Of a stretch of 64,000 bases of DNA, positions 1 through 64,000 are shown one piece after another. The stretch covers positions 4,907,501 through 4,971,500 of the forward strand of contig NZ_LT629762.1 in NCBI RefSeq assembly GCF_900105155.1, read 5' to 3'. A program made the translations under genes and the position numbers. The stretch is from Pseudomonas prosekii. Its GTDB lineage: Bacteria > Pseudomonadota > Gammaproteobacteria > Pseudomonadales > Pseudomonadaceae. The notes beneath the pieces were generated by a model. The model saw only the letters and a program-made list of their open reading frames with translations, was not told where the DNA came from and did no database searches. Each line of letters starts with the position of its first letter. Within the stretch, counting starts at the first letter, position 1.

Positions 1-1920
1 CGGCCGATAGCCGCTGAACGCCGGGGCCTGACTGGCCGCCGCAGCCTGGGCGAGCATCAGCGTCAGCGCCGGCACGCGTTGGCAATGGCCGCCGGTGTAA
101 GGGCTCTTGGCGTCGATGGCGCCGGCCAGCAATTGAATAAAGGCATCGAGCAGTTGCTTTTGTCTGGCTTGCAGACGCTGGCTTTCAATACTCACCGCCG
201 CCGCGCCAGATACCGCTTGCAGAAACGCAATGCGATCCGGGCGCAGTTTTTCCAGGTCGCCCGGGTTGCCACTGTCGGCCAGCAGCAGGATCAGCAGACC
301 CACGGTTTCGTTATGCCGGTTGCGCAGGCGAATGCCGATCAGGTGCACGCGCGGGCACTCCATCGCCAGCAAGACTTTGCGCAGATCGCCAGCCTCGTCG
401 AAACCGAGATTGGCCACCACGTTGTCGGCGTTCGACAACTGCTGTAACCACGACGGGTTCTCCAGATTCTGTAACTCATACCCTTCAACACCAAACGTTG
501 GCAGTGCCCGCGGCGTGCCATCGATGACCAGGCCTTGCGGCTCGATCCGATTACCGTCACTTTCGCGCAAATAGATCAGGCCAGCCTGGGCCTGGGCGAT
601 TTTCACGGTTTCGTGGAGCACCCGTTCCAGCAGCGGGGCGAAGCGCGTTTCGGCGCACAAACTGTCGGTGATCTGGAAAAAGCTGCCGAGGGTGTCCTTC
701 ATCCGCGCCATCGACACGCCGAGCTGATCGACTTCCAATACCGGCGAACGCCGAGTGGCCGGAAAGCTGAAATCAAAGCTGCGGATCGCATCGGCTTCCT
801 GCACCAGTTCGCGCAAGGGTTTGACCAGAATCCGCGAGGTCAACCAGCCCACCGGCAGACACAACAACAACGTCGCCAACGTCAGCAGCGCACCTTGCCA
901 GCGAAGGCGATAGGCGTCGATGAGCAATTCATCCTCGGGCACCAACAGCGCCAATTGCAGCCCCTGCGGACCTCCTTGCTGAATGTGGCTGCGGGCGACG
1001 ATCCACTGCCGGCCATCGACGTTGAGGCGTTTTCCGCTCGGCGGGTTGGCCAGCAGCGCGCCGAGGTTGGGGCTCAGGTCGGCGACTTTACTCAGATGGG
1101 CGGTGCTGTCGTCGATGATCAGTTTGCGGCTGTCCGGGTAGGCGATCGCATTGCCTTGGGCATCGAACAGCACAATCTCGGTGCTCGGTGTGACCACGTG
1201 TTTGGCCAGGGTTGCCGAGAGCTCGGCCAGGGTCAGGTCGGCGCCCAGCACCGCACCCTCACCGCTGCGCCGGGCCAGGGTGGTGCCGACGTTGTGCGTG
1301 GAAAAGAATACGTAGGGTTCGGTGGTGATCTGCTCCGGCTCGGCGCGGGCGCTGGTAAACCAGGCACGGGCGCGCGGGTCGTAGGTTTCACCGGGTATCT
1401 CCTGGCGGCTGATGAGGTTCAGCGCCTGATCGTAAAAAACAAATTGCGAGACGACTTGAGCGCCCCGGCGCTCGACGCTCCAGACCTGATAAGCCGCGGT
1501 GGCCGGGGCCTTGAACAAGGTCTTGAGTTCGGCATTGCGCAGCGGCCGCACCATGAAAAAATCGCCATTGGCGTAACCGAGGTGCAGTGAGGCGAGGTTG
1601 GGGTTGTCTTTCAGCGCCTGGCTGAACGGTTTGAGCAACGCCAGGCGTTGCTCAAGTGCCGGCGCTTGGGGCGCCGGCATGTCCGCCAGCAAACTCAGCA
1701 AATGCTGGATCGGTTCGTAGGTTGATTGCAGGTCGAGGCGCACATCCTGTTCGATGCGATTAAACAGCTTTTCACTGCTCGCCAAAATGATCTGTGTGGT
1801 CTGTCGATAATTGAAAACGCCCATCACCACGCCCGTCAGCAGCAACAGGAAAGTGAACATCACGCTGATATGCACGTGCAGGGGAAATCGGCGTTTATCC
1901 TGGCGCAGTGGGCTGGGCAT
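1..1920 (-). CDS. Sensor HD-GYP phosphodiesterase (Cache-HAMP-GAF-HD), 3' end cut by window edge
   Basis: Reading the minus strand gives an open frame of 640 codons that runs off the window start. An N-terminal membrane helix (about residues 15-37) is followed by a large periplasmic region resembling a double Cache sensor, a second helix near residues 320-340, a HAMP segment, a GAF-like region and the start of an HD domain with the signature DAKSPYTGGHCQRV. That signature is typical of HD-GYP proteins, which hydrolyse cyclic-di-GMP; the GYP motif itself lies outside the window. The ATG at 1920 has GGAG nine bases upstream and is preferred over the in-frame ATG at 1935, which lacks a good ribosome site. 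It follows the BvgS-like kinase by 48 bp on the same strand, so co-transcription is likely. Confidence 0.85.
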   Translation of the reverse strand, partial: MPSPLRQDKRRFPLHVHISVMFTFLLLLTGVVMGVFNYRQTTQIILASSEKLFNRIEQDVRLDLQSTYEPIQHLLSLLADMPAPQAPALEQRLALLKPFSQALKDNPNLASLHLGYANGDFFMVRPLRNAELKTLFKAPATAAYQVWSVERRGAQVVSQFVFYDQALNLISRQEIPGETYDPRARAWFTSARAEPEQITTEPYVFFSTHNVGTTLARRSGEGAVLGADLTLAELSATLAKHVVTPSTEIVLFDAQGNAIAYPDSRKLIIDDSTAHLSKVADLSPNLGALLANPPSGKRLNVDGRQWIVARSHIQQGGPQGLQLALLVPEDELLIDAYRLRWQGALLTLATLLLCLPVGWLTSRILVKPLRELVQEADAIRSFDFSFPATRRSPVLEVDQLGVSMARMKDTLGSFFQITDSLCAETRFAPLLERVLHETVKIAQAQAGLIYLRESDGNRIEPQGLVIDGTPRALPTFGVEGYELQNLENPSWLQQLSNADNVVANLGFDEAGDLRKVLLAMECPRVHLIGIRLRNRHNETVGLLILLLADSGNPGDLEKLRPDRIAFLQAVSGAAAVSIESQRLQARQKQLLDAFIQLLAGAIDAKSPYTGGHCQRVPALTLMLAQAAAASQAPAFSGYRP

Positions 1921-1968
1921 TTCAGGTCTCTCCATAGGGTTAACTCACTGCTTAGCGTCCAAGCATAG

Positions 1969-4900
1969 TTAAGGCGCAGCCGTTCTGCCGGGGTCGTTTT
2001 GGCTTATCTGTTGCAGCAATGCCTGTTCCAGTTCGAGCATCGCCTGGTCCATGGCTGTGTTGCAGCGGACCAGCTCGTCGGCCGAGGCAGCTTCATGGCA
2101 GGCTTTTTCCAGGGATTCGCAGCAATCGATCAAGCGGCTGGCCTGAACAATGCGCGCCGCGCCTTTGATTTTATGGGCCATGTCGAGCAATGCCGGGCGG
2201 TTCAGCCGCGCCGGCGCCACGCTGCCCAAGTCCAGCAATTCCTGACGATCAAGGCGATTGCTGCTGAGCAATTCGGCCATCAGCCGCTGCGCCAATTGCG
2301 GATTGCCGCCGGTCAACAGGTCGAGTCCTTGCAGGTTGAATGGCTGCGCCCGCAGCACGGGTGTAATGCCCGCGACCCACTGGCTCAACGCCGTCAGGCT
2401 CAGCGGTTTGAACAGGCAATCGTTCATCCCGGCTTGTTTGCAGCGACGGATTTCTTCCGGTTGCGCGTTGGCGGTAAACCCCAGCACGGTGCAGGGTGGG
2501 CGCCCCTCTTGCTGTTCGTGTTGGCGAATCGCGCACGCCAGGTCGTAGCCATTCATGATCGGCATGTTGCAATCCACCACTACCAGATCGAACGGCTGGT
2601 TTTTCCATAATTGCAATCCGGCCTGGCCATCATCGGCACCGGTAAAGCGGTGTCCCAGGTACTCCAGTTGCTGACACATGAGCAGACGATTGGCCGGGTG
2701 ATCGTCCACCACCAGCACATTCAGCGGCGTACTGCTGAGCGCAATCACTGGCTCAACGCGATCATTGACTTGCTCGGGTGGCAGGGTCGGCAGGTCGAGC
2801 ACCACGCTGACCTGCGTACCCGCGCCCGGCTGACTGTTCAGCTGCAGGTCGCCGCCCATCATTTCGCACAGACTGCGGCTGATCACCAGTCCCAGCCCAG
2901 CGCCGCCTCGGGCCAGTTGCCCGGTGTTGTCAGCCTGAGCAAACGGCTCGAACAGACGTTGCTGATCCTGTTCGCTGATGCCGATCCCGCTGTCGCGGAC
3001 TTGCACTTGCAGGCGCGTTCGGTCGGGTTGGTCGCCGGGGAGCAATTCGAGGCTGATCCTGACCTCACCGCGTTCGGTGAACTTGATCGCGTTGCTGACC
3101 AGATTCGACAGGATTTGCTTGAAGCGCAGCGGGTCGAGCATCACGTCGACCGGCGGCTGCGGCGGATTGAACACCAGCAGCAGGCGCAAGTTTTTCTGGC
3201 GCGCCAGTCCGTCGAAAATTCGCACCACCGAAGCGACGGTTTCGCCCGGATTGACCCGCTCCGGGCTCAAGCTCAAATGGCCGGATTCGATCCGCGCGAT
3301 GTCGAGAATGTCGCCGATCAATTCCAGCAAATCTTTCGCCGAGCTGTAGGCAGTGTCGATCGAGGAGCGATCCGGGTGCTCGCGATCCATGCGTTTGAGG
3401 GTCAGTTCGAGCATGCCGATCACCGCGTTCATCGGTGTGCGGATTTCGTGGCTCATGGTGGCGAGGAACGTGCTTTTCGCCCGGTTGGCTTCATCGGCCT
3501 GTTCCTTGGCGGCGCGCAACTTGTCGAACAGTTGTCGCCGTTCGCTGATGTCGATCCAGCCACCGATGATCCCTTGCACTTCGCCGCTGGAATCACGGTA
3601 AGGAATGATCCAGTGATAAATCGTCAGCCGCTGCCCGCCGATATGCAGCGCGCGGTCGACGATCAACGGCGTGCCTTCGGCCACCACTCGCTGGTAATCG
3701 GCCTGATATTCCCTGGCCTCGAAGGCGTTGTTCATGTTGCCCTGCATCACGCTTTTGCCAATCACCTCTTCGCGGTTTGCCTGAAATACTTCCAGATAAC
3801 TGTCGTTGCAGCTTTGCAGCAACCCTTCGCGATCACGCACGTAAATCGGGTGCGGCGTGCCGTTGACCAGCGAACGCATGAATTCGTATTGATCGTTCAA
3901 CGCGCGCTCGGCGGCCCGGCGCTGGCGGATCTGGCGGCGCATCCAGGCATTCCACACCATCAAAATCAGCAGCAACACGCCGGCACCGACGACGATTTGA
4001 TAAAACGCCCGGTGAAAGTTGTTCCAGGTTTTTTCCGACGCTGCGGAGTAGCCACGCCAGCGACTGTTGATCACCCCAAGTTCTTCGGGGGCAATGCTCA
4101 GCAGCGCTTTGTCGAGAATGGCGCTGAGCTCCGGGGCGTCCCGCGCGGTAGCCAGCGAGAAGGCGGCTTGTTGGGTGCCAATCGTGGTGCTGATTTGCAG
4201 CTTGTGTTCGAAGACACGCGAGGAAATAAAGTAATTGGCGATCACCAGTGAAGTCGCCGCGCCGTGCACCTGGCCCTCGGCGAGCATTTTCACTGCGTAA
4301 AAGGTGTCGGGTGTTTCGATCAACTGGATGCGCGGGTATTCGTTGCGCAGGTAATCCACCAGCGGATTACCTTGGGCGATTGCGACACGCTGGTCTTGCA
4401 GTTGCTGCAGATTGCTTGGGCTGGCGGCGGATTTGCGCGTCAACAGCACAAAGGAATTTTCCAGATAGGGGCGGCTGAAATTCAGCTCGGTTTCGCGTTG
4501 CGGACTGGGCAGCAGTGCGGCGATCAGGTCGGCGTGGTGACCTTTGACCTGGCCAATCATGTCGTTGTCGCCACGGCCGCGCTGGATGTCGAAACGCAAA
4601 CCAGTGCGCAGGCGGATCAGTTCCAGCAGGTCGGCACTGACTCCGCGAAAGTTGCCTTCGCTGTCGAAAAACGATAACGGCGCAAAAGCTTCGTTGACCG
4701 CTACGCGCACCACCGGATGTTGGGCCAGCCAGCGTTGTTCGCGATCGGTCAGTTGCAAGTTTTGATCGGTGAGCAGGATGTCGCTGCCGGCACTCCAGCG
4801 CTTGGCGATGTTTTCTCGCTCGCTGCTCGGAATCGCCTTGAGGATCGTGTTGACGATTTGCAGCAACTGCGGATTGTCCTTGTTTACCGCGAAGCTGAAA

Positions 4901-5649
4901 CCGTGGGCCTCGTGTTTACCGAAGTTGGCCATGCGGATGTTGTTCAGATAACCCTTGTTGATCATGTAGTGCGTGGAAATGGTGTCGCCGAGAAAGACGT
5001 CGGCCTGATCAAAAGCCACCGCGTTGATTGCGTTTTGATAAGACGGGTAATCGCTGATGACCGCCTTCGGGTACAGCGCCTGCACTTCCGCCAGCGGCAA
5101 ATAGTGGTAGACCATGCTCAGCCGCAGCCCGGCGAGGCCATCGGTCAGCGAGCGGGTTTCGCCTTCGCGCGTCACCAGCACCGGTTGATCCACGGCGTAG
5201 GGCAGCGACAGCTCGATGTTCTGGTTGTGTGCTTCAAAACCGTTGGCGGTGCCGAGCAGATCGATCTCACCGTTTTCCAGCGCGGTGATGGCGGCATGCC
5301 GCGTGGCGAAGCGCTGAACCTTGATCGGCAGGTCGATGACGTGGCTGATGATCCCGGCGTAGTCCGCCGTGAAACCTTCATAGTCGCGGCCGCTGACCGT
5401 CATGTCGAAAGGTGGGTAATCCGGGGCCGATGTGCCCAGTATCAGTTGGCTCTTTTTGTTGGCCCATTGCCGTTGTGCTGGCTCCAGTTGCACTTCCAGT
5501 TGGGAGTGCGCCGAGCGGCTTAACAAGCTGTAGTTCTCGACAGTCGAATTCCAATTCGAATGCGCAGCGAACGCGCAAGTGCTCAGGCACAAGCCTGCAC
5601 CCAATCTAATCAAATAATCCTTTATACGGCTGGGCATCCTGACTCTCAC
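1969..5649 (-). CDS. BvgS/EvgS-like hybrid sensor histidine kinase
   Basis: A 1226-residue unorthodox kinase for a four-step phosphorelay. In order: signal peptide, two periplasmic solute-binding-type (SBP_bac_3, Venus-flytrap) domains at about 50-275 and 310-540, one membrane helix near 555-575 (VVGAGVLLLILMVWNAW), PAS domain near 595-705, HisKA with SHEIRTPMNAVIG, HATPase ending in GLGLVISRSL, a receiver domain (VLVVDDHPANR, acceptor Asp in VVVDCNMP, Lys in FKPL), and a C-terminal HPt domain (AHKIKGAARI). This is the BvgS/EvgS architecture; the ligand is unknown. The GTG start at 5649 overlaps the regulator's stop (GTGA); an ATG at 5637 with GAGAGTCAGG upstream is equally possible. Translation is probably coupled to the response regulator. 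Confidence 0.93.
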   Translation of the reverse strand: MRVRMPSRIKDYLIRLGAGLCLSTCAFAAHSNWNSTVENYSLLSRSAHSQLEVQLEPAQRQWANKKSQLILGTSAPDYPPFDMTVSGRDYEGFTADYAGIISHVIDLPIKVQRFATRHAAITALENGEIDLLGTANGFEAHNQNIELSLPYAVDQPVLVTREGETRSLTDGLAGLRLSMVYHYLPLAEVQALYPKAVISDYPSYQNAINAVAFDQADVFLGDTISTHYMINKGYLNNIRMANFGKHEAHGFSFAVNKDNPQLLQIVNTILKAIPSSERENIAKRWSAGSDILLTDQNLQLTDREQRWLAQHPVVRVAVNEAFAPLSFFDSEGNFRGVSADLLELIRLRTGLRFDIQRGRGDNDMIGQVKGHHADLIAALLPSPQRETELNFSRPYLENSFVLLTRKSAASPSNLQQLQDQRVAIAQGNPLVDYLRNEYPRIQLIETPDTFYAVKMLAEGQVHGAATSLVIANYFISSRVFEHKLQISTTIGTQQAAFSLATARDAPELSAILDKALLSIAPEELGVINSRWRGYSAASEKTWNNFHRAFYQIVVGAGVLLLILMVWNAWMRRQIRQRRAAERALNDQYEFMRSLVNGTPHPIYVRDREGLLQSCNDSYLEVFQANREEVIGKSVMQGNMNNAFEAREYQADYQRVVAEGTPLIVDRALHIGGQRLTIYHWIIPYRDSSGEVQGIIGGWIDISERRQLFDKLRAAKEQADEANRAKSTFLATMSHEIRTPMNAVIGMLELTLKRMDREHPDRSSIDTAYSSAKDLLELIGDILDIARIESGHLSLSPERVNPGETVASVVRIFDGLARQKNLRLLLVFNPPQPPVDVMLDPLRFKQILSNLVSNAIKFTERGEVRISLELLPGDQPDRTRLQVQVRDSGIGISEQDQQRLFEPFAQADNTGQLARGGAGLGLVISRSLCEMMGGDLQLNSQPGAGTQVSVVLDLPTLPPEQVNDRVEPVIALSSTPLNVLVVDDHPANRLLMCQQLEYLGHRFTGADDGQAGLQLWKNQPFDLVVVDCNMPIMNGYDLACAIRQHEQQEGRPPCTVLGFTANAQPEEIRRCKQAGMNDCLFKPLSLTALSQWVAGITPVLRAQPFNLQGLDLLTGGNPQLAQRLMAELLSSNRLDRQELLDLGSVAPARLNRPALLDMAHKIKGAARIVQASRLIDCCESLEKACHEAASADELVRCNTAMDQAMLELEQALLQQISQNDPGRTAAP

Positions 5650-6272
5650 ACTAAGGCGTTACGTTTTGCCATCTCGATGAGCGCTACCAAGGATTTCGCC
5701 TTGAGTTTTTGCATCAATCGTTTTTTGTAAGTACTGACCGTTTTGTTGCTCAGGAACATGCCTTTGGCGATTTCCTTGTTGGTGCGTCCTTGTGCGAAAA
5801 GTTGCAGGACCATCAACTCGCGATCATTGACTAGTTTGAATAACTCCAGCTCGGCGTAACGCACATCGTCCGGGCGTACCGGATTCAAGGCCTGACTGGG
5901 GAAATAGTTGTAACCCGACAGCACAGCTTTGATCGCGCTGACCAGTTCACTCAAGTCTTCCTGTTTGCAGACATACCCGGAAGCGCCGGATTGCATGCAG
6001 CGAATACCGAACAGCGTCGGGCATTGCGCGGTCAGTACCAGAGTCTTCAGCGGGGTGCTCATGGCGTTGAAACGGGCGAGAACTTCGAGGCCGTCAAGTT
6101 TGGGAATGCTGATTTCGAGAATGACCAGATCGGGCATGCATTCACGAACCATCTGCATGGCGTCGACTCCATTATCGGTTTCACCAACGACCTTATAACC
6201 CTCATGTTCCAATAGCATCCGAACAGCGAGGCGGATGACGGGGTGATCGTCGACAATAAAAACGGAGTTCAT
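5646..6272 (-). CDS. BvgA/EvgA-like LuxR-family response regulator
   Basis: About 208 residues. The N-terminal receiver carries VFIVDDHPVIR and the C-terminal LuxR/NarL helix-turn-helix contains GRTNKEIAKGMFLSNKTVSTYK. It is the expected DNA-binding partner of the adjacent hybrid kinase, which it overlaps by four bases. The position equivalent to the usual phospho-acceptor Asp reads LVILEISIPKL: the LxD in most regulators is E here, flanked by ILEIS. That is a conspicuous departure also known in some BvgA/EvgA-like relatives and could affect phosphorylation. The start at 6272 (ATG AAC TCC GTT) gives the standard family N terminus; the frame is open further upstream but has no better start. 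A possible autoregulatory palindrome lies about 90 bp upstream. Confidence 0.9.
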   Translation of the reverse strand: MNSVFIVDDHPVIRLAVRMLLEHEGYKVVGETDNGVDAMQMVRECMPDLVILEISIPKLDGLEVLARFNAMSTPLKTLVLTAQCPTLFGIRCMQSGASGYVCKQEDLSELVSAIKAVLSGYNYFPSQALNPVRPDDVRYAELELFKLVNDRELMVLQLFAQGRTNKEIAKGMFLSNKTVSTYKKRLMQKLKAKSLVALIEMAKRNALV

Positions 6273-6362
6273 AATCAAGTCCCATACGTTCGCGAATAAA
6301 GGCCGCACCTTAGCTCAGTTAAATGAGGGGGCGCATGAACTGACGGGTCTATAGCGGCAATA

Positions 6363-6376
6363 TAGGACAATTCCTA
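6363..6376. promoter_or_regulatory. Candidate BvgA-type operator (inverted heptads TAGGACA/ATTCCTA)
   Basis: TAGGACAATTCCTA consists of two inverted heptads, TAGGACA and ATTCCTA. The second fits the BvgA heptad consensus (A/T)TTC(C/T)TA exactly. It sits about 90 bp upstream of the BvgA-like regulator's ATG, where an autoregulatory site would be expected. The assignment is inference from motif and position. Confidence 0.4.
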
Positions 6377-6773
6377 CAATTGAAAAAGAAAGGGGCTACG
6401 TGCTAACTAGGTTTTACATGAGGGAAGTAAAAGTTCCGATTGTGTAATCGGAAAACGATAAGCCCTGTAGGGCAAGTTACATACTGTACTTGACCGCGCA
6501 ACATCATTGTCTGAAGTTACATGGCTTCTCATGTGGCTGCGAAGGTCAACATGTTTCTAGCGTCAGATTGTTTCCGTAGTATGCCGATAAGGCTACTTTG
6601 TTGGCCTTCGGCGCGCTTTTGACTGTTTTCGGAGGGCGGCGCAATCAAATAATGTGAGGCAGTTCGCACTATTGATTGAGGATGGCAGGCAGTTATTTGG
6701 TGCATTTGCCGGGCGCAATAACGAGGGGCGATTCAACGAACGTTGAAAACCGGTTGAAGGTCTGACAGCGGCA

Positions 6774-6806
6774 ATCAGCCGGTCAGAAATATCTGACACG
6801 GCTGAT
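6774..6806. terminator. Hairpin at the 3' end of dgt; possible plus-strand terminator
   Basis: The arms ATCAGCCG(G)TCAGA and TCTGAC(A)CGGCTGAT pair over about 14 bp with one bulged base and a four-base loop. On the plus strand six T residues follow after a six-base gap, so it is imperfect as an intrinsic terminator. On the minus strand, where dgt ends at 6817, there is no T tract. It may simply stabilise or end the dgt transcript. Confidence 0.4.
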
Positions 6807-6816
6807 CCGCAGTTTT

Positions 6817-8148
6817 TTACCCGTGGACCGAGCGGCCCGTCATTTCCTGAGCCATTTCGCTGGCGTAGCTGTCGGTCATGCCGGCGATGAAATCAATCAT
6901 CCGCAGGAATGAGGCATGCAGCGGGCCGTGCGGATCGGGCGCGTTATTGCCCAACAGGTCGAGGACGCGGCGGCTTTTGAACGACGGCGTGCGCCCGTTG
7001 TGCTGTTCGAGCGCCGCGCCGCAGAACGCGTTCAGGAGAATTTCCAGCGTGGTGTAGGCGCCGATTTCATGCAGCGTCTTGCGTTTGTCCTGGAAGATTT
7101 TCTTGCGCGCCATGTCCTTGGCATTCAGCACGCAGCGCTTGGCCGGGCCGTGCATGTGTTCGACCAGATCACCCGGCAATGTGCCGGCGAGCAAGGCGTC
7201 TTGCTGCTCGACGAAGGCGCGGGCGGCGGCATTGGTCAGGTGCTCGATGGCTTTGCCGCGCAGAATTGCCAGTTTGCGCCGACGCGAATCCTGCGCGCCG
7301 AGCAGGCGATAGGTTTCCGGAATGTCGTCGCCTACCAGGTCGAGCAGCAGCGATTCGACTTCGGCGTATTCCAGCAGGTCCATCTCCAGACCGTCCTCGA
7401 GGTCGATCAGCGCGTAGCAGATGTCATCGGCGGCTTCCATCAGGTACACCAACGGATGCCGCGCCCAACGCTGGTCTTCCAGTTGCGGCAGGCCGAGCTT
7501 GTGCGCGATCTGCTCCAGCAGCGGCAGTTCGCTCTGGTAACAGCCGAATTTGTGCTTTTTGTAACCCAGCGAATCGGCGTGTTTGGCGGTCCACGGGTAT
7601 TTCAGATAGGTGCCGAGGGTCGCGTAGGTCAGCCGCGTACCGCCGTCGAACTGGTGATATTCCAGCTGCGTGAGCACCCGGAAGCCCTGGGCATTGCCTT
7701 CGAAGTTGAGGAAGTCGTTGCGCTCGACTTCGCTCATTGCATCGAGCCAGCCACGCCCGGCGGCTTGCTGGAACCAGTGGCGGATCGCGTCTTCGCCGGA
7801 GTGGCCGAACGGTGGATTGCCGATGTCGTGCGCCAGGCAGGCCGATTGCACGACCATGCCCAAATCGCTCGGGTCGCACCAGTCGGGCAGGGCGCCGCGA
7901 ATGGTTTCGCCGACGCGCATGCCCAACGAACGGCCGACGCAACTGACTTCCAGCGAATGGGTCAGGCGCGTGTGGATGTGGTCGTTGCTCGACACCGGAT
8001 GCACTTGGGTCTTGCGGCCGAGGCGGCGGAACGCGCCGGAGAAAATGATCCGGTCGTGGTCTTTGTGAAAGGGGCTGCGGCCGAGTTCTTCCGGGCTGTG
8101 CAGGGTCTTTCCGAGGCGTTCGCGGGTAAGCAGGGTTTGCCAATCCAA
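6817..8148 (-). CDS. dgt: Deoxyguanosinetriphosphate triphosphohydrolase (dGTPase)
   Basis: 443 residues, the usual length of pseudomonad Dgt. The enzyme hydrolyses dGTP to deoxyguanosine and triphosphate and so affects dNTP pools. The HD-superfamily metal site is visible in [10 protein letters not shown] and [19 protein letters not shown]. The early motif [23 protein letters not shown] is characteristic of the family. I chose the TTG at 8148 because it gives MDWQTLL, is preceded by GGAGA at eight bases, and matches the family length; the same frame stays open to 8388 but that extension is arginine-rich and overlaps the upstream EAL gene. The EAL gene lies 68 bp upstream on the same strand. 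Confidence 0.93.
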
Positions 8149-8216
8149 GGCTGTTTGTCTCCGTCTAGTGACTGATGGCCCAGTGTCCTGTCTCGCCCCG
8201 ATGGCTGCAAGCGGAA

Positions 8217-9380
8217 CTACAGGCCGGCGGCGTCGATGTCGATCAGTAGCAAGCGTTCGCCATTGTCGAAAAACTGGCCTGCCGTCAGGCAATACTGGTT
8301 GCTGGTGGCATCGCGATAAGTGTTGGAAAGCGTCAGCCGACGCTCGTCCCAACCTTCGGCGAGCAGGTGATAAAAGTACGGCCGCCACGACCAGTTATGG
8401 CCCAGATAGCGGTTGTCGGCTTCCCAACAATTGTTGCGCCACTCGAGGTTGGGCGTCAGTTGCGTGCCGTGGCGGTCGCACTGGTAAAAGCGCAGCAGCC
8501 ACGGAAAAGCATCCAGTTGCGGCAACGCGTGCAGTGGCGCGCGGGTCTGCGCCCAGTCCTGCAGGATTGCCATCAACTCGACCAACTGCCGGCGCCTAAG
8601 CATAAGCTGGCCGCGCTCAACCAGTTTGCGTTGCACGTAGCGTTGGCGCAGTTGCGCGAATTGCTCGACAAACGCATCGGTGGCAAAGAAATCGGTTTGC
8701 GCGCGGGCAAACAAAAAGCCTTGCACGTAACGAGAGCCACACTCGAGGGCGAAATTCAGTTGCGCTTCGGTTTCCACGCCTTCGGCAATGATCCAGCAAC
8801 CGGTTTTCTCGGCCATCTGCGCCAGGGCCTTGACCACTTCGCTGCTCGGCCCGCCCAGTGCGGCAGCTTGAAACAAGCGCATGTCGAGTTTGAGAATGTC
8901 CGGTTGCAGCGCCAACACTCGATCAAGTTGCGAATAACCGGCGCCGAAATCGTCGATGGCAATTCGCGCACCCGCCTGGCGATAACGCGCGACCACTTCA
9001 GCCAGGCGCTGACTGTTGCCGCCGAGTTCGGTGATTTCGAAAACGATGCGCTGCGGATCGACGCCGTTGCGCGCCAGTTGTTTGAGGCTCGGCAAGGCTT
9101 GATCCGGACGCAAGCGGCTGATCCAGCGTGGTGACATGTTCAGACTGAGAAACCATTCCTGCGGAGCTTCGTGCAGACGGCTCAGGGCGTTGTCACGAAT
9201 CTGTCGATCGAGGCGGCGCAGGGCGATGGCCGGGGTTCGTGGGTCGGCGAACAGCGGCCCCACCGAAGTCAGTTGGCCATCGGCCTGACGCAGTCGACCC
9301 AAGGCCTCGACGCCCGCGATACGGCCGGTGGCGGTATCGATGAACGGCTGAAAGCAGGCGAGCGGTTGCCCGTCGATCAC
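8217..9380 (-). CDS. EAL-domain cyclic-di-GMP phosphodiesterase with C-terminal Cache/PAS-like region
   Basis: 387 residues, cytoplasmic (no signal or membrane helix). Residues about 1-245 are an EAL domain with the catalytic set intact: VEALGR, the Asn of [20 protein letters not shown], the Lys of LKLDMRLF and EGVETEAQ. It should therefore be able to linearise c-di-GMP. The remaining 140 residues (ending [20 protein letters not shown] and ERLLLIDID) look like a small ligand-binding fold of Cache/PAS type, with conserved-looking Trp and Tyr residues; its ligand is unknown. The GTG start at 9380 is supported by a strong AGGAGG seven bases upstream. Nothing indicates a GGDEF domain. Confidence 0.88.
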
Positions 9381-9442
9381 GAGGCCTCCTTAGTAAGGGG
9401 TTATGTCTGGATGGACCCGGCGCTGAGTAGGCACGCAGGATT

Positions 9443-9464
9443 GAACCTCTCGATAAAGAGGTTC
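9443..9464. repeat. Perfect 8-bp inverted repeat between the EAL gene and the YqjK-like gene
   Basis: GAACCTCT and AGAGGTTC flank a six-base CGATAA loop, between the EAL gene promoter and the end of the small membrane cluster. No T tract follows on either strand, so it is not a standard terminator; it could be a factor-binding palindrome or an mRNA 3' structure. Confidence 0.45.
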
Positions 9465-9504
9465 ATCCAGGTGGTATTGCAAGAATGTAGCCAGATGATG
9501 GCAA

Positions 9505-9846
9505 TCAGTGTTTGCGCGAGGAACCCTGCATGACCAGTTTGATCAACGGTCCAAGCGTGGTGCCCAGACGAACCAGGCGCGTCACGCTGCTGACGCCGCC
9601 GCTTTTCGCGCCTTTGCCGGTCAGGAAACCGAGCAGAGTCACAGCGGCCATGCCCCAGAGCGGAGCGTGCTTGATGCCGAAACCTTCGTGAAAGTTTTGC
9701 GTCATCCCGCGCACCCGCTGCAGGGGTTGCAGCAGTTGCCGGGATTCCTGGCGGATTTCCTGGCGGTGCATTTCCATGCGCAGACGGATCAACGCCTTGC
9801 GCATTTCGGTACGCGAACTGTTGTGGGGCTGGTTAGGCAGGCTCAT
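9505..9846 (-). CDS. Small conserved membrane-associated protein (YqjK-like position)
   Basis: 113 residues: a charged, helical N terminus rich in Arg, Glu and Gln, one probable hydrophobic segment (PLWGMAAVTLLGFLTG) and a second weak one (LGTTLGPLIKLVMQG). I cannot assign a function. It is the third gene of a compact cluster: its ATG overlaps the stop of the holin-like gene (ATGA), so translation is probably coupled. The order DUF883 protein, YqjE-like protein, small protein matches the enterobacterial yqjD-yqjE-yqjK arrangement, which suggests an inner-membrane or stationary-phase ribosome-associated role by analogy only. Confidence 0.75.
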   Translation of the reverse strand: MSLPNQPHNSSRTEMRKALIRLRMEMHRQEIRQESRQLLQPLQRVRGMTQNFHEGFGIKHAPLWGMAAVTLLGFLTGKGAKSGGVSSVTRLVRLGTTLGPLIKLVMQGSSRKH

Positions 9847-10232
9847 GGCAGCAGGCGCTCCCGATCATTGGCCAATTCTTCCAGGGTGCCGTGGAAGGGT
9901 GAGGACTCATCGAAGATCGCCGCTTTCAGGCGCATCGCGCAGAAAATCGCCGCCAGCGTGTAGAACACACACAGCCCGATGATTGCGGCCAGACGATAGG
10001 TGTCCCAGAAAATGATCATCACCAGCGTCGACAGCCCCACCAGCAGCAGCAAGGCAAAAACCAGCGCCAGGCCGGCAAACAGCAGCAGGCTGACGGTGCG
10101 TGCTTTCTGTTCCTGCAATTCGATGCCGAACAACTCGACATGACTGTGCAGCAACCCTAGAAAAGCGGCACCGAGGCGCCGCGGTGAGGAGCTTGTGCCC
10201 GTCGCGGACGAGCCGGATTCGCCGATATTCAT
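9843..10232 (-). CDS. Phage-holin-family / YqjE-like inner-membrane protein
   Basis: 129 residues. The N terminus is Ser/Gly-rich and is followed by two long hydrophobic segments (VSLLLFAGLALVFALLLLVG and YRLAAIIGLCVFYTLAAIFC) and a charged tail, as in the Actinobacterial-holin/YqjE family (DUF1469). The amphipathic lead-in VELFGIELQEQKAR is typical of these proteins. The ATG at 10232 lies two bases after the stop of the DUF883 gene and the 3' end overlaps the next gene by four bases, so the three genes form one operon. The family name holin reflects topology and does not imply lysis here. Confidence 0.85.
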   Translation of the reverse strand: MNIGESGSSATGTSSSPRRLGAAFLGLLHSHVELFGIELQEQKARTVSLLLFAGLALVFALLLLVGLSTLVMIIFWDTYRLAAIIGLCVFYTLAAIFCAMRLKAAIFDESSPFHGTLEELANDRERLLP

Positions 10233-10234
10233 AA

Positions 10235-10549
10235 TCAGCGCCGCGTGGCCAGAAGGCCAATCAGGAAGCCGACGCCGGCAGCGATCCCGACCGATTGCCA
10301 TGGGTTGGTCTGAACGTATTCTTCGGTAGCAGCGACGGCAGCCTCACCGCGCAGGCGCAGGGAATCTTCGGTCACTTTCAAGGTTTCGCGGGCACGCAGC
10401 AGGCTGTCGTGGATCTGCTCGCGCAACTCGTCGGCCTGATCGCCGGCCAGGGTCGCCGTGTGTTCCAGCAACCGTTCGGTATCGCTGACCAGGGTTTGAA
10501 AATCGTTCATCAGGATTTCTTGAGCAGTCTTTGCCTTGATGCTGGCCAT
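10235..10549 (-). CDS. DUF883 (YqjD/ElaB-type) membrane-anchored protein
   Basis: 104 residues. A long alpha-helical, charged N-terminal part (LVSDTERLLEHTATLAGDQ and repeated Glu/Arg stretches) ends in the family signature VQTNPWQSVGIAAGVGFLIGLLATRR, a C-terminal membrane anchor. E. coli YqjD and ElaB bind ribosomes at the inner membrane in stationary phase; whether this protein does so is inference. The ATG at 10549 has GGAG eight bases upstream. It is the first gene of the three-gene cluster and is divergent from the ammonium transporter gene. Confidence 0.88.
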   Translation of the reverse strand: MASIKAKTAQEILMNDFQTLVSDTERLLEHTATLAGDQADELREQIHDSLLRARETLKVTEDSLRLRGEAAVAATEEYVQTNPWQSVGIAAGVGFLIGLLATRR

Positions 10550-10854
10550 GGTGAATCTCCGTAAGTGACTTCTGATGCGTTCGAGTATGAGCCTTGCGTG
10601 AAGGTTCACTACAAATGACTGGTACAACATTTGCTATGCCATGGTGCGTCAGCCCGCGCCGTTGCGCTGTTGCTGGGCATGATTTGAGCAAAACCATAAC
10701 TCAAATAATCGAAACCCGCGCAAAGGTTGTGACCTTGTGCGCCAACGCGGTTCATTGCAATCAATACGTTGATCGCACTTGGCCGCAACTTGGTGCACTG
10801 AATGACCGCGCGAACTGCTTTGGTGCTTTTTTAGCCTTCAGGTCTGCCAACCCC
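10550..10854. other. 305-bp divergent promoter region between the DUF883 gene and amt
   Basis: No gene is evident. It holds an imperfect inverted repeat at 10718-10742 (GCGCAAAGGT, loop TGTG, ACCTTGTGCGC with one extra base). I found no convincing sigma-54 GG-N10-GC element or NtrC palindrome, so nitrogen control of amt is not supported by what I can see. Confidence 0.4.
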
Positions 10855-12063
10855 ATGGAAAATCTGCAAAGCGCTGTGGCCACGCTGGTCCATAGCTCCA
10901 ATACGTTGTTCATTCTGATCGGTGCAGTCATGGTGTTGGCCATGCACGCCGGTTTTGCGTTTCTGGAAGTCGGCACGGTGCGCCAGAAAAACCAGGTCAA
11001 TGCCTTGTCGAAGATCCTCAGCGACTTTGCCATTTCGACCTTGGCCTATTTCTTTATAGGCTACTGGATTTCCTACGGCGTGACTTTCATGCAACCGGCG
11101 GCGGTGCTCACTGCCGATCACGGCTATGGACTGGTGAAGTTCTTTTTCCTGCTGACCTTCGCTGCGGCGATCCCGGCGATCATTTCCGGGGGCATCGCCG
11201 AGCGTGCACGCTTCGTTCCGCAATTGTGCGCGACGGCGCTGATCGTTGCGTTCATCTACCCATTTTTCGAAGGCATGATCTGGAACGGCAACTACGGTTT
11301 GCAAGCCTGGTTGCTCGAACGCTTCGGCGCCAGTTTTCATGACTTCGCCGGCTCGGTGGTGGTGCACGCCATGGGCGGTTGGCTGGCGCTGGCGGCCGTG
11401 CTGTTGCTGGGGCCACGGCAAGGACGTTATCGCGACGGGCGACTGGTGGCGTTCGCGCCGTCGAGTATTCCATTCCTGGCGCTGGGCTCGTGGATTCTGA
11501 TTGTCGGCTGGTTCGGCTTCAACGTGATGAGCGCGCAAACCCTGCAAGGCGTCAGCGGCCTGGTGGCGGTGAACTCGCTGATGGCCATGGTCGGCGGCAC
11601 CGTCGCGGCGTTGATCGTCGGCCGCAATGACCCCGGTTTCTTGCACAACGGCCCGCTGGCCGGGCTGGTAGCAATCTGCGCCGGTTCCGACCTGATGCAC
11701 CCGGTCGGCGCACTGGTCACCGGCGTAATCGCCGGGGCATTGTTTGTCTGGTGCTTCACCGCCGCTCAGGGCAAATGGCGTATCGACGATGTTCTCGGCG
11801 TCTGGCCGTTGCACGGTTTGTGCGGCGTCTGGGGCGGGATTGCCTGCGGCATTTTCGGTCAATCGGCGTTGGGCGGATTGGGCGGCGTCAGCCTGATCAG
11901 CCAGTTGATCGGCACCTCGGTCGGCGTATTCGTGGCGTTGGCCGGCGGTTTTGCGGTGTACGGCACGATCAAGGCATTGCATGGTTTGCGCCTGAGTCAG
12001 GAAGAGGAGTATTACGGCGCGGATTTGTCGGTGCACAAGATCGGCGCGGTGAGCCAGGACTAG
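10855..12063 (+). CDS. amt: Ammonium transporter (Amt family)
   Basis: 402 residues with about eleven membrane helices. It carries the Amt features: the gate region FEGMIWNGNYGLQAW, the first pore His in FAGSVVVHAMGGW, the second in CAGSDLMHPVGALVTG, and GVWGGIACGIFG near the C terminus. It should conduct ammonia/ammonium across the inner membrane. No adjacent glnK is present, unlike the usual glnK-amtB pair, so this may be a second Amt paralogue. The ATG at 10855 gives the normal N terminus; the frame is open upstream to 10594 without membrane character. The stop codon overlaps that of the convergent antiporter gene. Confidence 0.92.
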   Translation: MENLQSAVATLVHSSNTLFILIGAVMVLAMHAGFAFLEVGTVRQKNQVNALSKILSDFAISTLAYFFIGYWISYGVTFMQPAAVLTADHGYGLVKFFFLLTFAAAIPAIISGGIAERARFVPQLCATALIVAFIYPFFEGMIWNGNYGLQAWLLERFGASFHDFAGSVVVHAMGGWLALAAVLLLGPRQGRYRDGRLVAFAPSSIPFLALGSWILIVGWFGFNVMSAQTLQGVSGLVAVNSLMAMVGGTVAALIVGRNDPGFLHNGPLAGLVAICAGSDLMHPVGALVTGVIAGALFVWCFTAAQGKWRIDDVLGVWPLHGLCGVWGGIACGIFGQSALGGLGGVSLISQLIGTSVGVFVALAGGFAVYGTIKALHGLRLSQEEEYYGADLSVHKIGAVSQD

Positions 12064-13772
12064 TTTTCTTCATCTTCGGCGCCGGGGTAAAACTTATGCA
12101 GCAGGCGATAACGATCATGCCGGACCTGATCGACGCGCTCCTGCACTTGATGCGCCGGCAGGCCCAGCATGATCAACGCATGCGAGGCGAGCATCAGGCT
12201 CGACTCCAATAACTCGGGCACCACTTCGGTGGCGCCGGCCGCTTTCAAATCGGCCGAATAACTGTCATCGCGGGTGCGCACCAGAATCGGCACGCTTGGG
12301 TTGCAGCGGCGTGCCTCCTTGAGCACCAGCAGGGCGATGTCAGCATTGTCCACGGCGATAACCAGCAACCGCGCGCGCTCCAGACCGACAGCGACGAGCA
12401 ATTCGCCGCGGCGCGAGTCGCCGTAATGCACGCTGCTATCGCCCGCGGTGGCTTGTTGAACGCGTACCGGGTCGTTGTCCAAAGCGATGTAGGTCTGTTG
12501 CGCGTTGTGCAGGAAACGGCCGATGGATTGGCCGACGCGTCCGTAACCACAAATCACCACGTGGCCCTGCAGCGTTGCAGTCAGCGCAGTGATTTCATCG
12601 AGTTTGGCTTCTTCGTTGGGTTTGCGGTGCAGGCGTGCGGCGATCGTCGGTGCGGCGCGCAATAACAGCGGCGTGACCAGCATCGAGCAGAACGTCGCCG
12701 CCAGCAGCAAACCACCGAGGTCCGCAGGCATCATCTGGTTCTGCTGCATTTGCGCCATCAAGGCAAAACAGAATTCGCCACCCTGGGCCAATGCCAGACC
12801 ACTGCGCCAAGCGGTTTCGCTGTCACTGCCGCGCCATTTCACCAGCAGCGCGACGACGCTACCCTTGATCATCAGCAGACCGAGGGTCATGCCGAGGATG
12901 AGCAGGCCGTCGCTGGCAAACAGCTGCAAGTCGATCAACATGCCGATACTGACGAAAAACAACCCGAGCAATATGTCGCGGAACGGGCGGATGTCGGCCT
13001 CGATCTGATGCCGATAGTGGCTCTCGCCCAGCAGCATGCCGGCGAGAAACGCGCCGAGGGCCGGGGAGAGTCCGAGCAGGTGCGTCAGCCACGCGGTCAG
13101 CAACACGATGACCAGCGCCAGCAGCACAAACAGCTCGGCGGAGCGCGAGGCTGCGACTTCCTGAAACAAGCGCGGCAGCAGCCAGCGACTGGCCAGCAGC
13201 AGGCCGACAAACAGTAGAACGGTTTTGCCCAGGGTTAGCGGCAACGCCAGATACCAGACTTGCTCGCCATGACCGGCGAACACCGGAACCAGAGTCAGCA
13301 GCAACACCGCCACCACGTCCTGAAACAGCAACACGCCAATCGCATTCTGGCCGTGGCTGCTGAAAATCTCGCCAAGGCTGCTCAGTTCCTTACTGACAAT
13401 CGCCGTCGACGATAACGCCAGCCCTGCACCGAGCAACAGCGCCGGGGTTACCGCCATGCCGAAGAGGATCAACGAGCCGCCCAGCGCCGTCGCGCAAAGC
13501 AGCACCTGCAAGCTGCCGAGGCCGAACACCACTTGGCGCAGGGCGAGCATCTTCGACAGCGAAAACTCCAACCCCAACGAGAACAGCAGGAACACCACGC
13601 CGAGTTCGGCGAGGTCCGGCAGTTCTTCACTTTCGTTCACCCAATTGAAAGCTGTCGGCCCGACCATCAATCCCACGCACAGGTAGCCCAGCACCGGCGG
13701 CAAACGCAAACGGCGAAACAGGGCAATCACCACCAGCGAGGAGGCGAGGATGATCAACAGGTTGGCAAACAC
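12060..13772 (-). CDS. Kef-type monovalent cation:proton antiporter (CPA2) with TrkA-N domain
   Basis: 570 residues from the GTG at 13772, which has GGAG six bases upstream and yields the usual family start (VFANLLIILASSL); an in-frame ATG at 13832 would add 20 residues. Residues about 1-385 form the 12-13 helix Na+/H+ exchanger domain (PPVLGYLCVGLMVGP; LSSTAIVSKEL). Residues about 410-530 form a TrkA-N/RCK nucleotide-binding domain beginning VVICGYGRVGQSIGRFL. This resembles KefB/RosB-type potassium efflux systems; no KefF/KefG ancillary gene is adjacent. The stop (TAG) shares the palindromic CTAG with the stop of amt, leaving no space for a terminator between them. Confidence 0.9.
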   Translation of the reverse strand: MFANLLIILASSLVVIALFRRLRLPPVLGYLCVGLMVGPTAFNWVNESEELPDLAELGVVFLLFSLGLEFSLSKMLALRQVVFGLGSLQVLLCATALGGSLILFGMAVTPALLLGAGLALSSTAIVSKELSSLGEIFSSHGQNAIGVLLFQDVVAVLLLTLVPVFAGHGEQVWYLALPLTLGKTVLLFVGLLLASRWLLPRLFQEVAASRSAELFVLLALVIVLLTAWLTHLLGLSPALGAFLAGMLLGESHYRHQIEADIRPFRDILLGLFFVSIGMLIDLQLFASDGLLILGMTLGLLMIKGSVVALLVKWRGSDSETAWRSGLALAQGGEFCFALMAQMQQNQMMPADLGGLLLAATFCSMLVTPLLLRAAPTIAARLHRKPNEEAKLDEITALTATLQGHVVICGYGRVGQSIGRFLHNAQQTYIALDNDPVRVQQATAGDSSVHYGDSRRGELLVAVGLERARLLVIAVDNADIALLVLKEARRCNPSVPILVRTRDDSYSADLKAAGATEVVPELLESSLMLASHALIMLGLPAHQVQERVDQVRHDRYRLLHKFYPGAEDEEN

Positions 13773-13984
13773 TTGAAACTCCGATGACAGGGTTGAGCTA
13801 CCCAAGCGTAGAGGTAAAAAAGTGCCGAGCATCGCCGATTGCGCAATCAGTGCTAATGATGTGAGTCAGGGAATTGCCGAAACCTTTTGAAATTGATCGC
13901 CAGGACCTCTCCACGCCCTATGGCGACTGGCTCCGCGCGAATGCGCGGCCTAGAATGAAAGCCTAATTTTCCAGGTAATTTGTC

Positions 13985-14221
13985 ATGCCTCCTGAATGTC
14001 AGCTGTTCGGCACCTTGGGTTGCCATCTCTGCGAAGTTGCCGAAGAAGAATTAATGCCCTTGGTCGAGCACGGATTGATGGTGGAGCTGGTCGATATCGC
14101 GGAAAACGAGGCCTGGGTCGAGGACTACGGTTTGCGTATTCCGGTGCTGCGGCGTCTGGATACCGGCGCCGAACTTGACTGGCCGTTCGATGCCGCGCAA
14201 GTGGTCGCGTTTTTGCGCTAG
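13985..14221 (+). CDS. Glutaredoxin-family protein (DUF836)
   Basis: 78 residues, about the minimum for a thioredoxin fold. The N-terminal redox motif is CHLC in FGTLGCHLCEVAEEEL, and the cis-proline segment is RIPVLRR. Proteins of this family are small cytosolic thiol-redox proteins of unknown partner. It has its own promoter region downstream of the divergent antiporter gene and is followed by the LexA-boxed gene. Confidence 0.88.
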   Translation: MPPECQLFGTLGCHLCEVAEEELMPLVEHGLMVELVDIAENEAWVEDYGLRIPVLRRLDTGAELDWPFDAAQVVAFLR

Positions 14222-14281
14222 GCGGTTCCATCCGTCGCGGCGCTGGATTCCCCCGTTGGCGCAAAACGGGTTATTCGGTTA

Positions 14282-14297
14282 CTGTATGTTCGTACAG
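14282..14297 (+). promoter_or_regulatory. LexA (SOS) box
   Basis: CTGTATGTTCGTACAG fits the gamma-proteobacterial LexA consensus CTGT-N8-ACAG exactly. It lies 76 bp upstream of the GTG start at 14373, a normal operator position. Confidence 0.85.
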
Positions 14298-14372
14298 TTA
14301 TTCGGATTGCCTGCCTTGCGTCCCTCTTGTTTGGATTCGGCCAGGTGATCCCGCTAGTCAGAGGGATGAGCC

Positions 14373-14693
14373 GTGGTCAATGTCGAACAATTAAAGAACA
14401 GCGTGAACCGGATGTCGGTCGATGTGGTGCGCGATGCGGTGGCCGAATTGCGTCTGGATGGCCTGGTTACCGAGGGTAAAACCCCTTTCAACAAGCTGCA
14501 CTTCAACACCTGCTTCGCCGAGATCGAAGCCTTGTTCCAGCGCGCGGGTTATCACCGGCAACTCGACGTCGTGGGTTATCAAGGTTTGTTGTACGCACTG
14601 TACGATCCAGGTCGCTGGGAAGCGGTGGATGTATTGCGCTGGCTCAAGGAGTTCACCGAAGCGGCGGCGCGCGCGCAATCGATCCCGGCGTAA
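14373..14693 (+). CDS. Small SOS-regulated conserved protein (PA0922-like)
   Basis: 106 residues, soluble, no known domain that I can identify. The N-terminal third (NVEQLKNSVNRMSVDVVRDAVAELRLDGL) reads like a short winged-helix or helical segment, and the C terminus (YDPGRWEAVDVLRWLKEFTEA) is helical. The start is GTG with GAGGGATG upstream. A perfect LexA box precedes it, so expression should rise on DNA damage. In P. aeruginosa a small hypothetical gene of this type (PA0922, as I recall) belongs to the LexA regulon; identity is inferred from size, motif and regulation, not from an alignment. Confidence 0.75.
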   Translation: MVNVEQLKNSVNRMSVDVVRDAVAELRLDGLVTEGKTPFNKLHFNTCFAEIEALFQRAGYHRQLDVVGYQGLLYALYDPGRWEAVDVLRWLKEFTEAAARAQSIPA

Positions 14694-14764
14694 GGAATCT
14701 GCGCTAGGTTCGATCTGGCGGCTGTTGGATAATGCCGCTCTGTATCGAGGGTTAGAGCGTTCGA

Positions 14765-15655
14765 ATGTCCACTACAAGTTTTTCCGCGGCGCACAGCCAG
14801 GCCAGCACCCTCTATTTGCCACCGGGCCCGTGGCTGACCGTGCTCGATTGCCTGTGCGAGCACTTCCGCGCCATCGGTCGCGAGCAATGGCTGGATCGCA
14901 TTGCGCGCGGACGTGTCCTCGACGGCCAAGGCCTGCCGATTGCGCTGGATCTGCCCTACAAGGAAGGCCTGCGCATTCACTACTTCCGTGAAGTGCCGGA
15001 TGAAAAACCGATTCCGGTGGTCGAGACGATTCTCTACGCCGATGAGCACTTGGTGGTCGCGGATAAACCGCATTTCCTGCCAGTAACGCCTGCGGGCGAA
15101 TACGTCGAACAGACCTTGCTGCGGCGCTTGATCCATCGGTTGGATAACCCGCATCTGGTGCCATTGCATCGCATCGATCGGCACACGGCAGGGCTGGTGT
15201 TGTTTTCTGCCAATCCTCAGACCCGTTCGGCGTACCAGTCACTGTTTCCTACCAGACAAATCGAAAAGCGCTACGAGGCGATTGCTCCGGCATTGCCCGA
15301 ATTGTCGTTTCCGTTGATCCACAAGAGTCGGCTGGTCGATGGCGAGCCGTTCTTCCGCATGCAGGAAGGTCCAGGTGTGAGCAACACCGAGACGGCGGTC
15401 GAGGTCAGGGAAAAAAACGGCGAGCTCTGGCGCTACGGTTTGTACCCGGTGACCGGCAAGAAGCATCAGTTGCGGGTGCACATGACCGCGCTGGGCGCGA
15501 GCATTTGCAATGACCCGTTCTATCCGCAGGTGCTCAAGGATGTCGAGGATGACCATGCCAATCCTTTGAAACTGCTGGCTCAGGGATTGCGTTTCGTTGA
15601 TCCGGTCACCGGTGAGGAACGCAGTTTCGAGAGCGCCATCACCTTGCAGTGGTGA
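14765..15655 (+). CDS. RluA-family pseudouridine synthase
   Basis: 296 residues. It carries the RluA-family catalytic signature LHRIDRHTAGLVLFS, in which the Asp is the nucleophile that isomerises uridine in rRNA or tRNA. The Tyr/Arg motif KRYEAI and the later VTGKKHQLRVHM are also present. There is no recognisable S4 domain at the N terminus, so it resembles the shorter RluA/TruC-type enzymes. The RNA target cannot be read from the sequence. It is followed by a bidirectional terminator shared with the convergent lipoprotein gene. Confidence 0.9.
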   Translation: MSTTSFSAAHSQASTLYLPPGPWLTVLDCLCEHFRAIGREQWLDRIARGRVLDGQGLPIALDLPYKEGLRIHYFREVPDEKPIPVVETILYADEHLVVADKPHFLPVTPAGEYVEQTLLRRLIHRLDNPHLVPLHRIDRHTAGLVLFSANPQTRSAYQSLFPTRQIEKRYEAIAPALPELSFPLIHKSRLVDGEPFFRMQEGPGVSNTETAVEVREKNGELWRYGLYPVTGKKHQLRVHMTALGASICNDPFYPQVLKDVEDDHANPLKLLAQGLRFVDPVTGEERSFESAITLQW

Positions 15656-15683
15656 TGGCTGCCGACACTTTCTTTCAGGCATG

Positions 15684-15711
15684 AAAAAGCCCGCATTCAG
15701 CGGGCTTTTTC
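15684..15711. terminator. Bidirectional intrinsic terminator
   Basis: AAAAAGCCCG and CGGGCTTTTT flank a short loop (CATTCAG), giving a GC stem with A and T tracts on both sides. It lies between the convergent pseudouridine synthase and the YgdI-like lipoprotein gene. Confidence 0.92.
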
Positions 15712-15734
15712 GTATCGGGTTGTCGCCGCAAAGA

Positions 15735-15956
15735 TTACAGCTCTTTAACGGTACGAACCTGATCCTTGTTGATGCGAGTTTGCTTGCCGTCCAACTGTTC
15801 GAACTCGTAGAAGCCCGACTCTTCGTCGTATTTCGGCTGGTCGACGGCCTGGATTTCACGACCATCATTCAAGGTAAGCACGGTTGGCGATGCGCAACCA
15901 GCGAGGGTAGCGAGGCCCAGTGCGAGCATGAAAGTGGCGAGGGTCCGTTGAGTCAT
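15735..15956 (-). CDS. YgdI/YgdR-family small lipoprotein (DUF903)
   Basis: 73 residues. A lipoprotein signal peptide ends in the lipobox LAGC (LGLATLAGCASP), so the mature protein is a roughly 50-residue lipid-anchored beta domain. The mature part (TVLTLNDGREIQAVDQPKYDE and FYEFEQLDGKQTRINKDQV) matches the SH3-like YgdI/YgdR family. Function is unknown. The gene is monocistronic, with a shared terminator downstream. Confidence 0.92.
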   Translation of the reverse strand: MTQRTLATFMLALGLATLAGCASPTVLTLNDGREIQAVDQPKYDEESGFYEFEQLDGKQTRINKDQVRTVKEL

Positions 15957-16033
15957 GAGTGTGTCTCCGAAAATGAATACTTTTGATTACTGAGCTTGTA
16001 GACGTATGCGATGCACGCAAGTTCCTTCTCTTG

Positions 16034-16636
16034 TCAGTCTGACACAGTGTTGTGTGCACTTAACAGGTCTGGTGTGTTCAGGTTCGCCAGGCGAGGGTCG
16101 TTGTCCGGGCATTGCAGGGCTGTGGCGCCCAGTTGCCGCATGATTCTGCCGGGGCTGCGTTCGCCTTCGTTCCAGGCTTTTTCGAATGCCGGCGCGAGGG
16201 CCACGGGAATAATGCAAAGCAGCGGTTCCCAATGGTCGCCGTGGCGCAACATCAGCGGTTTGTCCGGATGTTCTGCGGCGTTTTCACGCATGCCGTGCAG
16301 TAGCACGGCATCGATCCGCGGCACATCGCAGGGCAGTACCAGCAAATGAGCATGGCGCGCGGCTTTCAAACCGGCACGAATTCCCGCCAGCGGGCCAGGG
16401 AAATCAGCCAGGTCATCGCCAACCAATTGATCGGCATACGGCGCGTATTTTTCCTGGTTGCGGTTACAGGAGATGATCAGGTCGTCACTCAGCCCGCGGG
16501 TCTTGCGTTGCAGATGCGCAATCAACGGTTCGCCATGCCATTCGATCAGCCCCTTGTCCTGACCTCCCATGCGCTGGCCGCGCCCGCCCGCCAGCAGCAG
16601 AATCGAGCAGGGCGGCAGGGGTGAATTCGAAGTCAT
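16034..16636 (-). CDS. mobA: Molybdenum cofactor guanylyltransferase
   Basis: 200 residues, the usual MobA length. It transfers GMP from GTP to molybdopterin to make the MGD (bis-MGD) cofactor. The nucleotide-binding start [18 protein letters not shown] is diagnostic, followed by [20 protein letters not shown] and LLVLPCDVP, containing the metal-binding Asp. It is divergent from moaB-moeA, with about 80 bp between them, so the locus supplies late Mo-cofactor steps from both strands. Confidence 0.95.
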
Positions 16637-16717
16637 GGCAGCTCTCCTTGGGGGCGGCGAAAAAACCGGGCGCTGTGATATAACACCGGGCTGTTTCCCC
16701 TACAACTGGACGAGCCT

Positions 16718-17257
16718 ATGAAAGCCAAGGCTGATGTACCTTTCGCGCCGCTGAACATCGCGGTGCTGACTGTCAGTGACACCCGTACCCTGGAAACCGA
16801 CACCTCGGGCCAGGTCTTCGTTGACCGCCTGAGCGCGGCCGGACACAACCTGGCGGCGCGGGTGTTGCTCAAAGATGACCTGTACAAAATTCGTGCGCAA
16901 GTCGCGACCTGGATTGCCGACGACGTGGTGCAAGTCGTGCTGATCACTGGCGGCACCGGATTTACCGGTCGCGACAGCACACCGGAAGCGGTGAGCTGCC
17001 TGTTGGATAAACAGGTCGATGGTTTTGGCGAATTGTTCCGGCAGATCTCTGTGGCCGACATCGGCACGTCGACCGTGCAATCGCGCGCATTGGCCGGTCT
17101 GGCCAATGGCACGCTGGTCTGCTGCCTGCCGGGTTCGACCAATGCTGTGCGTACCGGTTGGGATGGCATTCTTGCCGAGCAACTCGATTCGCGTCATCGG
17201 CCGTGCAATTTTGTCCCTCATCTGAAACAGGCGGCTCCCTGTGAATCCCGCGGGTAA
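16718..17257 (+). CDS. moaB: Molybdenum cofactor biosynthesis protein B
   Basis: 179 residues of the MoaB/MogA/MoeA-domain fold that binds and adenylylates molybdopterin. Motifs include LNIAVLTVSDTR at the N terminus, ITGGTGFTGRDSTPEAV (the MPT-binding GGTG loop) and CLPGSTNAVRTGW. Its stop lies inside moeA: the two coding regions overlap by 17 bases, indicating coupled translation. Confidence 0.93.
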   Translation: MKAKADVPFAPLNIAVLTVSDTRTLETDTSGQVFVDRLSAAGHNLAARVLLKDDLYKIRAQVATWIADDVVQVVLITGGTGFTGRDSTPEAVSCLLDKQVDGFGELFRQISVADIGTSTVQSRALAGLANGTLVCCLPGSTNAVRTGWDGILAEQLDSRHRPCNFVPHLKQAAPCESRG

Positions 17258-18467
17258 GCCGGGCAAGACCGGCAGTTTGCTGCCGGTCGAGGTAGCGTTG
17301 GCGCGGTTGCTGGAAATGGCCGAAGCAGCGCCGATTCGTGAGCGTGAACGCCTGCCGTTGGCGCAGGTTGAAGGGCGGGTGCTGGCGGACGATCTGATCT
17401 CGACGCTGGACCTGCCGCCATGGCCCAACAGCGCCATGGACGGGTATGCCTTGCGCACGGCTGACTGGGGCGGCGAACCGCTGGTGGTCAGCCAGCGGAT
17501 TTTCGCCGGTCAGGCGCCGCAACCGCTGCAACCCGGCACCTGCGCCCGAATCTTCACCGGTGCTCCCGTGCCTGCTGGCGCCGACTGCGTCGAGATGCAG
17601 GAAAACGCCGAGGTTCTCGCAGATGAGCGCGTGCGCTTCACCGAGGCCATGTCCCCCGGCCAGAACATTCGTCCGCAAGGTCAGGAGACCACGGTCGGCG
17701 AATTGGTCTTGTCCGCCGGCACGCGTCTGGGACCCATCGAGCAAGGCTTGGCGGCATCCCTGGGATGCGCCGAGCTGGAGGTGGTGCGCAAGGTCCGTGT
17801 TGCGGTGCTGTCGACCGGCGATGAGCTGGTCGAGCCCGGCCAAGCCTTGGGCCCCGGACAAATCTACAACAGCAATCGTGTGTTGCTCTGCAGTTGGTTG
17901 CAGCGTCTGGGCTGTGAAGTGATTGATGCCGGCATCCTCGTGGATGATCTGGAGATTACTCGCCAGCGTCTGGGTGAGCTGGCGGATGTCGACCTGATTC
18001 TGTCCACCGGTGGTGTCTCGGTGGGTGAAGCGGATTTCCTCGGCATTGCCTTGCGCGAGGAGGGCGAACTGACCTTGTGGAAGCTCGCGATCAAACCCGG
18101 CAAACCGCTGACGTTCGGACATTTCCGTGGCGTGCCAGTGATTGGTTTGCCGGGCAACCCGGCATCGACCCTCGTGACCTTTGCGTTGCTGGCCCGGCCT
18201 TATCTGTTGCGCCGTCAGGGCGTGGCAGACGTCGAGCCGCTGAAATTTCAGGTGCCGGCAGGGTTCGTCTGGCCCAAGGCTGGCAATCGCAGGGAATACC
18301 TGCGCGGTCGCCTCGAAAACGGACGAGCCATCATCTATCGCAATCAGAGCTCCGGCGTCCTGCGCAGCGCAGCGTGGGCCGAGGGCCTGGTTGAAGTGCT
18401 GGAGGACCGCACGCTGGTTGAAGGTGACTGGGTCAACTTTATTCCATTGAGTGAAGTGCTGGGTTGA
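17241..18467 (+). CDS. moeA: Molybdopterin molybdotransferase
   Basis: 408 residues from a GTG start inside the moaB 3' end. MoeA inserts molybdate into adenylylated molybdopterin. Motifs in order: LPPWPNSAMDGYAL, RIFTGAPVPAGADCVEMQE, VLSTGDELVEPGQALGPGQI, STGGVSVGEADF and VIGLPGNPAST. Length and domain order are complete. With moaB it forms a two-gene operon opposite mobA. Confidence 0.95.
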   Translation: MNPAGKPGKTGSLLPVEVALARLLEMAEAAPIRERERLPLAQVEGRVLADDLISTLDLPPWPNSAMDGYALRTADWGGEPLVVSQRIFAGQAPQPLQPGTCARIFTGAPVPAGADCVEMQENAEVLADERVRFTEAMSPGQNIRPQGQETTVGELVLSAGTRLGPIEQGLAASLGCAELEVVRKVRVAVLSTGDELVEPGQALGPGQIYNSNRVLLCSWLQRLGCEVIDAGILVDDLEITRQRLGELADVDLILSTGGVSVGEADFLGIALREEGELTLWKLAIKPGKPLTFGHFRGVPVIGLPGNPASTLVTFALLARPYLLRRQGVADVEPLKFQVPAGFVWPKAGNRREYLRGRLENGRAIIYRNQSSGVLRSAAWAEGLVEVLEDRTLVEGDWVNFIPLSEVLG

Positions 18468-18534
18468 TGTCTGCCGACGCTGGTCCGGTTTAGCCGCCGG
18501 GCCTTGCGTCACTTGAGCCCTTCACCTCGGCCGG

Positions 18535-18804
18535 TCAGTTGGCCAGAAGTGTCAGGATGTGATCGAACCGGCTGTTGGCGATCCATCCCACAAGCCCGAG
18601 CATGACTGCGATAGCGCCGGCCGAGTAAGCCAGTCGGTGTTTGATCGATTTGACGTCGCCACGCACTTCTTCCATATCTCTGCGGATGTACTTGAGGTGT
18701 GTCTCCAGTTCCACGACGCGCGGTTCCATATCAGCTGCTCCATTGGGTTTTGCATTGCTGTTGTTGAATTCAGACTGCTGGTTTCTTAAAACAGTGGTAC
18801 TCAT
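18535..18804 (-). CDS. Small coiled-coil membrane protein, unknown function
   Basis: 89 residues from the ATG at 18804, which has AAGGA ten bases upstream. A polar Asn/Gln-rich N terminus is followed by a heptad-like helix (VVELETHLKYIRRDMEEVRGDVKSIKHRL) and one membrane helix near the C terminus (SAGAIAVMLGLVGWIA). The layout resembles phage XhlA-type hemolysin/holin accessories, but the resemblance is structural only and no phage genes are nearby. Confidence 0.7.
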   Translation of the reverse strand: MSTTVLRNQQSEFNNSNAKPNGAADMEPRVVELETHLKYIRRDMEEVRGDVKSIKHRLAYSAGAIAVMLGLVGWIANSRFDHILTLLAN

Positions 18805-19037
18805 TGGCTGCACATCCTTGTGGGTTGTTTTGTGAAGACTGAGGCGTCTGGCGCCCAAGGTGTACCAATCACCGAGGTCGGTCAATTAGGCCAATTCGTC
18901 AGGTTTTGTAAGAAAAAATACCGCCTTGTAGGACCTGCCATGCCGCGCCCCTGAATTAATTCAAGTTATGCCGACTTTTTTGCGTGGCGCAGAGGTCAAT
19001 ATATTTCATACGGATTCCAATCATGGGAGTGATGGCA

Positions 19038-19955
19038 ATGGGTGAGCGCAAGGCGCTGTTGATTCTGCATGGCAAGCAGGCACTCAACGAGGATGTGCGC
19101 GCGGCGGTTGTAGCCAAGCGCGAAGAAGGCTGGGACTTGGCCGTGCGGCTGACCTGGGAGGGCGGTGATGCCGCGCGCCTGGTGGACGAAGCGTTGGCGG
19201 CCGGGTACACGCAGGTCATCGCCGGTGGTGGCGACGGCACGTTGCGCGATATCGCCGAAGCATTGGCGGCGCATTCCAGCGAGGCCAGTCTGGTGCTGCT
19301 GCCGCTGGGCACGGCCAATGACTTTGCCCGCGCTGCCGGGATTTCCCTGGAACCGGCCGAAGCGCTGGCGCTCTTGGACAGCCCGCCGAGTGCGATCGAT
19401 CTGGGCACCGTCGACGGTCAGGTTTTCCTCAACATGGCTACCGGTGGTTTTGGCAGTAATGTCACGGCCAATACCTCGGAAGACCTGAAGAAGATCCTCG
19501 GCGGCGCCGCGTACCTGTTCACCGGCTTATCGCGTTTCAGCGAGTTGCACGCCGCCTATGGCGAGCTGCAAGGGCCGGATTTCCGCTGGAGTGGCGAACT
19601 GCTGGCGTTGGGCATCGGCAATGGTCGTCAGGCCGGCGGCGGTCGCGTGTTGTGTCCTGAGGCTGTAGTCGACGATGGGCTGCTGGACATCAGTATTCTG
19701 CCCGCGCCGCAAGAGGTGGTCGGCACGTTGCGCGACCTGCTGGCGGATGGTTTTGGTATCGACAATATGTTCGTGCGGGCGCGCTTGCCGTGGGTCGAGA
19801 TCAAAGTCGCGGAAGGCCTGCACATCAACCTCGATGGCGAACCGCTGGAAGGCGAGAATTTGCGTTTCGAGGCACGTCCGTCGGCGTTGCGCGTGCATTT
19901 GCCGGCGAATTCGCCTTTGCTCAGCTCATCAACTCAGATCAGTCGTCCAGACTGA
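19038..19955 (+). CDS. yegS: YegS-like lipid kinase (diacylglycerol kinase catalytic domain)
   Basis: 305 residues from the ATG at 19038 (GGAG ten bases upstream; the frame is open to 18984 and an ATG also occurs at 19023). Family motifs: LILHGKQALNEDVR, the nucleotide loop VIAGGGDGTLRDIAEAL, PLGTANDFARA, FLNMATGGFGSNV and LNLDGEPLEGENL-type C-terminal residues. It probably phosphorylates a membrane lipid such as phosphatidylglycerol or diacylglycerol. The 3' end overlaps the convergent response-regulator gene by 17 bp. Confidence 0.92.
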   Translation: MGERKALLILHGKQALNEDVRAAVVAKREEGWDLAVRLTWEGGDAARLVDEALAAGYTQVIAGGGDGTLRDIAEALAAHSSEASLVLLPLGTANDFARAAGISLEPAEALALLDSPPSAIDLGTVDGQVFLNMATGGFGSNVTANTSEDLKKILGGAAYLFTGLSRFSELHAAYGELQGPDFRWSGELLALGIGNGRQAGGGRVLCPEAVVDDGLLDISILPAPQEVVGTLRDLLADGFGIDNMFVRARLPWVEIKVAEGLHINLDGEPLEGENLRFEARPSALRVHLPANSPLLSSSTQISRPD

Positions 19956-20598
19956 TGATCTGCTCGCGCACCGCGAACAGCACGAGGCCCGCCACGTCGT
20001 AGATCTGCAAGCGTTTCATGATCTGCGAGCGGTGGGTCTCGACGGTTTTGATGCTCAGGCCCAACCCGTTGGCGATTTCCCGCGTTGACTTGCCGCGAAC
20101 GATCAGGCGAAGGATTTCCAATTGGCGTGCCGTCAGATTGTGCATGTCTGGCACGGCTGGCTGCTGCTTCTGATTGCGCGTCAATGCCTGATTGATCACC
20201 GTGTGGGCAATCGCCGGGCTCAGGTAGCGCTCGTCATTGCGCAAGGCTTCCAGCGCATGTTCGAGCTCGGTGGCGGTGGTGTCCTTGAGCAAATAACCGT
20301 GCGCGCCCGACTCCAGCGCCTGCATGATCAGGCTCGGATCGGTGTGCATCGAAAGGATCAGCACTTTGCTTTGCGGGCGCACCAGTTTCAGCCGCTGCAA
20401 CGCTTCGAGGCCGCCGGTTTCCTTCATGGAAATATCCAGCAAGATAATGTCCGGCGACAGCTGTTCGACCATCTCCAGCAGTTGCGAGCCGTCATTGGCC
20501 TCGCCGACGACGGCGTAACCGGGAATATCCAGGACCAAGGCGCGCACGCCGGCCCGAATCAGTGAATGGTCATCAACCAGAAGTAAGTTACAAGTCAA
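19939..20598 (-). CDS. NarL/FixJ-family response regulator
   Basis: 219 residues: receiver domain with LLLVDDHSLIRAGVR, acceptor Asp in ILLDISMKETGG and Lys in GYLLKDTT, then a LuxR-type helix-turn-helix (LTARQLEILRLIVRGKSTREIANGL, SIKTVETHRSQIMKRL). It should be phosphorylated by the adjacent kinase, whose stop overlaps its start by four bases. Target genes are unknown; the pair is not flanked by an obvious regulated operon. Confidence 0.93.
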   Translation of the reverse strand: MTCNLLLVDDHSLIRAGVRALVLDIPGYAVVGEANDGSQLLEMVEQLSPDIILLDISMKETGGLEALQRLKLVRPQSKVLILSMHTDPSLIMQALESGAHGYLLKDTTATELEHALEALRNDERYLSPAIAHTVINQALTRNQKQQPAVPDMHNLTARQLEILRLIVRGKSTREIANGLGLSIKTVETHRSQIMKRLQIYDVAGLVLFAVREQIISLDD

Positions 20599-21488
20599 CG
20601 CATAACCTTATTCGTACTGGCCCGCTCGAGCGCGCGCGGCGCCCAGGGCAGAAGTGCTTCGATTTGAGTGCCTTTGCCCGGCTCGCTGGTCACGGTCAAC
20701 GTCCCGCCCAACTGATCGATCCGTTCCGACATCCCGGCCATTCCACGTTGCCCCTCGCGCCCGGGGTTGGCCGCTGGCGCAAAGCCTTGTCCATCATCGC
20801 TGATCAGCAGCGTCAGGCCCTTGGGCAAGCGTTGCACACGCACCAGCAAATTTTTCGCCTCGGCGTGGCGCAGTATATTGGTCACCGCTTCCTGAGTAAT
20901 TCGGAACGCGGTCACGGCCATTTCTTCCGGAAGACCGGTCAGCCGCTGGTGGCATTCCAGGCTCCAGTGCACCGACGTGTTGGCCAGCGTCCTGAGCAGA
21001 TGCGCGCGAAGGCTGGCTTCCAGACCGAGGCTGGCCAGTTGACGCGGATTGAGGATGGCGGAAACGTCGCGGACCTTGTTCAGGGTTTCTTCAAGGGTTT
21101 CGCAGAGCAGCGAACATTGCCCTTGCAGGTCTTCGGGCATGCGCCGTTTAAGCCATTCACTTTGCAGTTTTGCCGCCGTCAGCAACTGGCCGATATCGTC
21201 GTGCAGTTCGCGACTGAGTCGATGCCGCTCGTTTTCCTGGACTTGCAGCAGTTTGTCGGCCAATTCCTGCGGCTGGAACTTGATCGACTTGCGCGATATA
21301 CGATGGCCAACCCAGACACACGTCAACGCAGCGATGTTGAGCAACAACAAAGGCAGGGGCAAGTGCGCGGAAAGTCCATAAACCAGCAAGCTGCCGAATG
21401 CTGAAGCGGCACACAGCAAGAGCGTGAACCGTCGCGCGTTTTCGCGGGAGGGTGGCCACGTAGTGATTGACTTGAGGCTGGCGTACAT
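20595..21488 (-). CDS. NarL-type sensor histidine kinase (HisKA_3)
   Basis: About 297 residues from the ATG at 21488; the frame is open to a TTG at 21587. Two membrane helices lie near the N terminus (RFTLLLCAASAFGSLLVYGL and LPLPLLLLNIAALTCVWVG) with almost no periplasmic loop, so the signal is probably intramembrane or cytosolic. The HisKA_3 dimerisation box is NERHRLSRELHDDIGQLLTA, followed by the ATPase motifs EAVTNILRHAEA, DDGQGF and RGMAGMSERI. It is co-transcribed with its response regulator. Confidence 0.9.
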   Translation of the reverse strand: MYASLKSITTWPPSRENARRFTLLLCAASAFGSLLVYGLSAHLPLPLLLLNIAALTCVWVGHRISRKSIKFQPQELADKLLQVQENERHRLSRELHDDIGQLLTAAKLQSEWLKRRMPEDLQGQCSLLCETLEETLNKVRDVSAILNPRQLASLGLEASLRAHLLRTLANTSVHWSLECHQRLTGLPEEMAVTAFRITQEAVTNILRHAEAKNLLVRVQRLPKGLTLLISDDGQGFAPAANPGREGQRGMAGMSERIDQLGGTLTVTSEPGKGTQIEALLPWAPRALERASTNKVMR

Positions 21489-21961
21489 AGCGGATGGAGC
21501 CAATGAATGTTCGCTGCGGGCAGACCGGTCAACGCTGGCTGACGGGCCCCTGTGGGAAAAACGGTCAGGATAAATCGCAGACTTCAACGGGCAAAAACGC
21601 CGGGCGGGATGCCGTCCGGGAAACCCGCGGACTGCGCCTGCCAGGAGTCAATGTGCCATTAATTGAAATCAACTAATCGCCGGCATACTACCACTTAACA
21701 TACCGTTGGTCGCGGTTGGTATATATGTCCAAACAGTCAAAAATGCCGCTGAGTTGGACGTTAGTTCCATATTGGACAAGTTGGGTTTTGTTTAAGCGAA
21801 GAGATGACGGTTGTCTTCAAATGTAAGGCAATCAGGTATTACCTGAGGTCTGACGGACAGCGCCTACAAATAAAATGTGTGCTGTGTGGTTGGCGAGAAT
21901 GAAATTGCGCCAAATGCTTCAAGTTCGCGCAATCACAGGAGAGGTCATTGGGCGGCGAATG
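21489..21961. other. 473-bp intergenic region upstream of the NarL-type kinase
   Basis: Relatively AT-rich stretches around 21660-21900. It lies upstream of the kinase operon and downstream of the HPt-like gene, both on the minus strand. I see no supported gene, terminator or recognised operator. Confidence 0.4.
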
Positions 21962-22432
21962 TCAGGCTTGGCGCCCGGAGTAGCCCACGAGAGTCAGCGG
22001 TTTGGCGTGTGCCTGAGCTTGAAAGCGCCGTTGTCCGACCTGATAGGCGAAGGCTTCGATCAGCGCGTTTTGCTCGCTGTCATCGAGGCTCAACTGGCCG
22101 GTGACGGGATCGACCAGTTCGAGTTGCCAGGCCAGCAGCGTCAAGCAGTCTTTCAATGCCTCAAGGGCATGTTGATGCAGGGCGGTGTGCTGTTGGGCAT
22201 GGTTGAGCAAACCATGAATGTGCAGCGAAAACTCGGAGATTGCTTGCAGCCCTAGCGCATCAGACTTGTTCGCCAGCTTCAGCAGGGTGCTGAGCATGCA
22301 GTCGATGGCGTCCGCGTCATTGCTGATCAATTGCAAATGACTGAAACATTCTTCGGACTTGGCCAGCAGCATTCCAGCCTCGACGAGAAAATCGCAAACG
22401 CGTTGAGCGCCTTCTTTAGGGTCGTAAGGCAT
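21962..22432 (-). CDS. HPt-like (CheA P1-like) protein lacking an obvious phospho-histidine
   Basis: 156 residues from the ATG at 22432, with GGAG six bases upstream. It is almost entirely helical. The segment DAIDCMLSTLLKLANKSDALGLQAIS aligns by pattern with the CheA P1/HPt core, where a HT(I/L)KG motif would be expected, but here the corresponding residues read LKLAN. It therefore looks like a degenerate HPt domain. It is divergent from cheV, which supports a chemotaxis-related or signalling-adaptor role. I do not recognise a named family, so this is inference. Confidence 0.65.
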   Translation of the reverse strand: MPYDPKEGAQRVCDFLVEAGMLLAKSEECFSHLQLISNDADAIDCMLSTLLKLANKSDALGLQAISEFSLHIHGLLNHAQQHTALHQHALEALKDCLTLLAWQLELVDPVTGQLSLDDSEQNALIEAFAYQVGQRRFQAQAHAKPLTLVGYSGRQA

Positions 22433-22598
22433 GCTTAGCTCCACCACGTCATGTCAGATGAGGGAATGTCGTGTGTGGCGATGATCGCCCGCTGTCGCGC
22501 AAGCGAAATTCGGCACGCGGTTGCGTGTTCCGGATAATTCGAAAGCGTGGAGGGCCACTGAACTGCGATCGCACACAAAAGCCTGACTCCGTTCATGC

Positions 22599-22618
22599 AA
22601 TGAGAATGGCGTCACATT
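22599..22618. promoter_or_regulatory. Candidate CRP/Vfr-type binding site
   Basis: AATGAGA-N6-TCACATT differs from the symmetric AATGTGA-N6-TCACATT pattern at one position. It lies 167 bp upstream of the HPt-like gene and 258 bp upstream of cheV. Assignment is by motif only. Confidence 0.4.
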
Positions 22619-22806
22619 AATGGCTATTGGATATTGCGAACATCAGGTTGGGCCTGATCGTTTCTAGGGGAATCCCTTACACAGGGGAACTCAACGTGCA
22701 AACCGTGGTCGCGCCGGGGAGGGGATGAGGCAGATGAAATTGCGGCGCCAGTAAACCATGATGTTAATGTGACATCAATGCCCGTGCGTGGCATTTTGTA
22801 AGAGGG

Positions 22807-22833
22807 TCAAGCTCCGGCAATAACAGCCGATAA
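22807..22833 (+). promoter_or_regulatory. FliA (sigma-28) promoter of cheV
   Basis: TCAA-N15-GCCGATAA matches the sigma-28 consensus TAAA-N15-GCCGATAA with the -10 octamer exact and one change in the -35. It ends 42 bp before the cheV ATG, as expected for a late flagellar/chemotaxis gene. Confidence 0.8.
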
Positions 22834-22875
22834 CCCTCTTTAGTGAATTCATTCGAACAAGCCCAGGAGTCATTG

Positions 22876-23811
22876 ATGGCCGGCATTCTCGACACGGTAG
22901 ACCAACGCACGCAACTGGTGGGTGAGAATCGCCTGGAAATTCTCATGTTCCGTTTGGCCGGACGGCAATTGTTCGCGATCAACGTGTTCAAGGTTCAGGA
23001 AGTATTGCAACTGCCGAAGTTGACCCTGATGCCGCAGCGTCACCCGTTCGTCTGCGGCGTGGTCAACCTGCGTGGACAGACGCTGCCGGTGATTGACCTG
23101 TCGCAGGCGATCGGCATGCGTCCGCTGGTGCCGAGTCCGACCAGCACTATCATCGTCACCGAGTACAACCGTTCGGTGCAGGCGTTTCTGGTCGGCGGCG
23201 TCGACCGCATCGTCAACATGAACTGGGAAGCGATCCTGCCGCCGCCGACCAGCGCCGGCCGCCAGCATTACCTGACCGCGATCAGCAAGGTCGATGAGCA
23301 GTTGGTGGAAATCATCGACGTCGAAAAAGTCCTCGCCGAAATCGTCCCGTACAACGCCAAGGTGTCCAAGGAAAAACTCGACGACCCGGTGCTGGAACGC
23401 GCGCGCGGTCGTGAAGTGCTACTGGTCGACGATTCCAACGTGGCGCTCTCGCAACTGCGCGACACCCTCGGCCAGTTGGGGGTGAAAATGCACATCGCCA
23501 GCGACGGTTTGAAAGCGCTGAACATGCTCAAGGCTTGGGCCGACACCGGCGTGGTCATGACTGACAAGTTGCTGATGATCTTCACTGACGCGGAAATGCC
23601 GGAGATGGACGGTTATCGCCTGACTACGGAAATCCGCAACGACCCGCGTTTGCGCGGTCTCTACGTGGTGTTGCACACGTCGCTGTCCGGCAGCTTCAAC
23701 GACTCGATGGTGAAGAAGGTCGGCTGCGACAACTTCCTCTCCAAATTCCAGCCGGACAAACTCGTCGACGTGGTGCGCCAGCGCCTGATGCTCGACGAAG
23801 TACCCGCCTGA
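22876..23811 (+). CDS. cheV: Chemotaxis coupling protein CheV
   Basis: 311 residues from the ATG at 22876, with AGGAG six bases upstream. Residues about 15-165 form a CheW-like domain (ENRLEILMFRLAGRQLFAINVFKVQEV and HPFVCGVVNLRGQTLPVIDL). Residues about 185-310 form a receiver domain with VLLVDDSNVALSQ, the acceptor Asp in IFTDAEMPEMDGY and the Lys in FLSKFQPD. CheV couples chemoreceptors to the CheA kinase and may buffer phosphate. The FliA-type promoter immediately upstream fits co-expression with flagellar genes. Confidence 0.94.
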   Translation: MAGILDTVDQRTQLVGENRLEILMFRLAGRQLFAINVFKVQEVLQLPKLTLMPQRHPFVCGVVNLRGQTLPVIDLSQAIGMRPLVPSPTSTIIVTEYNRSVQAFLVGGVDRIVNMNWEAILPPPTSAGRQHYLTAISKVDEQLVEIIDVEKVLAEIVPYNAKVSKEKLDDPVLERARGREVLLVDDSNVALSQLRDTLGQLGVKMHIASDGLKALNMLKAWADTGVVMTDKLLMIFTDAEMPEMDGYRLTTEIRNDPRLRGLYVVLHTSLSGSFNDSMVKKVGCDNFLSKFQPDKLVDVVRQRLMLDEVPA

Positions 23812-23824
23812 CAAAAACACAGCC

Positions 23825-23915
23825 CTGCAGGAGCGAGCCTGCTCGCGATAGCGTTATTACATTCAGCATCAGTGTTGACTGTCCCGACGCCATCGCGAGC
23901 AGATCACTCCTGCAC
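23825..23915. repeat. REPIN-type inverted pair downstream of cheV
   Basis: The arm CAGGAGCGAGCCTGCTCGCGATAGCG is answered by an inverted, partly diverged arm ending AGCAGATCACTCCTGCAC. This is the GAGCGAGCCTGCTCGCGAT subtype of pseudomonad REP sequence. It lies between cheV and the MOSC gene and may protect or end the cheV mRNA. Confidence 0.85.
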
Positions 23916-24000
23916 GATTTTTTCTCGCGTGCGGTTTTCAGTCTTTGATTCAGTGATGAAGCTCGTATAGGGTGGCGTTTTGATCACCCGAGAGCTGGCC

Positions 24001-24807
24001 ATGCTGCGTCTGAGCGCGCTTTACCGTTATCCGTTGAAATCCGCCAAGGCTGAGGCCCTGCAACAGATCGGCCTCGATAAGCTGGGTTTGGACGGTGATC
24101 GACGCTGGATGCTGGTAGACGAGGCCAGCGGGCGGTTTCTGACCCAGCGCACGGTCGGGCAGATGAGCCAGTTGTCGGCGCTGTGGAGTGCCGATGGCGG
24201 CTTGACCCTCAACGCTCCGGGGCATTCAACGATCAACATTGGCCTGCCGAGCGCCGACGCGGAACTGCGCGGCATCACCATTTTCAAAGACACCCTGCGT
24301 GTACCGGATGCCGGTGACGAGGCCGGAGCCTGGGTCAGCGAATTCATCGGCAAACCGACGCGGCTGGTGCAGATTCCGCTGGATCGCGCGCGCACCACCC
24401 AGTCCGGTTACGGCAGAGACGATGACCAAGTGGCGTTCGCTGATGGTTTTCCGCTGTTGCTGATTGGCCAGGCGTCGCTGCAAGACTTGTCGAGCAAGGT
24501 CGGGCGGCCGCTGGAAATGTTGCGTTTTCGACCCAACCTGGTGATCGAGGGCAGCGACGCTTTCGCCGAGGACGGCTGGAAGCGCATTCGTATCGGCGAT
24601 GTCGAGTTCCGCGTGGTCAAGCCATGTTCGCGCTGCATCCTGACCACGATTGATCCGCAGACCGGCGAGCGCAGCACCGATCGCGAGCCGTTGGCGACGC
24701 TGCAAAAGTACCGGGCTCAGGCCGACGGCGCGATGTTCGGGCAGAACCTGGTCAATGACGGCAACGGTCGCCTGGAAGTCGGCATGCCGGTGACCATCCT
24801 CGAATAA
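24001..24807 (+). CDS. MOSC-domain protein (YcbX-like)
   Basis: 268 residues: N-terminal MOSC beta-barrel domain (LSALYRYPLKSAKAEAL; DRRWMLVDEASGRFLTQR) and a C-terminal MOSC domain with FADGFPLLLIGQASL, FRPNLVIEG and the conserved Cys in VVKPCSRCILTTID, the presumed molybdenum-cofactor ligand. E. coli YcbX uses this domain to reduce N-hydroxylated bases, but YcbX also has a C-terminal ferredoxin domain that is absent here, so an electron donor must come from elsewhere. The Mo-cofactor genes mobA/moaB/moeA lie 6-8 kb upstream. A terminator follows directly. Confidence 0.9.
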   Translation: MLRLSALYRYPLKSAKAEALQQIGLDKLGLDGDRRWMLVDEASGRFLTQRTVGQMSQLSALWSADGGLTLNAPGHSTINIGLPSADAELRGITIFKDTLRVPDAGDEAGAWVSEFIGKPTRLVQIPLDRARTTQSGYGRDDDQVAFADGFPLLLIGQASLQDLSSKVGRPLEMLRFRPNLVIEGSDAFAEDGWKRIRIGDVEFRVVKPCSRCILTTIDPQTGERSTDREPLATLQKYRAQADGAMFGQNLVNDGNGRLEVGMPVTILE

Positions 24808-24829
24808 ACAAATCACTGCCCGGAATAGA

Positions 24830-24864
24830 AAAATGCCCGTGTCCAAAGACACGGGCATTTTTTT
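24830..24864. terminator. Bidirectional intrinsic terminator
   Basis: AAATGCCCGTGTC and GACACGGGCATTT form a 13-bp stem around a three-to-four-base loop, followed by further T residues. It sits between the convergent MOSC gene and ppnP. Confidence 0.93.
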
Positions 24865-24885
24865 GTCGCTGTGAAACCCGTGGGT

Positions 24886-25170
24886 TCAGCCGCGGTATTC
24901 GCACAGGTAAGCGGTGTCGATCGCGACTTTCAATTGAAACTTGCTGTTGGCCGGCACGTTGAACTGGCTGCCAGCGGCGAAGGTTTCCCAGTCGGTGCTG
25001 TCCGGCAGTTTCACGCTCAGGGCGCCGGTGACGACGTGCATGATTTCGCGTTGGGCAGTGCCGAATTCGTATTCGCCCGGGGCCATGACGCCGATGGTCG
25101 CCGGACCTTCAGCGGTGCCAAAGGCGATCGACTTGACGGTGCCGTCGAAGTACTCGTTGACTTTAAACAT
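24886..25170 (-). CDS. ppnP: Pyrimidine/purine nucleoside phosphorylase
   Basis: 94 residues forming a single small cupin barrel, the full length of the PpnP (DUF1255) family. It carries out phosphorolysis of several nucleosides. Motifs are [38 protein letters not shown] and [13 protein letters not shown]. The ATG at 25170 is preceded by GAGGAA. It is monocistronic with a terminator downstream. Confidence 0.93.
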
Positions 25171-25231
25171 GGGCGATTCCTCGAAAAGGGCTTGAAAGGG
25201 CCGGCCAGTATGCACAAGGCCCCGGGACTCG

Positions 25232-25783
25232 TCACCTTTCCTGAAGGGGCAGAACCAGCGGCAATAATCGCGCGGTATTACGCGCATCTTCGAGTGCCCG
25301 ATGCTGCTGCCCGGTGAACTGCATGCCCGCCAGTTGCAGTGCGCCATTAAGCCCCAGCGGCCGGTCCAGGCGCCGCGCCTTGGCGAAACGTTGCTTGAGG
25401 TTCATGTGCGGCACCTGGCTCAAAAAACTCGAGAGTTGCAGGCGTTGCCATTCCTGCACCAGTTGTTGCCGGTCGTAATCACCCCAACTGGCCCAGCCCT
25501 CCACGCGTGGAAGATGCTGGCCGAGCCAGCGCTCGAACGCCGCCCAGACCTCGGTCAGCGGCTGCGCGCTGTCGATATTGGCTTGGGTTATGTGCGTCAG
25601 TTCCCGGCAAAACGCTGTCAGCAACGGTCGCCGCGTGGGGCGCACGAAACGCTGGAACTGGTCCAGTTCGCGACCCTTGCGGTCCACCAGCGTGGCGCCG
25701 ATTTCAATGATTTCCATCTCTGTGACTGGCCAGCCGCCCTCATCGGTGGTGGCTTCCAGATCAATGACCAACCAGTGAGGCAT
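25232..25783 (-). CDS. DEDDh 3'-5' exonuclease (RNase T / KapD-like)
   Basis: 183 residues from the ATG at 25783 (AGGAA upstream). The four acidic exonuclease positions are visible: LVIDLEAT (Asp, Glu) in Exo [14 protein letters not shown] in Exo II and [11 protein letters not shown] (His, Asp) in Exo III. No other domain is present. Substrate (RNA or DNA) cannot be decided. It follows atuF by 71 bp on the same strand and may be read through from the atu operon, though it is not part of the pathway. Confidence 0.88.
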
Positions 25784-25854
25784 TGCAGGGTTCCTGGTAT
25801 CCGCGTCTTGATTGGGCTTGAGCGTAGCCAAACCCGACGCATCCGCCTAGCGCG

Positions 25855-27816
25855 TTATTCGACCTCCAGCAAAATCTGCCGATTTTTTACCTGATCGCCG
25901 ACCCGTACCTGCAAGCGTTTGAGCACGCCGTCGATGCCGGATTTCAGCGGATGCTCCATTTTCATGGCTTCCAGCACCACCAGCAGCTGGCCTTTGCTGA
26001 CCGTGCTGCCTTCGCTGACCAATACATCGACAATCGCCCCGTCCATCGGTGCCTTGAGCGTGCCGGAGCTGACGCTGGCCTGACTGCTGACCGCTGATTG
26101 CGTGCGATCTTCCAGGCGCAAACTGCCGGGGCGGGTGAACAGCCACAATTGTCGGCCATCGAGACGATAGGCGTGACGTTGGCGCATGCCATCGATCTCG
26201 ACGGTGGCCCAGCGGCCATCGCTGTGAACGATCTGCAGGTCCACTGCACGCTCACCGACCTGCAAGCTATACGGCTCGCCGGCGACGGCGTGCAACTCCA
26301 CCGTCCAATTTTGCTCTTCGGCGCCGAGGCGATAGTGCAGCGGCACGCTGGCGTTGTTGCGCCAACCGGCGCGCGGGGCAGGGTGCTGTTGCGCGCCGGC
26401 CTGGTACAGCAGCGCCGTGGCAAGGGCCAATTCTTCGGCGCTTGCAGCATGAGGATGCAGGCAAGGGTGCTCGGCAAAGTGCGTGGGGATAAACCCGGTG
26501 CTGAATTCGCCGCTGATGAATTGCGGGTGTTGCAGCAGGCTGGCGAGCAGCCGCTGATTGCTTTGCACTCCGAGCAAAACGCTGTCCTGCACCGCGCGCA
26601 ACAACTTGCGCCGGGCTTCTTCGCGGGTCGCGCCATGGGCGATCAGTTTGCCGAGCAGCGGGTCATAAAAAGCGCTGACCTGCTGACCTTCGAGCAAACC
26701 ATGGTCGATCCGCACGCCGCTTTGCAGTGCCGGTTCCCAGGCATTTATGTGCCCGGTTTGCGGGAGGAACCCCTGGGCCGGGTCTTCGGCATACAAACGC
26801 ACTTCGATCGCATGTCCAGTGAGTTGCACCTGCTCCTGACTCAGCGGCAAGGGCAATCCTTCGGCGACGTGCAACTGCCACGCCACGAGGTCGAGGCCGG
26901 TGATCAGTTCGGTCACCGGGTGCTCCACTTGCAGGCGTGTGTTCATTTCCAGAAAGTAGAATTGCCCCCGCGCATCGAGGAGGAATTCGACGGTGCCGGC
27001 GCCGACGTAATTCACCGCGCGTCCGGCCTTGAGCGCCGCTTCGCCCATGGCGTGGCGCAGTTCGGCGGTCATCACCGGGCACGGCGCTTCCTCGATGACC
27101 TTCTGGTGGCGGCGCTGGATCGAACAGTCGCGTTCACCGAGGGAAATGAGGTTGCCGTGCTGGTCGCCGAAGACCTGGACTTCAACGTGGCGCGGATCGA
27201 TCAGCGCTTGTTCGAGAATCAGTTCAGCGCTGCCAAAACCGTTCAGTGCTTCCGAGCGCGCGGTGCGCAGTTGTTCGAGCAATTCGCTGGCCTCGTGCAC
27301 CAGGCGCATGCCGCGTCCGCCGCCGCCGGCACTGGCCTTGATCATCAGCGGATAACCGATGCGCCCGGCTTCGCGGCTGAGGGTAGCGTCGTCCTGCTCG
27401 GCGCCCTGATAGCCTTTGATGCAGGGCACCCCGGCGTCGAGCATGGCAAGTTTCGACAGGCGTTTGCTGCCCATCAATTCGATCGCTTGCGGGCTGGGGC
27501 CGATAAGAATCAGGCCGGCCTGCTGACAGGCAAGGGCGAACCCGGCATTTTCGGAAAGGAAGCCATAACCGGGGTGAATTGCCTCGGCACCGCTGCGGCG
27601 CGCGGCGTCGATGATCGCCGGGATATTCAAGTAGGACTGCTGCACCGGAGCGGCGCCGATGTTCACTGCCTGGTCGGCCATTTGCACGTGCAGAGCATCG
27701 GCGTCGGCATCGCTGAACACGGCGACGGTGCGATAGCCCAGAGCCTGGGCGGTGCGCTGGATGCGGCAGGCGATTTCACCGCGGTTGGCGATCAGGATTT
27801 TGTTGAATCCGGGCAT
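25855..27816 (-). CDS. atuF: Geranyl-CoA carboxylase, biotin-containing alpha subunit
   Basis: 653 residues: biotin carboxylase (ILIANRGEIACRI at the N terminus, ATP-grasp glycine loop KASAGGGGRGMRL, RDCSIQRRHQKVIEEAPCP, EMNTRLQVEHPVTE), a linker region, and a C-terminal biotinyl domain with the modified Lys in VLEAMKMEH. It carboxylates biotin for transfer to geranyl-CoA in acyclic terpene breakdown. By sequence alone it could be the leucine-pathway LiuD; the cluster with atuA and atuB decides for Atu. Start ATG at 27816. A REPIN lies between it and atuE. Confidence 0.87.
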   Translation of the reverse strand: MPGFNKILIANRGEIACRIQRTAQALGYRTVAVFSDADADALHVQMADQAVNIGAAPVQQSYLNIPAIIDAARRSGAEAIHPGYGFLSENAGFALACQQAGLILIGPSPQAIELMGSKRLSKLAMLDAGVPCIKGYQGAEQDDATLSREAGRIGYPLMIKASAGGGGRGMRLVHEASELLEQLRTARSEALNGFGSAELILEQALIDPRHVEVQVFGDQHGNLISLGERDCSIQRRHQKVIEEAPCPVMTAELRHAMGEAALKAGRAVNYVGAGTVEFLLDARGQFYFLEMNTRLQVEHPVTELITGLDLVAWQLHVAEGLPLPLSQEQVQLTGHAIEVRLYAEDPAQGFLPQTGHINAWEPALQSGVRIDHGLLEGQQVSAFYDPLLGKLIAHGATREEARRKLLRAVQDSVLLGVQSNQRLLASLLQHPQFISGEFSTGFIPTHFAEHPCLHPHAASAEELALATALLYQAGAQQHPAPRAGWRNNASVPLHYRLGAEEQNWTVELHAVAGEPYSLQVGERAVDLQIVHSDGRWATVEIDGMRQRHAYRLDGRQLWLFTRPGSLRLEDRTQSAVSSQASVSSGTLKAPMDGAIVDVLVSEGSTVSKGQLLVVLEAMKMEHPLKSGIDGVLKRLQVRVGDQVKNRQILLEVE

Positions 27817-27856
27817 GGGGAATTTCCCTTGGTTTATGCGGTGAATTTCAGGGCTT

Positions 27857-27923
27857 CTTCGCGGGCAAGCCTCGCTCCTACAGAGGAATATATTTCCTGT
27901 AGGAGCGAGGCTTGCCCGCGAAG
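27857..27923. repeat. REPIN inside the atu operon (between atuE and atuF)
   Basis: Two near-perfect inverted arms (CTTCGCGGGCAAGCCTCGCT and its complement) around a short AT-rich centre (GAGGAATATATTTC). It occupies most of the 110-bp gap between the atuE stop and the atuF start. Confidence 0.92.
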
Positions 27924-27926
27924 CTT

Positions 27927-28724
27927 TTAAGGCGCCCACCCCGGCTTGCGTTTCTGCACAAACGCCATGGTTCCCTCGACCCCTTCATCACCCTTCACCG
28001 CGTCGCTGAACCACTGCGCCGCTTGATCGAGCAGCGCATCGGCCGGCTCGCCGGCGCTTGCCAGCAACAGTTTTTTGGTCAGCGCGTTGGCCTCCGGCGC
28101 GCAGCACAACACGTGCGCCAACACCTCTTCGAGACGTTCGGCCAGTGCTTGCGGATCATGCTCGACAAAATGCACCAGCCCCAGACGTTTTGCCTGAACG
28201 CCATCGAACCGCGCCGCCGTCAGCGCCAACCGGCGCGCCTGCGTCAGGCCGATGCGCTGGACCACAAACGGTGCGATCTGCGCCGGCAGCAAACCGAGGC
28301 TGGTTTCCGGCAAACCGAATTGCGCCTGATGATCGGCCAGCGCCACATCGCTGACACACGCCAGGCCAAATCCGCCGCCGAGCACCGCACCTTGCAGCAC
28401 GCTAATCACCACTTGCGGCGCGTGTTGCACCTCTTGCAGCAGCGCACCGAACGCGCGGTTCAAATCGCGATAAGCGTCCGGCCCTTCGGCGCGGGCGTTG
28501 GCCATGTCCTTGATGTCGGCGCCGGCGCAAAAGTGTCCGCCCGCGCCGCCGATGACCAAGGCGCGAACGCTGCGGTCTTCGCGCACTGCGGCAAACACCG
28601 CGCGCAGTTCGGCGACCATCTGCAAGCTCATGGCGTTGCGGCTTTGCGGACGATTGAGGGTCAGGTGCAGCACGCCGTTGTGCAGTTCGAGCAGCAGCGT
28701 CTGGCAATCCGGCAGGTTACTCAT
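27927..28724 (-). CDS. atuE: Isohexenylglutaconyl-CoA hydratase (enoyl-CoA hydratase family)
   Basis: 265 residues of the crotonase fold. The oxyanion-hole segments are GGHFCAGADIKDM and VLQGAVLGGGFGLACVSDVA, and GLPETSLGLLP follows. It hydrates isohexenylglutaconyl-CoA, the product of geranyl-CoA carboxylation and isomerisation, in the Atu pathway. The ATG at 28724 overlaps the atuD stop by four bases; the open frame extends further upstream inside atuD but that portion is a reading-frame shadow. The closest alternative is LiuC (methylglutaconyl-CoA hydratase); context favours AtuE. Confidence 0.85.
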   Translation of the reverse strand: MSNLPDCQTLLLELHNGVLHLTLNRPQSRNAMSLQMVAELRAVFAAVREDRSVRALVIGGAGGHFCAGADIKDMANARAEGPDAYRDLNRAFGALLQEVQHAPQVVISVLQGAVLGGGFGLACVSDVALADHQAQFGLPETSLGLLPAQIAPFVVQRIGLTQARRLALTAARFDGVQAKRLGLVHFVEHDPQALAERLEEVLAHVLCCAPEANALTKKLLLASAGEPADALLDQAAQWFSDAVKGDEGVEGTMAFVQKRKPGWAP

Positions 28725-29878
28725 TTGTTTTTCCCCGGCAGGATGCCCATGAGTTTGCAGATGATCCCGAGCATGATTTCGTCGGCGCCGCCGCCAATCG
28801 AGACCAGCCGCACATCGCGGTAGGCGCGGGCCACCGGGTTGTCCCACATGAAACCCATGCCGCCCCAATATTGCAGGCAACTGTCGCTGACTTCGCGGCC
28901 GAGTCGGCCGGCCTTGAGTTTGGCCATCGACGCCAGCCGCGTGACGTCCTGTCCTTTGATGTATTGCTCGGTGGCTTGATAGACCAACGCGCGCAGGCAT
29001 TCGATTTCGGTTTGCAGTTCGGCGAGGCGGAAGTGAATCACCTGATTGTCGATCAGCGCGTTGCCGAAGGTTTTGCGTTCCTTGCAGTATTCGATGGTGC
29101 TGTCGATGCAATATTCGAGGCCTTTGATCATGTTCGCCGCGCCGAACAGGCGTTCTTCCTGGAACTGCAGCATTTGCATCATGAACCCCGCGCCTTCGTG
29201 GCCGATGCGGTTGCGTTGCGGTACGCGCACGTCATCGAAAAACACCTGCGCGGTTTCCGAACTGCGCATGCCGAGCTTGTCCAGATGGCCGCTGAGGCTG
29301 ATGCCCGGGGTGTTCATCGGCAGCATGATCAGCGATTTGTTGACGTGCGGTTTGTCCTCGGAGGTGTTCGCCAGCAGGCAGATGAAATCGGCGCTTGGCG
29401 AGTTGGTGATCCACATTTTGCTGCCGTTGATCACGTAATCGTCGCCGTCCTTGCGAGCGGTGGTTTTCAGCCCGGCGACGTCGGAACCGGCGCCGACTTC
29501 GGAAACGCCGATGCAACCCACTTGCTCGCCGCTGATCGCCGGGCGCAGAAACTCTTCGCGTAACTCGTCCGAGCCAAACCGTGCCAGTGCCGGGGTGCAC
29601 ATGTCGGTCTGCACGCCGATCGACATCGGAATCCCGCCGCAATGAATAGTGCCGAACTCTTCGGCGGCGACGATTGAATAGCTGTAGTCGAGGCCCATGC
29701 CGCCGAATTTTTCCGGTTTGGAGATACCCAGCAAACCTAAATCGCCAGCCTTGCGGAAAATCTCGTGGATCGGAAAACGTCCGGCCTTTTCCCATTCCTC
29801 GACGTGCGGATTGATCTCGTGGTCGACGAATTGGCGGACGGTGCGGCGCAGGGCCTGGTGTTCCTGAGTGAAGATCAT
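28721..29878 (-). CDS. atuD: Citronellyl-CoA dehydrogenase
   Basis: 385 residues of the FAD acyl-CoA dehydrogenase family. Seen: CIGVSEVGAGSDVAGLKTTA and KMWITNSPSADF (FAD-binding middle domain), and the C-terminal helical domain with LQYWGGMGFMWDNPVARAYRDVR. It desaturates citronellyl-CoA to geranyl-CoA, the entry step before carboxylation. The ATG at 29878 has AAGGAG upstream. It lies between the carboxylase beta subunit and the hydratase, the same order as in P. aeruginosa atuCDE. Confidence 0.86.
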   Translation of the reverse strand: MIFTQEHQALRRTVRQFVDHEINPHVEEWEKAGRFPIHEIFRKAGDLGLLGISKPEKFGGMGLDYSYSIVAAEEFGTIHCGGIPMSIGVQTDMCTPALARFGSDELREEFLRPAISGEQVGCIGVSEVGAGSDVAGLKTTARKDGDDYVINGSKMWITNSPSADFICLLANTSEDKPHVNKSLIMLPMNTPGISLSGHLDKLGMRSSETAQVFFDDVRVPQRNRIGHEGAGFMMQMLQFQEERLFGAANMIKGLEYCIDSTIEYCKERKTFGNALIDNQVIHFRLAELQTEIECLRALVYQATEQYIKGQDVTRLASMAKLKAGRLGREVSDSCLQYWGGMGFMWDNPVARAYRDVRLVSIGGGADEIMLGIICKLMGILPGKNK

Positions 29879-29902
29879 TTTTATTGTTCTCCTTGGGCCG
29901 AC

Positions 29903-31519
29903 CTAGAACCGGGCGACGCCGAAACTGTTGGTTTGCAGCGGTCGCACTTCGGCTTCGTGACAGATATCCAGCAAGTAACCGAGCAACGTCCGGGTGTCGC
30001 GCGGATCGATCAAACCGTCGTCCCACAAATTGGCGCTGCCGTAGAGCGCGGTGGACTGGCTGTCGAGTTTTTGCGCGGTGACGTGTTCGAGCATGTCGAG
30101 CATTTTCGGGTCCGGCACCAGGCCGTCCTTGAGCTGCTTGGCTTCGGTGACGATTCGCAACACCTTGCCGGCCTGCGCGCCGCCCATGACCGCCGTGCGG
30201 CTGTTGGGCCAGGCAAAAATGAAGCGCGGGTCGAGGCCGCGACCGCACATGGCATAGTTGCCGGCGCCATACGAGCCGCCGACGACGATGGTCAATTTGG
30301 GCACGCGAGCATTGGCCACCGCTTGAATCATCTTCGCGCCGTGTTTGATCACACCTTGCTGTTCCGACTCGGTGCCGACCATGAAACCGGTGGTGTTATG
30401 GAAAAACAGCAGCGGCGTCTGACTCTGGTCGCACAGCTGGATAAATTGCGCAGCCTTGCTTGCACCCTTGGGCGTGATCGGGCCGTTATTGCCGATAAAA
30501 CCGCAGGCGCGACCTTCTATGTGCAAATGGCCGCAGACGGTTTGCTGATCGAACTCGCCTTTGAATTCGAGGAAGTTCGACGCGTCGGCAATCCGCGCAA
30601 TGATTTCGCGCACGTCGTAGGGCTTTTTCGGGTCATCCGGGATCAGCCCGAGCAACTCGTCGATGGGATAGAGCGGTGCCTGCCAGTGCCGTTCGGGTAA
30701 CCATTGCAGTTGCTCATTCCACGGCAACATGCCGACTATTTCGCGCACTTGACGCACACCATCGGCATCGTTTTCGGCGAGGTATTCGGCGGTGCCGGCG
30801 GTTTGCGCATGCATCTCGGCGCCGCCCAATTCTTCATCGGTGGCGACCTCGCCGGTAGCGGCTTTCAGCAGCGGCGGGCCGGCCAGAAACAGCTTGGCTT
30901 TGCCGCGCACCACCACCACGTAATCCGACAAACCCGGCTGATAGGCGCCGCCCGCCGTGGCCGAGCCGTGCACCACGGTAATCTGCGGCAGCCCCATGGC
31001 CGACATCCGCGCCTGATTGGCGAAACTGCGCGCGCCTTCGACGAAAATCTCGGCGGCGTAATTGAGGTTGGCGCCGCCGCTTTCGGCGAGGGTGATGACC
31101 GGCAGTTTGTTTTCCATGGCGATCTGTTGCAGGCGCAGGGATTTTTTCAGACCGCTGGGGGAAATGGTCCCGCCCTTGATCGCGCTGTTGTTTGCCACCA
31201 CCAGCACGCGCACGCCGGATACGTAGCCGATCCCGGCGATCAAGCCGCCACCGGCCGAGCTGCCGTCCTTGTCGTCATGCAATTTATAGCCGGCCAGACT
31301 CGCCAGTTCGAGAAACGGCGCGCCGGGATCGAGCAACAGATTCAGGCGCTCACGCGGCAGCAATTGCCCGCGTTTGTCGAATTTGTCTTTAGCCTCGGCA
31401 GCCTTGTTCAGCAAGTTCTGTTCGAGCTGACGAACCTGCTCGATGCCCACCAGCATCGCCGCGCGGTTTTGCTCGAACTGTGCGCTGAACGGGTCGACCT
31501 GGGACTGGATTACCGGCAT
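29903..31519 (-). CDS. atuC: Geranyl-CoA carboxylase, beta (carboxyltransferase) subunit
   Basis: 538 residues, complete for the acyl-CoA carboxyltransferase beta family. N-half: RGQLLPRERLNLLLDPG, VLVVANNSAIKGGTISP and HGSATAGGAYQPGLSDYV. C-half: RACGFIGNNGPITPKGASKAA, PLLFFHNTTGFMVG and KLTIVVGGSYGAGNYAMCGR. Together with AtuF it carboxylates geranyl-CoA at the gamma-methyl group. The paralogous methylcrotonyl-CoA carboxylase subunit is LiuB; assignment rests on the cluster. AAGGAG precedes the ATG. Confidence 0.87.
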   Translation of the reverse strand: MPVIQSQVDPFSAQFEQNRAAMLVGIEQVRQLEQNLLNKAAEAKDKFDKRGQLLPRERLNLLLDPGAPFLELASLAGYKLHDDKDGSSAGGGLIAGIGYVSGVRVLVVANNSAIKGGTISPSGLKKSLRLQQIAMENKLPVITLAESGGANLNYAAEIFVEGARSFANQARMSAMGLPQITVVHGSATAGGAYQPGLSDYVVVVRGKAKLFLAGPPLLKAATGEVATDEELGGAEMHAQTAGTAEYLAENDADGVRQVREIVGMLPWNEQLQWLPERHWQAPLYPIDELLGLIPDDPKKPYDVREIIARIADASNFLEFKGEFDQQTVCGHLHIEGRACGFIGNNGPITPKGASKAAQFIQLCDQSQTPLLFFHNTTGFMVGTESEQQGVIKHGAKMIQAVANARVPKLTIVVGGSYGAGNYAMCGRGLDPRFIFAWPNSRTAVMGGAQAGKVLRIVTEAKQLKDGLVPDPKMLDMLEHVTAQKLDSQSTALYGSANLWDDGLIDPRDTRTLLGYLLDICHEAEVRPLQTNSFGVARF

Positions 31520-31522
31520 GGG

Positions 31523-32422
31523 TTACTCCTTGTCCTTGAGCATGTCTGGCTGCAAGACTTCTGGCTGCAGTACGTCAGGTAAGTAGGCGCGGTGGAAGCC
31601 GTTATAGGATTCGCTGTTCTGCGCCTTGTGAATCGGCCACGCCCGACCGCCCAGGCTCGCCGCGCCATCAATGCGCAAGGTGCTGCCGCTGACAAACGCC
31701 GCCGCCGGGCTGAGCAAAAACACAATCGCCGCGCTGACCTCCGATTCGGTGCCGATGCGCTTGAGCGGCACATGCTCGCGCAGGGTCGGGATCACCGCTT
31801 TGAACGCGCCTTCATAAGTGTCCATGCCACTGGACGCGATCCAGCCCGGCGCCACCGCATTCACCCGCACCCCGGCGTAACCCCATTCGACCGCGGCGGT
31901 TTTGGTCAGGTTGTCCATGCCCGAACGCGATGCGCCGGAATGGCCCATGCCGGGCATGCCGCCCCACATATCGGCGAGCATGTTGACGATGCATCCGCCG
32001 TGTTTGCTCATCGATTGATTGAACACCTCGCGGGCCATCAGGAAACCGCCGACCAGATTGGTGCGCATCACGGTTTCGAAACCTTTCTGATTGATCGCGG
32101 CGAGCGGCGAGGGGTATTGGCCGCCGGCATTGTTGACCAGGCCATGGATCGGTCCGTGTTCGCCAATCAACTCGCTGACCAGTCGCTTGACCGCTTCTTC
32201 CTCGCGAATGTCGCAGGCCTTCCAGTCAGCCTTGCCGCCGTCCTCGCTGATTTCGGCGGCGACTTTTTGCAGTTTTTCAGGCTTGCGCCCGACCAGCAGC
32301 ACATGGGCGCCGAGGGCCGCGAGTTCGTGGGCGGTGCAACGGCCGATACCGCTGCCGCCGCCGGTGACAATAATGGTTTGGCCAGCGAACAGATCGGCTT
32401 TGAAAATCGAGTCGTAAGCCAT
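31523..32422 (-). CDS. atuB: Short-chain dehydrogenase of the Atu pathway
   Basis: 299 residues. The Rossmann start IIVTGGGSGIGRCTAHELAALG, NNAGGQYPSP and the SDR region near the catalytic site are present. Where most SDRs have YxxxK, this protein reads GHSGASRSGMDNLTKTAA, i.e. no tyrosine at the usual place, as in 2,4-dienoyl-CoA reductase-like members. AtuB is proposed to act on citronellol/geraniol-derived intermediates; its exact step is not established. It is three bases from atuC and 12 from atuA, clearly within one operon. Confidence 0.84.
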   Translation of the reverse strand: MAYDSIFKADLFAGQTIIVTGGGSGIGRCTAHELAALGAHVLLVGRKPEKLQKVAAEISEDGGKADWKACDIREEEAVKRLVSELIGEHGPIHGLVNNAGGQYPSPLAAINQKGFETVMRTNLVGGFLMAREVFNQSMSKHGGCIVNMLADMWGGMPGMGHSGASRSGMDNLTKTAAVEWGYAGVRVNAVAPGWIASSGMDTYEGAFKAVIPTLREHVPLKRIGTESEVSAAIVFLLSPAAAFVSGSTLRIDGAASLGGRAWPIHKAQNSESYNGFHRAYLPDVLQPEVLQPDMLKDKE

Positions 32423-32434
32423 GGCAGCGTTCCC

Positions 32435-34225
32435 CTAATTGACCTGGTCGGCGATGCTTTGCGGCACCGGAATCTGGAATTCCAGCAGTTGCTGGGCGAA
32501 CGCCTTGCCTTGCGGATCAATCCGCAGACTGGCGACGCCACCACCGCCGAGGGCGTTTTCCAGGAGGAAATTCAAACTGTCGCTGCCCGGCAGATACCAG
32601 CGTTCAACCCGTCCGTGGATCGGATCGAGCACATGGCGCATCCAATCGACCAACACTTCCGGGGTCAGCGCTTCGGCGATCCACGGCAGAAACTCCGGCT
32701 CGCGCGCCATCACGCCAATGTTGCTGTGATTGCCTTTGTCGCCGGAGCGCGCCACCGCGAGTTTCACCAGCGCCACACTGGCGTCGGCGCGACCGCTCGG
32801 TTTCGCGGGTTCCAGCGGCACTGGCAAATCGGCCGGGTCGAGCGCATCGAGAGTGGGCAGGGCGCAGGGATGGCGTTGACCGTCGAGGTCAATCGTCAGC
32901 GCGCAGGTGCTTTTGTCGATCAGGAACGAGAACAGCCGAATCAGCGGATACACCGTTGGCCGTCCGCCGACAATGCCGGTCAGCCCCGGCGCCATGCCGG
33001 TGGCGGCCTGGGCAATTTCCCGGGAGAACACGATCAGCGCCTGTTTGCTCGGGTGGCGCACCGCCAGTTTGATCACCACTTCACGGCTGTCGAAGCGCTG
33101 GCCGTGCGGGCCATAAGTCGCCTCGCTGCCAAGCAGTTCGATGTTCACTTCGCTGTACGGCGCCCAACCGCGCTGGCGGAAAATCTCCGAGGTCTTGTTG
33201 ATGATTGCTTCGCTGACCCGGCGCGCCTTGTCGACGGCATCGATTCCGGCCATCAGGCAACTGGCGGTGCAGCGAAAACCGTCGAGGTAGGTGGCGCTGA
33301 CCTTGTATTGATCGCTCGGCGGCAAACCTGTGGCGCCGTGCACCCGCACCGCGTTTTTGCCTTGTTGCTGAAGTTTGACCTGGCTGAAATCGCAGACCAC
33401 GTCCGGCAGCAGATACGCTTGCGGGTTGCCGATTTCGTAGAGCATCTGCTCGCCAACGGTCAGCGGTGAGACCAGCCCGCCCGAGCCTTCGGGTTTGCTG
33501 ACGATGAACTGGCTGTCGGCGCTGACTTCGACGATCGGGAAACCGATGTGCTCGTAATCCGGCACCTCGCGCCAATCGGTGAAATTGCCGCCGGTGCACT
33601 GCGCGCCGCATTCGATGATGTGCCCGGCCAGCGCCGCTTGCGCGAGTTTGTCGTAGTCGTGCCACGACCAGGCGAATTCATGCACCAGCGCCGCGCTGAC
33701 CACGGCACTGTCGACCACTCGTCCGGTGATCACGATGTCCGCGTCCAGACGCAGCGCTTCGACGATGCCCGGTGCGCCGAGGTAGGCGTTGGTCGAGACG
33801 CACATCGGCGGCAACGGCACGCCGCTGAACATTTCGCGAATGCCTTGGCTGCCGAGCTGTTTGAACTGCGGTTGCAAGTCATCGCCGAGCAACACGGCGA
33901 TCTTCAGCGCCACGCCAGCCTTGTCGCACGCCGCTTGCAGGGCGGCGGCGCAGGCTTGCGGGTTGATCCCGCCGGCATTGCTGATCACGCGGATTTTCTG
34001 CTCGGCGAGTTGCGGCAATAAAGGTGTGAGCACGTCGATGAAGTCGCTGGCGTAACCGGCCGCCGGGTCTTTCATCCGCGCGCCGGCCATGATCGACATG
34101 GTAATTTCGGCCAGGTAATCGAACACCAGATAGTCCAGGCGCCCGTCGTTGACCAGTTGCGCGGCGGCGGTCGAGGTGTCGCCCCAGAAGGCGCTGGCGC
34201 AACCGATGCGAATTGTTTTTGACAC
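32435..34225 (-). CDS. atuA: AtuA, acyclic terpene utilisation protein (DUF1446)
   Basis: 596 residues from the GTG at 34225, with GGGAG upstream; this start gives [23 protein letters not shown]1446 occupies about residues 5-450 ([48 protein letters not shown]), followed by a C-terminal AtuA-type domain ([19 protein letters not shown]). AtuA is the marker gene of acyclic terpene (citronellol, geraniol) degradation and is not found in the leucine (liu) pathway; its biochemical activity is unknown. It is the first gene of the minus-strand operon. Confidence 0.93.
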
Positions 34226-34280
34226 AGTCGACTCCCTGGCAGTTTTTATCATCAGCTGCGGCAGAACGGTTTCGAGACTA

Positions 34281-34296
34281 CCAAGCAAGCGCTTGG
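34281..34296. promoter_or_regulatory. AtuR operator half, site 1
   Basis: CCAAGCAAGCGCTTGG, containing the palindrome CAAGCGCTTG. Its exact reverse complement occurs 27 bp away. It lies between atuA and atuR, where P. aeruginosa AtuR is known to bind two inverted repeats. Confidence 0.85.
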
Positions 34297-34323
34297 TTTG
34301 TAAACGTCTGAAATATCTTCTTC

Positions 34324-34339
34324 CCAAGCGCTTGCTTGG
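34324..34339. promoter_or_regulatory. AtuR operator half, site 2
   Basis: CCAAGCGCTTGCTTGG, the exact reverse complement of site 1, separated from it by 27 bp (34297-34323). The pair can control both divergent promoters. Confidence 0.85.
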
Positions 34340-34427
34340 TCGTCCTCGCCAGCTTAAATTGCCCGCGCAATCCCGCTGTTTTCGCGGCGAGCGGCGCATT
34401 TGATTGATCGACTGTAGGAGAGAACGG

Positions 34428-35054
34428 GTGGACGAGCAAAAAGCCCTGACGGTGATGCGCGAATTGGTCGACGACGGCCGATTGACCGACCCGGACAGCG
34501 CTCGCGGCAAATTGCTGCAAGTGGCGGCTCACCTGTTCCGTAATAAAGGTTATGAACGCACCACCGTGCGCGATCTGGCTGGCGCGGTGGGGATTCAGTC
34601 GGGGAGCATTTTTCATCACTTCAAGAGCAAGGACGAAATCCTCCGCGCGGTGATGGAAGAAACCATTCGCTACAACACCGCGTTGATGCAGGCCGCTCTG
34701 GCCGAGTCCGACAACGTCCGCGAGCGCGTGCTGGCGCTGATTCGCTGCGAATTGCAGTCGATCATGGGCGGCAGCGGCGAAGCGATGGCGGTGCTGGTGT
34801 ATGAATGGCGCTCGTTGTCCGAAGAGGGTCAGGCGCAGGTGCTGGCCTTGCGCGATATTTATGAAGAGATCTGGCTGCAAGTACTCGGCGAGGCGAAAGC
34901 GGCCGGGTTTATTCGCGGCGACGTGTTCATCACCCGGCGTTTCCTCACGGGCGCGTTGTCCTGGACCACCACCTGGTTTCGTGCCGGCGGCGGTTTGAGC
35001 CTCGATCAATTGGCCGATGAGGCGTTGATTCTGGTGCTTGAAGAGAAGCAGTGA
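34428..35054 (+). CDS. atuR: TetR-family repressor of the atu cluster
   Basis: 208 residues. I chose the GTG at 34428, preceded by AGGAGA at six bases. The N-terminal TetR helix-turn-helix is [20 protein letters not shown] followed by [18 protein letters not shown]. The C-terminal ligand domain is typical of the LiuR/AtuR/PsrA group that senses acyl-CoA-type inducers. It is divergent from atuA, and two mutually inverted 16-bp repeats lie in the intervening region. It probably represses both itself and atuABCDEF until terpene intermediates accumulate. Confidence 0.9.
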
Positions 35055-35169
35055 CGCGTCTGTCTCGGCGGTTAACGGGTTAAATAAGCGGTTGGAACTG
35101 GCTAAGTAGGCGAAACCGCCTAGTTTGAATGAATTGATGCGTTATTTTTTTGGGGAGTGGTTTGTTTTG

Positions 35170-35964
35170 ATGTCTTCGCCAATGTGGACAGTGCCGCGGC
35201 TTTTGCTGGCGGCACTTGCGGTGTTGTGGGCGTTGCCGGCCCACGCAGGGCAACTGGTGCGGGTCGGTGCCGCGCATTTTCCGCCCTACACCGTGCGTCC
35301 GGAGTCCGGCGCCGACACCGGTCTGCTGCCGCAATTGGTCGAAGCGCTGAATCAGCTGCAAAGCGATTATCAGTTTGTGCTGGTGCCGACGTCCATTCCG
35401 CGACGCTTCGGTGATTTCAAGCAGGCGCGGGTCGACATGGCGATTTTCGAGAACCCGGACTGGGGCTGGAAAGACATCCCGCACACCACCGTCGACATGG
35501 GCCTGGAAGACGCCGAGATTTTCGTCGCGCAACGCGAGCCGCAACGTGGCGAAAGTTATTTTGCCGACCTCAAGGGCAAACGTTTGGCGCTGTTCAGTGG
35601 CTACCATTACGAATTCGCCAATTTCAACGCCGACCCGAAAACCCTCGCGCAAAACTACAACGCCACGCTGACTTATTCCCACGACAGCAACCTGTTGATG
35701 GTGCTGCGCGGGCGTGCCGATGTGGCGCTGGTCACGCGCTCCTATTTAAGCGACTACTTGCTGCGCAACGAGAAAGTCGCCGATCAGTTGCTGGTGTCCC
35801 AGCGCATCGATCAGGTCTATCACCATTACGCGATCATCCGCCCGACTGCGCCGATCACCGGCGAGGCGTTCGGCAAATTGCTCCGGGGCTTGCGCGACAA
35901 CGGCCAGATGCTGAAGATTTTTCAGCCGTACCGGATCGCCGTGGTGCCGGTGCCGGACTCCTGA
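35170..35964 (+). CDS. Periplasmic solute-binding protein, SBP_bac_3-like
   Basis: About 264 residues from the ATG at 35170; ATGs at 35137 and 35170 and a TTG at 35125 are in frame, and 35170 leaves a clean signal peptide (VPRLLLAALAVLWALPAHAG). The mature part reads like a type 3 amino-acid-binding protein: VGAAHFPPYTVRPESGADTG, FAQARVDMAIFENPD-type residues, LKGKRLALFSGYHYEFA and VLRGRADVALVTRSYL. No transporter permease or ATPase gene is adjacent, so it is an orphan; similar orphan proteins can serve as sensors or enzymes rather than transport components. Ligand unknown. Confidence 0.82.
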   Translation: MSSPMWTVPRLLLAALAVLWALPAHAGQLVRVGAAHFPPYTVRPESGADTGLLPQLVEALNQLQSDYQFVLVPTSIPRRFGDFKQARVDMAIFENPDWGWKDIPHTTVDMGLEDAEIFVAQREPQRGESYFADLKGKRLALFSGYHYEFANFNADPKTLAQNYNATLTYSHDSNLLMVLRGRADVALVTRSYLSDYLLRNEKVADQLLVSQRIDQVYHHYAIIRPTAPITGEAFGKLLRGLRDNGQMLKIFQPYRIAVVPVPDS

Positions 35965-36000
35965 AAACCCGCCGCAGGTCGCGGATCTGCTCCGTTCGCT

Positions 36001-36024
36001 TAAATTTCCCGGCTCGGCTCACGT
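36001..36024 (+). promoter_or_regulatory. PvdS-dependent promoter (iron-starvation box) of the acetyltransferase gene
   Basis: TAAAT at 36001-36005 and CGT at 36022-36024 are separated by exactly 16 bases, the PvdS recognition pattern TAAAT-N16-CGT. It ends 39 bp before the ATG at 36064. Confidence 0.85.
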
Positions 36025-36063
36025 CACCTCGTTGAACTGTCGACGATTACTGTGAGCCCGACC

Positions 36064-37077
36064 ATGTCCAATCTGAATGACCTGACTGCCCTGGCCTTGC
36101 CGTCAGGACGCAGTCTTGAAGCCGATGAAACCGAAACCCGCCTGAGCCTCAGCCTCGAAGGGCAACCGCTGATTCGCCTGCGCCTGTCGCGTGAGCCGGC
36201 ATTGCACATCGAGGTCGATGAGCGTTTTGGTTTGCCTGCCAGCCAAGCGTTCTGGGCGGCCTGCTATTGGCTGTTCGCCCGCGATCCGGCCTGCCAGCGC
36301 TTGACCTGGCGGCTCGATGAAGTGCCGACCGACGCGCTGTTCAGCGGTTTGCTGGTGGCCACCGAAGTGACGGGCGAATACCGCTGCGAGCGCGCGCTGT
36401 TCTGGCAATTGCCGCAGCCGTGGCTCGGCGAATCGTTGAGCGGCACCTATCCGCAGCAAATGGTCATCAGCGCCGGCAAGCGCCATCCGTTGCGCGCGCC
36501 TAAACCGCGCGGCGAAGTCTATCGGCGTTTTGATCCGCGGCTCGGTGCCTGGGTATCGTTGCGCACGCTGGAAATCGATAAGGACCTGAGCCGCTTCAAC
36601 CGCTGGCAGAACAGCCCGCGCGTCGCCAGTTTCTGGCAGGAGGAGGGCAGCCTCGAACAGCATCGCGAATACCTGAGCAAGCTCGACGCCGACCCGCACA
36701 CGCTGACCCTGATCGGCTGTTTTGACGATCAGCCGTTTGCCTACTTCGAAGCCTATTGGGCCAAGGAAGATCGGATCGCGCCGTTTTATGACGCCGGCGA
36801 TTACGACCGCGGCATTCATATGTTGGTGGGGGAAGAAGCGCATCGCGGCCCGCACAAAGTCGCGAGCTGGTTATCGGCGCTGGTGCATTACCTGTTTCTC
36901 GACGATCCGCGCACGCAACGGGTGGTCGCCGAGCCGCGCGCCGACAACGCGAAGATGATCGGGTACATGCACAACCAGTGTTTTCACTGCGAGAAAGAGT
37001 TCGACTTCCCGCACAAACGCGCGGCGCTGATGATGTTGGGGCGTGAGCGGTTTTTTGATCGGTGCACGTTGGCGTGA
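36064..37077 (+). CDS. Siderophore-type N-acetyltransferase (IucB/PvdYII-like)
   Basis: 337 residues from the ATG at 36064 (a GTG at 36052 is in frame). The C-terminal half is a GNAT domain of the siderophore acetyltransferase family (IucB/RhbD/AlcB): FNRWQNSPRVASFWQEEGS, CFDDQPFAYFEAYWAKEDRI, YDAGDYDRGIHMLVGEE, HRGPHKVASWLSALVHYLFLDD. These enzymes acetylate an N-hydroxylated amino acid. A perfect PvdS box lies directly upstream, so it is probably the acetylase of N5-hydroxyornithine for a pyoverdine containing acetyl-hydroxyornithine. The substrate is inferred, not read from residues. The 3' end converges on pvdS, separated by a REPIN. Confidence 0.87.
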   Translation: MSNLNDLTALALPSGRSLEADETETRLSLSLEGQPLIRLRLSREPALHIEVDERFGLPASQAFWAACYWLFARDPACQRLTWRLDEVPTDALFSGLLVATEVTGEYRCERALFWQLPQPWLGESLSGTYPQQMVISAGKRHPLRAPKPRGEVYRRFDPRLGAWVSLRTLEIDKDLSRFNRWQNSPRVASFWQEEGSLEQHREYLSKLDADPHTLTLIGCFDDQPFAYFEAYWAKEDRIAPFYDAGDYDRGIHMLVGEEAHRGPHKVASWLSALVHYLFLDDPRTQRVVAEPRADNAKMIGYMHNQCFHCEKEFDFPHKRAALMMLGRERFFDRCTLA

Positions 37078-37112
37078 GGCGCAGGGCTCAAGATTCTTTG
37101 CGGTCTTGAGTC

Positions 37113-37208
37113 CGCTATCGCGAGCAAGCCTTGCTCCCACGGTTATGGGTTAGTCGCACCATGACGGTTTGACCGAAAACCTGTGGGAGCAAGGCTTGCC
37201 CGCGATGC
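37113..37208. repeat. REPIN between the acetyltransferase gene and pvdS
   Basis: Inverted arms GCGAGCAAGCCTTGCTCCCAC and GTGGGAGCAAGGCTTGCCCGCG enclose a 40-bp centre. It sits between convergent genes. Confidence 0.92.
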
Positions 37209-37210
37209 TT

Positions 37211-37759
37211 TTAACGACGGGCAAAGGTATCCGCGCGGCTGCCCGAGACTTTGCGGCAATGCACCAGCGCGTCGCGAATCATGAAGTTCACCAGTGTCGG
37301 CGACACCCCGAGTTCCTTGGCGATGTCCTTCTGCGGCACGCCGTGCAAACGGTACATCTCAAACGCGTAACGCGTGCGGCTCGGCAGCTCGGTCAGCGCG
37401 TCGGCGATGTTTTCCAGGGTCGAGAAATTGATGTGCGAGGTTTCCGGCGAAGCGCCCTGGATGACCACGTTCAAACCCTCTTCTTCAGGCCCCGAATATT
37501 TCTGCTCAAGCGCCTGCTTGCGGTAGTGATCGATCGCCAGGTTGCGCACGATCTGGAACAGGTAGCTGAGCTGCGCCTTGAACGAAGACGTGATCTGCGG
37601 CGCTGATTGCAGCCGGAAAAACGCGTCTTGCACCACGTCCTCAGCCCGCGACCGGCAGCCGGTAATGCGTGCTGCGATTTTGACCAGAATCAGTCGGTTG
37701 TCGACGAAGGCCTGAAGTAGCGGTGAATCGCACCTGCTTGTGGATACTTGTTCCGTCAT
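37211..37759 (-). CDS. pvdS: Pyoverdine extracytoplasmic-function sigma factor PvdS
   Basis: 182 residues. ECF sigma-70 region 2 is ARITGCRSRAEDVVQDAFFRL with QLSYLFQIVRNLAIDHYRKQA, and region 4 is ALTELPSRTRYAFEMYRLHG, then VPQKDIAKELGVSPTLVNFM. Sequence and length agree closely with PvdS of P. aeruginosa and its PfrI/PbrA relatives. PvdS directs RNA polymerase to TAAAT-N16-CGT promoters of pyoverdine genes. The start at 37759 (MTEQVSTSRC) is the known N terminus; AAGGTGA precedes it. A Fur box lies 84-102 bp upstream, so iron represses it. It is divergent from pvdL. Confidence 0.96.
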   Translation of the reverse strand: MTEQVSTSRCDSPLLQAFVDNRLILVKIAARITGCRSRAEDVVQDAFFRLQSAPQITSSFKAQLSYLFQIVRNLAIDHYRKQALEQKYSGPEEEGLNVVIQGASPETSHINFSTLENIADALTELPSRTRYAFEMYRLHGVPQKDIAKELGVSPTLVNFMIRDALVHCRKVSGSRADTFARR

Positions 37760-37844
37760 GGAAATCACCTTGCTGCAAATAGGGTTGTGGGGCGACCAGG
37801 GGAGCTGAGCCGTCCTACACATCGAGCGACAAATTATGTTGAAT

Positions 37845-37863
37845 GATAATGATTGTCAATTGA
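37845..37863. promoter_or_regulatory. Fur box of pvdS
   Basis: GATAATGATTGTCAATTGA matches the 19-bp consensus GATAATGATAATCATTATC at 13 positions, with the first nine exact. It is 86 bp upstream of the pvdS ATG and gives direct iron repression of the regulon. Confidence 0.82.
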
Positions 37864-37951
37864 GAAAGAGAATTAATGCTCCACAAAAGTGCAGAGTGCG
37901 AACTGCGACACGCTGTCGCGCCCAGCCCTGTTGCGTTTGCAGCCCGCCGAC

Positions 37952-37975
37952 TAATTATTTCAAGACATCAATCGT
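37952..37975 (+). promoter_or_regulatory. PvdS-dependent promoter of pvdL
   Basis: TAATT-N16-CGT: one base off the TAAAT consensus with the exact 16-base spacing. It ends 154 bp upstream of the pvdL ATG, leaving a long leader. Confidence 0.75.
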
Positions 37976-38129
37976 TCTCATTGGTGAATGGCAGCGCTTT
38001 CGAGCCGCGCCATAACAGCATTCCCAAGCCTTGCGCGGTCGGCGAAGACCGCGTCCTGCACGCCATTTTTTGCGCGTGACCAGCGAAAACCGATTCCAAC
38101 TTGCAAGCCGAATTCAGGCAGGAAACCTC

Positions 38130-51125
<12,996 letters not shown>

Positions 51126-51148
51126 TTCTTTAGCGTCTGTCAGGGCCT

Positions 51149-51235
51149 CTTCGCGGGCAAGCCTTGCTCCTACAGGAACAGTGTTGATCGCACGATCACC
51201 GCAAACCTGTAGGAGCGAGGCTTGCCCGCGAAGGC
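51149..51235. repeat. REPIN downstream of pvdL
   Basis: Inverted arms CTTCGCGGGCAAGCCTTGCT and GGAGCGAGGCTTGCCCGCGA flank about 35 bp. It separates pvdL from the alpha/beta hydrolase gene. Confidence 0.92.
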
Positions 51236-51318
51236 GTCAATTCTGACCGCGCAAAGTTGACTGTCGAGCACCAGCAGCCCAGTCTTCCCGTGCCATTTTT
51301 TTTGCAGAGGAATCACCC

Positions 51319-52131
51319 ATGCCTTTCGCAACCCTGGACGGACAATCCCTTCATTACACCGATCAAGGCACCGGCCCGGCCGTGTTGCTGGCCGGCAGTT
51401 ATCTGTGGGACCAAAACATGTGGGCGCCGCAGATTGCCGCACTGTCGCAGCAATACCGGGTCATCGCCCTGGACCTGTGGGGCCACGGCCAGTCCGGGCC
51501 ATTACCGGACGGCACCACTTCACTGGATGACATCGCCCGCCAGGCACTGGCGCTGCTCGATCACTTGGACATTGATCGCGTGACGCTGGTCGGCCTGTCG
51601 GTCGGCGGCATGTGGGGCGTGCGCCTGGCGCTGTCGGCACCGCAGCGGCTCAACGGTCTGGTGCTGATGGACACTTACGTCGGCGTCGAGCCGGAGCCAA
51701 CCCGCCAATACTATTTCTCGCTGTTCAAACAGATCGAAGACACTGGCGTGATCGCGCCGCAACTGCTGGACATCGTGGTGCCGATCTTCTTCCGGCCAGG
51801 CATCGATCCGCAGTCGGCGTTGTATCAGGATTTCCGTGCTTCGTTGGCGGCGCTGCCGGCCGTACGCCTGCGCGAGAGCATCGTGCCGATGGGGCGGATT
51901 ACTTTTGGGCGGGACGATTTGCTCGCGCGCCTGCCCGAGCTGGATGCAGCAACGACCTTGGTGATGTGTGGCGATCAGGACAAACCACGGCCACCCTCGG
52001 AAGCGCGCGAGATGGCCGGGTTGATTGGCTGCGAGTGTGTGCTGGTGCCGGAGGCGGGGCATATTTCCAATCTGGAGAATCCGGAGTTTGTCACTGAGGC
52101 GTTGTTGAGGTTTTTGGCTGAAAGGAATTAG
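51319..52131 (+). CDS. Alpha/beta-hydrolase
   Basis: 270 residues of the alpha/beta-hydrolase fold: oxyanion region GTGPAVLLAGSYLWDQNMW, nucleophile Ser in VGLSVGGMWG, candidate Asp in MCGDQDKPRPPSEA and His in PEAGHISNLENP. No signal peptide. The esterase substrate is unknown. It lies behind pvdL but is separated by a REPIN and has no PvdS box, and it does not resemble PvdG, the type II thioesterase found next to pvdL in P. aeruginosa. Confidence 0.88.
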   Translation: MPFATLDGQSLHYTDQGTGPAVLLAGSYLWDQNMWAPQIAALSQQYRVIALDLWGHGQSGPLPDGTTSLDDIARQALALLDHLDIDRVTLVGLSVGGMWGVRLALSAPQRLNGLVLMDTYVGVEPEPTRQYYFSLFKQIEDTGVIAPQLLDIVVPIFFRPGIDPQSALYQDFRASLAALPAVRLRESIVPMGRITFGRDDLLARLPELDAATTLVMCGDQDKPRPPSEAREMAGLIGCECVLVPEAGHISNLENPEFVTEALLRFLAERN

Positions 52132-52145
52132 TAGTTCATTCGGGC

Positions 52146-52217
52146 CCCTTCGCGGGCAAGCCTCGCTCCTACAGGGGATCGCATTCCCTCTGTAGGAGCG
52201 AGGCTTGCCCGCGAAGG
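52146..52217. repeat. REPIN between the hydrolase gene and dsbG
   Basis: Nearly perfect inverted arms (CCTTCGCGGGCAAGCCTCGC and complement) around a GGATCGCATTCC centre, between convergent genes. Confidence 0.93.
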
Positions 52218-52230
52218 CGTCGGTGGGGGC

Positions 52231-53001
52231 TTACTTGGGTCCGAGGATTTTCTGCAATTTGTCCGGCGACGGCGCGCCTTGCTGTTGCTGCAATTCGCCC
52301 TTGTCGTCCATGTAGAAAATCGCCGGGGTTGCTTGCAACTCAAGGTCGTCCATCAATTGCATGTTCGCCGCGAGTTTTGCCTGGATCGCCGGTGGCACGT
52401 CTTTCAAGGCCTTGAGCTTGCTTTGCTTGCCAGCCTTTTCGTGATCGGCCAACGCCTGGCTTGGGTCTTTGGCGGCGAGCAGCGCGGCGGATTTCGCCGG
52501 GCTGTCTTCGCGGATGATCCCGACCATAATGTGCCGCAACTGCACCTTGCCGGAATCGACCCACGGCCGCGCCTGTTCCCAGAACATGTTGCAGTAAGGG
52601 CAGTTCGGGTCGCTGAACAAGTAAACGATGCGCGGCGCATCCTTTTTGCCGTCGGCGATCCAGTTGCTCGCTTCCATCTTGCCCCAGACTTCCTTGGACA
52701 TTGGCGCGTAGACCAGCTTCTGCAACGGCGCGCTGCTCAGGTCATTGCCGTCGGCGTCGTACAGGTTGCCGAGCAGCACGTGTTTGCCATCGGGCGTCAG
52801 GTACAGCGCCATGCCGCGGTTCTGATACTGCGCGGCGTAACCGCGCAAACCGTCCGGTGCATCGAACTGGCCGACGATTTTTGCACCTTTGGCTTCAATC
52901 TTCTTGATCGCCTCGGGCAGTTCTTCGGCGGCCTGCACCGCCGGCAGGTGCAGCAGCGCAGCACCCAGAGTCAGGGTCAGCAGATGGCGGAGGCGGGGCA
53001 T
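52231..53001 (-). CDS. dsbG: Periplasmic thiol:disulfide isomerase DsbG
   Basis: 256 residues. Signal peptide (LLTLTLGAALLHLPAVQAAE), N-terminal dimerisation region, then a thioredoxin fold with the active site CPYC in FSDPNCPYCNMF and the cis-Pro in LELQATPAIFYMD. DsbG protects single cysteines and reshuffles disulfides; it is kept reduced by DsbD, encoded two genes upstream. Its 5' end overlaps dsbE by 25 bases, so the dsbD-dsbE-dsbG genes are one operon, matching P. aeruginosa dsbDEG. Confidence 0.93.
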   Translation of the reverse strand: MPRLRHLLTLTLGAALLHLPAVQAAEELPEAIKKIEAKGAKIVGQFDAPDGLRGYAAQYQNRGMALYLTPDGKHVLLGNLYDADGNDLSSAPLQKLVYAPMSKEVWGKMEASNWIADGKKDAPRIVYLFSDPNCPYCNMFWEQARPWVDSGKVQLRHIMVGIIREDSPAKSAALLAAKDPSQALADHEKAGKQSKLKALKDVPPAIQAKLAANMQLMDDLELQATPAIFYMDDKGELQQQQGAPSPDKLQKILGPK

Positions 53002-53861
53002 GGCAGTTTCCTTGCAGAGGTGGTCGATGTGGCCGAGGTGGCAGGAGTGGCGGCGGTGGGCGTGTCGAAATTTTCCAGCGCGCGGGCCAGGCTGGCTTCC
53101 GACAACTCGCCCAGATGGCTGGTCAGCAGACGGCCGTCATTGCTATAGAACAGCGTAGTCGGCAATGCCATCGAACCGACGGCCTGACCCAAGCGTCCGC
53201 CGCGATCAAACAACACGTTGGACAGGCTCAAGCCCTGGGTTTCCAGGTAAGTGCTGACGCTTTGCATGCTTTCGGCCTGGTTGACGAACAGGAAGGTCAG
53301 GTCCGGGCGCTGATGCTGGGCGTTTTCCAGCACCGGCATTTCCCGGCGACACGGCGGACACCAAGTCGCCCAGAGATTGATCACCAACGGGCCTCCTTGA
53401 TAGTCGCTGAGTTTGACGTTCTCGCCAGCAGCATTGACCAACGTGACGTCCGGCAGGCGCGTGCCTTGCTCGTAAATGGTCAGGGAGAAGGTTGCCAGCA
53501 ACCAGAACAGCAGGCCGCTGCCAGCGCCAAAACCCAGTGGCCGACGCAAACCTGGCCGTCGCCAGCCGCGATACAGCGCCGCCAGCAACAGCACGATCAC
53601 CCCCGGCCAGGCGAGGAAACCGCCATCGCGCAGATCGATGATCTGCCAAGGATCGTTGCGGTAATGCGCCCAATAGGCGATCACGAAACTCACCCGCGCC
53701 GCCAACATGCCCAGCAGGAACAGGCTGAACAGCGCCGACTCGGGGTTCTCGCCGCCGCGCTTGGCCACCCGCCAACCGACGAAAGTCGCCAGCGCCAGGG
53801 CACTGATCAGCAGCAGGTGGTTAAGCGCAATGGCAAAGGTGCCGAGGGTAAAAGTCAGCAT
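52977..53861 (-). CDS. dsbE: TlpA/DsbE-type membrane thioredoxin
   Basis: 294 residues from the ATG at 53861. The N-terminal 130 residues carry about four membrane helices (FAIALNHLLLISALALATFVGW; LFSLFLLGMLAARVSFVIAYW) with an Lgt-like pattern. A TlpA-family thioredoxin domain follows with the active site CPPC in INLWATWCPPCRREMP and the cis-Pro in SMALPTTLF. The C-terminal tail (TPTAATPATSATSTTSA) is low-complexity Thr/Ala/Ser and absent from most homologues. The ATG shares a base with the dsbD stop (TAATG). It should pass electrons between DsbD and periplasmic partners. Confidence 0.9.
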   Translation of the reverse strand: MLTFTLGTFAIALNHLLLISALALATFVGWRVAKRGGENPESALFSLFLLGMLAARVSFVIAYWAHYRNDPWQIIDLRDGGFLAWPGVIVLLLAALYRGWRRPGLRRPLGFGAGSGLLFWLLATFSLTIYEQGTRLPDVTLVNAAGENVKLSDYQGGPLVINLWATWCPPCRREMPVLENAQHQRPDLTFLFVNQAESMQSVSTYLETQGLSLSNVLFDRGGRLGQAVGSMALPTTLFYSNDGRLLTSHLGELSEASLARALENFDTPTAATPATSATSTTSARKLPCPASAIC

Positions 53862-55597
53862 TAATGAGCATCTCGGGTGGTGGTCCAGCGTTGCAGGAAA
53901 GTCTGCGCATCGACTTCGCCGGTGATGCGCTGGCTGCGGCGTTCGACACCATCGGCGCCGATCCACAGCAGGCTCGGTGGCCCCGGCACTTTATAGCGGC
54001 CGAGCAGTTCGCGGCTGGCGGCATTGTCGGCGGTGACGTCCAGCCGTAGCAAGCGCACATCTTTCAACGCGTCCAATACCTGCGGTTTGCCGAACACCTG
54101 TTTTTCCATGACCTTGCACGCTACGCACCAATCGGCGTAGTAATCCAGCAGCACCCATTGACCCTGAGCCTGCGCCGCATCGAGCTCGTTTTGCAGGGCG
54201 GCAGGGTTGTTGACCGTGGTGAAGGCGTCGTGGCCGACCGGGTTGGCGGCGTTGCCGGAAGCGGACGCGGTATACACCTGCAACGGTTTGAACAGGTCAT
54301 CGCTGCCGCCCGCCGCACCGATCACCGCCAAACTGCCCCACAGACCGAGCAACAGCGCGCTGGCGCCGAACAGTTGAGCGACCCGGCCGAAACCCTCCGA
54401 CTGTTTCCAGGCGCTGTATGCGGCGATCAACAACAATGCGCCACACAGACCGAGCCACAGCGATTGATCCAGCACCGGGCGCAACATGAACAGCGCGGTG
54501 GCGAGGAACAGAAAACCGAACACGCCTTTGAGCAGATTCATCCACGCGCCGGGTTTGGGCAGGAAACGGTTGCCGACAGTCACCAGCAACAGCAGCGGAA
54601 TGCCCATGCCAATGCCCATGGCAAACAGGATCAGCCCGCCGTGCACGGCATTGCCGCTCTGCGCGATATACAGCAGCGCGCCGGCAAGTGGCGCGGTCAT
54701 GCACGGCCCGACCAGCAGCCCCGACAACGCGCCGAGCACGCCGGCGCCGATCAGGCTGCCACCGCTTTGCTGGCGCGAGGCGTGTTCCAGCCGATCGCGC
54801 AACGCCACGGGTAATTGCAATTCGAAGAAGCCAAACATCGGCAACGCCAGCAGCACGAATACCGCTGCGAAACTGCCGAGCAACCAAGGGTTTTGCAGGA
54901 GCGCCTGAAGATTGCCACCCAACAATGCCGCCAACACGCCCAGCGCCGCGTACACCAACGCCATGCAAATCACGTAACTGCTGGCCAACGCGAAACCGCG
55001 TTTGGGCGAGGCGCCGCTGCCGACGATCAGTCCAGCGAGAATCGGCAACATCGGCAACGTGCACGGCGTGAACGCCAGCAACAGACCGAGGCCGAAGAAC
55101 ACCAGCAAACTCCAGCTCAACGCGCGTTGTTGCAGGTTGCTGGCCAGCGCTTGATCCGGTGCCTGCGTGGCGGCAATCGTCGCCGCCGCGCCACCGAGAT
55201 CAATGACCTGGGTTTGCGGCGGATAACACAGGCCGGCATCGGCGCAGCCCTGGAAACCCACTTTGATCTGACCCGTCGCCCCGGCAGGAATTTTCAATTC
55301 CAGGCCTTGGCGATAAACCGGCTGTTCGCCGAAAAATTCATCACTGTGCGACTCGCCTTGCGGCAACACCGGCAGGTGCTCGGGTGCCAGGCCATCGAAT
55401 TTCAGACGTTTCTGATACAGGTAATAACCGTCGGCGATCTGCCAATACAGCTGCATTTCCCCCGAATCGAGGCGCTCGGAAGTAAAAACAAAGGCCTTTT
55501 CGACCGGCAGGAACTCGGGTTTGCTCTCGAACGGATTTGAGCCTGCGTGGGCGAAACCCGAGAGCAGGAGCATAAAGAGCAGCAAAAATCGACGCAT
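53861..55597 (-). CDS. dsbD: Transmembrane thiol:disulfide interchange protein DsbD
   Basis: 578 residues: signal peptide (FLLLFMLLLSGFAHAG), nDsbD alpha domain with the cysteine pair in VGFQGCADAGLCYPPQ, an eight-helix beta domain with FTPCTLPM and VGPCMTAPL, and a C-terminal thioredoxin domain with WCVACKVMEKQ. All six redox cysteines are visible. It carries electrons from cytosolic thioredoxin to periplasmic DsbG and TlpA. The ATG at 55597 matches the signal peptide. A direct hexamer repeat 47-63 bp upstream is a candidate DsbR site. Confidence 0.95.
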   Translation of the reverse strand: MRRFLLLFMLLLSGFAHAGSNPFESKPEFLPVEKAFVFTSERLDSGEMQLYWQIADGYYLYQKRLKFDGLAPEHLPVLPQGESHSDEFFGEQPVYRQGLELKIPAGATGQIKVGFQGCADAGLCYPPQTQVIDLGGAAATIAATQAPDQALASNLQQRALSWSLLVFFGLGLLLAFTPCTLPMLPILAGLIVGSGASPKRGFALASSYVICMALVYAALGVLAALLGGNLQALLQNPWLLGSFAAVFVLLALPMFGFFELQLPVALRDRLEHASRQQSGGSLIGAGVLGALSGLLVGPCMTAPLAGALLYIAQSGNAVHGGLILFAMGIGMGIPLLLLVTVGNRFLPKPGAWMNLLKGVFGFLFLATALFMLRPVLDQSLWLGLCGALLLIAAYSAWKQSEGFGRVAQLFGASALLLGLWGSLAVIGAAGGSDDLFKPLQVYTASASGNAANPVGHDAFTTVNNPAALQNELDAAQAQGQWVLLDYYADWCVACKVMEKQVFGKPQVLDALKDVRLLRLDVTADNAASRELLGRYKVPGPPSLLWIGADGVERRSQRITGEVDAQTFLQRWTTTRDAH

Positions 55598-55643
55598 GAG
55601 CCATCCGGTGCCGTTACAAGTGAGAGGCACGATGCTGGCCGAC

Positions 55644-55660
55644 GATTAACCGGTGATTAA
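55644..55660 (-). promoter_or_regulatory. Candidate DsbR box upstream of dsbD (TTAATC-N5-TTAATC)
   Basis: On the minus strand, TTAATC-N5-TTAATC is a perfect direct hexamer repeat with an 11-bp period, the spacing used by OmpR/PmrA-type regulators. It is 47 bp upstream of dsbD. A half-conserved copy occurs upstream of dsbR. Confidence 0.6.
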
Positions 55661-55735
55661 TAGAAAGTTGCCGGACTGAATGAACAGCCCGGCAAACACG
55701 CATAACGCGCAAGTCAGCGATGAGTCATCGCCGGT

Positions 55736-56677
55736 TCAGATGCCGTGATAGGTCAGGCGGTTCTCCGACAGCGGCGGGTGTGTGTCCTTCCAGGTCTGCG
55801 CAAAACCCAGCGCCAGGTCGATTTCTTTTTGACTCATTTCCTTGCCGAGGTCGGCGAGAAAAACTGAGGCGCTGTTGTGGAGTTGGTATTCGGTCGCCGA
55901 GTTGACCACCAGCCAGATAAGGCCATAGCTGAACGGATAACTCTTCGCGTAGCCGTATTCGGGGTCACGCCCGTCGCTATCGTGGCCGAGGGCATAGCCG
56001 TATTTGAGGACACCGTAGAGGTCATTCAGCGCAGCGGTCTTTTCCAGCCATTCGCGTCGCAGCGACGGGAATTGCGTCACTTGCGGGCGGTTGGTGTACC
56101 AGTTCATGGCGAGCGGGAAGTTGGCCGCAGCGCCCATTTGCAGCAGCCGGTCTATCGCCTCTGATGGTGTCTGGCCGGTCGGGACCAGGCTGTTATCCCG
56201 GTCGTACTCCAGCGCCAGAATGTACAAGGCTTCCGGGAATTTCTTGCCTGCCGATTTCTTCAGCCAGGTGATGTCCTTGGTCAGCTCGTACATCTGCAGC
56301 ATGGCCTCGCCGTCACCCTGTGCGATGCGCGGCGGCAGCAGTTGCCGGGCTTTGTCCAGCGACGCACTGTCGCCCAGACGCAGCAGGGCGTAGACATCCT
56401 CTTGCGCGGCGGCCAGCCGATACCATTTTTTCGCGTCTTCGGTGATGGAACCCTGCTGGCGCCGCAGCACTTCAGCCAAAGCATATTGCGCCGCCCGGTC
56501 GCCGCCTGCGGCGGCAATGTTCAAGTAAGGCTCCGACGCCCGGAAGCTGCCGAGGTTGTAGAGTTCGAGGCCTTTGTTGCGGGCATTTTCCTGTAGCACG
56601 TTCAATTCGGCGATTAGCGCGGTCAGGCTTTTGAGCATATTGAAAAAAGCGGTCAAGTCATCTGTGTGCGGTTGCAT
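55736..56677 (-). CDS. Sel1-like repeat protein
   Basis: 313 residues from the ATG at 56677, no signal peptide or membrane segment. Helical repeats of the Sel1/TPR type are visible: [61 protein letters not shown] and IDRLLQMGAAANFPLAMNWY. Such proteins are protein-binding scaffolds and often accompany secretion or toxin-immunity genes. It lies 99 bp downstream of the hemopexin-like gene on the same strand and may be its partner. It interrupts the otherwise neighbouring dsbD and dsbR units. Confidence 0.85.
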   Translation of the reverse strand: MQPHTDDLTAFFNMLKSLTALIAELNVLQENARNKGLELYNLGSFRASEPYLNIAAAGGDRAAQYALAEVLRRQQGSITEDAKKWYRLAAAQEDVYALLRLGDSASLDKARQLLPPRIAQGDGEAMLQMYELTKDITWLKKSAGKKFPEALYILALEYDRDNSLVPTGQTPSEAIDRLLQMGAAANFPLAMNWYTNRPQVTQFPSLRREWLEKTAALNDLYGVLKYGYALGHDSDGRDPEYGYAKSYPFSYGLIWLVVNSATEYQLHNSASVFLADLGKEMSQKEIDLALGFAQTWKDTHPPLSENRLTYHGI

Positions 56678-56776
56678 GATCAATCCCTTCGTGTGAGTTG
56701 AGTAAGCTCCCATTCAGGGTATGGGCTGATGAAACGTCAGGTGCGGTACATATTTATCGCATTGCCAGCGGATTGC

Positions 56777-57478
56777 TCAGTTGCGCAATAAACCGGGCCA
56801 GGATACCTCGTCGACAATAATCGGCCCGGCTAACAGTCTGTTGGTCGGAATGTTGTAGCGCAGGTATTCATTGTTGGTCAGGAAAATATAGTAATGGCTG
56901 TAAGCAAATGTTCGATCATTTTGTACGGCGGTCATAATCCGGTCTTTATAAGGTGCCAGTCCTGGCCAGGTACTATCGTTGATAGGTTCATGCGTCAACT
57001 TATCGGTCACAAGGTTGAGCGATAAACTGTGGCCGTCGTTCATCAGGAAACGGAAAAAGCGCGGATTAGGCGACTTTTCCCACCAAGTGCCAGCAACGAT
57101 GCGGTCGAAGTAGGGCAGCAGCGTATGCCAGATGGATTGACTGACAGGATAGGAGTTGGTGGCGACGTCATCGTCCTGGTCATACCTGCAGACCATCGGA
57201 ATGCCGCCGTCATAATAGAAAAGCCACAAAATATCCGAATCAAAATCCAATGGGTGAGCGGGGTTGATGCCGGTGGTGGTAAATCCGAATCGCAAATCTT
57301 TCAGTTTTGAATGGACGGTGTTCCAGTTGCTCGAGCGGATAGCAGTTGGATAACCTTCAGGTACTTCGTTATCGGCAAGATTAAAACGCGAGTAGGTGTT
57401 GGTGTCTTTGAAAAAGAAATAGCAGCGATCTGCTCCCGAGCGCCAGTCAACGGCGACGACGTTATTTAAAGTTTGCAT
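56777..57478 (-). CDS. Hemopexin-like four-repeat protein
   Basis: 233 residues with no signal peptide. Four imperfect repeats of about 50 residues are each built around an aromatic 'blade' motif: CYFFFKDTNTYSRFNL with EGYPTAI; ILWLFYYDGGIPMVCRYD with SIWHTLLPYFDRI; FFRFLMNDGHSLSLNL with STWPGLAPYKDRI; YYIFLTNNEYLRYNI with VSWPGLLRN. Four such repeats make one complete hemopexin beta-propeller. The coding region is clearly AT-richer than its neighbours (23/60 and 24/60 GC in two lines counted by hand), indicating recent transfer. Bacterial proteins of this type include Photorhabdus photopexins; ligand and function are unknown here. Confidence 0.82.
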   Translation of the reverse strand: MQTLNNVVAVDWRSGADRCYFFFKDTNTYSRFNLADNEVPEGYPTAIRSSNWNTVHSKLKDLRFGFTTTGINPAHPLDFDSDILWLFYYDGGIPMVCRYDQDDDVATNSYPVSQSIWHTLLPYFDRIVAGTWWEKSPNPRFFRFLMNDGHSLSLNLVTDKLTHEPINDSTWPGLAPYKDRIMTAVQNDRTFAYSHYYIFLTNNEYLRYNIPTNRLLAGPIIVDEVSWPGLLRN

Positions 57479-57716
57479 GTTTGATCCTTGGAAAGTTACA
57501 GGGCGTGTACAGTTTTATTAATTTGATGTGCGGTTGAATGGCGAGACTATTGGGTTGTTTTACGAATTTATAGTTGCGATGTATTGAACTTTGTTTCTGG
57601 GTTCGCTGCTGTTGGTTGACAAGTGCTGGTGAAGTAAATTTGTTTGCGTTGCGCGTTTTTGCAGTTCAAGTCCGATGGATCGCAGCCGCCGGACACCGAT
57701 CAGTTGTGGCCCTGAC

Positions 57717-57733
57717 ATAATTGCGGCTTAATC
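57717..57733 (+). promoter_or_regulatory. Candidate DsbR box upstream of dsbR (ATAATT-N5-TTAATC)
   Basis: ATAATT-N5-TTAATC has the same N5 spacing as the perfect repeat ahead of dsbD, with four of six bases kept in the first half. It ends 43 bp upstream of the dsbR ATG, compatible with autoregulation. Confidence 0.45.
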
Positions 57734-57776
57734 CTTCTCTGTTTGACTCGCCTTTTTTTCGGCTCAGGGAGCTCCC

Positions 57777-58457
57777 ATGCACGTACTGGTTTGCGAAGAC
57801 GATGAGCTGATCGCCAGCGGCATCGTTGCCGGTCTCACCGCGCAAGGCTTGACCGTCGAGCACGTCGCTACCGCGTCGTCGGCGCGGGCGATGCTCAAGG
57901 TCGCGGAGTTCGATGTGATGGTGCTCGACCTGGGCCTGCCGGACGAAGACGGCCTCAAACTGCTGCAGCAACTGCGCCACAATGGCCTCGAGTTGCCGGT
58001 GCTGATCCTCACTGCGCGCGACTCGGTCACCGACCGCGTTGACGGTTTGCAGGCCGGCGCCGATGACTACCTGCTCAAACCGTTCGACCTGCGCGAACTC
58101 GCCGCGCGTCTGCACACGTTGCTGCGGCGCGTGGCCGGGCGCAGCGTCAACCTGATCGAACATGGCGCCCTGACTTACGACCCGAGCAGCCGAGAAACCC
58201 TGCTCGGCGGCAAGTCGATTGACCTGTCGCGCCGCGAGCAGGCGCTGCTGCAAGCGCTGTTGCACAACCGTGGCCGGGTGCTCTCGACCGAGCAGTTGAA
58301 GGACAGCGTCTACGGCTTCAATGACGAACTGGAAAGCAACGCGCTCAACGTGCATATCCATCACCTGCGACGCAAGCTCGGCAACGGCATCGTCGAAACG
58401 GTGCGCGGTCTGGGTTATCGCCTCGGGCCTGCGGATGGCGGAGATCAACCGAAGTGA
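57777..58457 (+). CDS. dsbR: OmpR-family response regulator DsbR
   Basis: 226 residues: receiver with LVCEDDELIASG, acceptor Asp in VMVLDLGLPDEDG and Lys in LLKPFDLREL, then a winged-helix DNA-binding domain (LSRREQALLQALLHNRGRVLS; NVHIHHLRRKLG; VRGLGYRL). In P. aeruginosa the homologous pair DsbR-DsbS is adjacent to and regulates dsbDEG; here the pair is in the same orientation but separated from dsbD by two accessory genes. The stop overlaps the kinase start. Naming rests on gene order and family. Confidence 0.85.
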   Translation: MHVLVCEDDELIASGIVAGLTAQGLTVEHVATASSARAMLKVAEFDVMVLDLGLPDEDGLKLLQQLRHNGLELPVLILTARDSVTDRVDGLQAGADDYLLKPFDLRELAARLHTLLRRVAGRSVNLIEHGALTYDPSSRETLLGGKSIDLSRREQALLQALLHNRGRVLSTEQLKDSVYGFNDELESNALNVHIHHLRRKLGNGIVETVRGLGYRLGPADGGDQPK

Positions 58458-59779
58458 TGAGCCTGCGTTTGCGTCTGAGCCTGACCCTCGGCGCCGCTTT
58501 TGCGCTGATCTGGGCGCTGGCAGCAGCCTGGATGCTCAGCGACCTGCGTAACCAGATGATGTTTTCCCTAGACCAGCGCCTGGTCGCCTCGGCACGCATG
58601 GTCGCCGGGCTGATGGAGCAATTGCCGAAGTTGCCGACCAAGGGCGAAGGCACGCATTTCAGCGCTGAACAATTGAACGTCCCAGGTGGCATGGCCTGTC
58701 AGGTCAGTTCCCTGCGTGGGGAAATCCTCGCGCGCAGCCACACCGATCCGCAACAAACCCTCGAAGCCGAGAAGATGGGTTTCCACGATCAGATCATCGA
58801 CGGCGCGCCGTGGCGCAGTTTCACTCTGGCGCGCGGCGATTTGCGCATCACCACGGCGGATCGGCAAATCGAGCGAGAAGCCCTGAACATGTCAATCCTG
58901 CTGGCCGCGTCGGTGCCGGTCGGCGTCGCATTGCTCGGTTGCCTGTGCCTGTTGTGGCTGGGCATCGGCCAAGGCTTGGCGCCGCTCAATCGCATGCGCG
59001 ACGCCCTGATGCGCCGCAGCGCCGATTCTCTTGAACCGTTGCAGATCCAGCCATTGCCCAGCGAATTGCAACCGTTGCTCGACACGCAGAATCAGTTGTT
59101 CCAGCGCATCGGCAAGACCATCGAGCGCGAGCGACGCCTGACCGGTGACGCCGCCCATGAACTGCGCAGCCCGCTGACCGCGATCAAAACTCACCTGCAA
59201 GTGGCGCGCATGACTGACGGCGCGGCGCGCGATCAATCGTTGGCGCGGGCCGAAGAGGGCGCCGACCGTTTGCACCGCACGCTGGAGCAATTGCTGTTGC
59301 TGGCGCGGGTCGAGGGCAGTTTGTCGTTTGATGACGGCGTGCAATGCAGCGCCGAGCAAGTGGCGAAACTGGCGATTCAGGATGCCGGCAGCGGCGATCG
59401 CCACCGTATCAAGTTTCAGTTGCCGAGCACGCTTTCCGCCGCGCCGGTGCAAATGCCGGCGGTGCTGTCGATTGCCGCGCTGCGCAATCTGCTCGACAAC
59501 GCTTTGCGCCATACGCCGGGCGACGGCGCCGTGGAGCTGAGCCTGGAAACCACCGGCAGCCATGTGCGGTTTGTGGTCCGCGACCATGGGGCAGGGATTG
59601 CTGAAGAAAATCTGCAGCACCTGACCCAACGTTTCTGGCGCGACGGCCAGAGCACCGGTTGCGGCTTGGGCCTGGCGATTGTGCAGGCGATTGTTCAGCG
59701 CTGTGCCTGCACGTTGCACTTCGACAGTCGCCCGGATGGCTTGCGCGTCGAACTGACCATGCCGTTGCAAGCGATCTGA
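58454..59779 (+). CDS. dsbS: Sensor histidine kinase DsbS
   Basis: 441 residues from the GTG at 58454 (an ATG follows at 58457). Two membrane helices (ALIWALAAAWML and ILLAASVPVGVALLGCLCLLWLG) bracket a small periplasmic sensor of about 120 residues, then HAMP-like, HisKA (GDAAHELRSPLTAIKTHLQ) and HATPase (NLLDNALRHTP; GCGLGLAIVQAI). The periplasmic part has a single cysteine, residue 82 by the GTG numbering, in GGMACQVSS. P. aeruginosa DsbS is reported to sense copper through a periplasmic cysteine; that this Cys is the equivalent is inference. Confidence 0.87.
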   Translation: MMSLRLRLSLTLGAAFALIWALAAAWMLSDLRNQMMFSLDQRLVASARMVAGLMEQLPKLPTKGEGTHFSAEQLNVPGGMACQVSSLRGEILARSHTDPQQTLEAEKMGFHDQIIDGAPWRSFTLARGDLRITTADRQIEREALNMSILLAASVPVGVALLGCLCLLWLGIGQGLAPLNRMRDALMRRSADSLEPLQIQPLPSELQPLLDTQNQLFQRIGKTIERERRLTGDAAHELRSPLTAIKTHLQVARMTDGAARDQSLARAEEGADRLHRTLEQLLLLARVEGSLSFDDGVQCSAEQVAKLAIQDAGSGDRHRIKFQLPSTLSAAPVQMPAVLSIAALRNLLDNALRHTPGDGAVELSLETTGSHVRFVVRDHGAGIAEENLQHLTQRFWRDGQSTGCGLGLAIVQAIVQRCACTLHFDSRPDGLRVELTMPLQAI

Positions 59780-59904
59780 CAAACACCGCACACCCCGCGA
59801 ATCCGGGTTGCACATCAAATGTAACTTCTCTCCATTGGCCATCCACGCGCTGTCGGGGCTATCTTTCCGGCAGCTTCGACTCAATGGATTGAGGGAACAG
59901 CGCC

Positions 59905-60390
59905 ATGGATGCATCTCTGCACATCTGCAAGGCAACACCGGCCGACGTCGGCATCATCAGCCGCATCGTCGAGCGTTCGATTCGCGTGGGTTGCGCGCCC
60001 GATCACCGCAACGATGCGCAAATCGTCGCCAACTGGACCCACAACAAAAGCGCCGAACACATCCAGAACTGGCTGGCCGACCAACGGTTGCGCCTGAGCG
60101 TCGCGGTACTTCAAGACAAACCAATCGGCGTTGGCATGGCGGCCAGCAGTGGCAAGATTGCCTTTTGTTATGTGCAGCCGGAAAGCTTTCGTCGCGGGGC
60201 CGGACAGGCGCTGATGCACGACCTCGAAGCCTGGCTGCGCCTTCAGGGCTTGCCTGCGGCACGCCTCAACAGCACCGCCACCAGTGAAGCGTTTTTTCGG
60301 CGCCTGGGTTATTGCGTCAGCGCGCAAACCTTCAATGTGGCGGGGCTGCACGCCATCCCAATGCTCAAGACATTGGCGCCGCCGTCTTAG
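59905..60390 (+). CDS. GNAT-family acetyltransferase
   Basis: 161 residues. GNAT features: LHICKATPADVGIISRIVERSI at the N terminus, AVLQDKPIGVGMAASS, the acetyl-CoA loop SFRRGAGQALMHDLEAWL and the late AFFRRLGYCVSA. Substrate unknown. It is the last gene before the pvdH promoter and is not itself preceded by a PvdS box, so I do not assign it to pyoverdine synthesis. Confidence 0.85.
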   Translation: MDASLHICKATPADVGIISRIVERSIRVGCAPDHRNDAQIVANWTHNKSAEHIQNWLADQRLRLSVAVLQDKPIGVGMAASSGKIAFCYVQPESFRRGAGQALMHDLEAWLRLQGLPAARLNSTATSEAFFRRLGYCVSAQTFNVAGLHAIPMLKTLAPPS

Positions 60391-60407
60391 AAAGCTGATC
60401 GCGGGTC

Positions 60408-60431
60408 TAAATCCTCAAGCCTCTGATGCGT
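60408..60431 (+). promoter_or_regulatory. PvdS-dependent promoter of pvdH
   Basis: TAAAT at 60408-60412 and CGT at 60429-60431 with exactly 16 bases between. It begins 17 bp after the acetyltransferase stop and ends 102 bp upstream of the pvdH ATG. Confidence 0.87.
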
Positions 60432-60533
60432 TTCCAGAACAGGAAAACCTGCAAGTGCGCCCCGTCACCGGAACGCGCGCCTGCCCGGTGTGCAGTTTTG
60501 GTCACTATTCACAGCGTATTGAGGGGTCGAGAG

Positions 60534-61946
60534 ATGTCAGTCGCTACCAGCCTTATCGAAGATCAGCCGGCCCGGGTTGCCCCGACGCCTGCCGAGACGC
60601 TTTACCAGTTCAACGAATCGCCATTGCTGGCTCGGCAAAACCAGCAGGAATCGAACGCTCGCAGCTACCCTCGACGGATTCCGCTGGCACTCAAACGCGC
60701 CAAGGGCATTTATGTCGAAGACGTCGAGGGCCGCCGTTTCATCGATTGCCTGGCGGGCGCCGGCACGCTGGCGTTGGGGCACAACCATGCGGTGGTGATC
60801 GAGGCGATCCAGCAAGTGCTCAGCGATGAACTGCCGCTGCACACCCTCGACCTGACCACCCCGGTCAAGGATCAATTCGTTCAGGACCTGTTCGGCCTGC
60901 TGCCGCCAGCCTTGGCCGCCGAGGCGAAAATCCAGTTCTGCGGACCGACCGGCACCGACGCCGTCGAAGCCGCGTTGAAACTGGTGCGCACCGCCACCGG
61001 ACGCAGCACGGTGTTGTCGTTCCAGGGCGGTTATCACGGCATGAGCCAGGGCGCATTGAGCCTGATGGGCAGCCTGGGGCCGAAAAAGCCGTTGGGCGCG
61101 TTGCTCAGCAGCGGCGTGCAGTTCATGCCCTATCCCTACGATTACCGTTGCCCGTTCGGCCTCGGTGGCGCGCAAGGGGTGCAGGTCAACCTCAATTACC
61201 TGGAAAACCTGCTCAACGATCCCGAGGCCGGCGTGCAATTGCCGGCGGCGGTGATCGTCGAAGTGGTGCAGGGCGAGGGCGGCGTGATTCCGGCGGACCT
61301 CGACTGGTTGCGCGGCTTGCGCCGTATCACCGAGCAGGCTGGCGTAGCGCTGATCGTCGATGAAATCCAGAGCGGCTTCGCCCGCACCGGCAAGATGTTT
61401 GCCTTCGAGCACGCCGGGATCATTCCTGATGTCGTGGTGCTGTCCAAAGCCATCGGCGGCAGTTTGCCGCTGGCGGTGGTGGTTTATCGCGACTGGCTCG
61501 ACACTTGGCTGCCGGGCGCACACGCCGGCACGTTCCGTGGCAATCAGATGGCCATGGCTGCCGGTTCGGCGGTGATGCGTTACCTCAAGGACAACAACGT
61601 CTGCGAACACGCCGCCGCCATGGGTGAACGCTTGAGCGAACACCTGCGCATCCTGCAGCGCGACTTCCCGCAATTGGGCGACATTCGTGGTCGCGGTTTG
61701 ATGCTCGGCGTCGAGTTGGTCGACCCGACCGGCGCGCCCGATGTGCAGGGTCATCCGCCAGCGTTCGGCCGTCTGGCGCCGCTGGTGCAGCGTGAATGCC
61801 TGAAGCGTGGCTTGATCCTCGAACTCGGCGGCCGGCATGGCGCGGTGGTGCGGTTCCTGCCGCCGCTGGTGATTACCGCTGCTGAAATCGACCGCGTCGC
61901 CGAGATATTCGGCCGTGCCTTGGTCGCAGCGACCGCCGGCCTGTAA
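60534..61946 (+). CDS. pvdH: L-2,4-diaminobutyrate:2-oxoglutarate aminotransferase PvdH
   Basis: 470 residues, the length of P. aeruginosa PvdH. Class III PLP aminotransferase: [48 protein letters not shown] and the PLP lysine in [12 protein letters not shown]. It makes L-2,4-diaminobutyrate from aspartate semialdehyde, the residue loaded by the third module of PvdL. The ATG at 60534 is preceded by GAGGGG. A perfect PvdS box lies upstream, and a second one for mbtH overlaps its stop codon. Confidence 0.94.
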
Positions 61947-61967
61947 ATTTTCCGATGGCCTGAACGT
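61944..61967 (+). promoter_or_regulatory. PvdS-dependent promoter of mbtH, overlapping the pvdH stop
   Basis: TAAAT (61944-61948)-N16-CGT (61965-61967), a perfect box. The first three bases of TAAAT are the pvdH stop codon TAA. It is 61 bp upstream of the mbtH ATG. Confidence 0.82.
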
Positions 61968-62028
61968 TCTTTCTACATACCGGCTGCGCATGCCGCGCAG
62001 CCCACCCCTACAGCGATGGAGACACACC

Positions 62029-62256
62029 ATGACGTCAGTATTCGACCGCGAGGACATCCTTTTTCAGGTCGTGGTCAACCATGAAGAGCAGTACTCGATC
62101 TGGCCCGACTACAAAGCCGTGCCACAAGGCTGGCGCACCGTGGGCAAGAGTGGTCTGAAAAAGGAGTGCCTGGCTTACATCGAAGAAACCTGGACCGACA
62201 TGCGCCCGCTGAGCTTGCGCCAGAAGATGGACGAGCAAGCGGCTTTGACTCACTAA
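62029..62256 (+). CDS. MbtH-like protein of the pyoverdine cluster
   Basis: 75 residues, complete MbtH family: [24 protein letters not shown] and [22 protein letters not shown] residues, with the invariant SIWP and W..D.RP motifs. MbtH-like proteins bind and activate NRPS adenylation domains, here those of PvdL and its partners. The ATG at 62029 is preceded by GGAG. It has its own PvdS promoter and an intrinsic terminator downstream, so it can be expressed with or apart from pvdH. Confidence 0.94.
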
Positions 62257-62270
62257 AGTCACCGCGTAAA

Positions 62271-62308
62271 AAAAAGCCCGTTGAACCGGTAAGGTCAGCG
62301 GGCTTTTT
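62271..62308 (+). terminator. Intrinsic terminator after mbtH
   Basis: AAAAAGCCCG and CGGGCTTTTT pair around an 18-base loop, ending in a T tract, 15 bp after the mbtH stop. Confidence 0.88.
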
Positions 62309-62341
62309 CGAGTCTGGGATTTGTGTCGTCTGTCAGGCAGT

Positions 62342-62431
62342 CTTCGCGGGCAAGCCTCGCTCCTGCAGGAGATTGCGGTAGCCCTGTGGGAGATTGCGGT
62401 TCCCCTGTGGGAGCGAGGCTTGCCCGCGAAG
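62342..62431. repeat. REPIN with internal tandem duplication
   Basis: Outer inverted arms CTTCGCGGGCAAGCCTCGCT and complement. The centre contains a 21-bp tandem pair, GGAGATTGCGGT(AG/TC)CCCTGTG, at 62368-62388 and 62389-62409. It lies between convergent mbtH and fpvF. Confidence 0.9.
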
Positions 62432-62455
62432 AACGATAACGCGGACTATCTGACG

Positions 62456-63358
62456 TTACGCCCCACTCAACCCTTTAATCACCGAATCCACATTCCCTTC
62501 CAACTCGGCTACCGGGTCCGCCGCATCGGTGCTCAGCACCACCAATCGGCTACCCGATTCGGTAATGACCGCTTTCACCGCGTCCGACGGCTGACGATGA
62601 TGCAGCACCACCGCGACGTCGTTGTCCTTGAGCGTTGCACCGAGTTGCCGCAGATCTTCCGGCGTCCACTCGGCATCCGGCCGCGCATCGACGCCGACCA
62701 GTTCCAGATTGAGGCCGCCGATCAGGTAACCGAAATGGTCGCTGAGGCTCATCACCGTCAGGTTGTCGGCACTCGCCAGGCGCGCTTCGCTGTCGGCGCT
62801 GAGCTTGAGCAGGCGCTGTTTCAACGCCGCCAGATTCGCTTCGATTTTCGGCTTGGCGGTGGGCGCCAAACGCACCAGGTCGGCGGCCATCACGTCCGCC
62901 ATGCGCCCCATGTTGTTGCTGGAAAACCACGGTTGACTGTTCAGGCCATCGACCTTGTTGCCCGGTTGCACGGCGATGCCGGGCAGGGCGCCGTCGACCG
63001 GGCGCGCGGCGTCGACTTCGACGATGCGGATATTGCTGCGGCGGGCAATCGGGTACAGCGGATCATCCGACCACAAGGAGCGCAGGCCGATCACCGCATC
63101 GGCGTCGGTCGCCAGTTTTGCCAGCGCCGGCGCGCCACGTCCGGTGAAGTAAGCGGTCTGGCGGCTGCCCGGCAAGTTGCCCGGCGCCGCACGTTCGAGG
63201 CTGACATCGGTGCCCTTGAGCAACACTTCGCCCAAGCCGTAAGTGATCGGCAACGACGCCAGCACGCGCAATGGCTTGGCGGCGTCCGCTGCAAAGGAGG
63301 TGTTGACCAGCCCGCACAGAGCGACGGCGAGGGTCAGTTGACGCAAATTGAAAGACAT
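62456..63358 (-). CDS. fpvF: Periplasmic binding protein FpvF (zinc/manganese-type family)
   Basis: 300 residues: signal peptide (LTLAVALCGLVNTSFAAD), N-lobe VLASLPITYGLGEVLLKGT, DADAVIGLRSLWSDD, long helix KPKIEANLAALKQRLLKLS, C-lobe MSLSDHFGYLIGGL and VVLHHRQPSDAV. It belongs to the cluster A-I (TroA/ZnuA) family but has few His residues at the usual metal site. In P. aeruginosa fpvCDEF encodes an ABC system for iron release from ferripyoverdine in the periplasm, and fpvF follows the permease fpvE, as here. The stop of fpvE abuts its ATG. Confidence 0.82.
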   Translation of the reverse strand: MSFNLRQLTLAVALCGLVNTSFAADAAKPLRVLASLPITYGLGEVLLKGTDVSLERAAPGNLPGSRQTAYFTGRGAPALAKLATDADAVIGLRSLWSDDPLYPIARRSNIRIVEVDAARPVDGALPGIAVQPGNKVDGLNSQPWFSSNNMGRMADVMAADLVRLAPTAKPKIEANLAALKQRLLKLSADSEARLASADNLTVMSLSDHFGYLIGGLNLELVGVDARPDAEWTPEDLRQLGATLKDNDVAVVLHHRQPSDAVKAVITESGSRLVVLSTDAADPVAELEGNVDSVIKGLSGA

Positions 63359-64000
63359 TTATCCGAGATTCCCTTTCAGGCTAGGAACGACGCCGCGCGC
63401 AATGGCGGACAGGGCGAAAGCGATACCGGCAACCAGAATGATCGCGGCACCGGACGGGATCGGCAGGTCGAAGACGATTGGCGCAAGAATGCCGCACAGG
63501 GTACTGACCGTGGCAATCGCCACCGAACACCAGAAAAACCCCTTCAGTGACTGGCTGAGCAATCGCGCAGCGGCGGCCGGAATCACCAGCAAGGCACCGA
63601 CCAGAATCGCGCCGATGACTTTCACCGCCGCGACGGTGATCAGTGTCACCAGAATCACAAACAGGTAATCCAGGGTCTTCACCGCGACGCCGCGCACCGC
63701 CGCCAGTTGCGGATTGAAACTGGCGAGCATGATGCGGTTGTACAGCGGCAAGGCCAGCGCCATCACCAGCGAACCGACGATGGCCAGCACCAGCAGGTCA
63801 TTGCCATTCACCGTCAGCACCGAACCGAACAGCACGTTTTCCAGAATGTGCACGTTGATCTTGCCCGCGAGAATCAGCAGCAGGCTGGCGCCGAGTGCCA
63901 GCGACACCGAGAGGAACACGCCGATCAAGGTGTCCGGCGCCAGCCCCGTGCGGTTGCGCAGGTAATTGAGCAGGATGCCGAACAGCAAGCAGTAGCCGAA
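63359..64000 (-). CDS. fpvE: ABC-3-type permease FpvE, 5' end cut by window edge
   Basis: The final 214 codons of a membrane protein with at least six helices (LSVSLALGASLLLILAGKI; LAIVGSLVMALALPLYNRIML; VILVTLITVAAVKVIGAILVGALLVIPAAAARLL). It belongs to the zinc/manganese ABC-3 permease family. Its coding sequence is still open at base 64000 and the true start lies outside; an apparent TTG at 63988 is not the start. It is immediately upstream of fpvF and should form the membrane channel of the Fpv ferripyoverdine iron-release system. Confidence 0.83.
   Translation of the reverse strand, partial: FGYCLLFGILLNYLRNRTGLAPDTLIGVFLSVSLALGASLLLILAGKINVHILENVLFGSVLTVNGNDLLVLAIVGSLVMALALPLYNRIMLASFNPQLAAVRGVAVKTLDYLFVILVTLITVAAVKVIGAILVGALLVIPAAAARLLSQSLKGFFWCSVAIATVSTLCGILAPIVFDLPIPSGAAIILVAGIAFALSAIARGVVPSLKGNLG

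What the first reader, a model, noticed from the sequence alone, without database searches (positions are those of the whole stretch)
55736..57776. Accessory insert splits the conserved dsbDEG/dsbRS locus
In P. aeruginosa dsbG-dsbE-dsbD and dsbR-dsbS are adjacent divergent units. Here they keep the same orientations but are separated by about 2 kb holding a Sel1-like gene and an AT-rich hemopexin-like gene, both on the minus strand. Candidate regulator sites remain on both edges (55644-55660 and 57717-57733), which fits insertion into the shared promoter region. The inserted genes may therefore be under copper/thiol-stress control.
Basis: partly seen in the sequence, partly recalled or inferred. 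Interest (0 to 1): 0.72.

Follow-up and report, generated by a model that had tools for sequence, protein, structure and literature searches.

The report
Swappable gene slot between dsb promoters
Between two stress-response gene groups that usually sit back to back, some Pseudomonas genomes carry a few extra genes, mostly for a small hemopexin-shaped protein, that come and go while both original control sites stay in place; what the extra proteins do is unknown.

Summary
In the window dsbD and dsbR lie 2.1 kb apart, separated by a Sel1-like gene and a hemopexin-fold gene (hpx), both on the minus strand. In 39 of 40 sampled hpx-negative genomes the gap is 111-226 bp and holds two direct-repeat boxes. 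In 56 of 56 filled loci read, one box stays beside dsbD and one beside dsbR, with the extra genes between.

DsbR/copper control of the extra genes is not supported: no conserved third box was found. Ligand and function are unknown.

The parts
53861..55630 (-). dsbD (with dsbE 52977-53966 and dsbG 52231-53001 downstream): left border of the slot
55644..55660 (-). D-box GATTAACCGGTGATTAA (written on the + strand): predicted DsbR site of dsbDEG
   Evidence: a box scoring 10-12 of 12 beside dsbD in 56 of 56 filled loci
55661..55738 (-). strong stem-loop stretch between the Sel1-like gene and the D-box (terminator-like, weak T run)
   Evidence: -36.4 kcal/mol, z -5.8 against mononucleotide shuffles; also z -5.1 and -4.9 in the other two hpx+sel loci
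55736..56677 (-). Sel1-like repeat protein, 313 aa from the inner ATG (open frame to 56713); no signal peptide seen by inspection
56777..57478 (-). hpx: 233-aa protein predicted to be a four-bladed hemopexin-type propeller; no signal peptide seen by inspection
57479..57776 (.). AT-rich hpx-dsbR spacer: upstream region of hpx and leader of dsbR
57717..57733 (+). R-box ATAATTGCGGCTTAATC: predicted DsbR site of dsbRS, in the leader type typical of hpx loci
57777..59779 (+). dsbR (57777-58457) and dsbS (58454-59779): right border of the slot

Best explanation
The short dsbD-dsbR intergenic region of P. fluorescens-type pseudomonads is an accessory-gene slot. A cassette carrying hpx, a Sel1-like gene, or both sits between the two DsbR-type boxes, in the direction of dsbDEG, so each core promoter keeps its own box. 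Cassettes are gained, lost and swapped, most likely by homologous recombination through the flanking dsbD and dsbR 5' ends, and a different dsbR leader travels with the hpx cassette. Shown: architecture, patchiness, leader linkage, a tendency of the flanks to diverge. Inferred: recombination as the route. Hpx is most likely a soluble cytosolic hemopexin-fold protein with a conserved cellular role such as binding a small ligand (fold predicted, purifying selection computed, ligand unknown). It is probably expressed from its own promoter rather than from a DsbR box (inferred from the lack of a conserved box).
Against: Locus pairs are not independent and the label permutation is crude. 9 of 38 filled/empty pairs lack the dsbD dip of more than 5 points; the three closest pairs (L131, L136 and L122 against L185) keep 90-95% there, and 17 of 71 same-state pairs have the dip, L140/L144 for one. 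The dsbR 5' effect is small (1.6 points). Counts of changes cannot tell gain from loss, and the trees are quick searches of the flanking genes themselves; no tree of unlinked genes was made. Only 40 hpx-negative genomes, taken from the dsbR list (all with dsbR about 90% identical or more), were read. Confinement of hpx to this slot could also mean functional coupling.
Confidence: 0.75

Rival explanations
1. hpx (and sel) are ancestral members of the dsb locus that were lost many times, with little lateral transfer.
For: hpx is almost confined to one position, is diverse (39-73% identity to the window's) and constrained. L172 is empty but has a leader of the hpx type and a wider box spacing, as a loss scar would. 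The closest filled/empty pairs (L131, L136, L122 against L185) keep 90-95% identity in the first 300 bp of dsbD.
Against: G029 holds an intact empty-site sequence beside its insert. Most filled/empty pairs differ next to the slot more than farther away. Loci L098 and L130 share 95.6% of dsbR DNA but their first hpx proteins only 59%. tblastn at E 1e-6 reported no hpx or sel remnant in 39 of 40 sampled hpx-negative loci.
Confidence: 0.2
2. hpx and sel belong to the DsbR copper/thiol-stress regulon and work with DsbDEG in envelope repair.
For: Position of hpx beside dsbRS in 49 of 50 and 60 of 60 cases; same direction as dsbDEG; a Cys (C97) in 48 of 52 proteins; DsbRS is copper-responsive in P. 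aeruginosa (passage of PMC10141476); in most loci no strong stem-loop separates the insert from the D-box (7 of 56 with z below -2), so read-through is possible.
Against: No conserved third box upstream of the genes. Neither protein shows a signal peptide by inspection, whereas Dsb partners act in the periplasm (recalled). C97 takes the place of the Trp of the usual blade motif (my reading), so it may be structural.
Confidence: 0.15
3. hpx-sel is a toxin or effector with its immunity protein.
For: More distant Sel1-like relatives form arrays; in this genome five, with signal-like N-termini by inspection, lie behind VgrG, a DUF4123 protein and a 1198-aa LysM protein.
Against: 46 of 49 hpx loci have no sel and 7 of 10 slot sel genes have no hpx; in the named set 54 of 60 hpx loci have no sel. 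Pfam shows no toxin domain in hpx, and its fold matches hemopexin-type propellers.
Confidence: 0.05

Closest known systems
Hotspots of accessory genes between conserved genes, exchanged by flanking homologous recombination (recalled concept)
   Same: Same core neighbours, varying small cargo, patchy distribution, flanks that tend to diverge
   Different: Very small cargo, one to three genes of two families in the loci read, placed between two regulator-type boxes without breaking either; gaps of at most 2.9 kb leave no room for an integrase gene beside them
Plant PA2-type seed albumins (DC25 6ix1, CP4 3oyo, LS24 3lp9)
   Different: 15-18% identity; DC25's Cys21 (PMC6934871, section 10) has no Cys counterpart in hpx by my hand alignment; ligand untested here
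Photopexins of Photorhabdus
   Same: Bacterial hemopexin-type proteins
   Different: Described as two HX domains joined to a PA-IIL domain (passage of PMC2422844); hpx is a lone propeller
DsbRS-dsbDEG locus of P. fluorescens SBW25 and P. aeruginosa
   Same: Same core genes; in SBW25 an intergenic mutation 49 bp from dsbD is placed by its authors in the predicted DsbR site (passages of PMC13101516)
   Different: In SBW25 dsbR and dsbD are neighbours; the words hemopexin and Sel1 occur 0 times in that paper's main text. The P. aeruginosa locus itself was not examined here
Sel1-repeat proteins (LpnE 6deh, LceB 8sxq, c5321 4bwr)
   Different: No signal peptide seen; no partner gene identified

Membership tests
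Hemopexin family (Pfam PF00045) | Score above Pfam's gathering cut-off | tested here: not met
   Window protein: no PF00045 hit at E up to 1. Of 8 relatives scanned 5 hit it below the cut-off, best 20.6 against 21.3 bits; one 478-aa double protein carries a precomputed PF00045 (P0184)
Hemopexin family (Pfam PF00045) | Four-bladed hemopexin-type propeller | tested here: met
Hemopexin family (Pfam PF00045) | Heme binding | not testable with these tools
   Needs purified protein
PA2-type seed albumin | Stand-alone propeller of about 230 aa, closest fold | tested here: met
   ranks 1-4
PA2-type seed albumin | Recognisable sequence homology | tested here: inconclusive
   15-18% identity in structure alignments; no PA2 chain among the 6 profile hits
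DsbR regulon member | DsbR-type box at the gene's own promoter | tested here: not met
   No conserved third box upstream of hpx or sel in 56 loci; scores slightly above shuffles. The box itself is inferred, not a measured DsbR site
DsbR regulon member | Expression depends on DsbR or copper | not testable with these tools
   No expression data
T6SS Sel1-type immunity protein | Cognate effector gene beside it | tested here: not met
   Only hpx and/or sel matched between dsbD and dsbR; 7 of 10 slot sel genes stand without hpx
T6SS Sel1-type immunity protein | Signal peptide, periplasmic site | tested here: inconclusive
   By inspection only: array paralogues look to have one, the slot protein does not
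Accessory-gene hotspot | Repeated change of content at one site between core genes | tested here: met
   24 and 26 changes on two quick trees of flanking genes (least possible 3, shuffled mean 38); contents hpx, sel, hpx+sel, tandem hpx, none

The most novel reading that the evidence does not exclude
The slot is a regulatory allele switch. A cassette that moves as a unit both adds a hemopexin-fold protein and replaces the dsbR leader, including its TAAT -10-like element, and separates the two DsbR-type boxes by 1-2.9 kb. Genomes would thereby toggle between coupled and uncoupled control of envelope thiol repair, with hpx acting as the matched cytosolic heme or redox-ligand binder.
Probability: 0.15. 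Interest if true: 0.75.

Novelty: new member of a known kind. Interest (0 to 1): 0.5.

Why it matters
It shows how added genes can settle inside a divergent, regulated promoter region without breaking either control site, and gives natural pairs of related genomes with and without the insert for testing what the spacing of two response-regulator boxes does. It also defines a bacterial hemopexin-fold family, seen so far almost only at one locus, whose ligand is unknown.

Tried and rejected
hpx as mobile-element cargo: no match in 50,697 phage records; in 72,556 plasmid records three distant matches, Pseudoalteromonas x2 and Nostoc, at 26-29%; the surroundings of two of them told nothing useful. 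Defence-system models: no hit for either protein at E up to 1. Foldseek's own PDB ranking listed WD40 and designed propellers first, with low TM-scores; the hemopexin match came from VIA re-alignment. The viral library's 50 listed rows were loose propeller matches, TM-score 0.45 at most. A conserved promoter element upstream of hpx: a Shine-Dalgarno-like stretch and a GAAACA stretch stand out; not followed. The second exact box in the genome (L255) lies among ORFs that look flagellar (by recall), so it gave no regulon lead. C97 as a redox site: undecided. A first sorting of leader types by regular expression misfiled rows and was replaced by the count. Literature: I saw no paper on the slot genes in the listings (an open-access library; passages of six papers opened, and sections 9 and 10 of one of them). 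The original DsbRS paper was not among the listings.

Full report
What is there. The window holds dsbG-dsbE-dsbD on the minus strand and dsbR-dsbS on the plus strand, with a Sel1-like gene and an hpx gene between them on the minus strand. Family searches name dsbD and dsbG above cut-off; the regulator and kinase have response-regulator and kinase domains but reach no NCBIfam cut-off among the rows shown. The names dsbE, dsbR and dsbS rest on gene order. The window is G000:C1:4907501-4971500 of a 6.09-Mb genome.

Empty and filled sites. I searched 398 Pseudomonas genomes for hpx (50 with a match), the Sel1-like protein (69 with any match, many of them distant paralogues) and dsbR (398 with a match, not all orthologues). 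I fetched 100 stretches. 94 of them hold dsbR; 6 do not (one for the weak hpx match in G245, five for Sel1-like genes elsewhere). With the window that makes 95 loci: 46 with hpx, 3 with hpx and sel, 7 with sel, 39 with neither. Forty of the 94 were hpx-negative genomes picked from the dsbR list; 39 were empty, with a gap of 111-226 bp measured from the first aligned dsbD residue, and one (G344) has a distant Sel1-like gene in the slot. By the listings G256 has one too; it was not fetched. hpx is doubled in G053, G328 and G105 and tripled in G376, and broken in G151 and G300. G355, listed in two pieces, reads as one open frame. In the named set, 60 of 60 loci have hpx beside dsbR and 6 of 60 also sel.

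The two boxes. Empty sites hold GATTAACCGATGATTAA or nearly so beside dsbD and ATAAT-N5-CTTAATC-type boxes beside dsbR. They lie 33-55 bp apart in 38 of 39 empty loci and 93 bp apart in L172. A pattern for the pair matches in 139 of 398 genomes, with none in the reversed control; one of these is the filled G029. Read in the direction of each gene both are direct repeats at 11-bp spacing, as expected for an OmpR-family regulator (recalled). In 56 of 56 filled loci one box stays beside dsbD (10-12 of 12 positions) and one beside dsbR (10-11 of 12). In SBW25 a small-colony mutation 49 bp upstream of dsbD is placed by its authors in the predicted DsbR site (PMC13101516, passages read). In the window the box starts 47 bp upstream of the likely dsbD ATG, which agrees. 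I saw no measurement of DsbR binding to any of these sequences.

How the slot changes. On a tree of dsbDEG DNA the four states need 24 changes, and starred branches force at least 16 for hpx and 18 for empty; on the dsbR tree the count is 26 (quick searches, SH-aLRT support only). The three hpx+sel loci group together on the dsbDEG tree (support 97). In G029 the D-side of the insert still contains the empty-site double box and leader, up to where dsbR would begin; hpx, a second R-box and dsbR follow. This looks like an insertion beside an intact empty site. Among 109 locus pairs at least 91% identical in the distal region, the first two 150-bp bins of dsbD average 81-82% in 38 filled/empty pairs against 88-91% in 14 empty/empty and 57 filled/filled pairs. 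The next two bins are also lower (87 and 83 against 89-91), and from the fifth bin on the groups lie within about 2.5 points. The first 300 bp are more than 5 points below the distal identity in 29 of 38 filled/empty pairs and 17 of 71 same-state pairs. For dsbR the effect is small, 1.6 points. None of 1000 label permutations reached either difference, but pairs are not independent: 37 loci make up the 38 filled/empty pairs. Against this, L131, L136 and L122, compared with the empty L185, keep 90-95% in the first 300 bp. The dsbR leader is linked to state: a TAAT after the R-box in 37 of 39 empty, 2 of 49 hpx and 4 of 7 sel loci. L172, empty but with the hpx-type leader, may be a loss scar. 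Together these favour exchange of cassettes by homologous recombination through the flanks, with losses as well.

Expression. The inserted genes run towards dsbD. No conserved third box lies upstream of them: best scores are 6-10 of 12, of which 41 of 56 are at least 8, against 46% of mononucleotide shuffles, a slight excess with no fixed position. A strong stem-loop lies between sel and the D-box in the three hpx+sel loci (z -4.9 to -5.8), but only 7 of 56 filled loci have z below -2, so read-through into dsbDEG is possible in most.

Verdict. Interest is moderate: a natural experiment in promoter spacing and a locus-bound hemopexin-fold family of unknown ligand.

Noticed in passing
window 38031-51125 and 60426-62256: A 4364-aa NRPS-like gene with an acyl-AMP ligase-like start, an aminotransferase-like ORF and a small MbtH-like ORF suggest a pyoverdine locus (names by recall; ORFs).
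   Followed up: no
L191 8042-18912 (G000:C1, about 5815000-5826000): Five tandem Sel1-like genes behind a 1198-aa LysM protein, a DUF4123 protein and VgrG: a probable T6SS effector with several immunity genes.
   Followed up: partly
L145 3037-4713 (G245): A 558-aa ORF whose C-terminal part weakly matches hpx: a possible fused hemopexin domain outside the slot.
   Followed up: no
P0183, P0184: Double-length proteins (476 and 478 aa) related to hpx, probably two fused units.
   Followed up: no
L146-L150: Slot-type Sel1-like genes stand alone at other loci, beside ORFs that look flagellar or like antiporter and cysS genes (labels by recall).
   Followed up: partly
L098 and L130: Related loci with 95.6% identical dsbR carry first hpx copies only 59% identical, which suggests a swap of the cassette.
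   Followed up: partly
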